Below, piece by piece: positions 1 to 64,000 of a DNA stretch of 64,000 bases; position 1 is the stretch's first letter, and every line of letters starts with the position of its first letter. The notes under the pieces are model-generated. The model had not been told where the DNA came from. It made no database searches and saw only the letters and a list, made by a program, of their open reading frames with translations. Source of the stretch: Solirubrobacterales bacterium (GTDB taxonomy: Bacteria; Actinomycetota; Thermoleophilia; Solirubrobacterales; Solirubrobacteraceae); assembly GCA_019240115.1 (NCBI GenBank), contig JAFAYV010000089.1, positions 1 through 64,000 on the forward strand, written 5' to 3'. The position numbers and the translations under genes were made by a program.

Positions 1-226
1 CGCAGCATCAGGGCGGTTTAGCGCCTGCCCCCATAGGCCGACGCTGGAGGGCCGACGATCCTCCATCTCTCGCACAGCACCGCCTGTGTGATGAGCCCTC
101 TACATGGCTCCTCCTTCAGCGTTCGTGGCACACCGTCTTGGGACGTCCTGGGACGCCAGCACCCAGTGCGTGGAGTGTATGCCTGGAACCGTGGGCAGCA
201 GGGGCTATGCACACCGGGGGTCGGGG

Positions 227-865
227 GTGCTGATCATCGCCAAGATCACCCGCAGCGCAGCCGGCGGATACGCCGAGTACCTCGAGGGCAAAGCCCAGGC
301 CTCGCAGCTGGGTGACTACTACCTCAAGGACGGCGAACGATGTGAGGCGCCAGGACGATGGGCGGGCGGAGCAGACCAGTCCGGCATCGACGCCACCCAG
401 CCGGTCACCGGCGAGCAGCTGCACACGCTGATGGACGTCCGCCGCCCCGACACCGGACAGGAGCTGCGCCGCGCCGGCCGGATCCGGTGAGGCGGTCGCC
501 GCGCTGGATGCGACGTTCTCGGCGCCGAAGTCGGTCAGCGCGGTCTGGGCGCTCGCCGCCCGGAGTTGCGCGAGCGGATCGAACGGGCGCACGAGACCGC
601 GATCGACCGCGCCCTCACCTACGCGACCCGGCAGGTGGCGATGCTGTGGTCATCGAAACAGGCCCGCAGCTGCACTCCCAACGTCCTGTTGCACGCTGCG
701 GTGCGCCGCGACGGGCGGATCGTGGCGATCGACTCCCGCTCCTGGCTGGTGCACGACGCCGGCGCGTCGGCACCGACACCGTGATCCACGAGAAGGCGAC
801 CGGCCTGATCGCGACCGGGTCGGGGACCTGCTCGGCGACCGCGCGAGCGGTGCTGTGCCGCCAGC
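227..865 (+). pseudogene. TrwC/MobF-type conjugative relaxase, scrambled remnant
   Basis: Remnant of the N-terminal TrwC-relaxase domain, which nicks and carries the transferred strand in conjugation. It opens with GTG at 227 and reads like the family start (LIIAKITRSAAGGYAEYLEG, then GDYYLKDGERCEAPGRW). The frame is lost near 480, where SGEAVAALDATFSAPKSVSA continues in another frame, and again near 555 (PELRERIERAHETAIDRA). After that, family blocks occur in the wrong order: the HVLLHAAVRRDGRIVAIDS-type block (about 670-760) comes before the VIHEKATGLIATG block (about 780-845), which normally precedes it. No functional product is possible. It marks an old conjugative element with the integrase at 1828-3147. 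Confidence 0.85.
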
Positions 866-963
866 TAATAGCGGACCGCGACCCCACCGGCGGATTCGGG
901 GAGCGCTGCCGGTCCAACCTCGACGGTGATCCGACTGCCGATGGTCCTCAGGTCGATGGTCAT
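865..963 (-). CDS. possible 32-aa small protein or truncated gene start
   Basis: A 32-residue frame starts with ATG at 963, preceded by a strong Shine-Dalgarno sequence (AGGAGG, seven bases upstream). It begins MTIDLRTIGSRITVEVGP and ends GGVAVRY before TAG. I do not recognise a family. It lies antisense just past the relaxase remnant, so it may be the first codons of a gene truncated by the same rearrangement. The ribosome binding site is the only real support. Confidence 0.3.
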   Translation of the reverse strand: MTIDLRTIGSRITVEVGPAALPESAGGVAVRY

Positions 964-999
964 GCGCACGCCTCCTGATCTGAGTGAGGCTGCCGGGCG

Positions 1000-1247
1000 C
1001 TGCCCTGCCTCGACTTCGGCAGCGCACTGCGCGGGCCGGCGGGCAGTCAAGAGAGCCCCGCCAGGGGCGCGCGCAGCGCGGGCCGAAGGCCCGACCTTGA
1101 CGGCCCGCCAGCCCGCGCGACAATCAGCCGAGTCGCGGCAGGAACACCGCCTGGGGCGGATCGCGCGCTTCTGACCGTCGCGCTCGCGACGGCGAGCCGT
1201 AACGGACCCGCGGCGCGTCGGCGTGGTGCGCAGCGCTCCGTGACTGG
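1000..1247. other. intergenic, no gene recognised
   Basis: About 250 bases between the relaxase wreck and the DUF2283 gene. Short frames exist on both strands but none resembles a protein family or has a convincing ribosome binding site. Confidence 0.5.
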
Positions 1248-1526
1248 TCAGGCGGCTGCGACGAACGCGACAGCGCGATCGTCGTGACTGACGTGACCGT
1301 CGGGCCAGGTGATCCGAAGCTCACCATGACGATCCACGAGGAAACGCAGGTTGACGAGAATCATGCCGATGACGTTGCCATCGCTGTCCAAGTCGACCGC
1401 GTGGCCTTCGGGAGTCGCGTCGGTTTCCGCGGGGACGCCCGGGGCGCCCACGCTGAGGTACAGGACGTCGCCCCGCGCGTCGTAGCGGTGATGGTCGAAC
1501 TCGATGCCGTCGATGGTGATGCTCAT
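1248..1526 (-). CDS. DUF2283 family protein, probable antitoxin
   Basis: Small protein of 92 residues with the DUF2283 pattern: a short beta-rich chain with YDARGDVLYLSVG followed by GHAVDLDSDGNVIGMILVN. ATG at 1526 overlaps the stop of the upstream gene as ATGA, so the two are translationally coupled. DUF2283 genes are often found next to DUF4258-like genes and are considered antitoxin-like partners; that role is inferred here. The further 5' extension of the frame lies inside the partner gene and is not needed. Confidence 0.8.
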   Translation of the reverse strand: MSITIDGIEFDHHRYDARGDVLYLSVGAPGVPAETDATPEGHAVDLDSDGNVIGMILVNLRFLVDRHGELRITWPDGHVSHDDRAVAFVAAA

Positions 1527-1831
1527 CGGCTTCTGGCCGGATGCTTGCGCTGGACGAAGGCGGTCACGACGACCGCGGGATCCTCGTTGAAGTCTACGAC
1601 CACCCTCAGCCATCGAACCCGGTCACCGACGTGTCGACGGTAGAACCGCTCGCGGCCCGGCAGCGGATCTGGCTCGCGCACGTCCGGCCGCGCCACCGCC
1701 TCGAGAATGGCGTCGAGCTCATCGAGCAGCTCTGGCCGCGCAGCCATGATGTGCTGCCAGGACCACTCAGTGAAGACGACGAGGCGGCCATCCGGAGCGC
1801 TGACGGACCGGGGAACCCCCGGTCCCATCAC
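1523..1831 (-). CDS. DUF4258-like protein, probable toxin of a type II pair
   Basis: Protein of about 102 residues: an N-terminal helical part (WQHIMAARPELLDELDAILE) followed by a beta-rich end (GRERFYRRHVGDRVRWLRVV, then VVVTAFVQRKHP). This is the organisation of small RelE/DUF4258-like toxins. It starts at GTG 1831 or ATG 1828, overlapping the integrase stop, and ends in an ATGA overlap with the DUF2283 gene. The toxin precedes the antitoxin, the less common order. Toxicity is inferred from layout and fold only. Confidence 0.6.
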   Translation of the reverse strand: MMGPGVPRSVSAPDGRLVVFTEWSWQHIMAARPELLDELDAILEAVARPDVREPDPLPGRERFYRRHVGDRVRWLRVVVDFNEDPAVVVTAFVQRKHPARSR

Positions 1832-3147
1832 CTCACGTCGACCGGCGCGCTCGGCACGGAGACCGCGCTGCCGAACGCGCGCGTGAACCGCGCGGCCTGC
1901 TCGGTCGCCGGACGCGCGTGCAGGTAGCGCTCGGTCGTGGTGATCCGCGAGTGGCCCATCGCCGCCTTAGCGCTCTGCAGATCCACGCCGCCGGCCACGA
2001 GCAGCGACCCGTAGGTGTGGCGCAGGTCGTGAAAGCGCAGCGGCGGCAGGCCGGCCGCGTTGCGGGCGCGTTCAAACCTCCTGCGAAGCGCGGTCGGGTC
2101 AAGCCGACGGCCCAGTCGGTTGGCGAACACGTACTCGTCGGGCCCGACGAACTCGCTGCGCCTGCTCAATCGATCAAGGGCACCGCCAGCCTGGTCAGGC
2201 AGCGGGACCTCGCGCGCTCGGCGGCTCTTGGTGGACGCCGCCTCCACACCGGCGGAGATCGCCCGGCGGACGGTGAGCTTATGACCGGTGAAGTCGATGT
2301 CGGCCCAGCGCAGCGCGATGAGCTCGCCGCGACGCAGGCCGGTGTATGCGGCGACGCGGATCAGCTCGGCGTCGCGCGCGTCATCCACCGCACGCGCGGC
2401 CCGCTCGTCCTCGCCCACCTCGGGCGCGTCGGGATCGCGATGGGCGCCGTCGGCCATCGCTCGGGCCAGTCCCTCGATTTGCGCGGTCGTGTAGAACGCG
2501 AGCGGTCCGCGTTCGGGCTCGCGGCGACGATCGGCGAACTTAGCGGGGTTGCTCTGAAGCCCATAGGTGCTTGGCCGCATCGCGTAGTTGAAGATCGCGC
2601 ACAGCAACTGTCGATGCTGGTTGACCGTTCGCGGCGCGGCGCGCGCGGTGACGGTCTTGGGCCTGCCCCGATCATCGAGCACCCGCAACTGACGCGGCGC
2701 GGCGACACGATGCAGGACGCCTTCGACATCGCGAGTCGTGATAGAGGCCGCCGGCCTGTCACCAAGTGCGGCCATGATGAACCCCGCTGTCCTGCCGTGG
2801 CCGCGACGATGCGGCGTCCCCGGTTCGGACAGCAGGTACCGATACCCGCTCACCGTTGAGGGCTTGGCGTCCTTGACCTCCTGGACCCACTGCTTGCGGC
2901 CGACGAAGTCGACGTCGCGCCAGTGCAGCGCGACGAGCTCGCCGCGGCGCAGGCCAGCGTAGGCGGAGACGCGAACGATCTCGGCATCTTGGACGTCCTC
3001 ACGAGCACGGGCCTCCATCTCGCCCTCGCCCAGAGCGGGCCGGGACGGGTCGCGGTGGCTGCCGGAGGCGAGAGATCGAGCGAGTGAACGGGGCCTTTGC
3101 CGCTGTGCTTCGACCCGACCGCTTCCAGACCGGCCGCCAGCCTGCAC
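1828..3147 (-). CDS. tyrosine-type site-specific integrase with internal duplication
   Basis: Tyrosine recombinase of 439 residues. The catalytic set is complete in the C-terminal half: R272 (GLRRGEL), K307, H373 and R376 (HDLRHT), H399 (MGHS) and Y408 (TTERYLHA). A SAM-like core-binding region lies at about residues 90-190. The first 85 residues are not a normal N-terminus: residues about 21-85 repeat, diverged, the segment at 226-290, including a second copy of the first arginine box (GLRRGELVALHW). The gene looks like a fusion of the front of one integrase catalytic domain to a second, nearly whole integrase. Whether the fusion is active, or is initiated further inside, cannot be read from sequence. 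Confidence 0.85.
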   Translation of the reverse strand: MQAGGRSGSGRVEAQRQRPRSLARSLASGSHRDPSRPALGEGEMEARAREDVQDAEIVRVSAYAGLRRGELVALHWRDVDFVGRKQWVQEVKDAKPSTVSGYRYLLSEPGTPHRRGHGRTAGFIMAALGDRPAASITTRDVEGVLHRVAAPRQLRVLDDRGRPKTVTARAAPRTVNQHRQLLCAIFNYAMRPSTYGLQSNPAKFADRRREPERGPLAFYTTAQIEGLARAMADGAHRDPDAPEVGEDERAARAVDDARDAELIRVAAYTGLRRGELIALRWADIDFTGHKLTVRRAISAGVEAASTKSRRAREVPLPDQAGGALDRLSRRSEFVGPDEYVFANRLGRRLDPTALRRRFERARNAAGLPPLRFHDLRHTYGSLLVAGGVDLQSAKAAMGHSRITTTERYLHARPATEQAARFTRAFGSAVSVPSAPVDVR

Positions 3148-3349
3148 CGGGCCTCCTGGCAGCTACCCGGACGAGACTCCACCCGCAGGCGACGACGAGC
3201 GTACGTTGGATCAGCTACTCGATAAGCAAGTCCAAACGCTCGGCGCATGCGGTAGAAGTGGTGCAAGGGCGATGCTGAGGTGGTTCTGACCACCGTGGTG
3301 TCCAAGCTCGTCGGTCTGTTCCAGCACATCGATGAGAAGGAGCACCACG

Positions 3350-3454
3350 ATGGCCGAAGGTCAGAGGATGACGGTTGCTGACGTCGTCGTAGGTTGGTGA
3401 TGTTGGGCTGGAGGACTTCGTCCGCGAGGCGGTCGAACTGGACCTCTCCTGATC
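3350..3454 (+). pseudogene. IS256-family transposase N-terminal scrap
   Basis: A short frame starts MAEGQRMTVADVVVG, resembling the beginning of IS256-family transposases. A shifted frame continues with VGDVGLEDFVREAVEL, resembling the following stretch of the same family. It stops after about 100 bases and no catalytic region follows. No terminal repeats or target duplication were found, so this is a tentative remnant at the edge of the element. Confidence 0.4.
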
Positions 3455-3519
3455 GGCTCTCGACGCCGGGCGGACCGACCGCCCCCGGCTCTCGGTCCTC
3501 GGGACCGCGGGCTCGCGCG

Positions 3520-4377
3520 TCAGGCCGCACGTAGGGGCTCGGCGGTGGCCGAATCGGCGACGCTGTCCAGCGAGATGAAATGATCTCGCGCCACCACGTG
3601 CCACGCGTCGTGCTTGGCGGCGAACAACTCGTGGGCCCGCCAGCGCGGCCACCCCCTCGGGAGCACGGATTCGGGCAGGTCCGGATCCAGAAAGGGGAAC
3701 TGCCGCCAGGCGTGAACGAGGTCGGTCTGCGCATGGAAGACCGCCTCGGGCGTTTTCGGACGGAGGCGCTGAAAGCGTGCGATGAACTCGTTATAGCTCT
3801 CGGCGACGGCTCCGAGATCCCACGCGTTGGCGACGATGTCCTCGAGGCGCCCAACCTCGCCGAAGCGTGCGTGAAACGACTGGACCTCGGCGGCGGAGTT
3901 CGCCTCGGCGAGCGCGCGCAACTCCGCTTCCCGCTCGACATGCGGGGAGACGTAGACGCCTCCCCCGAGCGACCCGAACCCCGCCCACGCGAGTTGACTT
4001 CGGATTCGATGGCGCACGTGGCGTGACTGCTCGGGAACGCGCAAAACGACCAACAGCCATTGGCCGTCCCACTCCCATGGTTGTCCGAACGTGTAGATCC
4101 GCTCGGCCCCCGAAGTGAGCATCGTCGCGGTCGCCGGGGTGAGGAGCACGCGCGACCGGCGGCCGTGGCGCTCGGCGCGCAGCCACCCGTCCGCGATGCT
4201 GCGAGCGACGGCCTGCCGGACGGCCTGCGGAGTGTAGTCCAGCAGGCCCAGGGCGCCGATCAACGTTTCCTGCCACGCACTCCCGGAGGTAGGCATGACG
4301 AACTCACCGAGCACCGTGAGCAACGCCGAGCGGGCGGCCGGCGCCCCGACTGATCGGCGTCGCAGTTGATCGTTCAC
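3520..4377 (-). CDS. paaX: PaaX family transcriptional repressor
   Basis: Repressor of 285 residues of the PaaX type, whose founding member represses phenylacetate catabolism and responds to phenylacetyl-CoA. Visible are the N-terminal winged-helix region (about 15-90, with YTPQAVRQAVARSIADGWLR), the central PaaX-type domain (WEWDGQWLLVVLRVPEQSR, then LGGGVYVSP) and the C-terminal domain (FHAQTDLVHAWRQFPFLDPD). Length is slightly below the roughly 310 of E. coli PaaX. It ends the aromatic-acid cluster and lies near the CoA ligase gene at 5146-6702. A candidate operator at 4436-4450 lies 59 bases upstream of the start, suggesting autoregulation. The true inducer may be another aryl-CoA. Confidence 0.9.
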   Translation of the reverse strand: MNDQLRRRSVGAPAARSALLTVLGEFVMPTSGSAWQETLIGALGLLDYTPQAVRQAVARSIADGWLRAERHGRRSRVLLTPATATMLTSGAERIYTFGQPWEWDGQWLLVVLRVPEQSRHVRHRIRSQLAWAGFGSLGGGVYVSPHVEREAELRALAEANSAAEVQSFHARFGEVGRLEDIVANAWDLGAVAESYNEFIARFQRLRPKTPEAVFHAQTDLVHAWRQFPFLDPDLPESVLPRGWPRWRAHELFAAKHDAWHVVARDHFISLDSVADSATAEPLRAA

Positions 4378-4435
4378 CCCCCCGCAGCATAGAGACCGGC
4401 TTCGAAGCCATGCCGTCTTGCCTCGGCCTTGCGTG

Positions 4436-4450
4436 GGTAACTAATTGTGA
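4436..4450 (+). promoter_or_regulatory. candidate PaaX-type operator, site 1
   Basis: GGTAA-CTAA-TTGTGA, an AT-rich island upstream of the paaX-like gene. It matches by eye four other sites in the cluster (GGTWA-N4-WTGNNA). Found by inspection only; binding is inferred. Confidence 0.35.
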
Positions 4451-4605
4451 CTTACGTCGGTGCGCCGCCTCACGCCAATGCGCGAAGGCCTGGCCGATCG
4501 CGATCGCTGCGGTCGACGCCATCATGTCTGTCAGCCGCCGACCCACCAGCCCGCCAGGACATCGTCCCGGGACTGGCTGCCCGAGCCTCGAGGCCGGTGC
4601 GCCGC

Positions 4606-4941
4606 ATGATCGATGAGCCGCCACGGCGTCAGGCACCCCGCGACACCGCGTCGCTCCTGATGTATCGCACCGGCGTGCGGGACGCCAGCGTCGCCGGCAA
4701 CGCGCACGGCGGATCAGTCATGAAGCTCTGCGATGACGCCGCGGTCATCGCAGCCACGTGGTTCACTCGCTGACGGCAGCGGTGGACAGCTTGACGTTCC
4801 GGTCGTCCGTCAGGTCGGCGAATGCGCGCAACGGTCAATGCCGCCTGGAGGATCTCCATCGACGTCGGCGTCTCGGTCGAGGCCGAGGCCGAGGCCGAGG
4901 CCGAGGATTTTCGCCACCGGGCGGACACGACATGTCTGTAG
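4606..4941 (+). pseudogene. acyl-CoA thioesterase (hotdog, YciA-like), frameshifted
   Basis: Begins ATG 4606 and shows the acyl-CoA hydrolase signature GNAHGGSVMKLCDDAAVIAA before a stop at 4771. The next family block (LTAAVDSLTFRSSVR) continues in a second frame, and the last (VNAAWRISIDVGVSVEAEAE) in a third, ending at TAG 4939-4941. The family normally reads these blocks in order in one chain. At least two frameshifts make it non-functional. The third part includes an expanded hexanucleotide run encoding alternating Glu and Ala (4878-4906). Confidence 0.8.
4878..4906 (+). repeat. tandem hexanucleotide (CGAGGC) run
   Basis: Almost five uninterrupted copies of CGAGGC inside the thioesterase pseudogene. 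Likely slipped-strand expansion of a Glu-Ala codon pair. Confidence 0.9.
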
Positions 4942-5145
4942 CGCGTTCCTAACGGTGCGTCGCCCTCGACGAAGACAGCCGGCCGACGGGAGTGCCATCG
5001 CTCGTGCCGCTCTCAGACGAGGAGAGGCGTCGTCATACGGATCCGAACGCTCGTCGTGAGCTCCGGCTCGCCAGAGCGTCGGAGCTCGATCGGCGGGCCG
5101 GCCACGCCGCCGAGCAGCGCTGACGGCACCGTGTCAGATCAGACG

Positions 5146-6702
5146 TCATCCAAAGTCGCGCAGCTTGTATCGCTGAATCTTGCCTGTCAGCGTCTTGGGC
5201 AGCTCCTCGACGAAGGCAAAGAAGTGGGGGTACTCGTAGCGGCGGAGTCGACTCTTACACCACTCCTGCAGTTCCGTCGCCAGCTGGTCGTCGGACTGGA
5301 CACGCTCGCGACAGACCACGTAGGCCTTGACGCGGGTTGTCTCCTCCACTCGTACCCCCACGGTCGCGGCTTCGACGACCAGTGGGTGCTCGGCGAGCGT
5401 GTGCTCGACTTCAATCGGAGATACCCAGAGACCACCGACCTTGATCATGTCGTCGGCTCGACCCTCGTAGATGTAGCCACCCTCATCACTGCGGCGGTAA
5501 CGGTCACCCGTGAAGAACCACTCGCCCTTCAGCGTCGCCTTGCTCTTCTCATGCTGGTGCCAATAGAAGGCGTGGGCCGAGTCGCCACGGACGTGGAGGT
5601 TTCCGATCTCCCCGTCAGAGACCTCGTTGCCGTCTTCGTCGAGCAGCCTGATCTCGTAACCGGGCACCGGCTCGCCGCTCGTGCCGGGCACGATGTGGTC
5701 GGGGCGGTTGGAACAGTAGACGTGAAGCATCTCCGTCGACCCGATGCCATCGAGAATGTCGAGTCCGAACGTCTCGTTCCAGCGACGGAGCACCGCCGGC
5801 GACAGCGGCTCGGCGGCAGAGGCGCATCGACGCACGCTGGACAGATCGTACTGGCCGGCATCCTCCAGGTTGAGCATCGCATTGTAGAGCGTGGGAACCG
5901 AGAAGAACAGCGTCGGTTGGAACCGGGCAGCCGCCTCAAGCGCGCCCTGGGGATTGGCGCGACCCGGGAGGAGAACGCTCGACGCGCCGACCGAGTAAGG
6001 GAACGTCAGGTTCGCGCCCATTCCGTAGGCGTGGTAGAGCTTCGTCGTCGACATGGTCGTGTCCGACTCATCGATCTCCAGGATGTGGCGCGCATAGGTC
6101 TGGCAGGTGTACCGGATGTCGTGATGCAGGTGGACGACGCCCTTCGGCTTCCCGGTCGAGCCCGACGAATACAGCCAGAACGCCATGTCGTCGCGATGCG
6201 TGTCGGTCGCCGCGACCTCTGCCCCGGAGTGCTCGGCCAGGACCTCGTCCAACGGGATGGCATGCTCGGCTGTGCCATTCGCCACCCAGACGCGCGGACG
6301 CGAGGGTACCTCGGCGAGCACGCTCGCGAGCTGCTCGGCGACGCCACCTTCGACCACGACCACCTCCGCGTAGGAGTCGTGCAGGTAGTGAGCGATGTTC
6401 TGCGGGTTGTCAAGGAACGACACCGGGACCGGTACGGCTCCGGCGCGCATCGCTCCCAGGAAGGCGATCGGCCAGGCCGGTGTGTCGTCGAGAATCAACA
6501 GGACACGAGCCTCGCGCTTTACCCCCGCCTCGTGCAGGGCAGCGGCCAGAGCATGGCTCTGGGCGCTCAGCTCGGCATAGGTCACGGTCTCGCAGCCACA
6601 GTGGATCGCGACCTTCTCGCCACGCCCAGCCTCCAGGTTGTGGTCAAGGATGTCGCACGCGTTGTAGCGCTCGGGCGGCTCCTGCACGGTCACCGTGGTC
6701 AT
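5146..6702 (-). CDS. benzoate-CoA ligase family acyl-CoA synthetase
   Basis: Adenylate-forming ligase of 518 residues that would activate an aromatic or related acid to its CoA thioester. It has the AMP-binding P-loop YSSGSTGKPKGVVH, the GIGSTEMLHVY motif and TGDRYRRSDEGGYIYEGRAD typical of benzoate/4-hydroxybenzoate-CoA ligases, and the catalytic lysine in LPKTLTGKIQRYKLRDFG. ATG 6702 is chosen because GAGGAGA lies seven bases upstream. It is more like benzoate-CoA ligase than PaaK, so the substrate of the neighbouring Paa-type oxygenase may not be phenylacetate. Exact substrate is not readable. Confidence 0.88.
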   Translation of the reverse strand: MTTVTVQEPPERYNACDILDHNLEAGRGEKVAIHCGCETVTYAELSAQSHALAAALHEAGVKREARVLLILDDTPAWPIAFLGAMRAGAVPVPVSFLDNPQNIAHYLHDSYAEVVVVEGGVAEQLASVLAEVPSRPRVWVANGTAEHAIPLDEVLAEHSGAEVAATDTHRDDMAFWLYSSGSTGKPKGVVHLHHDIRYTCQTYARHILEIDESDTTMSTTKLYHAYGMGANLTFPYSVGASSVLLPGRANPQGALEAAARFQPTLFFSVPTLYNAMLNLEDAGQYDLSSVRRCASAAEPLSPAVLRRWNETFGLDILDGIGSTEMLHVYCSNRPDHIVPGTSGEPVPGYEIRLLDEDGNEVSDGEIGNLHVRGDSAHAFYWHQHEKSKATLKGEWFFTGDRYRRSDEGGYIYEGRADDMIKVGGLWVSPIEVEHTLAEHPLVVEAATVGVRVEETTRVKAYVVCRERVQSDDQLATELQEWCKSRLRRYEYPHFFAFVEELPKTLTGKIQRYKLRDFG

Positions 6703-6786
6703 GTTCACTCTCCTCACGCCGTACCCGGCGCCCCGACACGCCTTCCGCTCGGCATCACGAGAAGGTAGCGTGTTCATGGGGCTCGG

Positions 6787-7233
6787 TCAAGAAACGATAC
6801 CCACCCCCCTGACCGCCGCCCGTAGTCGAACCGTCGCCCCATCCTCGAGCTCTCCCGCCCAGCCGTGCTCGGCGAGGAGGTCGACGTGGCCGAGGACCTC
6901 GCAGAGCGTGAGGAACGCCTGCGTCAAGGCGTTGGCCCCAGATGCGACGCGCCAACTCGGGCGCGGTTCGGGTCAGCGGGGAAACCGTGCCGGCACATGA
7001 GGCGCTCGGCGAGCTGATCGTTTCGCTTGGCGTATTCCGGCCACTCGGCAAGCGGCTTCGCAAGCTCGTCGAGGACTCGAGCGCCTCGGGCGACGCGGCG
7101 GCGTTCGGGCCGTTGTCGACAAGCGTGAGGGCTCGTCCTCGATGAGGTAGGCGTTGACCGGGCCGACGCGAAACGCCATCGGCACCTCGATGCGATGAAT
7201 TCCGCGCGCCGCGGCATGAACCGGTGGGTTCAC
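6787..7233 (-). pseudogene. MBL-fold metallo-hydrolase, deleted and frameshifted
   Basis: The beginning reads GIHRIEVPMAFRVGPVNAYL, a standard MBL-fold start. One frame over it continues ALTLVDNGPNAAASPEALE. The HxHxDH metal site is missing. Later blocks (PEYAKRNDQLAERLMCRHG) are in another frame, and an MBL-like C-terminus (VDLLAEHGWAGELEDGATVR) ends at TGA 6787-6789. An internal deletion plus several frameshifts are needed to explain it. It sits between the CoA ligase and an aldehyde dehydrogenase and was probably a cluster gene. Confidence 0.72.
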
Positions 7234-7273
7234 CTCGGGCGAGCCTCCCGCTGACGGCGCGCCGGTGGGACGG

Positions 7274-8722
7274 CTATCGCGTCCGGCCGGGGGAGCGATG
7301 CCGCACCACGAGGGACTTCAGCTCGGAGTACTCCTCGAGCGCCTCGCGCCCGTGCTCCTTGCCGTATCCGCTGGCGCCGATCCCGCCGAGCGGAAGCTCG
7401 TCGTAGAGGCGCTGTGGAGCGTTGACCCACGTGTAGCCGGCCTCGAGGCGGCCGGCGGCATGGGTGGCGGCATCGAGGTCGCGGGTCCAGATCGAAGATC
7501 CGAGCCCGAACGGCGAGACGTTGGCGTGCTCGATCGCCTCCTCGAGGTTCGCCACCGACCAGACGGGCAGAACCGGCCCCAGCACCTCCTCGGTGGCCAA
7601 TCGGCAGTCGTGGGCGGGATCGCGGAGGACGGTCGGCTCGAAATACCAGCCGGCGTTGAGCGCCTCGTCAACCGGACGCCCGCCGCCGGCCACGACCTCA
7701 CCCCCGGAGTCGACGCCGTCGGCCAGCTGTTGCTCTAAGCGGCTGCGCAGCTCCGAGGTGTGCACGGGGCCGAGGATCGTGCCCGCCATGGTCGGAGGAC
7801 CGACCTTGAGGCGTCGAACCCGCGCCAGGAGCCGCTCGAGGAAGGTATCCAGAGCCTCCGCGACGCAGTACACGCGTTTCACCGCAAGGCACGACTGCCC
7901 GGCGTTGAAGAACCGTCCCACGCTTGCAGCGCTCGCGGCGGCATCGAGGTCTGCGTCCTCGCAGACGATGAAAGGGTCCGATCCGCTCAGTTCGAGCACG
8001 ACACGCTTGACGCTGGCGCCCGCCCTGGTCGCGACGCGCGCGCCGGTGGCCGTCGTGCCCGTGAACGCGACCTTGCGGACGGCGTCGTGAGCGACGAGCG
8101 CTTCTCCGGACTCGGCCCCGCCGCAGATGACGTTCAGGACGCCTGGGGGCAGACCGGCGTCGTGGAGCAGCTCGGCGATCCGCAACGTCGTCAGCGGGGT
8201 GGTCGGCGCGGGCTTCGCCACGACCGTGTTCCCGGCGATGAGTGCCGGCCCGAGCTTGTTGGCCAGCAGCAGGGTCGGAAAGTTCCAGGCGACGATCGCG
8301 GCAACCACCCCGAGCGGGCGACGGACGACGAGGCCGTAGGTGTTGTGGTCAAGCTCGGGAACGTGGCTTCCGCGGCGGTCGCGGGCGAGCCCGGCGCAGT
8401 GCTCGAGGGTGCTGACGAAACGGTGGATCTCCAGCCCCGCTTCGCGCAGGGTCTTGCCGTGCTCGGCGGTCAGCAGGCGCCCGAGCTCATCGCGGTGAGC
8501 CAGAACCCGATGCGCTCCGCGGCGCAGCACCTCCGCCCGCCGGCTGGCGGGTGTGTCTCGCCAGCGGTGAAACGCCTGTGCCGCGGCCTCCACCGCCCGG
8601 TCGACATCGCCGTCGGCGGCCTGCGGCACGCTGTCGACCGGATTGCCGTCGGCGGGACTGACGATCGTCGTTTGCTCTCGTCGAGATCCGGTGTGCTCTC
8701 CGGCGATGAACATCTCGGCCAC
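7274..8722 (-). CDS. aldehyde dehydrogenase (paralogue 1)
   Basis: NAD(P)-dependent aldehyde dehydrogenase of 482 residues, oxidising an aldehyde to an acid. The full ALDH fold is visible: VAWNFPTLLLANKLGPALIA in the cofactor site, the general-base glutamate in LELSGSDP, the catalytic cysteine in FFNAGQSCLAVKR, and EEVLGPVLPV near the end. GTG 8722 is chosen because GGGAG lies seven bases upstream; an internal ATG at 8713 is possible. It is one of three paralogues in the cluster. A candidate operator lies about 41 bases upstream. Substrate unknown; an aromatic or ring-cleavage aldehyde is likely from context. Confidence 0.92.
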   Translation of the reverse strand: MAEMFIAGEHTGSRREQTTIVSPADGNPVDSVPQAADGDVDRAVEAAAQAFHRWRDTPASRRAEVLRRGAHRVLAHRDELGRLLTAEHGKTLREAGLEIHRFVSTLEHCAGLARDRRGSHVPELDHNTYGLVVRRPLGVVAAIVAWNFPTLLLANKLGPALIAGNTVVAKPAPTTPLTTLRIAELLHDAGLPPGVLNVICGGAESGEALVAHDAVRKVAFTGTTATGARVATRAGASVKRVVLELSGSDPFIVCEDADLDAAASAASVGRFFNAGQSCLAVKRVYCVAEALDTFLERLLARVRRLKVGPPTMAGTILGPVHTSELRSRLEQQLADGVDSGGEVVAGGGRPVDEALNAGWYFEPTVLRDPAHDCRLATEEVLGPVLPVWSVANLEEAIEHANVSPFGLGSSIWTRDLDAATHAAGRLEAGYTWVNAPQRLYDELPLGGIGASGYGKEHGREALEEYSELKSLVVRHRSPGRTR

Positions 8723-8762
8723 AGACTCTCCCTTCCCAGCGCCCGACCGCGTTCCGGGACGA

Positions 8763-8777
8763 TATCAATTCGTAACC
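8763..8777 (-). promoter_or_regulatory. candidate PaaX-type operator, site 2
   Basis: On the minus strand GGTTA-CGAA-TTGATA, upstream of aldehyde dehydrogenase 1. Same pattern as sites 1 and 3-5. Confidence 0.35.
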
Positions 8778-8798
8778 GACTCGGCCCGGGGACCGCCC

Positions 8799-9245
8799 TC
8801 ACCACGCGTCGGGAGCGTACTCGGCCGACAGTGAATAGAAATCGACGAGCCCGCCGCAGTGGCTGCAGTGGAGCTCGGGCGATGCGAGCTCTCCGCAGTC
8901 CTTGTGGTACAGCCGCACCGGCGGCTCATCGACCTTGTAACGATCGCCCCATCTCATCAGCGTGAGCAGCACCGGGTAGAGATCCATGCCCTTCGGGGTC
9001 AGCCGGTACTGATAGCGGTCAGGAGCCCTTTGATAGCGACTGCGCTCAAAGATCCCCTCCTCGGTGAGGCGGGCAAGCCGATCCGAGAGAACGTTGCGTC
9101 CGACTCCGAGACGCCGCTGGAAACCGTCGAACCGGTGCGTGCCGCGAAAAGCCTCGCGGATGATCAGCATCGTCCACCGATCTCCGAGGACCGCCCAGGT
9201 GCGCGCGACCGAGCAATTGACATCCCCGAGAAGCGCGTGTTTCAT
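8799..9245 (-). CDS. HxlR family winged-helix regulator
   Basis: HxlR-type regulator of about 148 residues: NCSVARTWAVLGDRWTMLII, then GVGRNVLSDRLARLTEEGIF as recognition helix and wing, then YRLTPKGMDLYPVLLTLMRW. The C-terminus has CGELASPELHCSHCGG, a possible metal-binding knuckle seen in some HxlR proteins. Start chosen at ATG 9245 because homology begins there; an in-frame ATG at 9320 would add 25 unlikely residues. It lies between two aldehyde dehydrogenase genes and may control them. Confidence 0.9.
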   Translation of the reverse strand: MKHALLGDVNCSVARTWAVLGDRWTMLIIREAFRGTHRFDGFQRRLGVGRNVLSDRLARLTEEGIFERSRYQRAPDRYQYRLTPKGMDLYPVLLTLMRWGDRYKVDEPPVRLYHKDCGELASPELHCSHCGGLVDFYSLSAEYAPDAW

Positions 9246-9421
9246 CGTCGTGCCGCGCGCGCGAGGCTCGTCACCCGACGGAGATGCGCATGCACCGGTG
9301 TGTTGTGGCGGACGACTCATGAAAGATGCTCGGACGGTCTCGGTTCATGAGCGTATCGGCCGGCACCGATGGGTATCCCCGGCGATGCTTGACCGGGCCG
9401 GCCGGCACCTCGGTTCGCGGT

Positions 9422-10888
9422 CTACTCGCGCCGCCGCGTGCGCACGACGACCGCCTTTTGATCGGTGTAGTAGTCAAACGCCTCGGAGCCGTGCTCCTTG
9501 CCAAACCCACTTGCCTTGACTCCGCCAAACGGCAGCTCGTCGTACACCTTGGTCGCGGAGTTGATCCAGGTATAGCCACACTCCAGGCGTTCAGCCGCCT
9601 CGGCCGCCGCGTCGAGGTCCGACGTCCAGACCGAGGACCCCAGGCCGAACGGCGACGCGTTGGCACGCTCGATCGCCTGGTTGAGGTTGCGGACGCGCCA
9701 GATCGGCAGCGCCGGTCCAAACACCTCCTCGATGGCCATCGGGGAGTCGTGGCCGGGCTCGAACACGATGGTCGGCTCGTGGAACCAGCCGTCGCTCAGC
9801 TCCCGGCTCGCCGGCCGACCACCCCCTGTCAGCACCTCACCACCCCGATCGAGCGTCCGCTGCAACTGGTCCTCCAGGGCAAGGCGCTGGCGCTCGGAGT
9901 GCATCGGCCCGAGTTGGACGTCGCGCTCGGACCCGCGGCCGACGGTCAGCCGCTTGGCCTTCTGTACCACCGCATCGATGAGCTCGTCAGCCACCGGCTC
10001 GGCAACGTACAGACGCTTGATAGCCAGGCAGGCCTGACCGCAGTTGAAGAAGCGTCCCATCGACGCGGCGCTCGCCGCGCGGTCGAGGTCGGCGTCCTCG
10101 AGAACGATCATCGGATCAGAACCGCCGAGCTCGAGCGTCAGCCGCTTGTTGTCGGCCGCGGCCAACGACATGATCCGTCGGCCGGTCGGCGTGGAACCGG
10201 TGAACGCCAGCTTGCGGACCGCCGGATGGGTGACGAGCGCCTCGCCCGCGTCCGCGCCATGCCCGGCGACGACGTTGAAAACACCTGCTGGAAGACCCGC
10301 GTCATGCATGATCGCGGCGACACGTAGGGTCGTCAGCGGCGTGGTGTCGGCGGGCTTGGCGACGACGGTGTTGCCGGCGACGAGTGCGGGGCCGAGCTTG
10401 TTCGCCAGCAGCGTAGTGGGAAAGTTCCACGGCACGATCGCACCGACGACCCCGAGTGGCCGCCGAAGCACCTGCCCGCTCACTCCCGCGTCCAAGCCAT
10501 ATACCGACGCTCCGCGAAGCTGCTTGGCCAGGCCGGCGTAGTGCTCGAGCGTCTCCGCCGCCTTGCTGATTTCGATGCGAGCTTCGCGCAGCGGCTTGCC
10601 CTGCTCGGCGGTGAGCAGCGGGGCCAGCTCGTCAATCGCGGCCCGGATCGCCTGTGCGGCGCGGCCGACAAGCTCCCCGCGCTCGGCGACTCCGCGGGTC
10701 GACCACGCGACGAAGGCATCCTGCGCAGCACGCACCGCACGGTCGACCCCCGCAGCATCAGTCGCCGTGGCCCGGCCGACGACGCCCTGCGTGGCGGGAT
10801 CGCGGATCTCCTGCACGCGATCGCCGAGCGGCTCGGCATGACCGGCGATAAAGGCGCCCAGATCCAGGCTGGTCTCGGTTGCGCTCAC
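9422..10888 (-). CDS. aldehyde dehydrogenase (paralogue 2)
   Basis: ALDH of 488 residues, closely similar to paralogues 1 and 3. It contains VPWNFPTTLLANKLGPALVA, the glutamate in LELGGSDP, the catalytic cysteine in FFNCGQACLAIKR and the end block YDELPFGGVKASGFGKEHG. GTG 10888 follows GGGAGG at good spacing. Candidate operator site 3 lies 28-42 bases upstream. Substrate not readable; the PaaZ aldehyde dehydrogenase step (oxidation of the ring-cleavage semialdehyde) is one possible role because no PaaZ is present in the window. Confidence 0.92.
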   Translation of the reverse strand: MSATETSLDLGAFIAGHAEPLGDRVQEIRDPATQGVVGRATATDAAGVDRAVRAAQDAFVAWSTRGVAERGELVGRAAQAIRAAIDELAPLLTAEQGKPLREARIEISKAAETLEHYAGLAKQLRGASVYGLDAGVSGQVLRRPLGVVGAIVPWNFPTTLLANKLGPALVAGNTVVAKPADTTPLTTLRVAAIMHDAGLPAGVFNVVAGHGADAGEALVTHPAVRKLAFTGSTPTGRRIMSLAAADNKRLTLELGGSDPMIVLEDADLDRAASAASMGRFFNCGQACLAIKRLYVAEPVADELIDAVVQKAKRLTVGRGSERDVQLGPMHSERQRLALEDQLQRTLDRGGEVLTGGGRPASRELSDGWFHEPTIVFEPGHDSPMAIEEVFGPALPIWRVRNLNQAIERANASPFGLGSSVWTSDLDAAAEAAERLECGYTWINSATKVYDELPFGGVKASGFGKEHGSEAFDYYTDQKAVVVRTRRRE

Positions 10889-10915
10889 GACTTCCTCCCT
10901 GCGGACTGGGTTGGC

Positions 10916-10930
10916 GGTAACGATATGAAA
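10916..10930 (+). promoter_or_regulatory. candidate PaaX-type operator, site 3
   Basis: GGTAA-CGAT-ATGAAA just upstream of aldehyde dehydrogenase 2. Same pattern as the other sites. Confidence 0.35.
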
Positions 10931-10994
10931 CTAACAATCGGCGGCAATGATCTGACTCCCCCCGCCGCGACCGCGCGGAGCCATCTGCGCCATC

Positions 10995-11768
10995 TCAGCC
11001 GTCTCGGCGCCGCGACACCGCCCGGTGGACCGCTTCGCGATGCTCCGATGTGGAGATGAGCGATGTCTGCGCGAGCGCCTCAGCGGCGATCCCGGCCTGA
11101 AGCGAGGCGTCCGCGGCGATCGCCAGCAGTCGCTTTGCCGCCGCATACGCTTCCGGGGAGCGTCGCAGCGCAAGTTCGGCGCGCTCGCGCGCGGCCTTCA
11201 CCACTTCGCCGTCTGCCACGACGGCCGTGAGCAGACCGAAACGCTCGGCATCCTCGCTGCCGAGCACCTCGCCGGCGAGGAGCACGTCTCGCGCGCGGGC
11301 GAGACCGACGAGCTTGACCAGCCGCGTTACTCCGCCGTGACTGGGAATGATCCCGAGGCGCCCCTCGCTAAAGAGGATCTGGGCGCCGGGCGCGGCCAGC
11401 CTGATGTCACACGCCAGGGCGAGCTGGGTGCCGGCGCCGGTGACGGCGCCGTTGATCGCCGCGATGACCGGCTTCTCCAGTTGTTCGATTCCGGCGATGA
11501 GCGCCGTCAGCCGGTGCGAGTAGCGTCGGAACGCGCTCGGCGTCCACTCTCGCTCGAAGCGTGAGAGATCTCCTCCGGCGCAGAATGACCCGCCGGCGCC
11601 GGTGAGGATGATCGCGCGGATGCGCGCATCCCCCGCCGCGTCGTCCAGGGCGCCGGCGAGCGCGTCTGTCAGCTCGTCGTCCAGAGCGTTGCGCGCATCG
11701 GGACGGTTGAGGACGAGCAGTTGGACGCCGGCGTCGTCCACCTCGCGCTGAACGGGACGGTCGTTCAC
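10995..11768 (-). CDS. enoyl-CoA hydratase/isomerase family protein (PaaG/PaaF-like)
   Basis: Crotonase-fold protein of 257 residues. The oxyanion-hole motifs are GAGGSFCAGGDLSRF and INGAVTGAGTQLALACDIRL; ILFSEGRLGIIPSHGG carries the region of the catalytic acid. GTG 11768 overlaps the stop of the upstream zinc-ribbon gene (GTGA), placing it in the Paa operon. In Paa pathways such enzymes isomerise the ring epoxide to the oxepin (PaaG) or hydrate a later enoyl-CoA (PaaF). Which applies cannot be decided. Confidence 0.9.
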   Translation of the reverse strand: MNDRPVQREVDDAGVQLLVLNRPDARNALDDELTDALAGALDDAAGDARIRAIILTGAGGSFCAGGDLSRFEREWTPSAFRRYSHRLTALIAGIEQLEKPVIAAINGAVTGAGTQLALACDIRLAAPGAQILFSEGRLGIIPSHGGVTRLVKLVGLARARDVLLAGEVLGSEDAERFGLLTAVVADGEVVKAARERAELALRRSPEAYAAAKRLLAIAADASLQAGIAAEALAQTSLISTSEHREAVHRAVSRRRDG

Positions 11769-11938
11769 GGCTCCCGTCGGATCCGCTCAAACGGCGTCCT
11801 GCACGCTCGGCAGATCCACTGCTCGGTCAGGAGCTGCGGTCCCCACTCTCCGATCTGGTCGGTCTCAGCAGACCCGCACCACGGACACGTCCGACCGTCC
11901 TCGATGTCTACTCGACTTTCCGCTGGAGGTTGTTCCAT
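11765..11938 (-). CDS. paaD: PaaD C-terminal zinc-ribbon as a separate small protein
   Basis: Small protein of about 57 residues that is almost only a zinc ribbon: CPWCGSAETDQIGEWGPQLL followed by CRACRTPFERI. This matches the C-terminal part of PaaD, which in E. coli follows a DUF59 (MIP18) domain in one chain. Here the DUF59 part is a separate gene at 13093-13401 and the ribbon lies four genes downstream. It starts at ATG 11938 (or GTG 11947), inside the 3' end of paaC, and overlaps the next gene by GTGA. PaaD-type proteins are thought to help assemble metal centres of the oxygenase. Confidence 0.75.
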   Translation of the reverse strand: MEQPPAESRVDIEDGRTCPWCGSAETDQIGEWGPQLLTEQWICRACRTPFERIRREP

Positions 11939-12672
11939 CGCTTCCACGGGAGCTCGCCCACCTCCACGCGCAACCCGTTCTCCTCAAGCATCGGGAACAC
12001 GTCCGTCTGGAACGCGGCGCGCATCTCGTCGTTGTCGGAATTGATGAGACCCTGAGCTTTCAGCGCGGCGACGCCGGGCTCCCCCGACGGGCCGAACCAC
12101 ATGAGGACCTCCGGGAGCATCCCGTCGATCCTGCGCTGCAGGGTTTCGCGCCCCTGGTCGGTCCGCGCGAGGTCGCGGACGCGGCCCTCCGCATACTTGC
12201 GGTGAAAGCGCTCCTCCGAGGGCACACGTGCGGCGCGTTGACGAAGGTCGTCGTAGCGCGCGTCCTCGAGGGCCCGGAACAGGATCGTCAGCGCCGGGTC
12301 GACCAGGATCAGCGCGGCCACGACCTCCGCCCACCATTCCCATGGCTCGGCTAGGCAATCCAGGCAGTACTTGCGCTCCCGCTCGGCGCCGCGTTGGAGG
12401 GGGCCGGGCGTGTCGACCAGTGGCATCTCTTCCAACAGCGGATATAGCGCGCGCGCATGACCGAGCTCCTCCTGGGCGATCGCCGCCAGGGCGACCGCGC
12501 TCTCCAGCGACGGGCCGCCGGGCAACCACTCCGAGATACGCCGTCCGAGAAAGAACTTGTTGTCGGCCAGCACGACGATGAGGTTGACCAGCGCCGCGAG
12601 GGCCTCGTCGTCATCGGTGACCGACCAGTCCTCGGGGACGACCCGGTCGAGGTTGGACTCCGAGGCGCTCAT
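11908..12672 (-). CDS. paaC: phenylacetyl-CoA epoxidase-type subunit PaaC
   Basis: Structural subunit of the PaaABC ring-epoxidising complex, 254 residues. Characteristic stretches are ADNKFFLGRRISEWLPGGP, IAQEELGHARALYPLLE, and EPWEWWAEVVAALILVDPAL. PaaC has the same helical fold as PaaA but serves as scaffold and is needed for activity. ATG 12672 overlaps the preceding gene by ATGA. Ends with WKRWNNLQRKVE as expected of full length. Confidence 0.93.
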   Translation of the reverse strand: MSASESNLDRVVPEDWSVTDDDEALAALVNLIVVLADNKFFLGRRISEWLPGGPSLESAVALAAIAQEELGHARALYPLLEEMPLVDTPGPLQRGAERERKYCLDCLAEPWEWWAEVVAALILVDPALTILFRALEDARYDDLRQRAARVPSEERFHRKYAEGRVRDLARTDQGRETLQRRIDGMLPEVLMWFGPSGEPGVAALKAQGLINSDNDEMRAAFQTDVFPMLEENGLRVEVGELPWKRWNNLQRKVE

Positions 12673-12890
12673 GCGGCCACCGCAGCGCGTTCGGGCTCTG
12701 GCAGCTGCTCGACGGGCAGCGGGCCGACGATCCAGCGGACGCTCTCTTCGGGCACGAGCCGAACCTCCAGCCAGTCGCCGAAACGCTCGCGGGCCTGAGC
12801 GCCCGCGCCGGCCTCGTCACCAGCATCCACCACCCCCTGCCTGGCCACCGGCTTGGCGTACTCCTCGCGAGCAAACACGTAGTACCTCAT
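12669..12890 (-). CDS. second PaaB-like small protein
   Basis: 73-residue protein starting MRYYVFAREEYAKPVARQG and containing GDWLEVRLVPEESVRWIVG. The pattern (YxVFxR start, A-rich helix, W(L/V)xxxxxxxI strand) resembles PaaB and the neighbouring PaaB gene. ATGA overlaps join it to both neighbours. It probably arose by duplication of paaB, perhaps giving a heteromeric bridging subunit. It could also be a distinct small partner; similarity is modest. Confidence 0.65.
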   Translation of the reverse strand: MRYYVFAREEYAKPVARQGVVDAGDEAGAGAQARERFGDWLEVRLVPEESVRWIVGPLPVEQLPEPERAAVAA

Positions 12891-13096
12891 GCTGTGCGCA
12901 CCACCTCGATGATGTCCGCGCGACGCGCGACGAACTGCTCGGTCCACTTCCACTGGTCATAGAGCTTGAACGCGAACACCTCGGCGTCGGAGGGGTCGCT
13001 CGCCCCCACGGTGCCGATGTGCTCCAGCGGCTCGTCGGCCTTGCGTCGTGCGAACACGTCGTAGTACTCCTGGTCACGCTCGCCCTTCATCGTCAT
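12887..13096 (-). CDS. paaB: phenylacetyl-CoA epoxidase-type subunit PaaB
   Basis: 69-residue protein with EYYDVFARRKADEPLEHIGT, matching the PaaB start (YEVFVRxKxxxxHxHVGS), and KWTEQFVARRADIIEVV at the end. PaaB is the small subunit bridging PaaAC heterodimers. Shorter than E. coli PaaB (95), lacking its C-terminal tail. ATG 13096 overlaps the preceding stop (ATGA). Confidence 0.85.
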   Translation of the reverse strand: MTMKGERDQEYYDVFARRKADEPLEHIGTVGASDPSDAEVFAFKLYDQWKWTEQFVARRADIIEVVRTA

Positions 13097-13401
13097 GCCA
13101 CCCCCAGCTTGGCGAGCGTCCGCCTCGCGCGGCCGCTCAGGTCCCTATGGGTCCAGGGTTCAAAGGCCTCCTGGACCTCGACTCGCTCGATCCCCACGAC
13201 TGCCAGCAGCGCATCTCGGACATCGTCGGCGATCATCTCCTTGCACGGGCAGCCCATCGAGGTGTAGGTCAGTCTCACCCGCGCGGTATCACCCTCCACG
13301 GCGAGACCGCGAACCAGCCCCATATCGAGCACCGACACCGGATACTCGGGGTCGTGGACGCCGGCGAGGGCCGCCTGGAGATCTTGGATGGTCGCACTCA
13401 C
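13093..13401 (-). CDS. paaD: PaaD N-terminal-type MIP18/DUF59 protein
   Basis: 102-residue DUF59 protein: LAGVHDPEYPVSVLDMGLVR and LTYTSMGCPCKEMIADDVRD, with the conserved cysteines of the MIP18 fold. It corresponds to the front two-thirds of PaaD; the usual zinc-ribbon tail is encoded separately at 11765-11938. GTG 13401 overlaps the paaA stop (GTGA), which sets the start. MIP18 proteins assist iron or iron-sulfur centre assembly; in this operon it likely serves the diiron PaaA. Confidence 0.88.
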   Translation of the reverse strand: MSATIQDLQAALAGVHDPEYPVSVLDMGLVRGLAVEGDTARVRLTYTSMGCPCKEMIADDVRDALLAVVGIERVEVQEAFEPWTHRDLSGRARRTLAKLGVA

Positions 13402-14333
13402 GCCGCCACCTCCAGTGATTTCGAGAGTTGCTTGTAGCCGCGCTGGATCTGGTCGACGAGCTCTTCGTTTGCGGGACCGCGCCGCGCCCACCGCTCCAAC
13501 ACCCGCTCCCACGAGATCTCCCCGCCGTCGAAATCCCACCGCTTCTCGTCCTCGTCGAACTCGCACGGGAACGGCGCGTCGATCACCCAGCTCTCGCTGT
13601 CATCGTCGTAGTGAGCCGGAACATCGATCTCGTGCTGTTCGCAGAGCGGCACCGCCGTCGACAGCCACGTCTGACGCAACTCGTCGTTGGTCGACCCCTT
13701 CATGCCGTAGGCGATCTGGTCGCCATGGCGCTTCATCGAGTCTGGCAGACCGAACCACTCGAGCGTCATCATGAACATCCAGTCGACCGCGGCCTGCAAC
13801 TCCTTCTTCTGCTCGGGGTCCCCGGCCATCGTGGCCATCCAGCGCTCGCCATGGCGCAGATGAAAGTTCTCCTCGCGCTCGACCTTGACCAGCGCGCGCT
13901 TCCACGGGCCGTAGCTCGAGTTCTCGAAGATGTCGTCGAGCAGGCAGAATCCGGCGCGGTCGTAGAAGCCGTTGGCCACCACCATCTCCGCCCACGTGTC
14001 AAGCGGGACGTCAAACGCGTACGGATGCCGAAAGTCCTTCGGATCTCGCTCGTAGACGAGTTCTTCCACGTCGACCCCGAGGTCGCGCAGCAGTCGGTAG
14101 GCGATGTGGGCATGACCCAATTCGTCCTGCGCGATGCCTGCGACGGAGATGTAGGAGTTGATCTTCGGAGCGTTGCGCGCCGCCCGCATGTATGCCGGCG
14201 CGGAGATCAGCTCCGTGTCACCGGACACCACCAGAGTCCGCTTCAGCCCCTCGATGTACTTATCGGTCGCGTACTCGGGACCCTCGATCAATTTGCCCTC
14301 GCGGATCCTTTCGAGCAGTTCTTCCTCGGTCAT
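13398..14333 (-). CDS. paaA: phenylacetyl-CoA epoxidase-type catalytic subunit PaaA
   Basis: Diiron catalytic subunit, 311 residues (E. coli PaaA is 309). Metal-ligand motifs are E71-x-x-H74 in IAQDELGHAHIAY and E155-x-x-H158 in VEREENFHLRHGER. It epoxidises the aromatic ring of an aryl-CoA with oxygen and an electron donor. First gene of a chain of overlapping genes (A, D-front, B, B-like, C, D-ribbon, hydratase). AGAGGAGG-type ribosome binding site upstream. No PaaE reductase gene is present in the window, which is unusual; see the rubredoxin and FAD reductase next door. Confidence 0.95.
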   Translation of the reverse strand: MTEEELLERIREGKLIEGPEYATDKYIEGLKRTLVVSGDTELISAPAYMRAARNAPKINSYISVAGIAQDELGHAHIAYRLLRDLGVDVEELVYERDPKDFRHPYAFDVPLDTWAEMVVANGFYDRAGFCLLDDIFENSSYGPWKRALVKVEREENFHLRHGERWMATMAGDPEQKKELQAAVDWMFMMTLEWFGLPDSMKRHGDQIAYGMKGSTNDELRQTWLSTAVPLCEQHEIDVPAHYDDDSESWVIDAPFPCEFDEDEKRWDFDGGEISWERVLERWARRGPANEELVDQIQRGYKQLSKSLEVAA

Positions 14334-14420
14334 TCTCCGCCTCCTCTACGTTTGACAATCTGACGAACTCTCGGCACCATTCTGTCACATCTCGGCCCGA
14401 GTCGAGACGGCGTGGCTCTC

Positions 14421-14435
14421 GGTAATATTTTGATA
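14421..14435 (+). promoter_or_regulatory. candidate PaaX-type operator, site 4 (shared divergent region)
   Basis: GGTAA-TATT-TTGATA in the 104-base region between paaA and the rubredoxin gene, ending two bases before the rubredoxin GTG and 88 bases upstream of paaA. Best match to the shared pattern. TAATAT inside it could also serve as a -10 element. Confidence 0.4.
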
Positions 14436-14437
14436 CG

Positions 14438-14623
14438 GTGTCGCCGGTGGCGGAGACGCAGCTGTGGATCTGCGAGCTGTGCGGGTATGTCTATGATCCC
14501 GCCGAGGGCGACGCGGACGGGGGCGTGAAGCCCGGAATGGCGTTCGAGGACATTCCCGACGGTTGGAGCTGCCCGGTGTGCGGCGCGAGCAAGGATGACT
14601 TCTCGCCTCAGGACGACGCGTAG
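14438..14623 (+). CDS. rubredoxin
   Basis: 61-residue rubredoxin with both CxxC knuckles: [16 protein letters not shown] and [14 protein letters not shown] single Fe(Cys)4 centre carries electrons, typically from an FAD rubredoxin reductase to an oxygenase. GTG 14438 starts directly after the candidate operator; a second in-frame GTG is at 14447. Three bases separate it from the diiron-protein gene, so that protein is its likeliest acceptor; the Paa oxygenase across the divergent promoter is another. Confidence 0.95.
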
Positions 14624-14626
14624 TAG

Positions 14627-15415
14627 GTGATCTCCGAGCCGCGTCACTTCGCCGCGCTCGCCGCGCGGCTGCGCTGGGATGCTGACGGCATCGACCTGTC
14701 CGCTGACCGTCGGGCGTGGGGCACGCTGGAACAGGGGCGTCGCCGGCGGCTGACCGTCCTGCTCGCCGGCTTCTGCGTCGCCGAGTACCAGGTCGCCGAA
14801 GAGCTGACGCCGTTCGAGCCCGCGGCCCGCGACCCGGCGACGGCGGCGGTCTTCGCCGCGCAACGCGCCGACGAGCGTCGACACGCTCGCCTGTTCGATC
14901 GCGTCGCCATGGTGATCCTCGGCGCCCCCGGCGCCGATGCCCGCTCGCGACGGCAGTTCGTCCGGGCGCTTGCTCCCGCGCCCCTGCTGGACCTGTTCGA
15001 GCACGAGCTTGCGCGCGCGGCCTCGGCCCTGGCGGTCGACCCCTCGTGCCTGGCCGACAGCATCTCGCTTTATCACCTGATCCTCGAGGGGGTGGTGCTG
15101 ACCGCCGGTGAGCTCGCCCTTCTCTCGGAGCTGGAGGACGGCAGCTTGCCGCACCTGCGCCAGGCCATCGAGCTCGTCGAGCGCGACGAACGCTGGCACG
15201 TCGGGTTCGGCCTGCGATGCATGCTCGACCTCCGCCCGGCGCCTGCGACGGTGCGAAGGCTTCTGCGCGCGGGCGAGCTCGCGCTCCAGGCGTGGGGGGC
15301 GGTCATCGCGCCCGGGATTCGATCGCGCGTGCTGGCCCAGCATCGCCGTCGGCTGGTAGCCGTTGGCTTGCTGCCCGCGATGCGAGGTCATGATGTCGGC
15401 GGTCGCGCCGCCTGA
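14627..15415 (+). CDS. R2-like ferritin-superfamily diiron protein
   Basis: 262-residue helical protein with a full diiron ligand set: E53/E59 in CVAEYQVAEEL, E83-x-x-H86 in ADERRHARLFDRV, E154 in YHLILEGVVLTAG and E188-x-x-H191 in ERDERWHVGFGLR. Resembles the ribonucleotide reductase R2 / R2-like oxidase group but has no R1 partner here. With rubredoxin immediately upstream it is plausibly an oxygenase or oxidase receiving electrons from it. GTG start. The last 28 bases overlap the 3' end of the convergent FAD reductase gene. Confidence 0.8.
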   Translation: MISEPRHFAALAARLRWDADGIDLSADRRAWGTLEQGRRRRLTVLLAGFCVAEYQVAEELTPFEPAARDPATAAVFAAQRADERRHARLFDRVAMVILGAPGADARSRRQFVRALAPAPLLDLFEHELARAASALAVDPSCLADSISLYHLILEGVVLTAGELALLSELEDGSLPHLRQAIELVERDERWHVGFGLRCMLDLRPAPATVRRLLRAGELALQAWGAVIAPGIRSRVLAQHRRRLVAVGLLPAMRGHDVGGRAA

Positions 15416-16617
15416 CCGGCGAGAGCCTCCGGGTCGACCGTCTGGCCGAACAGCTGCCGTCCCCGCTCCAGCTCGTCCGGACGCCCGGCGATCAGGACGG
15501 CGGCGACTCGTCCGCCGTCCAGGTACCAGGCGCTGAAATCGCCCTCCTCGAGCGAGCCGCTCGTGACGACCTGGTCCCATTCGCGGGCGGGCCCGATGTA
15601 TTCGTAGGAGAGCCAGTCGTGCAGGTCGGAGAAGAAGTACGGAATCTCCTCGTCGGGCAATTCGGCGCCGCTCATCGCCGCCGCGGCACGTCGCCCGTGG
15701 GCCGCCGCCACCTCCCAGTGCTCGACACGCAGGCGCCCCGCCGGGTGGATCCTCGAATCAAACTCGGCGACGTCGCCGGCCGCGAAGATGCCGGGAGCGG
15801 AGGTCTGAAGGCGAGTGTCGACCTGGATGCCACCCGAGTCACCGAGCTTCAGTCCCGCGCCCCGCGCCAGTTGCACGTCCGGCGTCACCCCCGCGCCCAC
15901 GACGATGGTCTGGGCGGCAAGCTCGAGCCCGGCCTTGGTGCGCACACCGCTCACGCGCTCATCGTCGCCGGTGATCTCTTCGACCTCCTGTCCCCCGTGG
16001 ATCGTGACCCCCTTGGCTTCGAGTAGACCCTGGACCGCCCGCCCCACCTCGGACCCGAAGGTCCGCTGCAGCACGACGTCCTCCTGCATCACGATCGTGC
16101 ACCGCTTTCCGAGGGCGGTGAGCGTCGCCGCGACCTCGGTGCCGATGTACGAGCCGCCGACCAGGACGATGTCCTCGGCATGCTCGACATCGCGGCGGAT
16201 CCCGTCCGCATTGCCGAGCGCGCGCAGGTAGTGGATCCCGCTGCGCTGTCCGCCCTCGACGCGCAACCGCCGGACCATCGCTCCGGTCGCGATCAGCGCC
16301 GAACCGAACCTCACGGTCTGCTTATCCGACAGTGATGCGCGATGTTCATCCGCGGCCAGCTTGAGAACGCTGGTCTTAGGCAGAAGCGTGATGCCGTTCT
16401 CGTCCCACCAGTCTGGCGGACACAGCCAGACTGCCTCCCGGGACGTGTCACCCGCCAGGTACCCCTTCGAGCAGGCCGTCCGGTCGTAGGGCGGGTCGGG
16501 CTCGCGCGACACGACCATGATCGAGCTGTCGCCGCCGAGCTCGCGCAGCTCTCGCGCGCACGCGTAACCGGCGTGCCCGCCGCCGACGATCAGAAAATCA
16601 ACCTCGCGGTCGGCCAC
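15388..16617 (-). CDS. FAD/NAD(P)H ferredoxin or rubredoxin reductase family
   Basis: 409-residue two-dinucleotide-fold reductase. FAD-binding VDFLIVGGGHAGYACARELR, NAD(P)H-binding IVLVGGSYIGTEVAATLTAL and the second FAD motif GIFAAGDVAEFDS are present. The family passes electrons from NAD(P)H to ferredoxin or rubredoxin for oxygenases. Context (rubredoxin, diiron protein, Paa oxygenase, missing PaaE) suggests it feeds one or both oxygenases. Followed after six bases, in operon direction, from the upstream hydratase at 16624. Confidence 0.88.
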   Translation of the reverse strand: MADREVDFLIVGGGHAGYACARELRELGGDSSIMVVSREPDPPYDRTACSKGYLAGDTSREAVWLCPPDWWDENGITLLPKTSVLKLAADEHRASLSDKQTVRFGSALIATGAMVRRLRVEGGQRSGIHYLRALGNADGIRRDVEHAEDIVLVGGSYIGTEVAATLTALGKRCTIVMQEDVVLQRTFGSEVGRAVQGLLEAKGVTIHGGQEVEEITGDDERVSGVRTKAGLELAAQTIVVGAGVTPDVQLARGAGLKLGDSGGIQVDTRLQTSAPGIFAAGDVAEFDSRIHPAGRLRVEHWEVAAAHGRRAAAAMSGAELPDEEIPYFFSDLHDWLSYEYIGPAREWDQVVTSGSLEEGDFSAWYLDGGRVAAVLIAGRPDELERGRQLFGQTVDPEALAGQAARPPTS

Positions 16618-16623
16618 GGCGGG

Positions 16624-17394
16624 CTACGTCTTCCCAAAGACGGGCTCGCGCTTCTCGATGAACGCGCTCAGCCCCTCCCGGGCATCCCGCGAGCGGAACA
16701 GCCCGGCGACGAGCTCGCGCTCGCGTGCCAGCCCGTCCTCGAGTGAAACCTCAACCCCGCCCACCGCCGCTTGTTTGATCGCTCCGATCGCCTCGGCCGC
16801 TCCGCCGGCCAGGACCTCGGCGTACCCGCGGGTCATCGCCTCCGCGTCGGATGCCGGCAGCAAGCGATCGAGAATCCCGAGGACGTGCGCCTGACCGGGG
16901 GTGATCCGTCGGCCCGTGATCATGAGATCCAGGGCCCGACTCAACCCGATGAGGCGCGGGAGGCGCTGTGTCCCTCCATTACCCGGGAGCAGGCCGAGCG
17001 TGACCTCAGGGGTGCCGAGCCCGTATGACCCGCGGGCGCCGAAGCGGAGGTCGCAGGCCAAGGCCATTTCGAGCCCACCGCCCAGGGCATGTCCCTGGAT
17101 CAATGCGATGAAGATCTTGGGAATCGAGGCGATCCGGCCGAGCGCCCGATGCGCGAGCTCGATCATCGCCATGCTGTCCGCCGCGTCCTGCTCGGCGAAC
17201 GTCTTGACGTCGGCCCCGGCCGAGAAGAACTTCGGACTCGACGAGCGCATGATGATGACCTTGCCGCGCTCGTCATCGGCCGCGGTGACGATCGCGTCGC
17301 CGAGCTGCTCCATGAACTCTCGGTCGTAGGAGTTCGCCGGTGGGTTGTCAAGCGTGATGAACCCGATCTGCTCTTCGGAGTGGTAGCCAACCAT
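16624..17394 (-). CDS. enoyl-CoA hydratase/isomerase family protein
   Basis: Crotonase-fold enzyme of 256 residues with SSSPKFFSAGADVKTF, the oxyanion-hole block LIQGHALGGGLEMALACDLR and the catalytic glutamates around LGTPEVTLGLLPGNGGTQRL. Complete and typical, unlike the more divergent paralogue at 10995. Twelve bases separate it from the upstream aldehyde dehydrogenase and six from the reductase downstream, so ALDH, hydratase and reductase form one operon. Probably a beta-oxidation-like step after ring cleavage. Confidence 0.92.
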   Translation of the reverse strand: MVGYHSEEQIGFITLDNPPANSYDREFMEQLGDAIVTAADDERGKVIIMRSSSPKFFSAGADVKTFAEQDAADSMAMIELAHRALGRIASIPKIFIALIQGHALGGGLEMALACDLRFGARGSYGLGTPEVTLGLLPGNGGTQRLPRLIGLSRALDLMITGRRITPGQAHVLGILDRLLPASDAEAMTRGYAEVLAGGAAEAIGAIKQAAVGGVEVSLEDGLARERELVAGLFRSRDAREGLSAFIEKREPVFGKT

Positions 17395-17406
17395 TGTCGC
17401 TCCCCT

Positions 17407-18852
17407 CTACAGCCCGCCGACGACTACGGACTTGTCCTCGAAGTAATAGTCCATGGCCTCGATGCCATGCTCCTTGCCGTACCCGCTCTGCTTCACGCCT
17501 CCAAAGGGCAGTTCGTCGTAGCCGAAGTGGTTCTGGTTGACCCAGGTCATGCCGGCCTCGAGTTCCTGGGCGATCCGGTTGATGATCCGGACATCGTGCG
17601 TCCACACCGAGGATCCGAGCCCATAGGGCGTGTCGTTGCCCCGCTCGATCGCCTCGTCCAAGGAGCTCACCCGCCACACCGGCAGCACGGGACCGAATAC
17701 CTCTTCCGTCGCGACGCGTGAGTCCTGCGGAGGATTCTGCACGACCGTTGGGGTGAGGAAGAAGCCGCTCTCCGGCGTGTCAGGGGGCTCGCCCCCGTAG
17801 AGCAGCTCACCGCCTCCGTCCAGCGCGTCCTGAAGCTGTGCCATGACCACGGAACGCTGCCGCTCAGTGGTCAGCGGCCCGATGCGGATCTTGGGCTTCT
17901 CGGGCTTCTCCCACCCGACGCCCGGCTCGTAGCGCTTCACGCCGTCAAGCAGCGCGCTCATGAAGTCGTCATAGACCTCATCGAAGACAAACAGCCGCTT
18001 GCCGGCCAGACACCCCTGCCCCGCGTTCCAGAAGCGAGCGATCAGGGCGGTCTTGACGGCGCCCTTCAGATCGGCATCGGGACAGATGATGACCGGGTCA
18101 GAGCCGCCGAGCTCCAGCGTCACGCGCTTCATCTCCGGCGCGGCCAGCTCCATGATCCTCTTCCCGGTCGCACTCGAGCCGGTGAACGCGATCCGGCGCA
18201 CCAGCGGATGGGTGATCAGCGCCTCACCCGTCTGTGCTCCACCGGTCACCACGTTCACGACGCCCGGCGGGATCTCCGCCTCGGTCAGCAGCTCGGCGAG
18301 TCGCAGCATCGTGAGCGGGGCATCCTCGGAGGGTTTGAGGACGATCGTGTTCCCAGCGGCGAGAGCGGGACCGAGCTTCGTGCCGGTGAGCGTCAGCGGG
18401 AAGTTAGACGGCACAATCCCGACGCACACGCCGACGGGCCGTCGAACGACCATGCCGTAGCTGCGTCCCAGAGTCGACGGGAGTGGCTGGTAGACGCCTT
18501 GCACCTTGGTGGCGAGATCGGCGTAGTACTCGAGGCCGTGCACGAAGTGCTGGACCTCGCCCGCGGCCTCCATCGTCGGCTTGCCCTGCTCCTGGGTGAG
18601 CATCTCGCCCAGCTGTTCACGGTTGGCTCTGACGAGTTGAGCGAAGGACCGCAGCTTCGCTGCCCGCTCCTCAGCGTCGACGGTCCGCCATTGCTCGAAC
18701 GCTCCCGCGGCGGCCTGCACCGCCCGATCGACATCGTCGGCTCCAGCGCTCGGCACCGACTCGAGCCGCTCCTCGGTCGCCGGGTTGAGGACCGTGATCT
18801 CCTCGCCAGAGCGCGCCGCCTGGCGCTCGCCCGCGATTAGCATCTCGACCAT
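17407..18852 (-). CDS. aldehyde dehydrogenase (paralogue 3)
   Basis: 481-residue ALDH with VPSNFPLTLTGTKLGPALAA, the glutamate in LELGGSDPVII, catalytic cysteine in FWNAGQGCLAGKRLF and YDELPFGGVKQSGYGKEHG. ATG 18852 is chosen because AAAGGAG lies just upstream; an in-frame start at 18918 would add 22 residues with no homology. Candidate operator site 5 lies 34 bases upstream. First gene of the ALDH-hydratase-reductase operon. Confidence 0.93.
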   Translation of the reverse strand: MVEMLIAGERQAARSGEEITVLNPATEERLESVPSAGADDVDRAVQAAAGAFEQWRTVDAEERAAKLRSFAQLVRANREQLGEMLTQEQGKPTMEAAGEVQHFVHGLEYYADLATKVQGVYQPLPSTLGRSYGMVVRRPVGVCVGIVPSNFPLTLTGTKLGPALAAGNTIVLKPSEDAPLTMLRLAELLTEAEIPPGVVNVVTGGAQTGEALITHPLVRRIAFTGSSATGKRIMELAAPEMKRVTLELGGSDPVIICPDADLKGAVKTALIARFWNAGQGCLAGKRLFVFDEVYDDFMSALLDGVKRYEPGVGWEKPEKPKIRIGPLTTERQRSVVMAQLQDALDGGGELLYGGEPPDTPESGFFLTPTVVQNPPQDSRVATEEVFGPVLPVWRVSSLDEAIERGNDTPYGLGSSVWTHDVRIINRIAQELEAGMTWVNQNHFGYDELPFGGVKQSGYGKEHGIEAMDYYFEDKSVVVGGL

Positions 18853-18885
18853 TCTCGCTCCTTTCTCACTCGGGCCATACCCATA

Positions 18886-18900
18886 GGTATGCTTTTGAAA
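18886..18900 (+). promoter_or_regulatory. candidate PaaX-type operator, site 5
   Basis: GGTAT-GCTT-TTGAAA upstream of aldehyde dehydrogenase 3; pattern as in sites 1-4, one mismatch in the first half. Confidence 0.33.
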
Positions 18901-18956
18901 CTTAGTCTGGACCGACAATACGGCAAACGCTATGGTCGCGGCAGGCGCCTTACGGA

Positions 18957-19395
18957 GCGATGCTGCGATCGCCAGGGATCGCGAGCGAGCCTGTCAGGCC
19001 GATGAGGCCGGCCTTTGCAGCCGCGTAGTTGCCTGGCCGAAGTTGCGCAACGCTGCTCGGAAGGCAACGATGACGATCGCGCCAACGTCGGGTATGCGCG
19101 GATGAAGAGCCTGCCAGCCGTGCGGGCGCGACCAGATCGACACGAACGACGGTCGCGAATTGCTCGTCGGTCATTCGCGTACGCGCGCGTCACGGTTGAC
19201 GCCCGCGTTATTGACGAGCACCCGAGGAGCCCATCCTCGCTCATCGAGGGCAACGCACAGAGCATCCGGCGCGTCGTCAGGACGCGAGGTCGAGCGCCAC
19301 GGACTCGGCACCGGTCGACTTCGCGACCGGCTCGAGGCTCTCCTCATCGATGTCGATCAGCAGCAGGGCATCGAGATCCCGGCCGAGTGATCCAG
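18957..19395 (-). pseudogene. short-chain dehydrogenase (FabG-like), frameshifted
   Basis: The SDR chain is recoverable only by switching frames: LLLIDIDEESLEPVAKSTGA, then ALCVALDERGWAPRVLVNNA with GVNRDARVRE, a stop, then MTDEQFATVVRVDL and PGNYAAAKAGLIGLTGSLA. The NNAG and YxxxK elements are both recognisable, but at least three shifts separate them and the front glycine motif is missing. Probably a lost hydroxyacyl-CoA dehydrogenase of the aromatic cluster. Confidence 0.82.
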
Positions 19396-19414
19396 GTTCG
19401 CGTCTGCACCAGAG

Positions 19415-19700
19415 TCACCAATTGGCCCGACTGCACGGTTCCACCTCGTGGTCGTTCACCCCAACGCGTTGGACGACCACACCCCGATCGTCCTTCGTCG
19501 TCGCCCGCAACTCGGTGATCGTTGTCACTGCCTCGATGGTGTCGCCATTGCGCGCCGGAGCCAGGAACCGCCACGCGCGGATCTCAAGCAGACCACGCAG
19601 CGTGCGACTGAATAGACCCATCTGCTGCCGAAGACCAGTTGCGATCGCCAGCACCAGGGCGCCTACGCGCCGCGTGACGATGGCGTCCTGGGGCCCCAGA
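19415..19700 (-). pseudogene. MaoC-like dehydratase, 5'-truncated
   Basis: A frame of about 95 residues carries the back half of a MaoC hotdog protein: LAIATGLRQQMGLFSRTLRG, then IRAWRFLAPARNGDTIEAVT and DRGVVVQRVGVN. The front half, including the usual catalytic Asp/His region and a start, is absent. Its left part is overlapped by the 3' end of the tannase gene in another frame, so the tannase reads into MaoC-derived DNA. Confidence 0.75.
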
Positions 19701-21459
19701 GCCGCAGCCAACCGGCCGGGAGTCCATGCGCCCCCGATCCCGGACGGCGCGTACCGCTGGGCCGGTCAAAGACCCGATCGTCCGCTACTGAGCACCGATA
19801 GCTGGTGGAGATGTTCGGGTTGCCCGCGCCGCTGTACACGGCGGTGAGCGGATAGGCGCAGAGGATCCGCGACTCGGTCACGACGTTGGTCTGTGGATCG
19901 ACCTTCTGGGCGAGGATCGACAGCGGAGCCTGTCCGTGCTCGACCCAGTTGACCACGTCAGGAAGCGGCATCGTCGGCGCCGGGTACTGGTAAGGAGTTC
20001 CGGGCGCCGGGCCGGCGGCGCTTGCGCAATGTTGTGCTCCCGGGGCGAGAAACAGGCGCGCGAAGGTTCCGGTCCGGCGAGGTCCGCCCATCGCGGCCTG
20101 CACCCGCTGGTAGTAGTTGATCGTCCCCTGCGGGAAGATCAGCTGATCGGCGAGGCCGTGCCAGATGATGATCTTCCCGCCGCGGTCCCTGAACTGGCTC
20201 AGATCCGGATCATCGGTCGCGATCGTGCTGGAGAACTCGGCCTGCGATTGCACGAAGAGCTGGTCGAACCCGGCGTAGGTCAGCGTGTGCCAATCCCAGT
20301 TGGGATTCCGCTGCACCCAGGTGCCAAGCCACGCAACGGCAATCGGAAACGGGACTCCGCTCGTCGTCCCGTCGGCGGCGGTCGAAGTCGCGGCCAGCCC
20401 GTCGAAGCTTGCGCCCGGTTCGAGGCCATACCAGAGCTTCTTGCCCGACGTGGAGGTGGGTCCCGCCCAGATCTTCTCGACGACTGCAGCGTCAGTCGGT
20501 GTGATCGTGCCGCACGGTGTCGCGAGCCCGATCAGGTCAGCCGGGTTCCAATGGCAGTCGCCGGGGTCCTGGATGACCCCGTCGGTTCCGCCGCACGCGC
20601 GCGTCACCGCGTCGTTGAATGCTGCTTCCTTACAGGGCGCGAGGAAATCCTTGCTCTGGAGCATCACGAGCTCCGGCCAGATCTCGGCCGGGATGAACCT
20701 CGTCCAGTTGATGGCGGGCGCGGCCGAGACGATCCCGTTGTAGTCCGTCGGGAAGCGCTGTGCTTCCATCAGCCCCTCGCGCCCGCCGGTGGAGCATCCG
20801 TTGAAGTAGGCGTAGCGGGCGCCTGAGCCGTAGTAGTCCCCAGTGACCGCCTTCCCGTCGACGGTCATGGCATGGATGCCGTTGAAGGCGAAGTCGTCGA
20901 TGAGCGCGGTGTTCAGGGAGGCGTCCTTGTTCAGCGCAAAGCTCCCGGTGGGGTCAGAGCTGCCGCAGTCGGTCGCAGCGGTCGCGTAGCCGTCCGCGAC
21001 GCCGTTGGCCAGCTCCGAGTAGAGCGGCCCGCAGAGGAAGCCGGCCCCGCCGACTCCCTGGAAGCGCCCGTTCCAGCTGTCGGGCAGCCACAGGACGATG
21101 TGCATGGGATTACCGGCGGAGTCAGCCTGCGTCAGGTTCACGGCGCAGATGCTCGGCAGGCCCGTCAACGGCGGCGAGGGCGGCCCCGGCGGGGTGAACG
21201 TCCCGCTGAGCGGTGTCGCGCTGTCCACCGTGGCGCCGACGATCTTGACCGCGGCGGCGACCGCGGACGTCTCGCACGTGAGGTGGGCCGCGGTGCCGCG
21301 CGGTTGCGGCGCGCGGGCCGACGTGCGGGCTCCCGAGGACGCAGCGACCAGCAGCGTCACACCGTAGGCGACGAGGGCGCCACAGATGAGTCCCTGCCAG
21401 ACCAGCCGCAGCGATCCGGTCCGCGAGCCGGAGGGCCGCCGACACCGCCATGGAAACAT
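19663..21459 (-). CDS. tannase/feruloyl esterase family secreted hydrolase
   Basis: 598-residue extracellular esterase. An N-terminal signal or anchor helix (about 18-40) is followed by the tannase/feruloyl-esterase fold. The nucleophile elbow is GCSTGGREG, the acid lies in WHGLADQLIFP and the histidine in LAPGAQHCASA; the CS and HC pairs fit the CS-D-HC arrangement of this family. ATG 21459 follows GAGGAGG. It would release phenolic acids from plant esters, supplying the aromatic-acid cluster. The last 30 or so residues are basic, low-complexity and encoded in MaoC-remnant DNA, probably a read-through tail after loss of the original stop. Confidence 0.9.
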   Translation of the reverse strand: MFPWRCRRPSGSRTGSLRLVWQGLICGALVAYGVTLLVAASSGARTSARAPQPRGTAAHLTCETSAVAAAVKIVGATVDSATPLSGTFTPPGPPSPPLTGLPSICAVNLTQADSAGNPMHIVLWLPDSWNGRFQGVGGAGFLCGPLYSELANGVADGYATAATDCGSSDPTGSFALNKDASLNTALIDDFAFNGIHAMTVDGKAVTGDYYGSGARYAYFNGCSTGGREGLMEAQRFPTDYNGIVSAAPAINWTRFIPAEIWPELVMLQSKDFLAPCKEAAFNDAVTRACGGTDGVIQDPGDCHWNPADLIGLATPCGTITPTDAAVVEKIWAGPTSTSGKKLWYGLEPGASFDGLAATSTAADGTTSGVPFPIAVAWLGTWVQRNPNWDWHTLTYAGFDQLFVQSQAEFSSTIATDDPDLSQFRDRGGKIIIWHGLADQLIFPQGTINYYQRVQAAMGGPRRTGTFARLFLAPGAQHCASAAGPAPGTPYQYPAPTMPLPDVVNWVEHGQAPLSILAQKVDPQTNVVTESRILCAYPLTAVYSGAGNPNISTSYRCSVADDRVFDRPSGTRRPGSGAHGLPAGWLRLWGPRTPSSRGA

Positions 21460-21499
21460 CACGAAGTCCTCCTCCTCGGTTCCCTCTGCACGCGAAATC

Positions 21500-21793
21500 A
21501 TAGAACAGCCCGCGAACGGTCGTCAAGCAGATGTGTGATCTCGCACGCGGTTCTCTTCGCCGGCGCTGGCGCAGGCCGACGTCGTCGTGGCAGCGCTCCA
21601 GCTCACCGATCCACTCAGCCTCAGCGGCCGTGGTCCCGGCCGTGCCGTCATCGATCTCGGCCTGGCGGACCCACTTGCGCAGCGTCTCGGCCGTGATCTC
21701 GAACTTCTCAGCCATCGAACTGCTCGCCGCCCACTGCATCTCATAGTCCTGCCCGTTCTCAGCAGCATCCTGAGGCCAGCTTACGAACCTCAC
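21500..21793 (-). pseudogene. IS3-family transposase OrfA remnant
   Basis: Contains the IS3-type helix-turn-helix block FEITAETLRKWVRQAEIDDG preceded by QDYEMQWAASSSMAEK, as in OrfA proteins. The conserved leader is missing, downstream blocks are out of frame, and no OrfB or inverted repeats were recognised. A decayed insertion between the tannase gene and a secreted-protein gene. Confidence 0.72.
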
Positions 21794-22179
21794 GCGGATA
21801 CGGCCTGCGATTTCCCATCGGTCAACCTCCTCAAGGGGATCTCACCGCGGCTTGGTGGCATACGGATCTCCGCGCTCGGGGATGGCGTTCCGTCGTTGAA
21901 GGTCCGCAGCACCTATCAGGACGAGGCCGGAGTGACTAGTCCGTGCCGGCTTGCTGGCGACATCCGGCAGTCGAGGGCAGACGATCGCTCTGATCGCGTT
22001 CGCCGCGTCGAGCTTATGCTCGCGTCGGCGACCGAGCCGGGACTACGCGCGCGAGGTTGAGGACCCGTCCCGATCCGATGTTGGTTCCCGGTTGAGCTTT
22101 CCGAACCCCTGCCGCGACAGTCCCATCTCCTCTTGGGGCTGACCAAGCGCGCGATAACCTCGCGCAGGCGGACAGTCTG
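21794..22179. other. intergenic, no gene recognised
   Basis: About 390 bases upstream of the IS3 remnant. Short frames only; none shows family motifs or a good ribosome binding site. Possibly more decayed insertion-sequence DNA. Confidence 0.45.
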
Positions 22180-23034
22180 TCATCCGACCTTGAAGATCTT
22201 CGCTGCCGCTCTTGCGCTGCCGCCGCCGGCATTTACACCCCAGACGACGAACGCGTACTGGCCGCGCTCGAGGGGGTTGGCGTACGTCTTCGTTGAGCTG
22301 CACGCGGCGCGGTACTTGACCTTCTTGTTGTAGATCAACTCACACTCGTAGTGCGTCGCGTGCTTCGCCCCGTACGTAAACGAGGCCGTCCGCTTGTGCT
22401 GGTTGATCTTCGTCGTGGTGATCTTGGCAGGGCCCGGCGGTGCGCAGTTATCGGCGAGGATCGCTTGACTGCCGGTTTGACCGCACATATTGACGGTGAC
22501 GTTGATGCTGCTCAACGGGGTCGGATCGCTCAGGTTCTGGGTCGTGTCGATGACATATGACTGCTGAACTCCGGGACCAAACCCGCCGAAGAAATTCGGG
22601 CAGCTGAAGGACTGCTCGACCGCCTCCGTGGAGTTACATGGGGTCCCGTGTGCGAAAAAGTCGATGAGCGCGCCCGGGTTGGCGTCGCCGACTTCCTCGT
22701 CGACGTTGATGATGCCGTGAGACGACGATGCTTCGGCGGTGTTGAACCTGCCGGCCACCGTCGTGATCTCGTCTCCGGTGTCATTGGACGACGGAAACGA
22801 GACCGTGAGTATGTATTCCGCGCCACCTTCTCCGTTGCTTCCCTGAGAGTCCAGAGTCGCGTTGACCTTGGGCCCGGTCGCGCTCGGGGAGGCATTGTTG
22901 ATCGTGAGCGGAGGCAGCGACAGAGCGGCGGCCGGAGCGGCGCTCACGGCGAGCACCGCCAGAGTCCCCAGCACGATCGCGGCTCCAAGCAGCCACGAGA
23001 TTCCCAACCGGTCCTTCGGGCGCACGACGACCAT
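22180..23034 (-). CDS. secreted protein of unknown function with C-terminal beta domain
   Basis: 284 residues. A signal peptide ends near AAPAAALS (about residue 38). The middle (40-200) is rich in Ser, Thr, Asn and Gly and contains four or more cysteines. The C-terminal 80 residues (TKINQHKRTASFTYGAKHAT, then YECELIYNKKVKYRAACSST, ending GGSARAAAKIFKVG) look like the small Ig/FN3-like domain repeated in many secreted proteins of Solirubrobacterales. ATG 23034 follows AAGGGGG. No catalytic motif seen; adhesion or wall association is a guess. Confidence 0.82.
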   Translation of the reverse strand: MVVVRPKDRLGISWLLGAAIVLGTLAVLAVSAAPAAALSLPPLTINNASPSATGPKVNATLDSQGSNGEGGAEYILTVSFPSSNDTGDEITTVAGRFNTAEASSSHGIINVDEEVGDANPGALIDFFAHGTPCNSTEAVEQSFSCPNFFGGFGPGVQQSYVIDTTQNLSDPTPLSSINVTVNMCGQTGSQAILADNCAPPGPAKITTTKINQHKRTASFTYGAKHATHYECELIYNKKVKYRAACSSTKTYANPLERGQYAFVVWGVNAGGGSARAAAKIFKVG

Positions 23035-23173
23035 TGCATCCCCCTTGTGAGAAACAGCCCTAACCAGAAAAGCAGCATATCGAGATCTTGGGGTGATCGC
23101 CTGCGTCCATGACCGGCGTGATGGACGGGTAGGTTCAAATCCCCCAGCGAACGAGCGGCCGCGGAATCAACAT

Positions 23174-24013
23174 CTAGGTCTGCAGGTCGAGGATCGCGTC
23201 GGCCAGCCAGGCCACGTCGGGATCGCCGATCGGCCGCACCACGAACTTCGACAGCCCGGCGTCGACATAGCCCTCGATCAACGCCCGCAGCCCGTCCCGG
23301 CCGACGCCGAGCGCGCTCTCGGGCGCAACCCCGGGGCGCCGGGCGGCGAGCGCGCGCAGCTGCGCGGCTGACGGCGGCGCGGGGGTATAGGGGATGCTCA
23401 TCCCGAAGTGCTCGGGGTCGACCTCCCGTCCCGCCTCGGCCGCCGCCGCCTGGATCCGCGCGCGGGCGGCGGCCGCCTCGGCGGGCGTGAGGAACGCGCC
23501 GAGCCAGCCGTCGGCGATCCGGCCGGCGAGGCGCAGCGACCCGGCGCGCCGGCCCCCGAGCCACACCTCGAGGGGATCCTGGACCGGTCGGGTCGGCGGC
23601 TCGCCGTCCTGCCAGTATGCGCGCGCGTCGGCGAGCACGTGCTCAAGCAGCGCGCGGCGATCGCCCCCGTTGAGGCCGAGCGCCTCGCCCTCGCCGGGCT
23701 GGTGCAGGCCAGTGACGAAGATCAGCAGCAGCCGGCCGCCGGTCAGCTGATCGAGCTGGGCCAGCGTCCGCGCCAGCACGAACGGGCTGCGTCCAAACGG
23801 CACGACGTTGGCGCCGAGGTGCAACGTGTCGGTGCGCGCCGCGAGCGTGGCCAGCGCGAGCAGCGGGTCGAGCGCCGGGCCGACCGGCAGGTCCGAAAGC
23901 CAGATCCCGTCGAACCCGGCGCGCTCGAGCTCGCCCGCGAACGCGATCAGGCGCTCTGCGGACAGCAGTCCGGGCGGCGGGCTGACGGCGATGCGCACCT
24001 TCATCGTGGCCAT
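23174..24013 (-). CDS. LLM class F420-dependent oxidoreductase
   Basis: 279-residue TIM-barrel enzyme of the luciferase-like family. GFDGIWLSDLPVGPALDPLL, LHLGANVVPFGRSPFVLART, LDQLTGGRLLLIFVTGLHQP and PLEVWLGGRRAGSLRLAGRI are family landmarks; the last segments bind the flavin or F420 phosphate. ATG 24013 or 24004 are both possible. Actinobacterial members usually use F420. Stands alone; substrate unknown. Confidence 0.88.
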   Translation of the reverse strand: MATMKVRIAVSPPPGLLSAERLIAFAGELERAGFDGIWLSDLPVGPALDPLLALATLAARTDTLHLGANVVPFGRSPFVLARTLAQLDQLTGGRLLLIFVTGLHQPGEGEALGLNGGDRRALLEHVLADARAYWQDGEPPTRPVQDPLEVWLGGRRAGSLRLAGRIADGWLGAFLTPAEAAAARARIQAAAAEAGREVDPEHFGMSIPYTPAPPSAAQLRALAARRPGVAPESALGVGRDGLRALIEGYVDAGLSKFVVRPIGDPDVAWLADAILDLQT

Positions 24014-24466
24014 AGCATGGCAGCCGCTAATGGAAACGCTGAGCGGACATGCGGGACGTCCCTTGGGCCGGTGGCGAGGGCGCGGTGACGGCTGCTCCGC
24101 GGCCGATCGTTCGCGTCCTTGCAGGGTGCGAGTCATGATCGGGCACAAGACGTTTCGGCTGACACGGGGGGCCGGTAGCGCCACTCGCCTCGGGTGCCGC
24201 CGTTCGGGCCCCGGGCAATGCGCGGCCGGCGCGGCTCGGCGCCCGTCGGGGGTGATGAGAGCTGCCGCGTGTCGTATCTGGCTCTCACTGCCGCGATTGC
24301 CTCGCTGGACTTCCTGGCCACTCTCAGCGACCGCCACCGCGCACGCTTCGAGCGCCTGCGCCGACCCGCCCACCCGGACCGATGACCGGCGGCCGCCGCC
24401 TGCCCGCCCCGGCCCGTGCAACCGCCCTCGGTGGCGTAGCGGTCATGGTCGTCGAGCCGCCGCCTT
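24014..24466. other. intergenic, no gene recognised
   Basis: About 450 bases between the LLM oxidoreductase and the AraC fragment. Long open frames occur because of GC content but none resembles a known protein. Confidence 0.45.
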
Positions 24467-24649
24467 CTAGGAACGAAGCGTGCGGCTGGGCGGCTGCCCG
24501 TCGACCACCCGGTAGGCGCCGGCGAACCGGCCCGGTTTGGCAAACCCCCACCGCCGCCCAACCGCGCCCAGCGTGACTCCATCGCTGCCGTCGGCGGCCT
24601 GCAACTCCCGGTGCGCGGCCTCCAGCCGCACCCGGCGCAGGTAGGCCAT
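24467..24649 (-). pseudogene. AraC-type DNA-binding domain fragment
   Basis: A 60-residue stretch ending in TAG reads MAYLRRVRLEAAHRELQAAD, then VGRRWGFAKPGRFAGAYRVV and QPPSRTLRS. This is the second half of an AraC/XylS double helix-turn-helix domain with its normal end. Nothing recognisable as the first helix-turn-helix or sensor domain lies upstream, so only a 3' fragment remains. Confidence 0.65.
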
Positions 24650-24762
24650 CGGCGTGGCGCATACTCACGTAAACGCCGGCGGGCTCAAGCGGTCGGTGCA
24701 CCACCTCGAGCGCAGAGAAGCGCTCGCAGGTGCAGCGGCGGGAGCGCGTGGCGCACGGTCGC

Positions 24763-25524
24763 TCAGCAGGTGCTCGATGGCGCCGAGATGCCGGCCCCCT
24801 CGCCCGGAGCGTCGACGACGCCGCCGCTCGTCTGGCGCACGACGGCCCCGAGGTGAACCACGAACCACAGGCCTCGCCAGGAGATGAGCGAGGCGATGCC
24901 GAACGACCGCACCGCGCCGCCGACGCGGTACACGACCCGCGCGTTGGGCACCTCGTAGTAGCCGACCCGATTCGCGCACACCCCCGGCGGGACCCAATGC
25001 GCGAAGGCCGACGGCACCGAAACGGTCAGCGCACGCGCGCCGGAACGCGGACCCAGCAGCGCGTGCGCAGCCCGCACGTCGAGATCGAGTTCGCCGACCA
25101 GCCGTGTCTCCCAGTCCTCTCGCGGGTCGGGGATCGCCTTTACCTGCGCGTAGGCATCGGCCGGGAAGAAGGCGGGCAGCGCGAGAGCAGGACGGTCGTC
25201 GCGGACCGCCGCCCAGAGAGCCCGCATCTCGGCCCGGAAGATCCGGGAGTGCGCGGAGGGCAGGACCATCGTCTGAGGTCGGCGCCCGACGTCGGGGATC
25301 CTCACCGGCACCGGTCGCAGCTGCCGGCGCCGCCGAGCCGCGCTGCGCGACGACCGCGCCGACGGGCTCCTCGACGACCGAGCGCCAGACGACCCGGTCG
25401 CCGCGGAGCCAGCCGCGTCACCATGGGTAACCCCACCTCCCGTCCCGCCTGAGGTGCCGCAGCCGGAGAGCGCCAACGCGGCGGCGATGATGGCCAGGGC
25501 GATCAGGCGGACGCGGCGCGGCAT
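24763..25524 (-). CDS. lipoprotein of unknown function
   Basis: 253 residues beginning MPRRVRLIALAIIAAALALS directly before GCG, a lipobox (LSGC) with the lipidated cysteine at 22. A Gly/Ser/Arg-rich linker (24-75) precedes a globular domain (80-253) with FRAEMRALWAAVRDDRPALA, FFPADAYAQVKAIPDPREDW and WRGLWFVVHLGAVV. I do not recognise the family. The domain could be a small substrate-binding or DUF-type fold on the outer face of the membrane. Confidence 0.75.
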   Translation of the reverse strand: MPRRVRLIALAIIAAALALSGCGTSGGTGGGVTHGDAAGSAATGSSGARSSRSPSARSSRSAARRRRQLRPVPVRIPDVGRRPQTMVLPSAHSRIFRAEMRALWAAVRDDRPALALPAFFPADAYAQVKAIPDPREDWETRLVGELDLDVRAAHALLGPRSGARALTVSVPSAFAHWVPPGVCANRVGYYEVPNARVVYRVGGAVRSFGIASLISWRGLWFVVHLGAVVRQTSGGVVDAPGEGAGISAPSSTC

Positions 25525-25635
25525 CGCCCCGAAGACTGCCAGGCCACACAGCTGCGCGCACGGGCCGCGCTGGACCCGCCAGGACCGCCCAAGCGACTCC
25601 CCGCCGAGGCGTCCAATCTCCTGTGTGCCCGCGAA

Positions 25636-26046
25636 TCAGCCGCCGGTGGGATGCTCGATCGGCAGGTCCTGGATGCGAACGCGGTCCGGTTCGATCAGCG
25701 ACACGATCGCCGACCGCACCGGGAAGTCGGCACCGACGTAGCGATTGCTCATGCGGTCCATGATCGCGATCGCCTCCGGGCCCTCGAGCTCGTCGACGAC
25801 TCGGCCGCGGATGATGACCGACCGGTACGGGTTGTGCTCGTCGCAGACTGAGATGCCGACGCGACCGTCGCGCCGCAGGTTCCTGATCTTCAGGTTCTCC
25901 TGGGTGGAGAAGATCGCCAGCCGGTCACCCTCGACCGAGATCCACACCGGCGAGACCTGTGGTGAGCCATCCGCCATCAGCGTCGCGACGTGCGCCATGT
26001 TGCGCGCCTGCAGCAGTTCACGCGCCTCCTCAGACAGCTCAGTCAT
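25636..26046 (-). CDS. PPOX class F420-dependent oxidoreductase
   Basis: 136-residue split-beta-barrel protein: NMAHVATLMADGSPQVSPVW, DGRVGISVCDEHNPYRSVII, then GRVVDELEGPEAIAIMDRMS. Such proteins bind F420 or FMN and reduce diverse substrates. ATG 26046 starts the homology; the longer frame upstream does not match the family. Single gene; substrate unknown. Confidence 0.9.
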   Translation of the reverse strand: MTELSEEARELLQARNMAHVATLMADGSPQVSPVWISVEGDRLAIFSTQENLKIRNLRRDGRVGISVCDEHNPYRSVIIRGRVVDELEGPEAIAIMDRMSNRYVGADFPVRSAIVSLIEPDRVRIQDLPIEHPTGG

Positions 26047-26562
26047 CCTGGCCAGCGTAGACGAGCAGTCCTCGGACTCGCTGCCGCTGCACTTCGACTT
26101 CCACGGGCGGGTGATCGGGATCGAGGTCAGCGGCGCGGTCGGCTCGGTGCTCCCGCCGGCGCTGATCAAGGATCGGGGGCTACGACCATTCCGGCGGCGT
26201 CTGGGCGCACCTGAACGTTTTTGGCTTCACGTAGCGCGGATACCTCGCGCGGCGTCCGCGCCGACGGGCAAACCCCTACGAGCCCATCGGAGCCGGTTCG
26301 GGAACGCCTTTCGTTCATCCGTCCAGGGCTTGGTGAAGCCCAGCGACGCCCATCGCAGCGGACCGATTAAAGGACAGATGGCGTCCCGGTTCCCATCGAG
26401 GCTCCCTCGGCACCCGAGGCCGAGGCGGCCGGCCCGGCGGCGCTCGCGGCGGGCTACGCGGACGGGACCGTCTTGCCGAGAGTTCGTTCGCACAGTGGCC
26501 GACACCCGCTCGTTTCTGACCCGATCCGTCGACGGCGCCTCATACGGGAATAGGGAGCCGAG
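26047..26562 (+). pseudogene. mostly non-coding; DUF2283-like fragment near 26085-26170
   Basis: Within this 516-base gap one plus-strand stretch (about 26085-26170) reads LHFDFHGRVIGIEVSGAVGS then VLPPALI, resembling the end of a DUF2283 protein. It has no start or proper stop. The rest shows nothing I recognise; it also contains the promoter region of the LAL regulator. Confidence 0.4.
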
Positions 26563-29472
26563 GTGACGATGCCGACTCGTATCCGTACCGCCCGCGGCGC
26601 CCCTCGAGACGGAGCGCTCGTCGAGCGTTCGGAGGAGGTCAGCTGGATCGAGGCGACGTTGGACGGCGCTCAGAGCGGTGAGGGCGCCTCGATCCTCATC
26701 GAAGCCGCCCCGGGAATCGGCAAGAGCCGGCTCGTGGAGCACGCCTGCGACTTGGCGCGCGCAGCTGGCGTGCGCATCCTCAGGGCGAGAGGCAGCGAGC
26801 TGGAGAGCTCGTTCGCCTTCGGCATCGTTCGTCAGCTGCTCGAACGGCCACTCGACGCGCTCGATGTCGCTGACCGAGACGGCATCCTCAGCGGCGCCGC
26901 CGGGTCGGCCGCTCCTCTGGTCGCCGAGCGGCGCCGTCGTCCGCGGCCCGGGAGCGAGAGGCCGGAGGCCAGCGGGCTGCATGGCCTGTACTGGCTGACC
27001 GCGAACCTGACCAAGGAATGCCCATTGCTGCTCTGTGTCGACGACGCGCATTGGGCCGACGAGCCGTCGCTGCGCTGGCTGAGCTACCTTGCTCACCGGC
27101 TCGCCGATCTCCCCGTCTGCATGATCGTCGCCAGTCGCCGCGTGCGCGGAGGACCAACCCGTGAGCTGCTGCGCGCGCTCGAGCGAGCCTCGGCGACGTC
27201 CGTCATCGCGCTGAACGCGCTCTCGCTCGAGGGCACCCATGAGGTCATCGCCGACCTGCTGCGCTTGACGCCCGACAATGCCTTCGTCACCGCTTGCCAC
27301 ACCGCCACCGCGGGGAGCCCGCTCCTGCTGGTCGAGCTGGTGCGAAGCCTGGAGTCAGCGGCGCTGGAGCCGAACGCGGGAAATGTCCAGCGCCTGTTCT
27401 CCTCCGGGCCGGCGAGCTTGACGCGAGCGGCTTTGGCGAGGCTTCGGGGGTTGCCCGAGGGCGCCGTGGAGCTCACGCGGGCGGTGGCCATCCTCGAGCG
27501 CAGCTCGGTGCGAAACGCGGCCACTCTTGCCGACGTCGAGCACGAAGATGCCGAGCGTGCCGCCCAATCCCTGGTCGACGTCGGCGTACTCGCCGACGGG
27601 CTGCCGCTCGAGTTCGTACACCCCGTCATCCGCTCCTGCGTGTATGCCGACATCTCCGTTCCGGCCCGCGCCTCGGCTCATCTTCGGGCGGCCCAGCTGC
27701 TGGCAGCCGACGGCGCAGACGACGAACGGGTGGCGAGCCACCTGCTCCACGCCGAGCCGAGCGGTGCGACGTGGGTTCTCGACACGCTGCGGCACGCGAG
27801 CGCCACGGTCTGGGCGCGCGGCGCCTCCGACATCGCCGTCCGCTACCTGCGCCGGGCGCTGGCGGAGTTCCCGCTGGGCGAGCGGCCGGCATCGGTCCTC
27901 TTCGAGCTCGGGCGCGCCGAGGTACGAGCCGGCGACGTCGATGCCGCGATCGAGCACTTCGGTGGGGCCGTGACGCTTGCCGAGAATCCCGTCGCACGGG
28001 CACGGGCGTCGCTGGACTTCGGAGCCGCTCTGATCATGGCCGCCAAGCCGGTGCAGGCCGCAGAGAGGTTGCGTGACGCCCTCGGGGCCCTAGGCCCGGA
28101 GGATCGGGAGTGGGGCCTCCGGCTTCAGGCGCAACTGGATGTGGCGGCTTGGACCAGCGCCGCGGCTCGGGACATCGCCGCCGCCGCACGCCCGGCTCGG
28201 TTCAAGCCTGCGCTGGAGGCGCCGACCGGAGCCGCGGATCGCACGGCGACGGCCGTCGCGGCGGTGAGCGCCGCTCTCGACACTCACGGCTTGCACCGAG
28301 CAGCCGAGCTGGCCCGGGTGGCGCACGGCGACGGACTGCTCTTGGAGGAACTGAACGCCGATGATCCTGTGCTCGCGCTCCCGGCGGTCGCGCTGCTGTA
28401 TGCCGAGCGGCTGGCGTGGGCCGGCGAGGTCCTCTCCCAGTTGCTGGCCACCGTGTCCCGCCATGGCTCCCGGCGCGGCGCAGCCATGGGCAGCGCATGG
28501 CGCGGCATGGCCAGCCTTCGAGCCGGTCGCCCCGGCGACGCGGAAATCGACTCCCGTGAGGTACTGGAGAGCGAGGTGCCCGCGGGGCTCGGCACCGGCC
28601 ACTGCACCATGGTGGCGCTTGCCGTGCTGATCGAGGCGCTCGTCGACTTGGGCCGGGTCACGGAGGCGGAGGAGCTCGCCAGTCGGTTCGAGATCGCTGG
28701 CGGACGACCCCAGGGACTGTTCGGCGCCCATCTCGCGTTCGCGCTCGGGCGGCTGCGCGAGGCCCAGACCCGATGGCCCGAGGCCGAGGCACGGCTACGG
28801 GAATGCGCGGCCCTGCACGGCGCGTGGGGAGTCAGCGCACCGGCCGCGCTGCCGTGGCGTGGGCGCCTTGCGATGATCGTCGCCGCGGCCGGCCGGGAGT
28901 CGGAGGCCCGCGGCTTGGCCTCTTCGGCCCTCGCGCACGCCCGTGACGGCGATTCTCTGCTCGATCTCGGTGTCGCGCTGCGAGCCGCCGGCAGCCTTGC
29001 GGAGAGCCCGGATCACCGGATCGCGCTGCTGCGCGAGGCCGTCAGCACCCTGAGGGAGACCGAGGCTCGACTCGAGATCGCTCATGCCCTGGCCGATCTG
29101 GGCTCTGCGCTGCGGCGGGCCGGGCTTCGTCGGGAGGCGAGGCCCGAGCTCTCGCTGGCTCATGAGCAGGCGCGGACACTGGGCGCCATTCCGCTCGCCG
29201 ACCGTGTTCGCTCAGAGCTCGTCGTGCTCGGCGCCAAACCGCGCCGCGGCCCGAAGGCTGACCGCGACGAGCTCACGGCCGCCGAGATTCGCGTCGCCCA
29301 GCTGACCGCCGAGGGCGCCACCAACCGGCGTGTGGCCGACGAGCTCTTCATCACCGCCAAGACGGTCGAGTACCACCTCACGAGCGTTTACCGGAAGCTG
29401 AACATCTCGTCGCGTCACGAGCTTGCAGCGGCCGTGGATCGTCGGCTCGTGCCCCCCCCGAACGCTTCCTGA
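26563..29472 (+). CDS. LuxR-family (LAL/MalT-like) ATP-dependent regulator
   Basis: Large regulator of 969 residues. N-terminal AAA/STAND ATPase: Walker A in EAAPGIGKSRLVEH (about 47-60) and Walker B in LLLCVDDAHWADEPSL. A long TPR-like helical middle (about 370-880) is Ala/Leu/Arg-rich. The C-terminal LuxR helix-turn-helix is LTAAEIRVAQLTAEGATNRR followed by VADELFITAKTVEYHLTSVY. Such proteins sense a ligand with the middle domain and activate neighbouring genes. Start GTG 26563 or ATG 26569. The glycosidase pair downstream is a candidate target. A strong hairpin follows the gene. Confidence 0.93.
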   Translation: MTMPTRIRTARGAPRDGALVERSEEVSWIEATLDGAQSGEGASILIEAAPGIGKSRLVEHACDLARAAGVRILRARGSELESSFAFGIVRQLLERPLDALDVADRDGILSGAAGSAAPLVAERRRRPRPGSERPEASGLHGLYWLTANLTKECPLLLCVDDAHWADEPSLRWLSYLAHRLADLPVCMIVASRRVRGGPTRELLRALERASATSVIALNALSLEGTHEVIADLLRLTPDNAFVTACHTATAGSPLLLVELVRSLESAALEPNAGNVQRLFSSGPASLTRAALARLRGLPEGAVELTRAVAILERSSVRNAATLADVEHEDAERAAQSLVDVGVLADGLPLEFVHPVIRSCVYADISVPARASAHLRAAQLLAADGADDERVASHLLHAEPSGATWVLDTLRHASATVWARGASDIAVRYLRRALAEFPLGERPASVLFELGRAEVRAGDVDAAIEHFGGAVTLAENPVARARASLDFGAALIMAAKPVQAAERLRDALGALGPEDREWGLRLQAQLDVAAWTSAAARDIAAAARPARFKPALEAPTGAADRTATAVAAVSAALDTHGLHRAAELARVAHGDGLLLEELNADDPVLALPAVALLYAERLAWAGEVLSQLLATVSRHGSRRGAAMGSAWRGMASLRAGRPGDAEIDSREVLESEVPAGLGTGHCTMVALAVLIEALVDLGRVTEAEELASRFEIAGGRPQGLFGAHLAFALGRLREAQTRWPEAEARLRECAALHGAWGVSAPAALPWRGRLAMIVAAAGRESEARGLASSALAHARDGDSLLDLGVALRAAGSLAESPDHRIALLREAVSTLRETEARLEIAHALADLGSALRRAGLRREARPELSLAHEQARTLGAIPLADRVRSELVVLGAKPRRGPKADRDELTAAEIRVAQLTAEGATNRRVADELFITAKTVEYHLTSVYRKLNISSRHELAAAVDRRLVPPPNAS

Positions 29473-29477
29473 CCCCA

Positions 29478-29498
29478 CCCCCCGGGACTCCCGGGGGG
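29478..29498 (+). terminator. hairpin terminator after the LAL gene
   Basis: Perfect inverted repeat CCCCCCGGG-ACT-CCCGGGGGG six bases past the stop; no U-tract, as is common at high GC. Confidence 0.6.
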
Positions 29499-29559
29499 CG
29501 ACCGGAAGGATCACAACTGGGGGGCGTCCCAGACGCGAAGACCGTGCCTGCCTGGCTTC

Positions 29560-29817
29560 ATGCGAGCCGTGGCGGACAACACGCATATCGCAGTCCTTCT
29601 CACCCTCGACTCCGGCGCGGAGCCGATCCAGGGCGAGATTGCCGTCGACGGCCAGGGCCAGGGCGGCTTTCACGGTTGGCTCGAGCTCAACGATCGACTC
29701 GAGCAGGCGCTCCGCGCCTCGGTCTCACGGGGGCATTCCCGGGACCGGGGTGGCGAGGACCGCGCTGCGACGCAGTGTCTCCACGGAACTCAAACCGCAA
29801 GGAGGCACCAACAATGA
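29560..29817 (+). CDS. small conserved-type protein of unknown function
   Basis: 85-residue frame: AVLLTLDSGAEPIQGEIAVD and GQGGFHGWLELNDRLEQALR. The pattern (hydrophobic strand, PIxGEI, FxGWLEL, helix) resembles small uncharacterised proteins I associate with this bacterial group. Its TGA overlaps the ATG of the glycosidase gene (ATGA), a sign of real coupled translation. The last 30 residues are low complexity. Function unknown. Confidence 0.55.
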   Translation: MRAVADNTHIAVLLTLDSGAEPIQGEIAVDGQGQGGFHGWLELNDRLEQALRASVSRGHSRDRGGEDRAATQCLHGTQTARRHQQ

Positions 29818-31232
29818 GTACCCGGGCACAGAAGCCTCACGTCGATGTGACGGTCCCCGCCGACGTCGATGTTGCGCCGGCCGTCAAGAGCGAGCTCCCC
29901 CAGCCGCACGCACAGAGGTGGCGCTCCGGAATGCGCTCCTCTCGCATCGCGGGCTGCGCGGTTGCGTGCATAGCCGTGATGGCTATGTCCTCGACCGCCG
30001 ACGCCGGCACGACACTGGCTGCGAAACCGTACATGGGCTGGACGACGTATTACGGCATCGGCGGCCAGTTCAACGAGCACACCATCCTGTCCGTCGCGAC
30101 GAGGCTACGGTCGGACGGCTTGCAGGCGGCCGGCTATGACACCGTCTGGCTGGACTGGGGTTGGGCGGGTGCCCGCCGTCGCCACGGCCAGATCGTGGTC
30201 AACCCATACCAATGGCCGCACGGCATGGCGTGGCTCACGAGCACGCTGCACGCCGAGGGCTTTGACGTCGGCATCTACACCGACGCCGGCAAGAGCGGCT
30301 GCAACGGCAACGGCGTCGGCTCGCTGGGCCACTATCAGCAAGACATGGACCAGTTCGCCGCGTGGGGCTTCGACGCCGTGAAGGTCGACTTCTGCGGAGC
30401 CGTCCAGCAGGGCGTGAGCGTCGTGCCTCGCAGCGATGCGTTCCATGCCGATGCTGCCAGCTCGACGCGCTCGGGATGCGCGGACATGGCTGCCGGCGAC
30501 ACGCGAGCACTTCCCGGTACAGCACATCGCACAGGGGAGCAGTTGGACCCCGAGACGCAGTATCGCGAGGTCGCTCAGGCGATTGGCCATACGAACCGGC
30601 CAATGCTGCTGGCGGTCGCAAACCTGTGGCAGCCGAGCGAGGTTGCGCCGGGTTACCCGACCATGCAACGCAGCGCCTTTGACAACTACCGCTGGGCGCC
30701 ACAGTTCGCGACGTCGTGGCGCACGGACACGGACATCGGCTTCCCCGGCTGCATCAAGTGGCCGTGGGTCCTCCGCAACCTCGCGGCGGACAACGCTCAT
30801 CCAACCGTCGCAGGTCCGGGGCATTGGAACGACCCTGATGCACTCGCTGCGGGCGTGGGCCTGACGCATGCGCAAGCACGATCGCAGTTGACGATGTGGT
30901 CGATGCTGGCAGCCCCGCTGATGCTGGGAGGCAACCCGCTGACGATGAGCGCGCGCACGGTGAGGATGCTGGAGAATCCACGGATCATCGCCGTCGATCA
31001 GGACGGACGCGGTGTGCAGGGCCGTGAGGTTGCGCCCCACGTGTGGGTGAAGCCGCTCGAGCATGGCGAAGCGATTGCATTCTTCAACGCAGGCAACCGG
31101 CCCCTGACCCTGGCATGGCGCGTCTCGGGACGCGCATGCAATGTGTGGACCGGCACGTGCCGACCGGTGCGCAAGATGCTGCGCGCCCGCGTGCCAGGGT
31201 CAACCGCCGAGGCGTGGGTGGTGACCGGCTGA
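29814..31232 (+). CDS. GH27-type alpha-galactosidase-like glycosidase, secreted
   Basis: 472-residue retaining glycosidase-like protein. An unusually long, charged N-terminal region (1-40) precedes a hydrophobic signal/anchor segment (about 43-63). The (beta/alpha)8 barrel shows KPYMGWTTYYGIGG, AAGYDTVWLDWGW, the nucleophile aspartate in VKVDFCG (D192) and the acid/base region SWRTDTDIG (D307), then GHWNDPDALAAGVG and the C-terminal beta domain (EAIAFFNAGNRPLTLAWRVS). About 45 residues after the nucleophile form an atypical insertion. ATG 29814 follows AAGGAGG. Substrate may be alpha-galactosides or related plant sugars. Confidence 0.88.
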   Translation: MSTRAQKPHVDVTVPADVDVAPAVKSELPQPHAQRWRSGMRSSRIAGCAVACIAVMAMSSTADAGTTLAAKPYMGWTTYYGIGGQFNEHTILSVATRLRSDGLQAAGYDTVWLDWGWAGARRRHGQIVVNPYQWPHGMAWLTSTLHAEGFDVGIYTDAGKSGCNGNGVGSLGHYQQDMDQFAAWGFDAVKVDFCGAVQQGVSVVPRSDAFHADAASSTRSGCADMAAGDTRALPGTAHRTGEQLDPETQYREVAQAIGHTNRPMLLAVANLWQPSEVAPGYPTMQRSAFDNYRWAPQFATSWRTDTDIGFPGCIKWPWVLRNLAADNAHPTVAGPGHWNDPDALAAGVGLTHAQARSQLTMWSMLAAPLMLGGNPLTMSARTVRMLENPRIIAVDQDGRGVQGREVAPHVWVKPLEHGEAIAFFNAGNRPLTLAWRVSGRACNVWTGTCRPVRKMLRARVPGSTAEAWVVTG

Positions 31233-31313
31233 CCAGGATTGCCGAGAACGTCACACGTCAGCGTGAGCGCTAGATCAAGCGGAATCCGGGTCTCTTGCTC
31301 GCCTGACGGCGGC

Positions 31314-32225
31314 TCACGGCTCCGCCGAGTGATCCCTGAAGTGCCCCAACCCCCTCGTTTGTCGCTGCTCCGGGGCCGACAACCCAGCGCTCTCAGCGGT
31401 GGGAACGGACGGTGAGATGATCTCGAGAGAGGCGGGATCGACGAGCCAGCCGTCTTTGTCGGCGCGCAACAGGCCCTGGTCGATCAGGCCGCGCAACCCC
31501 AGGGTCACGGTGGGACGGCGCGCGCCGATCATCTGCGCGATCGTTTCGTGGGTGAGCGGCAGGTCGATCCACACGCCGTCACTACGCACGATTCCTCGAC
31601 GGTCGGCGATCGACCACAGCAGCGCCAGTAGCCGGTCCTCGACACGCGGGAGCTGGCTGATCGCCTGCTGCAGTAGGGCGTATTGCGACTGCTGCCCTGC
31701 GCGTTGCAGGAGTGCGCTCAAAAGGTGCGGCCAGTGCTGGGCGATGACCAGCAACCGATCGTCGAGGATTGCGATCTGCGCGGTCTCGAGTACCGCCCAT
31801 CCCCAACTGGCCGCTACCGAGTCAGCGTCGGCGCCGTCGGTGAGCACGAGCTCTCGAGGCGTGAGCAGCCGTATGCATGCCCGGCCGGCGATCGTGACTT
31901 CGGTGGTCAGCACGCCGCTGAGCACCAGGAAGCCGCGGATCTCGCCGTGGACCGCCGCGTTGTCGCGCAACCGTTCGAGCTTCCAGTGCCCCGGGTCGAG
32001 CGTGACGGTTGCCAGGATCGCATGACGCTGGGCCTGCGCCAACTGATCGCCGGTCAGCCGGCTGCCGAGCTCGGGGGCGGCTTCCAACAGCCGGACGCCA
32101 TTCAGCGCACCGACTCTCGATGTCATGTCGTTGACCTGGTCAATTGGACCGAGGCCGTCGTGATGTTCCTCATCTACCGTCAGGACGGCGGATGACGTCG
32201 ATGGGTGCTGGCTGGGTTCATGCAT
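31314..32225 (-). CDS. Crp/Fnr-type transcriptional regulator
   Basis: About 303 residues. An effector-domain-like region (60-190) ends in a dimerisation helix, then a winged helix: PRVEDRLLALLWSIADRRG, DLPLTHETIAQMIGARRPTV, TLGLRGLIDQGLLRADKDGW. The effector domain shows few nucleotide-binding residues, so the signal is unclear. ATG 32225 has GAGAGG eight bases upstream; an in-frame ATG at 32435 would add 70 residues without homology. Divergent from a second Crp-type gene. Confidence 0.83.
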   Translation of the reverse strand: MHEPSQHPSTSSAVLTVDEEHHDGLGPIDQVNDMTSRVGALNGVRLLEAAPELGSRLTGDQLAQAQRHAILATVTLDPGHWKLERLRDNAAVHGEIRGFLVLSGVLTTEVTIAGRACIRLLTPRELVLTDGADADSVAASWGWAVLETAQIAILDDRLLVIAQHWPHLLSALLQRAGQQSQYALLQQAISQLPRVEDRLLALLWSIADRRGIVRSDGVWIDLPLTHETIAQMIGARRPTVTLGLRGLIDQGLLRADKDGWLVDPASLEIISPSVPTAESAGLSAPEQRQTRGLGHFRDHSAEP

Positions 32226-32733
32226 CGCGTCTTGCCTCTCAAGATCGGTTTGACCGCCGACGGAGAGCGCGTGAGACGCCGAGGAACGCGTAGTCAACCG
32301 GACGCCATCGACGAGCCCACGGGAACCGACGACGATTGAGGCTGACTGCTTAGCCGGACCCGATTCTACCTTCAGGCCGTCGGACGTGGCTCGGCGTCTG
32401 GCCCGAAACAGCTCAAGGTCGGTCGTTGGGCTCATTTTGAGATCCCGAGTGCCAGCTGTCAGTCGTGTTTATCCCTGATTTCGTCGGGTAGCGAGCCGAC
32501 GGGCTAAGCAGCCAGTCCTGCCTCAGAGCCGGCGAATCGCGGCTTGGCCAACGGCTGATGGCGGCGTTGGTCCTGTGATCGATGCGCTCGGGGATGTCCT
32601 GATGACCAACCTCGGTGGAGGATCGACATGCCCTTCCAATCGCGTTCGCGTCCGACCGGTCGTCGGTGCCCCTGCTATCGCTCGATGGACGTAGCGCGGT
32701 CCCCGTGGGTGGTTGAAGGGGTCGAGCGGGCGC
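32226..32733. promoter_or_regulatory. divergent intergenic region between two Crp-type genes
   Basis: About 500 bases carrying the promoters of both regulators. No clear Crp-like palindrome or other gene was recognised; the left part could alternatively be an N-terminal extension of the minus-strand gene. Confidence 0.4.
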
Positions 32734-33444
32734 ATGGCTGACGGGTCCGGGCCCCGCGGCAACCGGATCATCGACGCGCTGCCCGACAGCGAGCGCGCGC
32801 GACTGGGCGCGGTGCTCGAGCCTATGCGTCTGGAGCTCAAAGAGCAGCTGCAGGTTCCCGGCGCGCGGATCGACTCGGTGTACTTTGCGCTCGATGCCGT
32901 GAACTCGCTGCTGAACCTCGTCGAGAACTCCGGCGGGGTGGAGGTGGCCACCGTCGGCAATGAGGGACTGGTCGGGCTGCCGGTCGCCTGGGGGGTCAGC
33001 TATGCGAATCCCCGCGATCTGGTCCAGGTCCAGGTGCCCGGCGAGGCGCTGCGCATGGACGCCGACGTGTTCGCCGCCGAAATCGCCGCGCAGGGCCCGC
33101 TGGCATCCGTGGTGCAGCGCTATACCCAGGCGTTCTTCGCTCAGATCACCCAGCAGGTCGCCTGCAACGGGCTGCACTCCATTCAGGAGCGCTGTGCTCG
33201 ATGGCTGCTGCTGACCCACGATCGCGTCGGCAGCGACGAATTCCCGCTCACCCAGGAGTTTCTGGCCCAGATGCTCGGCGTGCGGCGCCCGACGGTGACC
33301 ACCACGGCCGGGATCCTGTCGCAGGCCGGCTTTATCCACTACCGCCGCGGCCGGCTGAAGATCACCGACCGCGAAGGGCTGGAGAGCGCCTCCTGCGAGT
33401 GCTATGGCGTGGTGCGCGGGGTCTTCGACCGGCTGCTGCTCTGA
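32734..33444 (+). CDS. Crp/Fnr-type transcriptional regulator
   Basis: 236 residues. The N-terminal part is short and lacks a normal cyclic-nucleotide pocket: SVYFALDAVNSLLNLVENSG, EVATVGNEGLVGLPVAWGVS. The C-terminal winged helix is IQERCARWLLLTHDRVGSDE, FPLTQEFLAQMLGVRRPTVT. This type is common beside GAF-ANTAR proteins in actinobacteria and may respond to redox or stress. ATG 32734 chosen; an upstream TTG at 32713 is possible. Confidence 0.9.
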   Translation: MADGSGPRGNRIIDALPDSERARLGAVLEPMRLELKEQLQVPGARIDSVYFALDAVNSLLNLVENSGGVEVATVGNEGLVGLPVAWGVSYANPRDLVQVQVPGEALRMDADVFAAEIAAQGPLASVVQRYTQAFFAQITQQVACNGLHSIQERCARWLLLTHDRVGSDEFPLTQEFLAQMLGVRRPTVTTTAGILSQAGFIHYRRGRLKITDREGLESASCECYGVVRGVFDRLLL

Positions 33445-33699
33445 ATGCGCCCACGGCCACCTCAGATGCTCTGTACGGTTGCTGACATAGCGCGCTACGA
33501 TTCATGGCGGTTGAGCACACAGCCGCCCGCGATCCCGTCGCGCGGATGCCTTCTACGGCTTCGGCAGCGATGTGTCTCTGGACTCCGGGGCCGCGGGCGC
33601 CGTCGACTCCCGCGTTCAGGTGACCGCACATCAGCCCGCCCGTCAGCGCCGCCACCCGGCGATCCATCCGGTGTACCTCGACCGTGTTCAGGAGCGGCC

Positions 33700-34416
33700 G
33701 TGAGCGACGGTCAGTACGCCGATCAGCCCGCCGGGCCGCTGCACCCCGAGTTGGCCGGCCTGCTGCTCTCAGAGCAGACCGTCTCCGAGTTGTTGGCGAT
33801 GATCGTCGGCCTCGCGATCTCAACGATCGAGGACGTCGACGGCTCGAGCATCTCGTTGATGAGCCCGAACGGCCGCCTGGAGACCACCAGCGCCAGCTCT
33901 CAGGAGATCCGCCTCGTCGACACGACCCAGTATCAGGACGAGCAGGGACCGTGCGTGGAGGCGATCAAGACCGGCCGCGAGGTCGTCGTCGCCCTGCCCA
34001 TCGGCCAGTGGCCGCGCTTCTCTGACCGCGCCCAGCAGGCCGGGATGCGTTCGGTGCACTCGTTTCCTCTCCGGGTCCGTGATCGGGTCACGGGAGCGCT
34101 CAACTTGTACTCCACCAGCGTGACGTCGATCGAGCCTCGCACCGACGCGGCCCGCAGCCTTGCTCACCAAGCCGCGACGGTCCTGGCCAACGCTGCGGCG
34201 CTGGCCACCGCCGAGATGACCAACGAGCAACTACAGCAGGCTCTGGCAACCCGCGATCTCATCGGCCAGGCGAAGGGCATCCTCATGGGGCGCGAGAACA
34301 TCGATGCCGACGCTGCGTTTGATCTTCTGCGCCGGCTATCCCAGCGGAGCGGCCGCAAGCTGAAGGACATCGCCGCCGAGGTGGCCGCTCATCCTTCAGA
34401 TCCGAAAGCCCGATGA
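33700..34416 (+). CDS. GAF and ANTAR domain RNA-binding antiterminator
   Basis: 238 residues. GAF domain (about 20-165): DVDGSSISLMSPNGRLETTS, then QYQDEQGPCVEAIKTGREVV and VHSFPLRVRDRVTGALNLYS. ANTAR domain (about 175-235): LATRDLIGQAKGILMGRENI then DADAAFDLLRRLSQRSGRKL. ANTAR binds paired RNA hairpins to suppress termination. GTG 33700 follows AGGAG. The partner kinase or RNA targets are not visible; it is followed after three bases by a small conserved gene. Confidence 0.92.
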   Translation: MSDGQYADQPAGPLHPELAGLLLSEQTVSELLAMIVGLAISTIEDVDGSSISLMSPNGRLETTSASSQEIRLVDTTQYQDEQGPCVEAIKTGREVVVALPIGQWPRFSDRAQQAGMRSVHSFPLRVRDRVTGALNLYSTSVTSIEPRTDAARSLAHQAATVLANAAALATAEMTNEQLQQALATRDLIGQAKGILMGRENIDADAAFDLLRRLSQRSGRKLKDIAAEVAAHPSDPKAR

Positions 34417-34419
34417 CGA

Positions 34420-34680
34420 ATGGCCCTGCGCGCGACCCCCGTCGAAGCGGCCCGCAGCATGCTCGAACTCTCACTCGATGAGCTCTGGGTCGATTACTTC
34501 ACGCTCGGCGGGTCGCTGCTGCCCGCCGAGATCCAAGCCTTCCTCGCCGGCGAACACCCGCTCGGCGACCACGACCACGACCTTCTCGTCCAAGCCCTCA
34601 ACGAACGCTTCCTCGACCACGACGGGGACCATCCCCTCGACTACGCCGACGAACTGATCGACGGCCACAGGCCCGGGTAG
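34420..34680 (+). CDS. small acidic protein, unknown function
   Basis: 86-residue acidic protein: LELSLDELWVDYFTLGGSLL and AGEHPLGDHDHDLLVQALNE. Starts three bases after the GAF-ANTAR stop, so it is in the same operon. No family function known to me; an accessory to the GAF-ANTAR response is possible. Confidence 0.75.
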   Translation: MALRATPVEAARSMLELSLDELWVDYFTLGGSLLPAEIQAFLAGEHPLGDHDHDLLVQALNERFLDHDGDHPLDYADELIDGHRPG

Positions 34681-34741
34681 ACCCGAAGGTCGATACCAGC
34701 GCCCACGGGCACACCCGAGCGCTCGGCCGCGAAAGTCATAC

Positions 34742-34762
34742 CATCCACTTTCAGGGTGGATG
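34742..34762 (+). promoter_or_regulatory. inverted repeat over a start codon
   Basis: CATCCAC-TTTCAGG-GTGGATG, seven-base perfect arms. The right arm contains the GTG start of the next gene, so the hairpin could control translation. Confidence 0.3.
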
Positions 34763-35010
34763 ACAGACAAGCCCAGTTCCTGATCATGCTCGGCGACACA
34801 TGCTTCTCGGCTTCGCTCGCTGAGCTCACCATCGAGGTGCTGACGGCTGACGGGGCGCGGCTGATCGGCGTCCCGATACCAGAACGACATCACGATGCCA
34901 TCTGGGCCGCCGATGACCTCGGGAGCGCCGAAGTCTCGATCGATGAGAAGACGATCGCGCTGGAGTCGATCATCACCTACGTCGTGTACGCCCCGACGCT
35001 CAACGGCTAA
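34756..35010 (+). CDS. small protein of unknown function
   Basis: 84 residues from GTG 34756: FLIMLGDTCFSASLAELTIE, then RLIGVPIPERHHDAIWAADD and SIDEKTIALESIITYVVYAP. Compact mixed alpha/beta composition; no recognised family. Start lies within a small inverted repeat. Confidence 0.6.
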   Translation: MDDRQAQFLIMLGDTCFSASLAELTIEVLTADGARLIGVPIPERHHDAIWAADDLGSAEVSIDEKTIALESIITYVVYAPTLNG

Positions 35011-35035
35011 GCCGGGGCCGACGGCACCCAGCCTG

Positions 35036-35429
35036 ATCCGTCGCTCACGTCTCCTCCTGCTGCAGACTCGAGGTCCACCCCGACGGTTCCGGCGACGATC
35101 TCGACATCTGGGTCGAGCGCTCGCTCGTGCGTCGCGGCTACGGCTCGCGCGTGCCCGCTGCGGGCCACGTGCGCGGCTGCGTCGCCTCCTACGCTCCCCG
35201 CGACCGCGACCGCGACCGCGACCGCGTGCGCCGGGCGACCGACGACCTCGCTGCGCGCCTCAAGCGCGACGCCGTGCGCTACCAGGGCAACTGGTTTCCG
35301 CACCGCCTGCGCTCCGCGATCGAGGACGGGGTGTTCTTCGTGGGCGACGCGGCGGGTCACTGCCTCGCACGCTCGGGCGAGGGGATCCGCCCGGCGCTGT
35401 ACTGCGCCTGCTCGGCCACCAGCGTCTGA
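35036..35429 (+). pseudogene. FAD-dependent oxidoreductase (geranylgeranyl-reductase-like), 3' fragment
   Basis: A start-less frame reads CRLEVHPDGSGDDLDIWVER, then KRDAVRYQGNWFPHRLRSAI and GVFFVGDAAGHCLARSGEGI. The last part is the second FAD motif (GDAAGHC) of the family. The FAD-binding N-terminus is gone and the C-terminus stops early at 35429. It contains a hexanucleotide expansion encoding Arg-Asp repeats. Confidence 0.75.
35199..35226 (+). repeat. tandem hexanucleotide (CGCGAC) run
   Basis: Four full copies of CGCGAC plus four bases, inside the oxidoreductase remnant; encodes alternating Arg and Asp. Confidence 0.9.
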
Positions 35430-35582
35430 TCGACTCGAGCGTTGGCTGGTATCTCGATCAGGCCCATCCGTCTGCCGCTACACGCGGATGAACGGTCGGG
35501 TCTGGCTGCAGACACGGGGCGGCGAAGGGCGCCAGCTATCGGATGTGGGGCGCGTGGTCCGAGGACGGGGCGCGGCCATCTG

Positions 35583-36266
35583 CTACCGGGGTGCTGCGGG
35601 GCTCGCCGGTGGCCCGAGATCGACCGTGAGGTAGGCGACGACCATGTCGCAGAGCATTCGGCGGTAGTGATCCCCGCGTGCCGGGCTGGTCAGGTCGCGT
35701 CCGAAGAGCTGTCCGAACGTGTGGTGGTTGGCGATTCTGAAGACGCAGAAGGCGCTGATCATCATGTGCAGATCGATGGCGTCGACGGGGCGCACGAAGA
35801 TCTCGGCCGCGCGGCCGCGGTCGAGGATTTGGCTGATGAGCTCGATGACGGGACTGTTGAGTCGGGCGAACGCGGCTGAGCTGCGGAGGTGCTTGGCGCC
35901 GTGGATGTTCTCGATGCTGACGAGGCGCGCGAAGTCGGGGTTCGCTTGGTGGTAGTCGAAGGTCAGCTCGGCGAGGCGGCGGATGGCGGCGATCGGGTCG
36001 AGGTTGGCGACGTCGATGCTTTGCTCCGCGCGTCGGATGCCGGCATAGGCGCGCTCGAGCACGGCGATGAACAGCTGCTCCTTGCTCTCGTAGTAGTAGT
36101 AGATCATCCGTTTCGTCGTACGCGTCGACGCGGCGATCCGGTCGACCCGGGCCCCCGCGTACCCGCGCGCAGCGAACTCCCGTGCCGCAACGGCAAGGAT
36201 GTCACTCCGGGTCTGCTCGGGGTCGCGTTGGCGACTGTGTTCTGAGTCCTGAGCGAGCCTCGACAG
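35583..36266 (-). CDS. TetR family regulator, start codon uncertain
   Basis: TetR repressor whose helix-turn-helix is complete when read upstream of the first ATG: TRSDILAVAAREFAARGYAG then RVDRIAASTRTTKRMIYYYY. The ligand domain follows (LAELTFDYHQANPDFARLVS). The only in-frame ATG, 36107, would delete most of the helix-turn-helix. No ATG, GTG or TTG occurs in frame upstream before the stop near 36320; CTG at 36266 is the nearest alternative. Either a rare start is used or the start is mutated. Divergent from the shikimate dehydrogenase gene and the probable repressor of that operon. Confidence 0.78.
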   Translation of the reverse strand: MSRLAQDSEHSRQRDPEQTRSDILAVAAREFAARGYAGARVDRIAASTRTTKRMIYYYYESKEQLFIAVLERAYAGIRRAEQSIDVANLDPIAAIRRLAELTFDYHQANPDFARLVSIENIHGAKHLRSSAAFARLNSPVIELISQILDRGRAAEIFVRPVDAIDLHMMISAFCVFRIANHHTFGQLFGRDLTSPARGDHYRRMLCDMVVAYLTVDLGPPASPAAPR

Positions 36267-36324
36267 GGCGGTCGGCCTCCGGATCGGGAGCAGCCAATCG
36301 TACGGCGAGGTTTCAGATCGGCGT

Positions 36325-36352
36325 GAGCCGGCTAATTAACTATCTAGTACGT
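36325..36352 (+). promoter_or_regulatory. AT-rich promoter/operator candidate of the quinate operon
   Basis: TAATTAACTATCTAGTAC, strikingly AT-rich, partly symmetrical (CTA and TAG ends), just upstream of the shikimate dehydrogenase start and between the divergent TetR gene. Likely promoter and repressor site; inference only. Confidence 0.4.
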
Positions 36353-36360
36353 TCAAGCGA

Positions 36361-37236
36361 ATGCGTTCACGCACATCCGACATCGCGATCACGGTCGGCC
36401 TGATCGGTGCCGACATCGGCCCCTCGCTCAGCCCGGCATTGCACGAGCACGAAGCCCACCGTCTCGGGATCCCCTACGCCTACGAGCGGATCGACGTCGC
36501 CGAGCTCGGCGTTGGCGAGGGTCGCGTCGGCGAGCTGGTGCGCGCCGCGCGCCGGCTCGGGTTCCGGGGGCTGAACGTCACCCACCCTTGCAAGCGCGCA
36601 GTCACCGCCGACCTCACGGACCTTTCCGGCGACGCCATCAAGCTCGGAGCCGTCAACACGATCGTGTTCACCGACGGTCGCGCGATCGGTCACAACACCG
36701 ACTGGCCGGGGTTCGAGCGCAGCTTCGAACGGGGTCTGCCCGACGTGGCCAGGCGCCGCGCGGTCCTGATCGGCGCCGGGGGGGCGGGCGCGGCGGTGGC
36801 GCACGCGGCGCTGTCGCTCGGCATAGAGCACCTGTCGGTCCATGATCGGCGTCCGCAGGCGGCCCGAGATCTCGTCGCTGCCCTGCAGCGGAGCTTCGGC
36901 GGCGATCGCGCGACGGTCTGTGAGGACGTTGCCGACGGCTGTCGACGTGCGGACGGGCTCATCCACGCCACCCCGACCGGGATGGTGACTCACCCCGGAC
37001 TGCCGGTGGATGCCGCGGTGCTGCGCGAGGACTTGTGGGTCGCCGAGATCGTGTACCGCCCGCTGGAGACCGAGCTGCTGCGCAGCGCCCGCCGAGCCGG
37101 CTGCCGCACACTCGACGGCGGCGGGATGGCGGTCATCCAAGCCGCGCTGTCCTTCGAGCTGTTCACCGGGGTGAGCCCGGATCTCGACCGCATGCTCGCG
37201 CATTTCGCGGCCCTGTCGGCTCCTGAGGCCAGCTGA
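36361..37236 (+). CDS. aroE: shikimate/quinate dehydrogenase
   Basis: 291 residues. IGADIGPSLSPALHEHEAHR is the substrate-binding start (with the Ser pair), RGLNVTHPCKRAV holds the catalytic lysine, GHNTDWPGFERSF the Asp, and VLIGAGGAGAAVAHAALSLG the NAD(P) motif. In this operon it most likely oxidises quinate or shikimate to the dehydro-acid rather than serving biosynthesis. Two bases separate it from the next gene. Function class is sure; catabolic direction is inferred. Confidence 0.92.
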   Translation: MRSRTSDIAITVGLIGADIGPSLSPALHEHEAHRLGIPYAYERIDVAELGVGEGRVGELVRAARRLGFRGLNVTHPCKRAVTADLTDLSGDAIKLGAVNTIVFTDGRAIGHNTDWPGFERSFERGLPDVARRRAVLIGAGGAGAAVAHAALSLGIEHLSVHDRRPQAARDLVAALQRSFGGDRATVCEDVADGCRRADGLIHATPTGMVTHPGLPVDAAVLREDLWVAEIVYRPLETELLRSARRAGCRTLDGGGMAVIQAALSFELFTGVSPDLDRMLAHFAALSAPEAS

Positions 37237-37238
37237 GC

Positions 37239-39080
37239 GTGCGTCACTGCATCGCCACCGTCTGTCTGAGCGGCCCGCTCGAGGACAAGCTCGCCGCTGC
37301 TGCCGGCGCCGGCTTCGGCGGCGTCGAGATCTTCGAGCCCGACCTCATCGGATCGCCGCTGTCGCCCGCGGCGGTCGCCGCCCGTGCCCGCGAGCTCGGC
37401 CTCGAGATCGCGCTCTACCAGCCATTCCGTGACTTCGAGGCCGTGCCCGAGGAGCGGCTGCGGCGCAATCTGCGGCGCGCCGAGGCCAAGTTCGAGGTGA
37501 TGCACGAGCTTGACGTCTCGACGATGCTCGTGTGCTCGAGCGTCGATCCGGAGGCGGTCGATGACGACGCCCTCGCCTCCGAGCAACTCGCCCGCCTTGC
37601 CGACGCCGCTGAGCGTCATGGCTTCCGGATCGCCTACGAGGCCCTCGCGTGGGGCCGGCACGTCAACGAGTACGACCATGCCTGGCGCATCGTGCAGGCG
37701 GCCGATCACCCCGCGCTCGGGTTGTGCCTGGACAGCTTTCACGTGCTCTCGCGTCGCACGTCGTTGTCCACCATCGACGCCATCGACGCGGAGAAGCTGT
37801 TCTTCCTCCAGCTCGCCGATGCTCCCCGCCTCGGCATGGATGTCCTGCAGTGGAGCCGCCACTACCGGTGCTTCCCGGGGCAGGGCGTGTTCCCGCTCGC
37901 CGACTTCACACGCCGCGTGCTCGACCGCGGCTACTCCGGCCCGCTGTCGCTCGAGGTCTTCAACGACGTCTTCCGTCAGGCCGACCCCGACCGCATGGCC
38001 ACCGACGCCCGACGGTCGCTGCTCGTCCTCGAGGAGGAGATCGACGGCTTGCGCAGTTCAATGCCACCGGCGGCCCGGCTGCTCGGCTACGCGTTCGTCG
38101 AGCTCGGGGTCGGGCCCGCGTCGGCCGCCGACACGCAGGGGCAGCTCCACGCGCTCGGGTTCGCGCAGGTCGCTGCGCACCGCAGCAAGCCGGTGGCGCT
38201 GTGGCAGCAGAACGACGTGCGCCTGCTGCTCAACGCGGGCGCCGCGCCCGGAGCCGGCATCGCGGCAATCGCCGTCGAGAGCGCCGATCCCGGCGCTTGT
38301 GCCCGGCGGGCGCAGGCCCTGCTGGCTCCGGTGCTCGACCGCTCCCGGGGCCCTGGCGAAGCCGACCTCGCCGCCGTCGGGGCTCCCGACGGCACCTCGG
38401 TGTTCTTCTGCACCACCGCCTCACGGTGGCCGTCGGACACCTGGCTGTCCGATTTCGAGCCGGTGCTCGCGACCGGCGGCGTCAAGCCCACCGGTATCCG
38501 CGGTATCGACCACATCGCCCTGGCCCAGCCGTTTGACGCCTTCGACGAGGCCGCGCTGTTCTACCGCTCGGTGCTCGGACTCTCGCCGCTGGACAGCGTC
38601 GAGCTGGCCGCGCCCGCCGGTCTCGTGCGCAGCCGGGCGGTCGTCAACGACACCGGTGAGGTGCGCCTCGTGCTCAACGTCCCGCTTCTCGGCGACAGCG
38701 CGGGCGAACAGCTTCGCCTGCAGCACATCGCGCTGTCCTGCGAGGACATCTTCGCCACCGCGCGAGCCATGCAAGCGCGCGGCCTGCGCCCGCTTGCGGT
38801 TCCGGCCAACTACTACGACGACCTCGAGGCGCGCCACGCGCTCGATCCGTCGCTGAGCGCGAGCCTGCGTGAGCTCGACCTGCTGCTCGAGCGGACCGAC
38901 TGCGGCGACTTCCTGCACCTGTACACGGCCACGATCGATGGCCGGGTGTTCTTCGAGGTCGTGCAGCGACCGCCCGGCTACACGGGATATGGCGCGGCCA
39001 ACGCGCCGGTTCGCATGGCCGCCCAGCGCGCGGCCGCGCCGGATCGGCCGCTGGCGGCAACCAACGGGAGGAGAGAATGA
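37239..39080 (+). CDS. quiC: 3-dehydroshikimate dehydratase fused to HPPD-like domain (QuiC1-type)
   Basis: 613 residues with two halves. The N-terminal TIM barrel (1-275) is of the sugar-phosphate-isomerase/AP-endonuclease type: RIAYEALAWGRHVNEYDHAW, LGLCLDSFHVLS, SLEVFND hold the metal ligands. The C-terminal half (about 285-610) is a VOC protein like 4-hydroxyphenylpyruvate dioxygenase: GIDHIALAQ, LQHIALSCEDIF and GRVFFEVVQR carry ligand-type His, His, Glu. Such fusions convert 3-dehydroshikimate to protocatechuate. GTG 37239; its stop overlaps the transporter start. Confidence 0.92.
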   Translation: MRHCIATVCLSGPLEDKLAAAAGAGFGGVEIFEPDLIGSPLSPAAVAARARELGLEIALYQPFRDFEAVPEERLRRNLRRAEAKFEVMHELDVSTMLVCSSVDPEAVDDDALASEQLARLADAAERHGFRIAYEALAWGRHVNEYDHAWRIVQAADHPALGLCLDSFHVLSRRTSLSTIDAIDAEKLFFLQLADAPRLGMDVLQWSRHYRCFPGQGVFPLADFTRRVLDRGYSGPLSLEVFNDVFRQADPDRMATDARRSLLVLEEEIDGLRSSMPPAARLLGYAFVELGVGPASAADTQGQLHALGFAQVAAHRSKPVALWQQNDVRLLLNAGAAPGAGIAAIAVESADPGACARRAQALLAPVLDRSRGPGEADLAAVGAPDGTSVFFCTTASRWPSDTWLSDFEPVLATGGVKPTGIRGIDHIALAQPFDAFDEAALFYRSVLGLSPLDSVELAAPAGLVRSRAVVNDTGEVRLVLNVPLLGDSAGEQLRLQHIALSCEDIFATARAMQARGLRPLAVPANYYDDLEARHALDPSLSASLRELDLLLERTDCGDFLHLYTATIDGRVFFEVVQRPPGYTGYGAANAPVRMAAQRAAAPDRPLAATNGRRE

Positions 39081-40456
39081 CCGACGCACCATCAGACCAG
39101 CCGATGCTCGTCAAGACGCCCCGCAAAGCGGCCCTCGCCGCCTGGATCGGCAGCGTCCTTGAGTACTACGACTTCTTCATCTACGGCACCGCGGCGGCGC
39201 TGGTCTTCGGAAAGGTGTTCTTCCCCGACACCAGCCCGGCGGCCGGGACGCTGCTGTCGTTCGCGACCTACGGGGTGGCCTACGTGGCGCGGCCGGTCGG
39301 CGCGCTGTTCATGGGCCATCTCGGCGATCGCTACGGCCGCAAGCGCGTGCTCGTGCTGACGGTGCTCCTGATGGGCACCGCGACGTTCCTCGTCGGGTGC
39401 CTGCCAACCTACGCCGACATCGGCCTGTGGGCGCCGGCCCTGCTCGTCGCGCTGCGGCTGCTGCAGGGTCTCGCCGCGTCCGGCGAGCAGGCCGGAGCCA
39501 ACTCGCTGAGCCTCGAGCACGCGCCCGAGGAGCGTCGGGCGTTCCACACGAGCTTCACCCTCGTGGGCACGCAGGCGGGTCTGGTCGTCGCGACCGCACT
39601 GTGGTTGCCGATCGGTGGCCTGCCCGAGCATGAGCTGCTCAGCTGGGGCTGGCGAATCCCATTCTGGCTCAGCGCGATCGTCACCGCCGCCGGGCTGCTG
39701 ATCCGCCGTTCACTGCAGGATGCGCCGGTCTTCCAGGACACCGCCGACGAGGGCCTGCTGCCGGTTCCGCTCGCGGGGCTGGTGCGCGAGCACTGGGCCG
39801 ATCTGCTGCGCGTGGCCTGCGGCGGGCTGGCCTCGACGGTGAGCACCATCTTCACCGTCTACGCGCTGGCGTTCGCCACCGGGACCGCCGGCTTGGATGA
39901 CACGACCATGCTCTGGGCCTCGATCGTGGCCAACGTCGTGGCGCTCGGCGCCATCCCGCTGTGGGCGTCGTTGGCCGATCGCGTCGGCCGGCGGTCCGTG
40001 TTCATCTTCGGCGCGCTCGGCAGCGGCGCGCTGATGTTCGCCTACCTCGGCGCGATCGCCAGCCGGGAGTACGTGCTGATCTTCGGGGCCGCGATCCTCA
40101 TGTCGGGCGTCGTCTACAGCGCGCAGAACGGGGTCTGGCCGTCGCTGTACGCCGAGATGTTTCCGACCCGCGTCCGGCTGTCGGGCGTGGCGATCGGCAC
40201 GCAGATCGGCTTCGCGCTCGGCGGGCTCGCGCCGACGGTCGCCGACGCGATCGCCGGCAAGGGCATCTCCGGATGGGTGCCGGTCGCCGCGCTGACGCTC
40301 GCCACGAGCGTCGTGGCGGCGGTTGCGATCGCCACCGCGCGCGAGACCGCTCGCGAAACGCTGCAGGTCATCGACGGCCGGCGCGAGGTCACGCCCGCGC
40401 CCGGGGCTGCTGCCGCGGCCCCGTTGAGCGTCGGCGCAGCAGGGCGCCGCCGTTGA
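39077..40456 (+). CDS. MHS-family MFS transporter, shikimate/quinate type
   Basis: 459 residues, about 12 membrane helices. Landmarks of the metabolite:H+ symporter family: AAWIGSVLEYYDFFIYGTAA, VGALFMGHLGDRYGRKRVLV (the DRYGRK loop), RLLQGLAASGEQAGANSLSL. ATGA overlap with the dehydratase gene. Substrate inferred from operon: shikimate, quinate or dehydroshikimate uptake. Followed by a hairpin. Confidence 0.92.
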   Translation: MTDAPSDQPMLVKTPRKAALAAWIGSVLEYYDFFIYGTAAALVFGKVFFPDTSPAAGTLLSFATYGVAYVARPVGALFMGHLGDRYGRKRVLVLTVLLMGTATFLVGCLPTYADIGLWAPALLVALRLLQGLAASGEQAGANSLSLEHAPEERRAFHTSFTLVGTQAGLVVATALWLPIGGLPEHELLSWGWRIPFWLSAIVTAAGLLIRRSLQDAPVFQDTADEGLLPVPLAGLVREHWADLLRVACGGLASTVSTIFTVYALAFATGTAGLDDTTMLWASIVANVVALGAIPLWASLADRVGRRSVFIFGALGSGALMFAYLGAIASREYVLIFGAAILMSGVVYSAQNGVWPSLYAEMFPTRVRLSGVAIGTQIGFALGGLAPTVADAIAGKGISGWVPVAALTLATSVVAAVAIATARETARETLQVIDGRREVTPAPGAAAAAPLSVGAAGRRR

Positions 40457-40489
40457 AGGAGAGAAGCCGGACGGCTGCTTCCCTCCTTC
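40455..40489 (+). terminator. terminator hairpin after the quinate operon
   Basis: GAAGGAGAGAAGCC pairs with GGCTGCTTCCCTCCTTC with two irregularities, starting inside the transporter stop codon. Confidence 0.55.
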
Positions 40490-40511
40490 GGGGCGGGTGA
40501 TGATCGTCGGA

Positions 40512-40529
40512 GAGCTCAGCGCTGAGCTC
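40512..40529. repeat. 18-bp perfect palindrome
   Basis: GAGCTCAGCGCTGAGCTC, a perfect palindrome without loop, in the gap after the quinate operon. Dyad operator or a second terminator stem; no known motif recognised. Confidence 0.6.
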
Positions 40530-40791
40530 ACGGCGCTACTCCGCCGGCGTGCAGTCGATGAAGGCATGAACCGGCCTCGCTGACGGCCGCCGCGGATCCC
40601 TTGGCCATGACGTGCAGGTGTGAGTGCCACACCGCGTAGGTGCCACTGCCCAGGAAGCTGCGGGCCGGGCTCCCTCCGCCGCCGGCTTCGCGAGAGCGAG
40701 GCCGGGCTGGCGCGCCACGACACCGGCGATCGGATCTGCTGTAGGTTTTCGCGCAGCGACGGTCGCCGCCAGCGGCCGAGAGGAGTCGACC

Positions 40792-41295
40792 ATGCCGTAT
40801 CCGCGGGCCTTTTCCCACATCGCCGTGGCCGTCACGGATCTCGAACGCGCGATCGACTTCTATACGGGGGTGTTTGGCTGCTATCACCTCATGGGGCCGG
40901 TGGAGCTCGATGAACAGGCGGACGCCGAGACTCCGATCGGGCGCATCCTGACGGCGAGCTACGGCTCGGGTTGGCACAGCCTCCGCGTCGCCCGTCTGGC
41001 GATGTCCGACTCGGTGGGGATCGAGCTTCAGCAGTTCGCCAATGCTGAGCTCGCGCAGGAGCCGCCGGGCTACCGCACGACCGGCGTCTCGCACTTCAGC
41101 GTGCAGGATCCGGACATCGAGGGCTTGGCGCAGAGGATCGTCGAGCACGGAGGCAGCCAGCGCACGCCGGTGCAGGACTTCTATCCGGGGGAGAAGCCGT
41201 TCAGGCTGGTCTATTGCCAGGACCCCTTCGGCAACATCATCGAGATCGACACCCACAGCTTCGAGACGACCTATTCCCCAGTGTCGTATCCGTGA
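40792..41295 (+). CDS. VOC family protein (glyoxalase/extradiol-type)
   Basis: 167 residues: SHIAVAVTDLERAIDFYTGV, then VSHFSVQDPDIEGLAQRIVE and CQDPFGNIIEIDTHSFE. These are the two beta-alpha-beta3 modules with ligand-type His and Glu. ATG 40792 follows AGAGGAG; the frame is open further upstream but without homology. A glyoxalase, epimerase or dioxygenase role cannot be told apart. Confidence 0.9.
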   Translation: MPYPRAFSHIAVAVTDLERAIDFYTGVFGCYHLMGPVELDEQADAETPIGRILTASYGSGWHSLRVARLAMSDSVGIELQQFANAELAQEPPGYRTTGVSHFSVQDPDIEGLAQRIVEHGGSQRTPVQDFYPGEKPFRLVYCQDPFGNIIEIDTHSFETTYSPVSYP

Positions 41296-41328
41296 CAGCC
41301 TCGTCGCGATCAGGAGGGGGGAGCCACC

Positions 41329-41771
41329 ATGGCGAAGTCAAAGAACGAGAGCGAGCCGTCCTCGGCTCCCTTCCGGCTGGATGACACGGTCGTGCTCGTC
41401 ACCGGCGCCGCTCGGGAGAGGGGCATAGGTCGCGCCATCGCCACCGCCTGCGCGAGCGCCGGGGCGACCGTCGTGCTCGCCGACGTGGATGAGGCGGGCG
41501 TGCACGCCAAGCCGCCGCGCGCGAGCTCGGGCCCTACGGGATCACCAGCAACGCGATCGCCCCCGGCCTCGTGGACACCGGCCTGCTGGCCCGCAGCAGC
41601 AGTCAGGAGATGGAGGAGCAGGCGATCAAGATGGTGGAGGCGTCGCTACCACTGCGCCGGGCCGCCACTCCGCAGGATGTCGCCCACGCAGCCGTCTATC
41701 TGGCCTCGGACGCAGCCGCGTACGTGACCGGCATGGTGATCGACGTCAACGGCGGCGCCTACTTCGCCTGA
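41329..41771 (+). pseudogene. short-chain dehydrogenase with internal deletion and frameshift
   Basis: The start is normal (RLDDTVVLVTGAARERGIGR, cofactor glycine motif) up to ADVDEAGVHAK near 41505. It then joins directly, in another frame, to the SDR end: ARELGPYGITSNAIAPGLVD and AAYVTGMVIDVNGGAYFA. The middle 110 or so residues with NNAG and the catalytic Ser/Tyr/Lys are deleted. An intact SDR gene follows immediately. Confidence 0.88.
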
Positions 41772-41804
41772 GTGACTACCCAACTCGACCAAAAGGACGC
41801 TGTG

Positions 41805-42584
41805 ATGGATGATGCGATGCGCGCGCTGGACTGGCAGCCGGATGCCTTTCGTCTGGACGGCAGCACCGCCCTCGTGACCGGGGCCGGCGGCGGGCTGGGA
41901 CGCGGCTTCAGCCTCGCGCTGGCTCGCGCGGGAGCGGACGTCGTCCCCATTGATGTCGACGAAACCCGCGTACAAGCGGTCGCCGACGAGGTACTGGAGC
42001 TCGGTCGCCGCGCCTGGCCCACCGTGTGCGACGTCACCGACTCCCGTCAGGTGCTCGATGCCGTCGGCTCGGCTGAGCGCGTCGACATCCTCGTCAACGC
42101 CGCCGGAACGAACGTGACCCAGCCGTTTCTGGACGTCTCCGAGGAGAACCTCGACATGATGCTCGCGCTCAACGTCAAGGGCTACTTCCTGGTCGCTCAG
42201 GCGGCGGCCCGGCGCATGGTCAGCGACGGCGGCGGCGCGATCGTCAACGTCACCTCGCAGACGGGTCACATCGGCGCACCGACGCGAACGGTCTACTGCG
42301 CGACGAAGCATGCCGTCGAGGGCATGACCAAGGCGATGGCGGTCGAGCTGGCGCCGCTCGGGGTGCGGGTGAACGCCCTCGCTCCGACGTTCATCCACAC
42401 CCCGTTGACCAAGCCCATGTTCGAGGACGAGGAGTTCCTCGCCGACACTCTCGGCCGCATACCGCTGGGCCGCATCGGGCGCATCGAGGAGGTGATGGGC
42501 GCCGTGGTCTTTCTCGCTTCGCCCGCGGCGGCGCTGATCACCGGGGCGAGCCTGCTCGTCGACGGCGGCTGGACCGCGCAGTAG
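41805..42584 (+). CDS. SDR family oxidoreductase
   Basis: About 259 residues. GSTALVTGAGGGLGRGFSLA (cofactor), ILVNAAGTNVTQPF, catalytic S in VNVTSQTGHIG, Y and K in RTVYCATKHAVEGM, and the end ALITGASLLVDGGWTAQ. Gluconate-5-dehydrogenase/FabG-like; substrate unknown. ATG 41805 has AAAGGA upstream; GTG 41772, which directly follows the SDR pseudogene, would add 11 residues. Confidence 0.92.
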   Translation: MDDAMRALDWQPDAFRLDGSTALVTGAGGGLGRGFSLALARAGADVVPIDVDETRVQAVADEVLELGRRAWPTVCDVTDSRQVLDAVGSAERVDILVNAAGTNVTQPFLDVSEENLDMMLALNVKGYFLVAQAAARRMVSDGGGAIVNVTSQTGHIGAPTRTVYCATKHAVEGMTKAMAVELAPLGVRVNALAPTFIHTPLTKPMFEDEEFLADTLGRIPLGRIGRIEEVMGAVVFLASPAAALITGASLLVDGGWTAQ

Positions 42585-42593
42585 CGCCGGAGC

Positions 42594-43469
42594 TCACGCT
42601 GCCTTGGCCGAGGCGGGCAACCGGCTGCGGGCGCCGGGCGCCAGCGAGAGTTCGGCAGCGTGCAGCCCGTCGTCGAACGTCGCCGTCGGGAACGTGTCCC
42701 ACAGCCTGGACTCGTGGAACGGGACGATGCGGGTCACCTCCTCCACCGCACGGTACATCTCGTCCATGCACAGCATGCACTTCTCCATGCTGCCGAAGGC
42801 GAGGCCGACCGGCGTGAAGCGACCGTCGGCCTGCTCCCCGAGCAGGTTCTCATAGACGTAGACGTTGTCGCCCGCCATGAGCCATCGGCCATCGTGAGCG
42901 TTGTCGATCGTCACGTACTGTGAGCCGATCGTGTGCGTCTCGAAGGCCGCCGTCAGGTGGACGCCCGGCAGGATCTCGGCGTCGCCGTCGACGAGGGTCA
43001 ACTTGCCATCCTTGCCCCGCTGCGCCAGCGAGAGCATGAGGTCGGGATCGCAGGCCGTGGACAGCCATTGCAGACGGTCGGCCAGACCCTGGACCCATTG
43101 GTAGTGCGTAACCTCACGCGCCTGCATGATCACATGGGCGTTGGGGAAGAAGTCGACGCCGCCGGCATGGTCGAAGTGGTTGTGGGTGATGATCGCGGTA
43201 TCGACGCCGTCCGGGTCAAACCCGAGCCGGCCCAGCACTTCAGCGGGCGGTTTCCAGTCCGAGACGCCGAACGTGTCGGCCAGGACCCGGCCGTACGCCG
43301 ACGAGTCAAAGCCGGTGTCGACGACGACGAGGTGACCTTCACCCTCCAGCACTCCGTAGCAGTAGGGAAGCACCAGGTGACCCTCGTTGTGGGCCCCGTA
43401 GAGCACCCCTCCGATCGGGTACTCCAGGACGTGTGAGTACTCGACGATGTAGATCGAGTAGTTGCTCAC
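42594..43469 (-). CDS. MBL-fold hydrolase, N-acyl homoserine lactonase-like
   Basis: 291 residues with the metal site THNHFDHAGG (HxHxDH), further ligands in ETHTIGSQYVTI and WLMAGDNVYVYENL, and GHLVVVDTGFDSSAYG. Similar to quorum-quenching and other lactonases; a lactone from the sugar-acid or aromatic pathways is equally possible. GTG 43469 follows AAAGGAGG and overlaps the previous stop (GTGA), so the two genes are coupled. Confidence 0.9.
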   Translation of the reverse strand: MSNYSIYIVEYSHVLEYPIGGVLYGAHNEGHLVLPYCYGVLEGEGHLVVVDTGFDSSAYGRVLADTFGVSDWKPPAEVLGRLGFDPDGVDTAIITHNHFDHAGGVDFFPNAHVIMQAREVTHYQWVQGLADRLQWLSTACDPDLMLSLAQRGKDGKLTLVDGDAEILPGVHLTAAFETHTIGSQYVTIDNAHDGRWLMAGDNVYVYENLLGEQADGRFTPVGLAFGSMEKCMLCMDEMYRAVEEVTRIVPFHESRLWDTFPTATFDDGLHAAELSLAPGARSRLPASAKAA

Positions 43470-43909
43470 CTTTGGCCTCCTTTCGCGTGCGCGGGCGCGG
43501 CCCCGCACGGCCGGTACTCGCAGTCCAATACCTCCCACACCGACAGACGGAGGGCTCGTTGGCTGACACGCGCCTCGGCGAGTCGCGCCGCCGAGCCATG
43601 GTCGGACAGGAGGACCGCGAGCGCGCTGGCGGCCCGCTCGCACGCGTCCAGCGGCTGGCGTAGCGCGTCGCCATGCTCGGCCGCCGCTCGCGCGGCCTGC
43701 ACCCGCAGCTCCTCGGCGCGCCGCGCCAGCGCGGGGTCAGGGGCGCCGAGCACGAGCCCCGCGCCGGCGGCGAGACCGAGCGCCTTGCAGCGCATGTACA
43801 GCGACCGCAACGCAGTCACCCCGTCGGCGTCGCGACCGTCCTGACTCAAGCCGCCACGCACCCCGATGCTGGGCCCGCGGGTGCGACGGTCATCGCTGGC
43901 TGTCGTCAT
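43466..43909 (-). CDS. small helical protein of unknown function
   Basis: 147 residues, Ala/Arg/Leu-rich and predicted mostly helical: LRSLYMRCKALGLAAGAGLV, RAEELRVQAARAAAEHGDAL, EVLDCEYRPCG. ATG 43909 follows GGAGG, and it is coupled by GTGA to the lactonase gene. No family recognised; could be a small accessory of the lactonase. Confidence 0.65.
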   Translation of the reverse strand: MTTASDDRRTRGPSIGVRGGLSQDGRDADGVTALRSLYMRCKALGLAAGAGLVLGAPDPALARRAEELRVQAARAAAEHGDALRQPLDACERAASALAVLLSDHGSAARLAEARVSQRALRLSVWEVLDCEYRPCGAAPAHAKGGQR

Positions 43910-44054
43910 ACCGTCCTCCGTTCTGCACAGCCGTCACATCGTTCCCGGCGACGGACACGGCAAGACTACAGCACCCCTCAAGTGAGGATAATGTGACTCT
44001 CCTCGCTGCGCAGGCGCGGCTTGCGCTCGAGGCCACGATGCCGGCAGCACGAGC

Positions 44055-44425
44055 CCAGATCGCCTCATCGCCATCTACGAGCTCGCCTCCTATCTTGATC
44101 CCGAGGCCGCCGCGGAGACACTTGCCGGCGAGCAGTCCGCAGGTACGTTCACGAGGGTCGCAGGCGAGACCGACGAGCTGCGGCGCGAGCACGGGGCGAT
44201 CGTCGTCTCCGTGGAGCGCTCACGACCATGCTCGCCGGGAACCTGTTCGAACTGCGTGAACTGGCCGGCGTGAAGCTGATGGACTTCGAGGTGCCGCCGG
44301 CTCTGGGCGCGGCCTACGCGGGGCCGCAAGGACGACGAGCTGTACTGCGATCCGCCGTACGCGCCGCTACGTGATCGCGTCCCGGCGGTCCTCGAGGAGA
44401 TCGAGCGCGCTCGCGCTCCGAACTG
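44055..44425 (+). pseudogene. RuBisCO-like protein, heavily deleted
   Basis: Three separate blocks of a RuBisCO-like large chain: DRLIAIYELASYLDPEAAAE with LAGEQSAGTFTRVAGETDEL (44055-44215), TMLAGNLFELRELAGVKLMD (about 44227-44330, other frame), and KDDELYCDPPYAPLRDRVPA (about 44330-44425). KDDE corresponds to the metal/catalytic KxDE strand. The intervening barrel strands are deleted and frames differ. RuBisCO-like proteins linked to four-carbon acid sugar kinases act in apionate-type sugar-acid pathways; a kinase remnant follows directly. Confidence 0.75.
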
Positions 44426-44906
44426 ACCGCCCGCCAGATCGCTGCCGCAGCGGCGCATGGTTGGGCCGAGGTTCCGATCGATCTGTCGCAGCTTCGCACG
44501 CAACCGCTCGGCCGCCGAGCGCGAGACCGAGCGGGTGACCGAGGCGGCGCTGCGCGCCCTGCAACGGGCGCCCGGTGCGATCGTGCACACCGCGCCCGGT
44601 GGCCCGTCTCCAGACTCGGTGCCGGCCGCGGACGAGCTGGGCGCCGCCCTCGGGCAGGTGATCGTCGGCTGTCGCTCGCGGGTCGATCGAGCCATCATCG
44701 CCGGCGGCGACACCGCGGGGTACGCGACCCGGGCACTGGGGGCGGAGTCGATCGAGGCCATCGGCCCGATCGGGGGCGCGCTGCTGTGCCGGGTCGTGTC
44801 CGGCGAGGAGGCGGTGCTCGCTCTCGAGCTGGTGCTCAAGGGGGGCCAGGTCGGCGATGAGGGTCTGTTCGAGGCGATCCGCACGGGCGGTCGTCGAGAC
44901 GCCTGA
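44424..44906 (+). pseudogene. four-carbon acid sugar kinase (OtnK/DUF1537), C-terminal remnant
   Basis: Blocks: ELTARQIAAAAAHGWAEVPI (one frame), then, shifted, TEAALRALQRAPGAIVHTAP, RAIIAGGDTAGYATRALGAE and ELVLKGGQVGDEGLFEAIRT. GGDTAGYA and KGGQVG are hallmarks of the nucleotide-binding C-terminal domain. The substrate domain is missing and there is a frameshift near 44500. Fused by deletion to the RuBisCO-like remnant. Confidence 0.8.
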
Positions 44907-44911
44907 CGAAC

Positions 44912-45663
44912 TCAGAGTTTCCGCAAGGCAACTGTCCCCACGCGCGTCCGAACGCCAGGCCATCGACGCCGACGTCGGAGTTCACCTGCACGAACGGCTG
45001 TGCGGTGCGCGTGACCGCGGGAGATCACCTGCACGAACGGCTGTGCGGTGCGCGTGACCGCTTCTGCCAGCGGTGCGGGGAGGCGAACGTCGGCGTCGTC
45101 GCGGAGCGCTTGCAGATGGCGATCCGGGACGCCGCCCGGGGGAATGGACGCGCTCAGCCGGTTGCCGTCGCGGTCGACCAGGACGGTGTCGTGCCGCGCC
45201 TCGTCCAGGTTGCGATACCACGCCCAGTTGCACAGCGGCGGCCTGTCGGTCGCCGTCTGCGCTGAGGGGATCGGATAGGCGAGCAGATGTTCCCCATCTC
45301 CGCGCTTGGCAGAGACGCAGTAGGTGATCGCCTCCTGCAGCGCCTCCCGCGATGCAGCGGACAGCTCCTCCTCGCCCGTCGGCGTGCTCGACCCGGCCGG
45401 TCGTGAACGTCACCGTCGCCTGGTCGGCGTCCTGGTCGAAGGCAACCGCCTCGTGGGCGACGTGATAGCGGTCAGAGCCGAGCAACATCAGCAGTGGGTG
45501 TGCACGACGATCCCTGCACCGCGGCCCTCGAGCGTGTCCGGCGTCCGCTCGAACACATCGACGTCGCACCCGATGTCGCGCAACGCCAGCGGCGCCGTCA
45601 GGCCGACGAGCGAGCCGCCGACGATGATGACGCGAGGGCCGTCGGTCGTGAGCTCAGGCGTCG
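44912..45663 (-). pseudogene. FAD-dependent aromatic monooxygenase, frameshifted
   Basis: Start block RVIIVGGSLVGLTAPLALRD and DVFERTPDTLEGRGAGIVVH (FAD motif), resembling dihydroxypyridine/salicylate-type hydroxylases. It breaks near 45490. Later blocks SDRYHVAHEAVAFDQDADQA and ASREALQEAITYCVSAKRGD with YPIPSAQTATDRPPLCNWAW occur in other frames, then LAEAVTRTAQPFVQVI. The end is disrupted by a 43-base tandem duplication. Several frameshifts; not functional. Confidence 0.8.
44982..45061. repeat. tandem direct repeat, 37-bp unit at 43-bp period
   Basis: Bases 44982-45018 recur identically at 45025-45061, separated by six bases. Lies in the tail of the monooxygenase pseudogene; a recent duplication, since the copies are identical. 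Confidence 0.95.
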
Positions 45664-46019
45664 GCTTGGCGTCGGTTGGCGCTCGTGTGGCCGAGGTGGA
45701 GGTGTTCGGTGTGGAAGATCGCTTCGTCGAGCAGCGCGGCGACGTGGTCGTCGTAGAGCGCGTAGATGACCTGTCGTCCGGCGCGCTCGCCGGCGACGAG
45801 CCCGAGGTGGCGAAGGGTCCGCAGTTGGTGTGAGACCGCGGAGGGTTCCATCTGCACCGCGGCAGCGAGGTCGCTGACGGCGGCGGGTCCTTCGCGGAGG
45901 TGAGCGAGGATCCGCAGGCGGCTGGGGGTGGCGAGCGCCTGCATGGTGTCGGCGATCTGCCGGGCGGCACCCGCCGTCAGCGGGCTGCGGGTGCTGCTGC
46001 CCTGGACCCCGTGGCTCAT
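45654..46019 (-). CDS. ArsR family metalloregulator
   Basis: 121-residue winged-helix repressor: MQALATPSRLRILAHLREGP, AVQMEPSAVSHQLRTLRHLG as recognition helix, and DDHVAALLDEAIFHTEHLHL, a His/Asp-rich helix likely to bind metal. Divergent from the P1B-ATPase by 32 bases, so almost certainly its repressor. The C-terminal His cluster suggests zinc, cobalt or nickel. Its 3' end slightly overlaps the monooxygenase remnant. Confidence 0.92.
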   Translation of the reverse strand: MSHGVQGSSTRSPLTAGAARQIADTMQALATPSRLRILAHLREGPAAVSDLAAAVQMEPSAVSHQLRTLRHLGLVAGERAGRQVIYALYDDHVAALLDEAIFHTEHLHLGHTSANRRQADA

Positions 46020-46035
46020 CGTCGCGTCACCGGTA

Positions 46036-46062
46036 GTCTGAACATCCGCTCATGTCTTCTGA
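46036..46062. promoter_or_regulatory. ArsR operator candidate overlapping the ATPase start
   Basis: TGAACAT-CCGCTC-ATGT-C-TTCTGA, imperfect dyad with perfect ACAT-N6-ATGT core, between the ArsR and ATPase genes. The right core half contains the ATPase ATG at 46052. Confidence 0.5.
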
Positions 46063-47980
46063 TAGTCCTGTACTGTCGGTGGGGCGGGGATGCCTCGCCT
46101 GCGCGCGCGGCGGCCGCGCGTTCGCTGAACGCTACCGGCAGTTCCTGCTTGAGCCGGGCACGCTGGTCACGCTGGCAAGCGCCGTCCTGCTGGTCGCGGC
46201 GATCGTCCAGCACCCGCGGGGGGCGATCAGCTCAGCCCACGGCGACGGGGGCACGGCGCCGTATATCGCCGCGGCGGTGATCGCCTCGGTCTACATCTGG
46301 TTCTCGGCGATCCAGGGGGTCCGCGAGCGCGACTTCACCGCCGACATCCCGGTGTCGATCGCGACCGCGGCGGCGATCGCGGCGGGCCTGTACTCCGCGG
46401 CCGCGGTCGTCGCGGTCCTCCTGCTCGTCGGCGGGCTGCTCGAGGAGTTCGTTGCCGCCCGCGCGGGCAGGGCGCTGGATGCGCTTGAGAGCCTGCTGCC
46501 CGAGCTGGTCACCGTTCGCCGCGGACCGCGCGATGAGCAGGTGGCGCTCGATCAGGTCCTCGTCGGCGATCGCGTGCTCGTGCGCCCCGGCGAGCGAATC
46601 GCCGTCGACGGCACGGTCACCAACGGGCACGCGGCGGTCGACCAGGCCGCGATCACCGGCGAGAGCATCCCGGTTGACAAAGCGCCCGGCGACCCCGTGT
46701 TCGCCGGCACGCTGGCCACGGTGGGTGCCCTGGAGATCCGGGCCACCCTCGTCGGTGCACAGACCACGCTGGGTCAGATCCGCCGGATGGTCGCCGACGC
46801 CGAGCAGCAGAAGGCGCCGGTGCAGCGCGTGCTGGACCGCTGGGCCAAGCTCTACACCCCGGTCGCGATCGTGCTGGCCGCGATCCTGTGGGCCGCGACG
46901 GGCAGCATCAGTTCCGCGATCACGATGCTGATCGTCTTCTGCCCCTGCGTCATGGTCCTGGCAACCCCCACCGCACTGGTCGCCTCGATCGGCAACGCCG
47001 CCCTGAACGGCAGCCTCGTCAAACGGGGGGCCACGATCGAGGCCATGGCCAGCGTCGACACCGTCCTGTTTGACAAGACCGGCACGTTGACCACCGGACG
47101 CCCCAGCCTGGCTGCGATCGAGCCGCTCGACGGGCTCACCGAGACCGATGTGCTGGCGCTGGCCGCGTCCGCCGAGAAGTTCTCAGAGCATCCGATCGCC
47201 CACGCCGTCGTCCGCGCCGCCACCGACCGCACGATCGCCGTCACGGATCCCGACTGGTTCCAGGCGCTCCCGGGGCTGGGCGTCCGCGCCCACACCCTCG
47301 GGCACGAGCTGCTGATCGGCCGCCCCTCCCTCCTGGCCGAGCACGGACTCGACATCTCCGATCGCGGTGACGAGCACGGAGGCCTGACCACGATCACACT
47401 CGCCGTCGACGGTCAGCCCGCCGCGCGGATCGCCTTCCACGACGAGCCGCGCCCCGAGGCCGCCGCCACGATCGCTGCCCTGCGCGCGGTCGGCATCGGC
47501 ACCGCGCTGATCACCGGCGATCAGACGGCGGTCGCCCAGCGCGTCGCCGGCCAGCTGGGGATCGACGACGTCCAGGCCGAGGTCCTGCCCCGGGACAAGG
47601 CCAGCGCCGTGCGCGACCGACAGGACCGGGGACAGCGAGTCGCGTTCGTCGGCGACGGGGTCAACGACGGCCCCGCCCTCGCCCGCGCCGATGTCGGCGT
47701 CGCGATGGGCATCTCCGGCACCGACCTGGCACTCGAGACCGCCCAGGTCGCGCTGCTCTCAGACGACCTGTCAAAGCTTGTGCATCTGCTCGGCCTCGCC
47801 CACCAGGCGATGCGCGCCATCCGCCAGAACCTCATCTTCTCACTCGGCGTCCTGGTGATCGCCGTCGCGCTCACGATCGCGCAGATCCTTCACCCCGTCA
47901 CCGGCGCGCTGCTGCACGAGCTCTCCTCCATCCCCGTGATCGCCAACTCGGCGCGCCTCATACGCCGCCACCCGGCCTGA
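46052..47980 (+). CDS. heavy-metal translocating P1B-type ATPase
   Basis: 642 residues. Metal exporter: phosphatase TGES in AAITGESIPVDKAPGD, membrane CPC in IVFCPCVMVLATPT, phosphorylation DKTGTLTTGRP, HP in KFSEHPIAHAV, hinge VAFVGDGVNDGPALARADVG. About eight membrane helices. No N-terminal HMA domain; a lone CLAC pair at residues about 14-17 may stand in. CPC with a His-rich ArsR fits zinc, cadmium or copper export. ATG 46052 lies in the operator, so the transcript may be leaderless or start at a later GTG (46079). Confidence 0.95.
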   Translation: MSSDSPVLSVGRGCLACARGGRAFAERYRQFLLEPGTLVTLASAVLLVAAIVQHPRGAISSAHGDGGTAPYIAAAVIASVYIWFSAIQGVRERDFTADIPVSIATAAAIAAGLYSAAAVVAVLLLVGGLLEEFVAARAGRALDALESLLPELVTVRRGPRDEQVALDQVLVGDRVLVRPGERIAVDGTVTNGHAAVDQAAITGESIPVDKAPGDPVFAGTLATVGALEIRATLVGAQTTLGQIRRMVADAEQQKAPVQRVLDRWAKLYTPVAIVLAAILWAATGSISSAITMLIVFCPCVMVLATPTALVASIGNAALNGSLVKRGATIEAMASVDTVLFDKTGTLTTGRPSLAAIEPLDGLTETDVLALAASAEKFSEHPIAHAVVRAATDRTIAVTDPDWFQALPGLGVRAHTLGHELLIGRPSLLAEHGLDISDRGDEHGGLTTITLAVDGQPAARIAFHDEPRPEAAATIAALRAVGIGTALITGDQTAVAQRVAGQLGIDDVQAEVLPRDKASAVRDRQDRGQRVAFVGDGVNDGPALARADVGVAMGISGTDLALETAQVALLSDDLSKLVHLLGLAHQAMRAIRQNLIFSLGVLVIAVALTIAQILHPVTGALLHELSSIPVIANSARLIRRHPA

Positions 47981-48051
47981 CGCGCGCACCGTCGACGGGA
48001 CTCAGGCGTCGCCGCGGACGGAAGCTGAGCGACCCTCGCCGCCGGCAAGGC

Positions 48052-48070
48052 GGTATTCCCGTTGAATACC
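48052..48070. promoter_or_regulatory. inverted repeat at the transporter start
   Basis: GGTATTC-CCGTT-GAATACC, seven-base perfect arms, containing the presumed TTG start at 48062. Operator or translational hairpin; if an operator, the gene may start downstream. Confidence 0.4.
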
Positions 48071-49099
48071 TCGGACGGCCCGCCAGCCCCAATCGCCGTC
48101 GCACCCGACCACCCAGTGACGGTCCATCCGCGCATCAGGCTGATCCTCGACGCGATCGCGCCAGCGTGCGACCCCGTGATGATGGGAACGGGCATCGTGT
48201 CGATCGGACTGCTGCTCGACGGGCGCAGCACTCTCTCGGCGATCATGCTCGTCCTCGCCGCGGGGGTCTGGGTCGCGCTCGTGGGGCTGCTGCTCGTGCG
48301 GGCCGTCGGCGACCGTACACGGCTTCTCTCCGACCTCCGACGCCCGGCTGCGCTCGGTTCGAGCGCCGCCGCCGCGGTGCTCGGGACGCGGCTGGCCCTG
48401 CTCGGCTGGGTGGCGCCCGCCATCGCGCTGCTCGTCGTCGCGGTCGGCCTGTGGCTCGTGCTCGCGCCGCGGGTCCTCGCCGCCTGGGAGGTGCCGACGG
48501 TCGGCGGCTCGTTCCTGCTGGCGGTGGCCGCGGAGGCGCTCGCGCTGCTCGGCTCAACCGTCGCGCTCGCGCAGCACGCGAGCTGGCTCGCCGTCGCCAT
48601 GCTCGTGCCGTTCGCCGTCGGCCTCGCCTGCTACGCGTTCGTGCTCAGCCGCTTCGGCGTCCGAGAGCTCGCGGTCGGCGGCGGCGATCACTGGGTGAGC
48701 GGCGGCGCGCTCGCGATCTCGGCGGCCGCCGCCGGACACCTCGCGCTCGCCGCGCACGACACCGGTGCGCTCGGTGGCGCGGTCGGCGCACTGAAGGTGG
48801 TCGCGCTCGTGCTGTGGTGCCTGGCGGTGGCATGGCTGCCCGCGCTCCTCATCGCCGAGGTGCTCCATCCGCGGCCCGGCTATTCGCTGCAGCGCTGGTC
48901 GACGGTCTTCCCGGTCGGCATGTACGCGGTGTGCAGCTTCATCGTGGGCTCGGTCGTCGGGATCCCGGCGATCACCGACTTCGCCCAGGTCTGGGTGTGG
49001 GTGGGGCTCGCGGCATGGCTCGTCGTGTTCGCGGGGATGATCAGGCGGGCGCCGGGACTCCTGCGCGGCAGCCCCGAGCCCGGACCGACGGACGCGTGA
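48062..49099 (+). CDS. TDT family (TehA/SLAC1-like) membrane transporter
   Basis: Up to 345 residues, ten hydrophobic helices. CDPVMMGTGIVSIGLLLDGR matches the first helix of tellurite-resistance/dicarboxylate transporters, and WSTVFPVGMYAVCSFIVGSV a later one. Substrate may be dicarboxylates, sulfite or chloride-like anions. TTG 48062 or GTG 48116 are possible starts; neither has a clear ribosome binding site. Confidence 0.85.
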   Translation: MNTSDGPPAPIAVAPDHPVTVHPRIRLILDAIAPACDPVMMGTGIVSIGLLLDGRSTLSAIMLVLAAGVWVALVGLLLVRAVGDRTRLLSDLRRPAALGSSAAAAVLGTRLALLGWVAPAIALLVVAVGLWLVLAPRVLAAWEVPTVGGSFLLAVAAEALALLGSTVALAQHASWLAVAMLVPFAVGLACYAFVLSRFGVRELAVGGGDHWVSGGALAISAAAAGHLALAAHDTGALGGAVGALKVVALVLWCLAVAWLPALLIAEVLHPRPGYSLQRWSTVFPVGMYAVCSFIVGSVVGIPAITDFAQVWVWVGLAAWLVVFAGMIRRAPGLLRGSPEPGPTDA

Positions 49100-49149
49100 G
49101 GCCGTTCGCGAGGAGGATCAGGTTCCCCGTGGCCGACACGAACTCGTGA

Positions 49150-49201
49150 GGGGGTGGCCGCCGAAAGCCCCCGCCGAGCCGGCTTATTGACGGCCACCCC
49201 C
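49150..49201. terminator. long stem terminator candidate
   Basis: GGGGGTGGCCG pairs perfectly with CGGCCACCCCC across a 30-base loop, in the gap after the TDT gene. Confidence 0.5.
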
Positions 49202-49274
49202 CGGGCTCAGCGCTCGCCGGCGAGCTCCAGCGTGGCGGCGACATCACGCAATCCACTCGCCTACAGTCCCGCCG

Positions 49275-49769
49275 ATGCCCGAGCCCGCGCGACGGCGGAC
49301 GTTCTCGTGGACCTCGCCCGCGGACGCGTGGCCGGCCGACGGCACGCTCAGCGGGCTCGAGGTGCTGCGCCGGGCGGTCAACGGCTCGCTGCCCGCCCCA
49401 CCGATGGCCGAGCTGATGGGCATGAGCATGGTCGAGGTGCAGGAGGGCCGGGCGGTGTTCGCGCTGCACCCCGCCGAGTGGATGTACAACCCGTCCGGCA
49501 GCGTGCACGGCGGGGTGGCGGCGACGCTGCTGGACTCGTGCATGGGCTGCGCGGTGCATTCGACGCTGGCGGCGGGCGTCGGTTACACGACGACCGATCT
49601 GCACGTTCGCTACACGCGGGCGATGCGGACCGACACCGGACGGGTGCTCGCCGAGGGCACGGCCGTGCACGTCGGGCGGCGGATGGCGACCGCGGAGGGG
49701 CGCCTGATCGTCGAGGCGAGCGGCGAATTGCTCGCGCACGCCTCCACGGGGTGCATCATCCTCGGGTAG
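49275..49769 (+). CDS. PaaI family hotdog thioesterase
   Basis: 164 residues. GSVHGGVAATLLDSCMGCAV is the PaaI-type catalytic helix (HGG and Asp), with YTTTDLHVRYTRAMRTDTG and GRRMATAEGRLIVE following. Hydrolyses acyl- or aryl-CoA esters. Its stop overlaps the next GTG (TAGTG), so translation is coupled to the SirB1-like gene. Confidence 0.93.
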   Translation: MPEPARRRTFSWTSPADAWPADGTLSGLEVLRRAVNGSLPAPPMAELMGMSMVEVQEGRAVFALHPAEWMYNPSGSVHGGVAATLLDSCMGCAVHSTLAAGVGYTTTDLHVRYTRAMRTDTGRVLAEGTAVHVGRRMATAEGRLIVEASGELLAHASTGCIILG

Positions 49770-50425
49770 TGCCGCGCTTCTCCGAGCTCGCCGCCGCCCC
49801 GGACGCCACGCTGGACATGCTCGCCCTCGCGCTCGCCGCCGAGTTCCACGAGGTCGACGCCGACGGCGCAATCGCCGAGCTCGACGCGCTCGGGACAGAG
49901 CTGCGCCGGACGGCGGACGACACCGACCGCACGCCCGAGGCGATCGCGGGGGCGTGCACGCGGACGCTCGGCGTGGTCCACGGCTTCCTTGGAGATCGCG
50001 CGACCTACGACCACCCCGACAACTCGATGCTCGACCGCGTGCTGACCCGGCGCCGCGGGCTGCCGATCCTGCTCTCGGTCGTCTACGTCGAGGTGGCGCG
50101 CCGGGCGGGGATCCGGCTTGCCCCGGTCGGCCTGCCCGGGCACTTCGTCGTCGCCCACTTCGGGACTGCGTCCCCCGTCGTGCTCGATCCGTTCGCCGGC
50201 GGAGGGCGGATCACCCCGGAGGTGGCGCCGGCCCTGATGCGGCCGTGGACCGCGCACGAGGTGACGATGCGGATCCTCAACAACCTCGTGGCGACCTACG
50301 ACCGCCGCGGCGATCTCGGCGCCGCGATCCGGGCGGCCGCGATGCGCCTGGCGCTGCCGAGCGGCATCGACGCGCACGAGCGCCTGGCGACCGAGCTGCG
50401 CGCCCAACAGGCGCGCCTGAACTGA
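49769..50425 (+). CDS. SirB1-like transglutaminase-fold protein
   Basis: 218 residues. The family core is NSMLDRVLTRRRGLPILLSV then ARRAGIRLAPVGLPGHFVVA and VVLDPFAGGGRIT; the usual catalytic Cys position is not obvious, as in many SirB1 proteins. C-terminal TPR-like helices (DLGAAIRAAAMRLALPSGID). Function of the family is poorly known. Confidence 0.88.
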   Translation: MPRFSELAAAPDATLDMLALALAAEFHEVDADGAIAELDALGTELRRTADDTDRTPEAIAGACTRTLGVVHGFLGDRATYDHPDNSMLDRVLTRRRGLPILLSVVYVEVARRAGIRLAPVGLPGHFVVAHFGTASPVVLDPFAGGGRITPEVAPALMRPWTAHEVTMRILNNLVATYDRRGDLGAAIRAAAMRLALPSGIDAHERLATELRAQQARLN

Positions 50426-50450
50426 CTGAGCCGAGCGATAGGAGGCAACG

Positions 50451-51167
50451 GTGGCACGAAGCGTGGTGGTGCTGGGAGCGCGCAATCTCGGCGGGGCGAT
50501 CGTCGATCACTTCGTCGAGCGGGGCTGGAACGCGGCGGCGATCGCGCGCAGCGCCGAGACGGTCGAGTCGGTCCGCGGCCGCGGGGCGATGGGCATCCAG
50601 GCCGACGCGTCGGACCCGGCGGCGCTGCGCGAGGCGCTCGCCGCCGCCCGGGGGCAGCTCGGATCGCTGCACGCCGTCGTCAACGCCGCGTCGGCCGCCC
50701 GGCCGCCGGCCCAGGGCCCGTTCGGCGGCGGCAACCTCGCCGACGCCGACCTCGACGCGTTCCGAGGGTGGACGGCGGCGGTCGCCGAGCAGGCGTTCGT
50801 GTTCCTGTCGGCCGGCGCGGAGGCGCTCGCTCCGGATGGCGGCGCGCTCGTGCAGATCACCGGCGGCTCGTCCCGGCGGGCGATGCCCGGCAAGGGGCTG
50901 TGGGCGGCGGGGGCCTTCGCCACCCGGGCGCTCGTCCAGGCCGCGGCCCAGGAGCTGCGCGAGGACGGGATCCACGTCGCGCTGCTCGTCGTCGACGCGA
51001 CGATCGAGTCGCGCAAGACCGAGCGCCTCACGCGCGAGCAGCCGCGCGACGCGCTCGCCGACCAGGCGCTCGTCGCCTCCGCGGTCGGCTTCCTCGTCGA
51101 TCAGCAGCCCCGCGCGCTGACCCACGAGCTGACGGTGACGCCGGCCGGCGATCGCTGGGTTCCCTGA
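50451..51167 (+). CDS. SDR-fold protein lacking the catalytic Tyr and Lys
   Basis: 238 residues. ARSVVVLGARNLGGAIVDHF is the cofactor-binding start, HAVVNAAS the NAG-like strand, and VQITGGSSRRAMPGKG carries the serine. Where YxxxK is expected the sequence is LWAAGAFATRAL: Trp in place of Tyr and Ala in place of Lys. So it may bind nucleotide without classical dehydrogenase activity. GTG 50451 follows AGGAGG. Confidence 0.85.
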   Translation: MARSVVVLGARNLGGAIVDHFVERGWNAAAIARSAETVESVRGRGAMGIQADASDPAALREALAAARGQLGSLHAVVNAASAARPPAQGPFGGGNLADADLDAFRGWTAAVAEQAFVFLSAGAEALAPDGGALVQITGGSSRRAMPGKGLWAAGAFATRALVQAAAQELREDGIHVALLVVDATIESRKTERLTREQPRDALADQALVASAVGFLVDQQPRALTHELTVTPAGDRWVP

Positions 51168-51192
51168 GCGGCCGAGAGGGAATACTCGGGCC

Positions 51193-51585
51193 GTGATCTC
51201 GCGCAACGTGCTCGGCGGCCGGCTCGAGGGGTGCGGGATCGACCCGGTCACGGGCTTCTATCGCGACGGCTGCTGCAACACCGGGCCCGAGGACATCGGC
51301 AGCCACACGATCTGCGCGGTCGTCACGCGGGAGTTCCTCGAGCACCAGCGGTCGATCGGCAACGACCTGATGACGCCGATGCCGGCCTACCGCTTCCCGG
51401 GACTGAAGCCCGGCGATCGCTGGTGCGTCACCGCGCGCAACTGGCTGCTCGCCCACCAGGCCGGAGCCGCCGCGTTCGTCGTGCTCGCCTCGACCAACCG
51501 GGCCGCGCTCGAGGTCGTCCCGCTCGAGGTCCTGCGCCAGCACGCGGTCGACGTGCCCGAGGATCCCGGCGCGCTGGCGACGTGA
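51193..51585 (+). CDS. DUF2237 family protein
   Basis: 130 residues: NVLGGRLEGCGIDPVTGFYR, DGCCNTGPEDIGSHTICAVV, PGLKPGDRWCVTARNWL. Conserved cysteines typical of DUF2237. Function unknown. GTG or ATG-type start at 51193; in the run of small same-strand genes. Confidence 0.92.
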   Translation: MISRNVLGGRLEGCGIDPVTGFYRDGCCNTGPEDIGSHTICAVVTREFLEHQRSIGNDLMTPMPAYRFPGLKPGDRWCVTARNWLLAHQAGAAAFVVLASTNRAALEVVPLEVLRQHAVDVPEDPGALAT

Positions 51586-51622
51586 CCCCCGCCGCGCTGC
51601 GATCACCTACCCTCCCCGGCCG

Positions 51623-52153
51623 ATGGCCACGATCGTCGAACTCGATGGGATCGCGCCGCGGATCGCCGACGACGCCTTCCTCGCGCCGACCGCGGTCGTG
51701 ATCGGCGACGTGCGCATCGCGCCGCGCGCCAACGTCTGGTACGGAGCGGTGCTGCGCGGCGACGCCTCCCACATCGAGATCGGCCCCGAGTGCTCGGTCC
51801 AGGACAACACGGTGATCCACTGCGCGCACGAGCTGCCCACCGTGGTCGGGGCGCGCGTCGTCGTCGGCCACGCGGCGATGCTCGAGGGCTGCGTCGTCGA
51901 GGACGACGCGGTGATCGGGATGGGGGCGATCGTCCTCCAGCGCGCGCACGTCGGCGCGCGGGCGATGGTCGCCGCCGGGGCGGTCGTCTCCGAGCGCTCA
52001 GAGCTCGAGCCCGCGACGCTGTACGCCGGCGTACCCGCCCGGCGCAAGAAGCGACTGTCGGGGTCGGCGCTGCGGTGGACCGAGACGGCCGCCGACGAGT
52101 ATCAGCGGTACTCAGAGCGTCATCGCCACCGCAGCCGCGTGCACCCGTCCTGA
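51623..52153 (+). CDS. gamma-class carbonic anhydrase family protein
   Basis: 176-residue left-handed beta-helix: FLAPTAVVIGDVRIAPRANV, WYGAVLRGDASHIEIG, QDNTVIHCAHELPTVVGARV, VVVGHAAMLEGCVVEDDAVI. The three His ligands are in IHCAH and VVGHAA. Hexapeptide repeats throughout. May hydrate CO2 or act as a related acyltransferase-like protein. Confidence 0.93.
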   Translation: MATIVELDGIAPRIADDAFLAPTAVVIGDVRIAPRANVWYGAVLRGDASHIEIGPECSVQDNTVIHCAHELPTVVGARVVVGHAAMLEGCVVEDDAVIGMGAIVLQRAHVGARAMVAAGAVVSERSELEPATLYAGVPARRKKRLSGSALRWTETAADEYQRYSERHRHRSRVHPS

Positions 52154-52163
52154 CCGCGCCCGC

Positions 52164-52592
52164 GTGGAGGCGTTCCCCTACGACGCGGCCGAGCTGCCGC
52201 AGCTGGCGATCCCCGTCGCGCAGACGCTCGAGGGGTTCCTCGACCTCCGCTGGATCGCGCTCGACGACGAGCACGCCGAGGTGCGCTTCGCGGTGCGCGA
52301 CGCCCTGCGCCAGCCGCTCGGGCTGCTCCACGGCGGCGTCTACTCCGCGGTCGCCGAGACGATCGCCTCGGTGGCCACGGTGCGGGCGGTGTGGCCCGAC
52401 GGGTTCACCGCGTCGGGGCTGCGCAACTCGGCGCAGTTCCTGCGCCCGGTGACCGACGGCTCGGTGCGCGTCAGCGCCCGGTGCCGCCACCGCGACGACC
52501 GCGAGTGGCTGTGGAGCCACGAGTTCCACGACGACCGCCAGCGCCTGTGCGCGATCGTCGACGTGACGATCGCCGTGCGCCGGCCCCGCTGA
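52164..52592 (+). CDS. PaaI/hotdog family thioesterase
   Basis: 142 residues. QPLGLLHGGVYSAVAETIAS is the catalytic helix (HGG, Glu), followed by GLRNSAQFLRPVTDGSVRVS. GTG 52164 lies ten bases after the carbonic anhydrase stop. Substrate unknown. Ends six bases from the convergent glpK stop. Confidence 0.9.
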   Translation: MEAFPYDAAELPQLAIPVAQTLEGFLDLRWIALDDEHAEVRFAVRDALRQPLGLLHGGVYSAVAETIASVATVRAVWPDGFTASGLRNSAQFLRPVTDGSVRVSARCRHRDDREWLWSHEFHDDRQRLCAIVDVTIAVRRPR

Positions 52593-52598
52593 CCCCGG

Positions 52599-54095
52599 CT
52601 AGTCCTCCCAGCCCAGCGAGCGCTCGACCGCCCGATTCCACTGCGCGTAGCGAGCCTCGCGCTCGGCCTCGTCCATCTCCGGCTCCCAGCGCTTGTCCTC
52701 GGCCCAGCGCTCGCGCAGCTCCTCCTGATCAGACCAGAAGCCGACCGCGAGCCCCGCCGCATAGGCGGCGCCGAGCGCGGTCGTCTCGGTGACCGCGGGA
52801 CGGATGACCGGGACGCCGAGCACGTCGGCCTGGAACTGCATCAGCAGCTCGTTGGCGGTCATGCCGCCGTCGACGCGCAGATCGGTGAACGGCACGTCGG
52901 CGACCGCGTTGGCGGCGTCGACGACCTCGCGGGTCTGCCACGCGGTCGCCTCCAGCGCCGCCCGGGCGATGTGGCCCTGGTTGGCGAAGGCGGTCAGCCC
53001 GACGATCACCCCGCGGGCGTCGTCGCGCCAGCGGGGAGCGAACAGGCCCGAGAACGCGGGCACGAAGTACACGCCGCCGTTGTCGTCGACGCTGCGCGCC
53101 AGCTCCTCGACGGCGGGCGCGTCGGGGATGATCTTCAGCCGGTCGCGCAACCACTGGATGAGCGCTCCGGTGACTGCGATCGACCCCTCCAGGACGTAGG
53201 TGGCGGGTCGGTCGCCGAGCTTGTAGCCCGGGCTGGTCAGCAGCGACTCGGTGTGGACGATCTCCTCGCCGGTGTTGACGAGCAGGAACGACCCGGTGCC
53301 GTAGGTGTTCTTGGCGTCGCCCGGGTCAAAGCAGGTCTGGCCGAACAGCGCCGCCTGCTGATCGCCGAGGATCCCCGAGATCGGCACGCCACCGATCGCG
53401 GTCCCCTGAGCCTCACCGTAGTCCTCCGAGCTCGAGCGGATCTCGGGCAGCATCGAGCGCGGGATGCCCATCAGCTCGAGGCTCGGCTCGTGCCAGTCGA
53501 GCGTCTCGAGGTTCATCAGCATCGTGCGGCTCGCGTTGGTCACGTCGGTGACGTGGATGCCGCCGCCGGTGCCGCCGGTGAGGTTCCACAGCACCCACGT
53601 GTCCATGTTCCCGAACATCAGCTCGCCGTTGTCGGCGCGTTCCTGGGCGCCGTCGACGTTGTCGAGCAGCCAGCGGATCTTCGGCCCCGAGAAGTAGGTC
53701 GACAGCGGCAGGCCGACCGCGTCGCGCAGCCGGTCGACGCCCCGGTCGCCGGCGAGCTCGCGCACGAGCGGCGCCGTGCGCGTGTCCTGCCAGACGAGCG
53801 CGTGGTGGATCGGCTCGCCGGTGGCCCGATCCCAGACGACGGTCGTCTCGCGCTGGTTGGTGATCCCGACCGCCTTGACATCGCTCGCCTCGGCGGGCGA
53901 GGAGGCGAGCGCGCCGTTGATGACCTCGCGCGTCCGCGTCCAGATCTCGGCCGCGTCGTGCTCGACCCAGCCCGCCTGCGGAGTGATCTGCTCGTGCTCG
54001 CGCTGGTCGACGAACACGATCTGGCCGTCGCGGTCGAACAGGATGAAGCGCGAGCTCGTGGTGCCCTGGTCGATGGCTCCGATGTAGTCAGGCAT
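52599..54095 (-). CDS. glpK: glycerol kinase
   Basis: 498 residues. [20 protein letters not shown] (phosphate 1), [38 protein letters not shown] (phosphate 2), and [20 protein letters not shown] (adenosine). Phosphorylates glycerol to glycerol-3-phosphate. Start overlaps the end of glpF by eight bases; the two form an operon divergent from glpD. Confidence 0.97.
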
Positions 54096-55017
54096 TGGCT
54101 CCTCCTCCGGGTTCGTCGAGTACGTCGGCCGCCTCCTCCACGACCTCGGGGTCGGGCGTCGCGCCGCGGGCGATCAGCACGTTGCGGATGCCGAGGTCGT
54201 AGATGAGCCCACCGACGAGCGCGCCCACCAACGGCCCGATGATCGGGATCCAGAAGTACGTGTTGACGTTGCCGTAGTCCCCCGGCATGGCGAGCGATTT
54301 CCAGCCGGCGATCCACGCCCACAACCGGGGTCCGAAGTCGCGCGCGGGATTGATCGCGTAGCCGGCGTTGGCTCCGTAGGACAGACCGATCGCCACGACG
54401 ATGAAGCCGACGATCAGCGGCGCCAGGTTGCTCTTCACCGGCGCGTTGAACTCGTCGGTGATCGCGAAGATGAAGCCGACGAGGAACGCCGTGCCGATCA
54501 CCTGGTCGAAGAACGGCCCGATCCAGGAGTGGAAGTACGGCGCCGGGAACGTGGCGAAGATCGAGTAGGTCCCGAGCGACTTGGGGTCGCCCCTGACGAT
54601 GTGCATCGAGTGGTTGAGGCTGTCGATCGCTGCGCGATAGTTGAAGTAGACGATCGCCGCACCCACGAACGCGCCGAGCACTTGGGCGAGGCAATAGGAC
54701 GGGACCTTGCGCCACGGAAAGCCGCGTCGCGCGGCCTGCGCGAGCGTCACCGCGGGATTCAGATGCGCGCCGCTGATGCCGCCGGCCACCCAGACCGCGA
54801 ACGCGACGGCGAACCCCCAGCCCCAGGCGATCAGCAGCCAGTCCGCCTGGGCGGCGAACGCCTCCTTGCCGCGCCCGGACTGGTTCAGCGCCGCCACCAC
54901 CATCGCCACGACGCCGTCGCCGAACGCGATGATGATCATCGTGCCGAGGAACTCGGCCACCAGCTCGCCAAGGGTTGACCGCTGCCAGCGCCACCGCCGG
55001 CCGTTCGCCGTCGCCAT
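54088..55017 (-). CDS. glpF: glycerol uptake facilitator (aquaglyceroporin)
   Basis: 309 residues with six membrane helices and both NPA boxes: [16 protein letters not shown] and [16 protein letters not shown]. The Asp after the second NPA marks glycerol-type channels. C-terminal acidic tail in the cytoplasm. ATG 55017; GGGAGGAG upstream. Confidence 0.95.
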
Positions 55018-55070
55018 GTCTCCTCCCTCTGTGGAGGTCGATTATTATCATGCCGAGCTAGCCTGGAGGG
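55018..55070. promoter_or_regulatory. divergent glpF/glpD promoter region
   Basis: 53 bases with an AT-rich core (GATTATTATCATG) able to hold overlapping promoters for both directions. No GlpR-type operator recognised. Confidence 0.45.
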
Positions 55071-56813
55071 ATGTCCCTCACGACCGCGGATCCGGCCCGG
55101 CTCGGACCCGAGCAGCGCGCGGCGTCGGTGGCGCGACTGCGGCGTGAAACGTTCGACGTGCTCGTCATCGGCGGGGGCTCCACGGGGACCGGGGCCGCGC
55201 TCGACGCCGCCACGCGGGGGCTGTCGGTGGGTCTCGTCGAGGCACGCGATTTCGCTTCGGGGACGTCGAGTCGCTCCTCGAAGCTGATCCACGGCGGGCT
55301 GCGCTACCTCGAGCAGATGGAGTTCCACCTCGTGCGCGAGGCCCTGCGCGAGCGCAGCCTCCTGCTCAACGTCATCGCCCCCCACCTCGTGCGTCCGGTC
55401 GCGTTCCTGTATCCGCTCGAGCATCGGGTGTGGGAGCGGATCTACGTCGGCTCGGGGATGCTGCTCTACGACGAGCTCGGCGGGCACCGCGGCATGCGCC
55501 GCCACCGCCACCTCACCAAGCGCCAGGCGCTGAAGCTCGCCCCCGCGCTGTCGCCCAAGGCTCTCGTCGGCGCCCTGCAGTACGACGACTGCCAGGTCGA
55601 CGACGCGCGCCACACGCTCGCGGTCGCGCGGACCGCGGCGCGGTTCGGCGCCGCGGTGGCCAACTCGATGTCGGTCGTCGGCTTCCGGCGCGAGGGCGGC
55701 CGGGTCGCCGCCGCGACCGTCCGCGACCACGTCTCCGGGGAGCAGTTCGACATCCGCGCCCAGGTGGTCATCAACGCCACCGGCGTGTGGACCGATGAGC
55801 TCCAGCACCTCGTCGGCGAGCGCGGCAAGTTCCACGTCACCGCCTCGAAGGGCATCCACCTCGTCGTGCCGCGCGACCGCCTCCAGCTCGACACCGGTCT
55901 CATCCTGCGCACCGAGCGCAGCGTGCTGTTCGTCATCCCGTGGGGTCGCCACTGGCTGATCGGCACCACCGACACCGAGTGGAAGCTCGACAAGGCCCAC
56001 CCCGCGGCGAGCCGCGCCGACATCGACTACGTGCTCGCCCACCTCAACGCGGTGCTCGAGCAGCCGCTCGGCCACGAGGACGTCCAGGGGGTCTACGCCG
56101 GGCTGCGGCCGTTGCTGTCGGGCGAGTCCGAGGGCACCTCGAAGCTGAGCCGCGAGCACGCGGTCTCCTCCCCGACGCCGGGATTGGTCGCGGTCGCCGG
56201 CGGCAAGTACACGACCTACCGCGTCATGGGCCGGGACGCGGTCGACGCCGCCGTGCACAGCCTCGACGCCAAGGTCGCGCCCTCGGCGACCGACACGACG
56301 CCGCTCATCGGGGCCGACGGCTACCACGCGCTGTGGAACGGACGGCACCGGCTCGCCGCCGAGTCCAACCTGCACGTGGCGCGGATCGAGCACCTCCTGC
56401 ACCGGCACGGCTCGTGCATCCACGAGCTGCTCGAGCTGATCGCCGCGCGCCCCGAGCTCGCCGAGCCGCTGCCCGAGGCCGACGACTACCTCGCCGTCGA
56501 GGCGCGGTACGCCGCCTCCCACGAGGGCGCGCTGCACGTCGACGACGTGCTCGCCCGGCGCACGCGCATCTCGATCGAGAGCTGGGACCGCGGCGTGGCC
56601 GCCGCCCGTCCGGTCGCGATGCTGATGGCCGAGGTGCTCGGCTGGAGCGAGGACGTCGTCGCCCGCGAGGTCGAGCTCTACGCGGCCCGGGTGGCCGCCG
56701 AGCGCGACTCGCAGCGCCAGGCGGACGACCGGACGGCCGACGCGGCGCGCCTGACGGCGCCCGACGCGCTCGCCGGCGCTCAGGGCGAAGGCGCGAGCCG
56801 GGCAGGCCACTGA
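55071..56813 (+). CDS. glpD: FAD-dependent glycerol-3-phosphate dehydrogenase
   Basis: 580 residues. FDVLVIGGGSTGTGAALDAA binds FAD, GTSSRSSKLIHGGLRYLEQM is the substrate-site signature, and GLVAVAGGKYTTYRVMGRDA the second FAD block. Oxidises glycerol-3-phosphate to dihydroxyacetone phosphate at the membrane and reduces quinone. Completes the glycerol pathway with glpK and glpF across the divergent promoter. Confidence 0.97.
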   Translation: MSLTTADPARLGPEQRAASVARLRRETFDVLVIGGGSTGTGAALDAATRGLSVGLVEARDFASGTSSRSSKLIHGGLRYLEQMEFHLVREALRERSLLLNVIAPHLVRPVAFLYPLEHRVWERIYVGSGMLLYDELGGHRGMRRHRHLTKRQALKLAPALSPKALVGALQYDDCQVDDARHTLAVARTAARFGAAVANSMSVVGFRREGGRVAAATVRDHVSGEQFDIRAQVVINATGVWTDELQHLVGERGKFHVTASKGIHLVVPRDRLQLDTGLILRTERSVLFVIPWGRHWLIGTTDTEWKLDKAHPAASRADIDYVLAHLNAVLEQPLGHEDVQGVYAGLRPLLSGESEGTSKLSREHAVSSPTPGLVAVAGGKYTTYRVMGRDAVDAAVHSLDAKVAPSATDTTPLIGADGYHALWNGRHRLAAESNLHVARIEHLLHRHGSCIHELLELIAARPELAEPLPEADDYLAVEARYAASHEGALHVDDVLARRTRISIESWDRGVAAARPVAMLMAEVLGWSEDVVAREVELYAARVAAERDSQRQADDRTADAARLTAPDALAGAQGEGASRAGH

Positions 56814-56824
56814 TCGAGGAGCGG

Positions 56825-57316
56825 ATGGACCCGGCCGAGCGCCGGACCGCCCGCCTGCGGCTGCGCCGACCGCGCCTGCCGGACATCCCGGGCCTGGTGG
56901 CGTTGCACCTCGACCCTCGGGTCAACGAGCACCGGCCGGGCGGGCCGCCGAGCACGTGGGAGTCCGAGCAGATCGTCCAGGGCTTCCTCGAGGCATGGGA
57001 GCGCGAGGGAATCGGCTACTGGCTGCTCGAGCGCAACGGGGCGGTGATCGGCGTCGCCGGGGTGGTCCCGTTCTGGCTCGCCGACCAGGAGCTGTGGAAC
57101 CTCTACTTTCGCCTGTCGCCCGCGGCCTGGGGCCAGGGGCTCGCCGGCGAGGCAGCCCGCGAGGCGCTCGCCGTGGCGGCCCGGCTTGCGCCCGGGCGTC
57201 CGGTCGTCGTCCAGACCCGGCCCGACAACGTGCGCGCGATCGGGGTGGCGCGGGGCCTGGCGATGAAGCGCCGCCCCGACCTCGATCACGACGGGTTCGT
57301 CGTGTTCGCCACCTGA
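56825..57316 (+). CDS. GNAT family N-acetyltransferase
   Basis: 163 residues: RTARLRLRRPRLPDIPGLVA, VIGVAGVVPFWLADQELWNL, LSPAAWGQGLAGEAAREALA (acetyl-CoA motif, GQGLAGEA), VVVQTRPDNVRAIGVARGLA. RimJ/RimL-like. ATG 56825 with GAGGAG; eleven bases after glpD, likely co-transcribed. Confidence 0.9.
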   Translation: MDPAERRTARLRLRRPRLPDIPGLVALHLDPRVNEHRPGGPPSTWESEQIVQGFLEAWEREGIGYWLLERNGAVIGVAGVVPFWLADQELWNLYFRLSPAAWGQGLAGEAAREALAVAARLAPGRPVVVQTRPDNVRAIGVARGLAMKRRPDLDHDGFVVFAT

Positions 57317-57329
57317 GCCCGGTGGGCTC
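57315..57329. terminator. hairpin between convergent genes
   Basis: GAGCCC-GGT-GGGCTC beginning at the GNAT stop; serves the GNAT gene and possibly the convergent HD-GYP gene. Confidence 0.5.
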
Positions 57330-57368
57330 TGCCCAAAGCGCGGATGGCGCGCCGGCATGACGCCGAGG

Positions 57369-58748
57369 TTAACCGCCGATCGCCGGCGCGAGCTCTCCGA
57401 TGGCGTCGAGATCTCGCCGCGCAGGGGCAGCCGCGCGATCGGCACGTTCGTCAGTGACCACGCTCAGGAAGGTCGCCACGATGCCTGGGTCGAACTGACC
57501 GCCGGCATTGGCCAGCAGCTCCGCCCGCGCGACGTCGTAGGAAAGCGCCTTGCGGTACGACCGGTCCGTCCGCATGGCGTTCCACGAGTCGCAGCAGGCG
57601 ATGATCCGGGCCTCCAATGGAATGGCGTCGGCGACGAGGCCGTCGGGATACCCACCGCCGTCCCACCGCTCGTGGTGCGAGCGCACGATCAGCCCCACGC
57701 TGCGCATGAAGCCGCCGATGCGGTCGAGCATCTTCTGACCTTCGACGGTATGGGTCTCGATGATCCTCCACTCCTCGGGATCGAGCTTTCCCGGCTTGTT
57801 GATGATCTCCTTGGGGATCGCGATCTTGCCCACATCGTGCAGCAGCGCTCCGAACTCGAGGTTGCGCCGCCGCTCGGCGTCCAGACCGAGGGCGTCACCC
57901 AGGCTGAGCGCGAGCCGGACCACGCTCTTGCAATGCTCGCCGGTGTAGCCGTCGTCGGCCTCGACCACGTCACCGAGCACGAGCGCTGTCCCGCGGTAGG
58001 CCACGTTGAGCTCGAGCAGGCTCTCGATCCGCGCACGGCGCTCGCGGGCGAACGTGGCCAGGAGGGCGAGCAGGGGCAGGGGCGCCAACGCGACGATGGC
58101 GGTCTTGTGGATATCTTCGGCCACGACCAGGGCCATCGCCGACAGCCCGGCGTCGATCCCGTAGACCCAGGTCTCGCGAAGCTGGGCGGAGAGACCGACA
58201 TCGCGGTCGAGCCGGAACCGAAGGGCCGAGACAGCGAAGTCGGTCAGGAACTGGGCGACCAAAGCGATGGTCAGCAAACCGGCCCCAGCCAGTCGCGGCT
58301 GGGTGCCCGAAGCCGCGAACACCATTGCCGGACCGAGCGCGAACCACGAATTGGCCACGGCGAGCAGCACGCGGCTCGGGCGCGTCCTGCGGCGGATCAC
58401 CTCGGGCAGCGCCGCGAGCATCAAGGCGCCCACGGTGGCCAGCGGAACGATGGCCACAGGGATGGCAAAGAGCAGAGGGACAAAGGCCAGCTGCGTCGCG
58501 ACGGTGAAGCCCAGTGGCGTCGCGAAGCGCACGCGCATGGCGAGCACCAGAACGAGCAGGCACATCACCGCGGGGAGCGGAGAGAACGTATGCGGCGGAG
58601 CGAGCCACCACACCCCTGCCGCCGCGGCAACGAACGCCATCGCGAATCCGGTCTCCAGCCGCCGCTCGCGCTTGGGCATGCGCGAGCCCGCCCGGCGGAG
58701 CGTCTCCGCGAGCAGCTCCTGCTCTTCGAAGCTCGGCTTCAGCGCCAT
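57369..58748 (-). CDS. membrane HD-GYP domain protein, probable c-di-GMP phosphodiesterase
   Basis: 459 residues. The N-terminal half (about 33-235) has six to eight hydrophobic helices. The C-terminal HD-GYP domain (about 250-430) has H272 (GEHCKSV), HD at 304-305 (LLHDVGKIAIPKEIINKPG), HHE at 358-360 and DGGGYP at 363-368 (RWDGGGYPDGL). HD-GYP enzymes hydrolyse cyclic di-GMP. ATG 58748 starts the conserved part; a longer upstream frame runs into the riboswitch region. A class I c-di-GMP riboswitch lies 138 bases away on the other strand, so enzyme and sensor RNA are neighbours. Confidence 0.93.
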   Translation of the reverse strand: MALKPSFEEQELLAETLRRAGSRMPKRERRLETGFAMAFVAAAAGVWWLAPPHTFSPLPAVMCLLVLVLAMRVRFATPLGFTVATQLAFVPLLFAIPVAIVPLATVGALMLAALPEVIRRRTRPSRVLLAVANSWFALGPAMVFAASGTQPRLAGAGLLTIALVAQFLTDFAVSALRFRLDRDVGLSAQLRETWVYGIDAGLSAMALVVAEDIHKTAIVALAPLPLLALLATFARERRARIESLLELNVAYRGTALVLGDVVEADDGYTGEHCKSVVRLALSLGDALGLDAERRRNLEFGALLHDVGKIAIPKEIINKPGKLDPEEWRIIETHTVEGQKMLDRIGGFMRSVGLIVRSHHERWDGGGYPDGLVADAIPLEARIIACCDSWNAMRTDRSYRKALSYDVARAELLANAGGQFDPGIVATFLSVVTDERADRAAAPARRDLDAIGELAPAIGG

Positions 58749-58885
58749 CTTCAGGCCTCTATCGGAACGCGACCCCCTGACCGTTAGGCCTGGTCGAGGC
58801 GGGTGATCCAACGTTGGTCCAGATTCGTGGCCACCGGACGTCCGTTTCCCGTTCGCGGCCGACAACCAGAGCACAAACCTCACTG

Positions 58886-58962
58886 AAAAGGGCAAACCCG
58901 GCGCGAGCCGGGGACGCAAAGCTAGAGGTCTCGCAAGGCGCGAGATAGCTCGGTTGCCGATG
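58886..58962 (+). promoter_or_regulatory. class I cyclic-di-GMP riboswitch (GEMM-I)
   Basis: Matches the GEMM-I consensus closely: AAAGGGCAAACC, hairpin CCCGGC-GCGA-GCCGGG with a GNRA loop, then the hallmark GACGCAAAGC, second stem GCTA/TAGC enclosing TCTCGC-AAGGC-GCGAGA, and closing GGTTGCCGATGG. Only loop sequences differ from the Vibrio Vc2 example. Directly downstream CACC-AAGGAA-GGTG can fold over the ribosome binding site (GGAAGG, 58971-58976) of the secreted-protein gene at 58984. c-di-GMP binding would therefore switch translation; whether on or off is not certain. Confidence 0.96.
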
Positions 58963-58983
58963 GACACCAAGGAAGGTGCACCG

Positions 58984-59694
58984 ATGACGCAGTACCTTTT
59001 CAGCCGTCGCTCGCGGGTCCTGAGCCTGTCGGGCCTGCTTGCCGTGCTCGTGGCCGGCGTGGCCGCAAGTCCGGCGCTGGCCGCTTCTGCGGCTCCTCCG
59101 GCGCCGTCCGCTCCCGCGGCGACACCGGCCCCCCTGCCGCCGGCCCCTCCGGTGCCGGCGAAGTCGAGCGGGGTCACGTCCGTGGACACCTCGGCGTGCA
59201 CGGATCCCAGCCTGAGCCAGCCGTTCGCCTCAAGCAAGGACGCCAACTGGTACACGCTGGTGCCCGGTCAGTCACCCGATCAGTTCGACGGGGATGGCTG
59301 GACGCTGAGCGGCGGTGCGAAGATCGTCACCACGCAGCTCCAGGACGGTCAGACCGGCACGGTGCTCGATCTGCCCAGCGGCTCGTCCGCGGTCAGCCCG
59401 AACATCTGCGTGACCTCGGCGTATCCGACCGCACGCACGGACGTCCGCGACGTGAGCGGAGCCGAAGGGATCCAGTTCTACGTCTCCTACGAGGGGACCA
59501 ACACGTGGGACAACCCCCAGAACACGGGTCAGGTCCACGGTCAGCAGAGTGATTGGACCCTGTCGGATCCAATCAATCTGCATCCGAGCAACGACACCGG
59601 ATGGCAGATCGTGCGCTTCGGGTTCGTGGCCGGCGGGAAGAACAGCGAGTTCCAGCTCTACGACTTCTACGTCGATCCCCGGATGAAGGGTTAG
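58984..59694 (+). CDS. secreted protein of unknown function under c-di-GMP riboswitch
   Basis: 236 residues. Signal peptide about 1-33 (LSLSGLLAVLVAGVAAS, cleavage near PALAA), Ala/Pro-rich linker 34-62, and a beta-rich domain 65-236: DPSLSQPFASSKDANWYTLV, DQFDGDGWTLSGGAKIVTTQ, SGAEGIQFYVSYEGTNTW, FQLYDFYVDPRMKG. The last part resembles carbohydrate-binding jelly-roll modules. No catalytic motif seen. ATG 58984 is set by GGAAGG and by the riboswitch, which excludes the upstream ATG at 58954. Likely exported surface or matrix protein responding to c-di-GMP. Confidence 0.88.
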   Translation: MTQYLFSRRSRVLSLSGLLAVLVAGVAASPALAASAAPPAPSAPAATPAPLPPAPPVPAKSSGVTSVDTSACTDPSLSQPFASSKDANWYTLVPGQSPDQFDGDGWTLSGGAKIVTTQLQDGQTGTVLDLPSGSSAVSPNICVTSAYPTARTDVRDVSGAEGIQFYVSYEGTNTWDNPQNTGQVHGQQSDWTLSDPINLHPSNDTGWQIVRFGFVAGGKNSEFQLYDFYVDPRMKG

Positions 59695-59729
59695 CAGCCC
59701 CCGAGCCGGAAGTCATCCGTCGCATCTTC

Positions 59730-59764
59730 GGTCCGGCTGCCCGCCGCGGGTGGGCTGCCGGACC
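59730..59764. terminator. bidirectional terminator hairpin
   Basis: GGTCCGGC-T-GCCC facing GGGC-T-GCCGGACC around a GC-rich loop, between convergent genes. Confidence 0.7.
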
Positions 59765-59784
59765 GCGTTCTCCGAGTCCCGCAC

Positions 59785-60117
59785 TCAGGAGATCCCGCGG
59801 GCGACGCACAGCCGCTGCAGCTGCTCCATCGCGTCCGCGGTCCGGGTCGGCAGCGCCTCCAGGGCGGCCGCGGCGGACCGCAGGTCACGGATCGTCACCG
59901 CCCGGGCCTCGAGCGCAAAGCGCCCGAGCCAGCGCACCGCCGCGCGCTCGTAGCGGGCGGGATCGCCGTCGCGCAGCACCAGGCAGATGCGCAGGGCGTC
60001 GTCGAGCGCGATCTGGGGCAGCTCGCGCGCGGCGCCGAGGACCAGCAGCTCGTTGCCGGTCTCCAACGCGCGACGGAACCGTGCGTAGGGGCTGCCCTCG
60101 CTCGACATCGAACACAT
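59785..60117 (-). CDS. small conserved-type helical protein, unknown function
   Basis: 110 residues: SPYARFRRALETGNELLVLG, LDDALRICLVLRDGDPARYE, AAVRWLGRFALEARAVTIRD. Similar-looking helical proteins are common in this bacterial group as far as I recall, without known function. ATG 60117 or 60108. Confidence 0.8.
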   Translation of the reverse strand: MCSMSSEGSPYARFRRALETGNELLVLGAARELPQIALDDALRICLVLRDGDPARYERAAVRWLGRFALEARAVTIRDLRSAAAALEALPTRTADAMEQLQRLCVARGIS

Positions 60118-60188
60118 GTTCGCATGCGGGTCAAGCGCGGCGCCCGCCCGCGACGGCGGCCCCTACCGCGGCGGGTCAAGGGCGTCGC

Positions 60189-62141
60189 TCAGAGCAGCCA
60201 GAGCCCGACGCGATAGCCGGCGGGATGGATGCTGCGACGGGCCGCCGACTGGCGATAGACGTGCAGCCGATGGTGGGCGTTGCGCGGCTCGCGCAGGGAG
60301 CCGAGGGCACAGTGCGCCGCAATCAGGGCGCGGCGGGCGCCGGTCAGCGTCATGTGCTGCAGCTGGGGCACCACGCACTGCAGGCGCGGCAGCGCGACGC
60401 CCGCCCCGGCGACGAAGCCCGGGGTGACCGGGTAGGCGCTCAGACCGACGTCGGCGACCCCGACCGCGGAGGAGCTCGCGCCGGAGCGGATCCGCGTCCC
60501 CGCCGCGAAGCGCCAGAAGCTGCGCGACGGAAGCCCCTCGACGATGGTGCCGTCGGCGGGAGCGGTGGCGACGTGGGCGAGCGGGTTCGAGGAGTTGGCG
60601 ATGTCCCACTGGTCGATGACGGTGTAGTCGGGCGGGGTGCCGAGGGCCGACCACGTGGAGCCGGCGGCGATCGCCGCCCCGCCCGCGAATCGATAGTCCT
60701 GCTCGGCGGTGCTCTGTACGAAGGTGCCGTTGGCCGGGTACTGGCGCAATTCCGCCCATTGCTGGGGGGTCAGCACGGTCACCGGCTGCGGCCCGCCGAA
60801 CGCCAACCACGACGTGACCGGCAGCGGCGCGTCGCCGGCGACGCGGTAGACGGTCGGCGAGCCCTGCTCGGACACGAAGGTGCCGTTGGGCACGACCTGG
60901 ATCGGTGCCGGGGTGAAGACGGCGCCCGAGCTCCCGGCGGTGTCCCCGTCGAGGTCGTTGCTGTCGATGTTCAGCGTCACCCCGCCGTAGCGCTCGTTGT
61001 GCCCGCCGCGGTACTGATGGATCCGCTGGTGGTTGGCCCAGTCGTCCGCGGGGACGTAGGGATCGCTCGTCGTCGCCCGCCCGTTCCAGTCGCCGATCCA
61101 GATGTCGTCGGGCTCGAGGTACCCGGTTCCCTGTTGCTTGACGAGATCGGTGACCGCCGAGGCGGCGCTGCTGTACACGCCCGCGCGATAGCCCGCCGCG
61201 TGCAGGGCGCTCGTCCATCCCGTGAGGAAGGCGAGCACCGCCGCGGTGTGCGACGACGACTGGTCGTACTGCTCCATGTCGTCATAGATCGGGTTGCCCG
61301 GCGGGACGCCGAGCGCCTGCGCGTGGTCGATCGCGTCCTGGGCCGCCGCGGCCCCCTCCGCGCCCGCGGTCGCCGAGCTGATCCGGGCGCAGCTGCCGGC
61401 GCACGCCCCCACCCCCTGATCGCCGACGTAGGTGGGGATCAGCCGCCATCCGGCGGCGACCTGGGCCGCCACCCAGGAGGGGGTGAGGTTCGGCTGGGCG
61501 CAGGCGGAGTTGATCCCGCCGATGTAGACGCCGACCGCCCGATAGGGCGACTGCGACCAGGCGGCCATCGTCGCCGCCGACGGCGCGGCGCAGGCGTCGA
61601 AGCCCGGGCCGGTGAAGATCGCGTCGGCCGCGCGTCCGACCGGGTGGGTGAGGCGCGGACGGGCATCGGGAGACGCGGTCGGTGCGGCGATCGGACGCCG
61701 GCCGAGGATGCGAGCGATGAGCCCGGGGTGGTGCAGCCACGTCACGGTGGCCCGCAGGCCGAAGGGCAGCGGCGCGACGCCGAGCGATCCGCCGCTCGAG
61801 GCCATCGCGGTCACCCCGCCGGCGTGAGCGGGGCCCGAGATGAGGACCGCCTCGGTGCGGCCCACCGCGTGCGCGGGGCAGCGCTGGACGTCGCTCGGCG
61901 TCCCGAGGTAGACCGCGTGGCGATCGAAGCGCACGCAGGTCTCAGAGCGCGGGCCGAGCCGATAGACGGGCCAGCCGGCGGGCACGTTCAACCGCACGCC
62001 GCGATAGCTCACCACCCGCGCCCCGGCCGTCCCCGCCATCGCCCCGAGCAGCACCGCACATCCTCCCAAGGCCACCAGCAAGGTGAGGAACGTGCTGCAA
62101 AGACGAGGTTTAGGGTGCTCCGCTGAACCCCTTCGCGTCAC
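60189..62141 (-). CDS. secreted DUF1906 glycoside-hydrolase-like protein with PASTA-like C-terminus
   Basis: About 650 residues from GTG 62141. Signal peptide (TFLTLLVALGGCAVLLGAMA). The DUF1906 TIM-barrel-like domain (about 175-400) has GPGFDACAAPSAATMAAWSQ, VGVYIGGINSACAQPNLTPS, GNPIYDDMEQYDQ and YLEPDDIWIGDWNGRATTSD, with acidic residues as in GH25-like enzymes. A beta-rich middle repeats a motif of the form FVSEQGSPTVYRVAGDAPLP (at least three times). The end (CVVPQLQHMTLTGARRALIA) resembles a PASTA domain. Probably acts on the cell wall. Confidence 0.88.
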   Translation of the reverse strand: MTRRGSAEHPKPRLCSTFLTLLVALGGCAVLLGAMAGTAGARVVSYRGVRLNVPAGWPVYRLGPRSETCVRFDRHAVYLGTPSDVQRCPAHAVGRTEAVLISGPAHAGGVTAMASSGGSLGVAPLPFGLRATVTWLHHPGLIARILGRRPIAAPTASPDARPRLTHPVGRAADAIFTGPGFDACAAPSAATMAAWSQSPYRAVGVYIGGINSACAQPNLTPSWVAAQVAAGWRLIPTYVGDQGVGACAGSCARISSATAGAEGAAAAQDAIDHAQALGVPPGNPIYDDMEQYDQSSSHTAAVLAFLTGWTSALHAAGYRAGVYSSAASAVTDLVKQQGTGYLEPDDIWIGDWNGRATTSDPYVPADDWANHQRIHQYRGGHNERYGGVTLNIDSNDLDGDTAGSSGAVFTPAPIQVVPNGTFVSEQGSPTVYRVAGDAPLPVTSWLAFGGPQPVTVLTPQQWAELRQYPANGTFVQSTAEQDYRFAGGAAIAAGSTWSALGTPPDYTVIDQWDIANSSNPLAHVATAPADGTIVEGLPSRSFWRFAAGTRIRSGASSSAVGVADVGLSAYPVTPGFVAGAGVALPRLQCVVPQLQHMTLTGARRALIAAHCALGSLREPRNAHHRLHVYRQSAARRSIHPAGYRVGLWLL

Positions 62142-62201
62142 CGCGGGCCAGTGTAAACACGATCGGTGATCGTGGGCGGTGCAGCGTCCGAGAGGGTCAG
62201 A
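62142..62201. promoter_or_regulatory. divergent promoter region, DUF1906 gene and photolyase
   Basis: Sixty bases between divergent starts, holding GTGTAAACACG (TGTAAACA partly symmetrical) and the photolyase ribosome binding site GAGAGGG. Confidence 0.35.
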
Positions 62202-63695
62202 ATGTCGACGATGGCAGGCACCACCGCATGGATCCTCGGCGATCAGCTGTCGCTCGCGAACCCGGCGCTCGAGGGAGCCGACCGGGTGCTCCTCGTCCAG
62301 AGCACCGCCTCGCTGCGCGCCCGCCGCTACCACCGCCAGAAGCTGCAGCTCGTGCTGGTGGCGATGCGCCATTTCGCCGACGATCTGCGCGAGCGCGGGG
62401 TCGCCGTCGACCTCGTCCACGCCGACTCGCTCGTCGCCGGCCTGCAGCGCCACCGCGAGCGCCGGCGTCCCGAGCGCGTGCGCCTGCTGCGTCCCTCGAG
62501 CGCGGACGGGGCGCGGCGACTGGCGCGCCTACCCGGCGTCGAGATCGCGCCCGGGAGCCTGTTCCTCTCCGATCTGGAGGACTTCGGCCGCTGGGCGGAT
62601 GGCCGGCGACGGCTCGTGATGGAGCACTTCTACCGCCGCCAGCGCCGGCGCCTGCACCTGCTGATGGACGGCAACGAGCCGGTCGGCGGGCGCTGGAACT
62701 TCGACGCCGAGAACCGCCGGCCGCCACCGGCCGAGGTCGCCCCGCCTCCCCCCTACCGCCCCCGCGAGTCCGACCACGACCGAGCGGTGCGCGGCGAGCT
62801 TGACCGTCTCGGCGTGCAGACCTGGGGGCAGGACGGCCCCCGGCTGTGGCCGGCCGACCGCGCGCAGGCGCGCCGGGCGCTGCGGCGCTTCGTCGATGAC
62901 GCGCTGCCGACGTTCGGGCCCTACCAGGACGCGTTGGTCTCCGGGCAGCGCACGCTGTGGCACTCGCTGCTGTCCTCGTCGCTGAACCTCGGGCTGGTGT
63001 CGCCGCTGGAGTGCGCCCAGGCCGCCGAGGCCGCCTACCGCGAGGGGCGGGCGCCGTTGGCCAGCGCCGAGGGGTTCATCCGCCAGGTGATCGGCTGGCG
63101 TGAGTACGTGTGGTGCCTGTACTGGTACCGCGAGTCCGAGTGGGGCGACGCCAACGCGCTGGGCGCGCACGGGCCGCTGCCGGGCGTGCTCGAGCACGGC
63201 GAGACCGAGATGCGCTGCCTGCGCGACGCGGTCGGCGGGCTGCGCGCCACCGCGTACGCGCACCACATCGAGCGACTGATGCTGTTCGGCAACCTGCTGC
63301 TGCTCTGCGGGACCGAGCCCGGCGCGGCGCTCGACTGGTTCCAGCGCGCGTTCATCGACGGCTACCCGTGGGTGATGGCGCCCAACGTGCTCGGCATGGC
63401 GACGTGGGCCGACGGCGGTCGCATGATGACCAAGCCCTACGCCGCCAGCGGTCGCTACATCGAGCGCATGTCCGACCACTGCGACGGCTGCCGCTACGAC
63501 CCGGGCGAGCGCTCCGGCGAGACCGCGTGCCCGTTCACCACGCTGTACTGGGACTTCCTCTCGCGCAACCGGACGACGCTCGCGGCCAACCGGCGGATGG
63601 CACCGGTGCTCGGCAACCTCGACCGCATCGACGAGACCGAGCGGCGGCGGATCCGCGAGCAGGCCCGCGACCTGCGAGAGCGCTTCGACGCCTGA
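62202..63695 (+). CDS. PhrB-type iron-sulfur photolyase/cryptochrome
   Basis: 497 residues. AWILGDQLSLANPALEG is the start of the cryptochrome/photolyase-related family, GFIRQVIGWREYVWCLYWYR and AYAHHIERLMLFGNLLLLCG the FAD domain, YPWVMAPNVLGMATWADGGR a signature block. Four cysteines (LLLLCGTEP, SDHCDGCRYD, TACPF) match the 4Fe-4S ligands of bacterial (6-4) photolyases. ATG 62202 has GAGAGGG upstream. Repairs (6-4) photoproducts in light. Confidence 0.93.
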   Translation: MSTMAGTTAWILGDQLSLANPALEGADRVLLVQSTASLRARRYHRQKLQLVLVAMRHFADDLRERGVAVDLVHADSLVAGLQRHRERRRPERVRLLRPSSADGARRLARLPGVEIAPGSLFLSDLEDFGRWADGRRRLVMEHFYRRQRRRLHLLMDGNEPVGGRWNFDAENRRPPPAEVAPPPPYRPRESDHDRAVRGELDRLGVQTWGQDGPRLWPADRAQARRALRRFVDDALPTFGPYQDALVSGQRTLWHSLLSSSLNLGLVSPLECAQAAEAAYREGRAPLASAEGFIRQVIGWREYVWCLYWYRESEWGDANALGAHGPLPGVLEHGETEMRCLRDAVGGLRATAYAHHIERLMLFGNLLLLCGTEPGAALDWFQRAFIDGYPWVMAPNVLGMATWADGGRMMTKPYAASGRYIERMSDHCDGCRYDPGERSGETACPFTTLYWDFLSRNRTTLAANRRMAPVLGNLDRIDETERRRIREQARDLRERFDA

Positions 63696-63808
63696 GCCGC
63701 CCGCCGGCGCCGGTCAGCGGGGGCCGTGTCGCCCCGCCAGCCGCGCGGGCCGTCGGGGGCGCGGGTCGGGTCTTCCCGCCTGGGCCGCCGATAGGGTGCG
63801 ACGCAGCG

Positions 63809-64000
63809 GTGATTCGCTCTCGGTTGCTGATGACGCTCGTGGCGGTCCTCGGGGTCGCCCTGATCGCGATGGCGATCGCTCGGACCTTCAACAGCCGCCC
63901 CCCCATCCCGGTCGCCGACCACACCCCCGTCGAGACCGGCCAGCCGGCGACGATCGCGCTGCGGACCACCTTCGGCGCGCGCACTCACGGCGAGCTCTCG
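63809..64000 (+). CDS. membrane-anchored protein, truncated by window end
   Basis: 64 residues visible from GTG 63809: VIRSRLLMTLVAVLGVALIA is a signal/anchor helix, followed by extracellular PVADHTPVETGQPATIALRT. Continues beyond the window; family not recognisable from this part. Confidence 0.6.
   Translation, partial: MIRSRLLMTLVAVLGVALIAMAIARTFNSRPPIPVADHTPVETGQPATIALRTTFGARTHGELS

Follow-up and report, generated by a model that had tools for sequence, protein, structure and literature searches.

The closest described counterpart of the locus analysed here is Vc1-gbpA of Vibrio cholerae, where the class I riboswitch Vc1 raises expression of gbpA, encoding a secreted GlcNAc-binding protein, in response to cyclic di-GMP (c-di-GMP), as stated in the cited excerpts of that work (PMC4744006). 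Second comes cap/cbpA of Bacillus, where excerpts on the Bacillus cereus group place the c-di-GMP riboswitch Bc2 upstream of the gene for a collagen adhesin (PMC4933901, PMC7423583). For the riboswitch Vc2, the cited excerpts give G20, A47 and C92 as ligand contacts, together with the inter-helix pair C44-G83 (PMC3764141, PMC4744006).

The present locus lies in a stretch of 64,000 nucleotides (the window) from a bacterium of the Solirubrobacterales, class Thermoleophilia. Our main reading, to which we give a probability of about 70%, is that a canonical riboswitch translationally controls a secreted protein resembling carbohydrate-binding modules (CBMs), in a conserved module with a membrane HD-GYP protein (Table 1). 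In the open-licence literature we found no paper that joins this riboswitch, this bacterial class and a sensor resembling transporter S-components, and none on the c-di-GMP biology of these bacteria.

Table 1. Features of the locus, in window positions (protein parts in residues)
Feature	Position	Strand	Basis
Membrane HD-GYP protein, 459 aa	57369-58748	-	Pfam HD_5 (E 3.9e-35); motifs; N-terminal fold
HD-GYP protein: helical membrane domain, ECF S-component-like	about residues 16-246	-	
HD-GYP protein: HD-GYP phosphodiesterase domain	residues 259-422	-	
Intergenic region between the divergent genes, 132 nt, must contain both promoters	58749-58880	.	Sequence scan
c-di-GMP-I riboswitch aptamer (P1, P2 with GCGA tetraloop, P3)	58881-58962	+	Rfam matches, covariation, contact bases
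GCGA (GNRA) tetraloop capping P2	58903-58906	+	
GEMM-I core GACGCAAAGC	58913-58922	+	
Vc2-equivalent contacts	G20 = 58891 G, C44 = 58915 C, A47 = 58918 A, G83 = 58948 G, C92 = 58957 C	+	All canonical
Hairpin CACC-AAGGAA-GGTG at the ribosome binding site (RBS), Shine-Dalgarno (SD) sequence in 6-nt loop	58965-58978	+	Sequence; stem covariation; enrichment in riboswitch leaders
Secreted protein, 236 aa, ATG at 58984	58984-59694	+	Signal-peptide-like start; AlphaFold2; PDB matches
Secreted protein: signal peptide and Pro/Ala linker	residues 1-70	+	
Secreted protein: CBM-like jelly-roll domain	about residues 72-234	+	

Elsewhere in the window, a group II intron that runs off the contig edge has its 5' end on the minus strand of positions 1-64, matched by RF01999 at 36.6 bits, marginally above the cut-off. 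Translations of the open reading frames at 52599-56813 point to a glpK-glpF-like pair with a divergent glycerol-3-phosphate dehydrogenase, an arrangement in which nothing unusual was noticed.

The aptamer and its leader

The original prediction had placed a class I c-di-GMP riboswitch in front of the secreted-protein gene, and the Infernal search that it proposed bears this out. RF01051 (c-di-GMP-I, GEMM-I) matched over its full length (model positions 1-87 of 87) at 58881-58961, with 71.7 bits against a gathering cut-off of 35, and this is the single match above cut-off in the whole genome of 4.03 Mb. The GEMM-I core and the GNRA-capped stem had both been recognised correctly, while the start had been put at 58886, which misses the 5' strand of P1. 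All equivalents of the Vc2 contacts are kept, and they are invariant over 46 aptamers from relatives. An alignment of these 46 aptamers has the expected helices, with 94% of its cells paired, 15 pairs changed on both sides and a covariation score of 0.436 versus 0.176 in shuffles (0 of 500 shuffles as high); a model built from it was used to locate aptamers in the relatives' loci. The RNA of the window is a canonical class I c-di-GMP riboswitch aptamer. Judging from its contact bases it should bind its ligand, and since the A47 equivalent is canonical, c-di-GMP is the ligand to be expected.

A cmscan of the 64 kb window also matched the aptamer to RF03167 (c-di-GMP-I-GGC) at 58882-58962 of the plus strand (68.7 bits, gathering cut-off 59, E 3.8e-14), again over the full length of the aptamer, and Rfam clan competition assigns it to this 'GGC' variant. 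A variant aptamer with changed ligand specificity is nevertheless very improbable: RF01051 gives the higher bit score, and the equivalents of G20 and C92 are canonical. Moreover, the RF03167 consensus (GACGCGAAgC) carries a G where Vc2 has A47, whereas the window has an A. We therefore file the aptamer under c-di-GMP-I, although it passes both cut-offs, and reject the GGC label.

Downstream of the aptamer, no terminator-like element was found before the start codon, which makes translation the likely level of control. Over the whole stretch scanned, 58650-59900, there was no terminator-like match and no match to a sigma-70-type promoter. The small hairpin that had been predicted over the RBS is present, just 5' of the ATG, and recurs beyond chance in related leaders. 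Its stem covaries in a selected set, namely 14 riboswitch leaders from relatives picked for having such a hairpin, in which the stem sequences differ while pairing is kept (82.9% paired, against 51.5% after shuffling; covariation score 0.776, against 0.161; 0 of 500 shuffles as high). When members of the secreted family were compared without selection for the hairpin, an RBS stem of at least three pairs occurred in 10 of 14 riboswitch-bearing and 13 of 64 riboswitch-free members (Fisher P = 0.0004), a comparison to be read with the caveat that three of the 14 are paralogues from one genome. These riboswitch-free members replaced a first control with unrelated genes (34 genes, 32% vs 47%), which was too small and too permissive. 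Since the SD sequence lies in the loop, and since the stem covaries in related leaders, translational control via the RBS hairpin is likely. Folding of the aptamer on c-di-GMP would then compete with, or rearrange, the RNA around this hairpin.

Two relatives (L032, L033) show a different arrangement, with a terminator-like hairpin and a T run between the aptamer and a pilin gene, so that transcriptional control is likely in those cases.

The direction of the switch can be approached by analogy and by predicted folding. By analogy with Vc1-gbpA, the window more probably than not carries an ON switch, in which c-di-GMP would raise output. In constrained folding of the window leader, the SD sequence was unpaired with a value of 0.38 both when folding freely and when the aptamer was forced, and neither SD nor AUG accessibility changed clearly. 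Among the other leaders with an SD hairpin, predicted SD access mostly rose or was unchanged with the aptamer forced, which argues against an OFF switch in the subset to which the window belongs. In leaders with the SD beside P1 it mostly fell, and the two groups differ (P = 0.006). This second subset of the same class speaks for the opposite possibility, in which P1 formed on c-di-GMP would reduce access to the RBS and repress the secreted protein; we regard this as the less probable direction for the window, though a tenable one. Because the window leader is unchanged and the subsets are opposed, folding is weak evidence here; we set aside an ON/OFF call from it, and we infer the direction.

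In six relatives (L086, L091, L094, L113, L115, L119) the SD sequence (AAGGAGG or a close variant) directly adjoins the 3' strand of P1. This suggests direct sequestration of the SD, and thus an OFF switch, in those leaders.

The secreted protein and its divergent neighbour

In line with the original prediction, the gene behind the riboswitch encodes an exported product with a signal-peptide-like start. The product had been called unknown, which still holds insofar as Pfam and NCBIfam have no family for the window's 236-aa protein. Yet it is no longer featureless, as our results show a CBM-like jelly-roll fold in its predicted structure. The AlphaFold2 model is a confident jelly roll (pLDDT 83 on average and above 90 for most of the domain). 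The best Foldseek matches of the domain were CBM4-2, a porphyran-binding CBM and CBM11, 16, 22 and 6, at E values of about 1e-5 to 1e-4, and VIA-align gave Z scores up to 12.3 to CBM6/36.

Within the class, a single-sequence search picked up homologs of the secreted protein in 72 of 398 genomes. Among 61 aligned family members, D86, Y90, R151, W191, D231 and P232 are kept and C72 and C142 are nearly always present; one of the 61 weakly matches Pfam CBM_4_9 (4e-4), and a search of PDB sequences with the family profile returned a sub-threshold GH10 match and nothing else. Sugar binding is plausible from the modelled fold. However, MAM, Eph-receptor and reelin domains also reach Z scores of about 11-12 in VIA-align, about as good as the CBMs, so that the likeness to CBMs does not fix the type of ligand.

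The divergent neighbour is, as had been proposed, a membrane HD-GYP protein. Its HD-GYP motifs are intact (HDVGK, HHERWDGGGYP; also CDSWNAMRTDR), and from these motifs it would be expected to act as a c-di-GMP phosphodiesterase. A firm Pfam match was not found for its N-terminal membrane domain. The model of this domain (pLDDT 94.7) resembles the fold of ECF transporter S-components: the best 18 VIA-align rows were all S-components, with Z scores of 6.4-10.8, and the next row scored 4.8; Foldseek matched the domain to S-components only weakly, at E 0.09. Only a small part of the domain's own mass is extracytoplasmic.

Conservation of the module and its interpretation

Among 89 secreted-family members in loci retrieved across the class (counts that ignore kinship), 47 have a divergent gene encoding the same membrane domain plus HD-GYP, with or without a riboswitch. 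Hence the association of a membrane HD-GYP protein with the secreted protein, noted earlier at this one locus, recurs across the class. Since the window genome has only 7 HD-GYP genes, adjacency by chance is negligible. In other relatives the membrane domain, on either strand, is joined to GGDEF, to both GGDEF and HD-GYP (GAF-GGDEF-HD-GYP) or to a kinase-like region; in two of them (L061, L180), with a secreted-family gene alongside, this region resembles a histidine kinase. A riboswitch precedes only 14 of the 89 members. The HD-GYP neighbour is thus a more conserved partner of the secreted protein than the riboswitch is.

A survey of 101 genomes of the same bacterial family points in the same direction. 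The secreted protein occurs in 34 genomes, each of which has the membrane domain too; overall, the domain is found in 43. A secreted-family gene lies within 2.5 kb of 59 of 87 membrane-domain genes (kinship ignored). Pairing of the secreted protein with the membrane domain is the broader feature, and the riboswitch is present in some lineages only.

The riboswitch has its own distribution: within the class, 165 of 399 genomes contain an RF01051 match. Among 96 distinct riboswitch leaders, a set enriched for the secreted family, the gene that follows encodes a type IV pilin in 15 cases, a member of this family in 14 and an HD-GYP protein in one; most of the others precede genes with a signal-peptide-like start, as judged by a crude rule. 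When 63 secreted-family proteins were placed in a tree, that of the window fell in a seven-member clade (support 100/99) spanning five genomes and two families. The search for the same riboswitch-gene pair in relatives, which the original prediction had called for, found the pair throughout this clade. On the tree as a whole, the riboswitch label changes about 7 times (range 6-8 over bootstrap trees, with a forced minimum of 3, against a mean of 12.8 after shuffling), which indicates that the riboswitch was gained or lost several times.

Several relatives carry aptamers in unusual arrangements. One (L120:1481-1568, in a stretch with masked bases) immediately precedes an HD-GYP gene, which would amount to direct feedback. 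At L125, two aptamers (651-742 and 1396-1487) lie within about 750 nt, each preceding a different type IV pilin gene, and L094 contains another pair, located ahead of genes for similar secreted proteins. Three secreted-gene paralogues of one genome, G216, each have their own riboswitch (L131, L132, L133).

These observations are best explained as follows. The class I riboswitch in the 5' UTR would govern translation of the secreted jelly-roll protein, so that output of this protein would track cellular c-di-GMP. The divergent gene would supply an HD-GYP phosphodiesterase whose ECF-S-component-like membrane domain acts as a sensor, and the riboswitch would make synthesis of the surface protein depend on the very messenger that this partner enzyme degrades. 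As the HD-GYP protein and the secreted protein belong to one conserved module, the riboswitch appears as a lineage-specific layer upon it. The local circuit of the original prediction is therefore supported as a conserved gene neighbourhood, and is a candidate as a regulatory loop; its RNA is not a general part, being absent from 75 of the 89 members. Similarly, the claim that the enzyme lowers c-di-GMP fits the intact motifs in the window, but is not general, given the GGDEF, GGDEF plus HD-GYP and kinase-like versions in relatives. What speaks against our explanation is that the HD-GYP partner is not fixed and that most family members manage without a riboswitch. The lack of a clear shift in SD or AUG accessibility on constrained folding of the window leader also counts against it, as does the origin of part of the hairpin evidence in a selected set and in paralogues from a single genome.

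The chief rival, in part compatible with our explanation, is that the secreted protein is an input and not (only) an output. It might be an extracytoplasmic ligand-binding partner of the ECF-S-like domain, gating the fused cytoplasmic output, and the riboswitch, where present, would be a feedback on receptor supply. This would fit a protein whose association with the membrane domain is closer than that with any single output, and which co-occurs with this domain in all 34 genomes that encode the protein, as well as a membrane domain that resembles small-molecule-binding S-components and has little mass outside the cell. We rate it somewhat short of even odds, as contact between the two proteins is conjectural, 54 of 108 secreted-family members in the 101 genomes (mostly in many-copy genomes) have no membrane-domain neighbour within 2.5 kb, and CBM-like jelly-roll proteins are often surface adhesins.

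Alternatively, the neighbours may be functionally separate. The genome has 25 GGDEF proteins beside its HD-GYP proteins, and the riboswitch might simply read the bulk c-di-GMP pool that they produce, with no special role for the divergent HD-GYP protein. Riboswitches of the same class in relatives mostly lack an HD-GYP neighbour, and the HD-GYP pairing is kept where the riboswitch is absent. Nonetheless, the adjacency persists in many genera, which points to a functional connection of the two proteins, and we consider full separation unlikely. We infer that the secreted-protein gene and the HD-GYP gene of the window are coupled.

A broader proposal, which we put forward tentatively, is that the class possesses an undescribed extracytoplasmic sensing module. 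It would consist of the secreted CBM-like protein and the ECF-S-like sensor with swappable outputs (HD-GYP, GGDEF, both, or kinase). Riboswitches would repeatedly have joined this module or dropped out of it, placing the amount of the secreted partner under control of the messenger. Should the secreted protein and the membrane domain prove to act together, c-di-GMP signalling would have a new kind of input, in which an S-component-like receptor works with a lectin-like protein. In any case, an unannotated secreted family gains a fold and a conserved partner, and this bacterial class gains a testable c-di-GMP circuit for which the riboswitch is a ready reporter.

Comparison with known systems

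Bc2-cap/cbpA resembles the window in having a c-di-GMP riboswitch before a surface adhesin, the window protein being a candidate surface protein. It differs in that the product is a cell-wall-anchored, collagen-binding protein of another phylum, and the cited excerpts mention no HD-GYP neighbour.

The two proteins of the window can be compared with known folds. ECF S-components (RibU, FolT and others) share the fold of the membrane domain, with Z scores mostly of 8-11 against at most 4.8 for unrelated folds. Unlike them, the membrane domain is fused to signalling domains, and sequence identity is only 5-14%. CBM4, 6, 16, 22 and 36 share the jelly-roll fold of the secreted domain, whereas the window protein has no catalytic domain attached.

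The gbpA product binds GlcNAc and chitin, and is not known to have the jelly-roll fold of the window protein. Vc1-gbpA further differs from the window in its longer leader, the covarying RBS hairpin being a feature of the window, and the cited excerpts describe no conserved divergent phosphodiesterase partner (PMC4744006). What the two systems have in common, as far as these excerpts go, is a class I riboswitch in the 5' UTR of a gene for a secreted carbohydrate-binding (or, in the window, carbohydrate-binding-like) protein, the same contact bases, and the lack of a terminator before the gene (PMC4744006).
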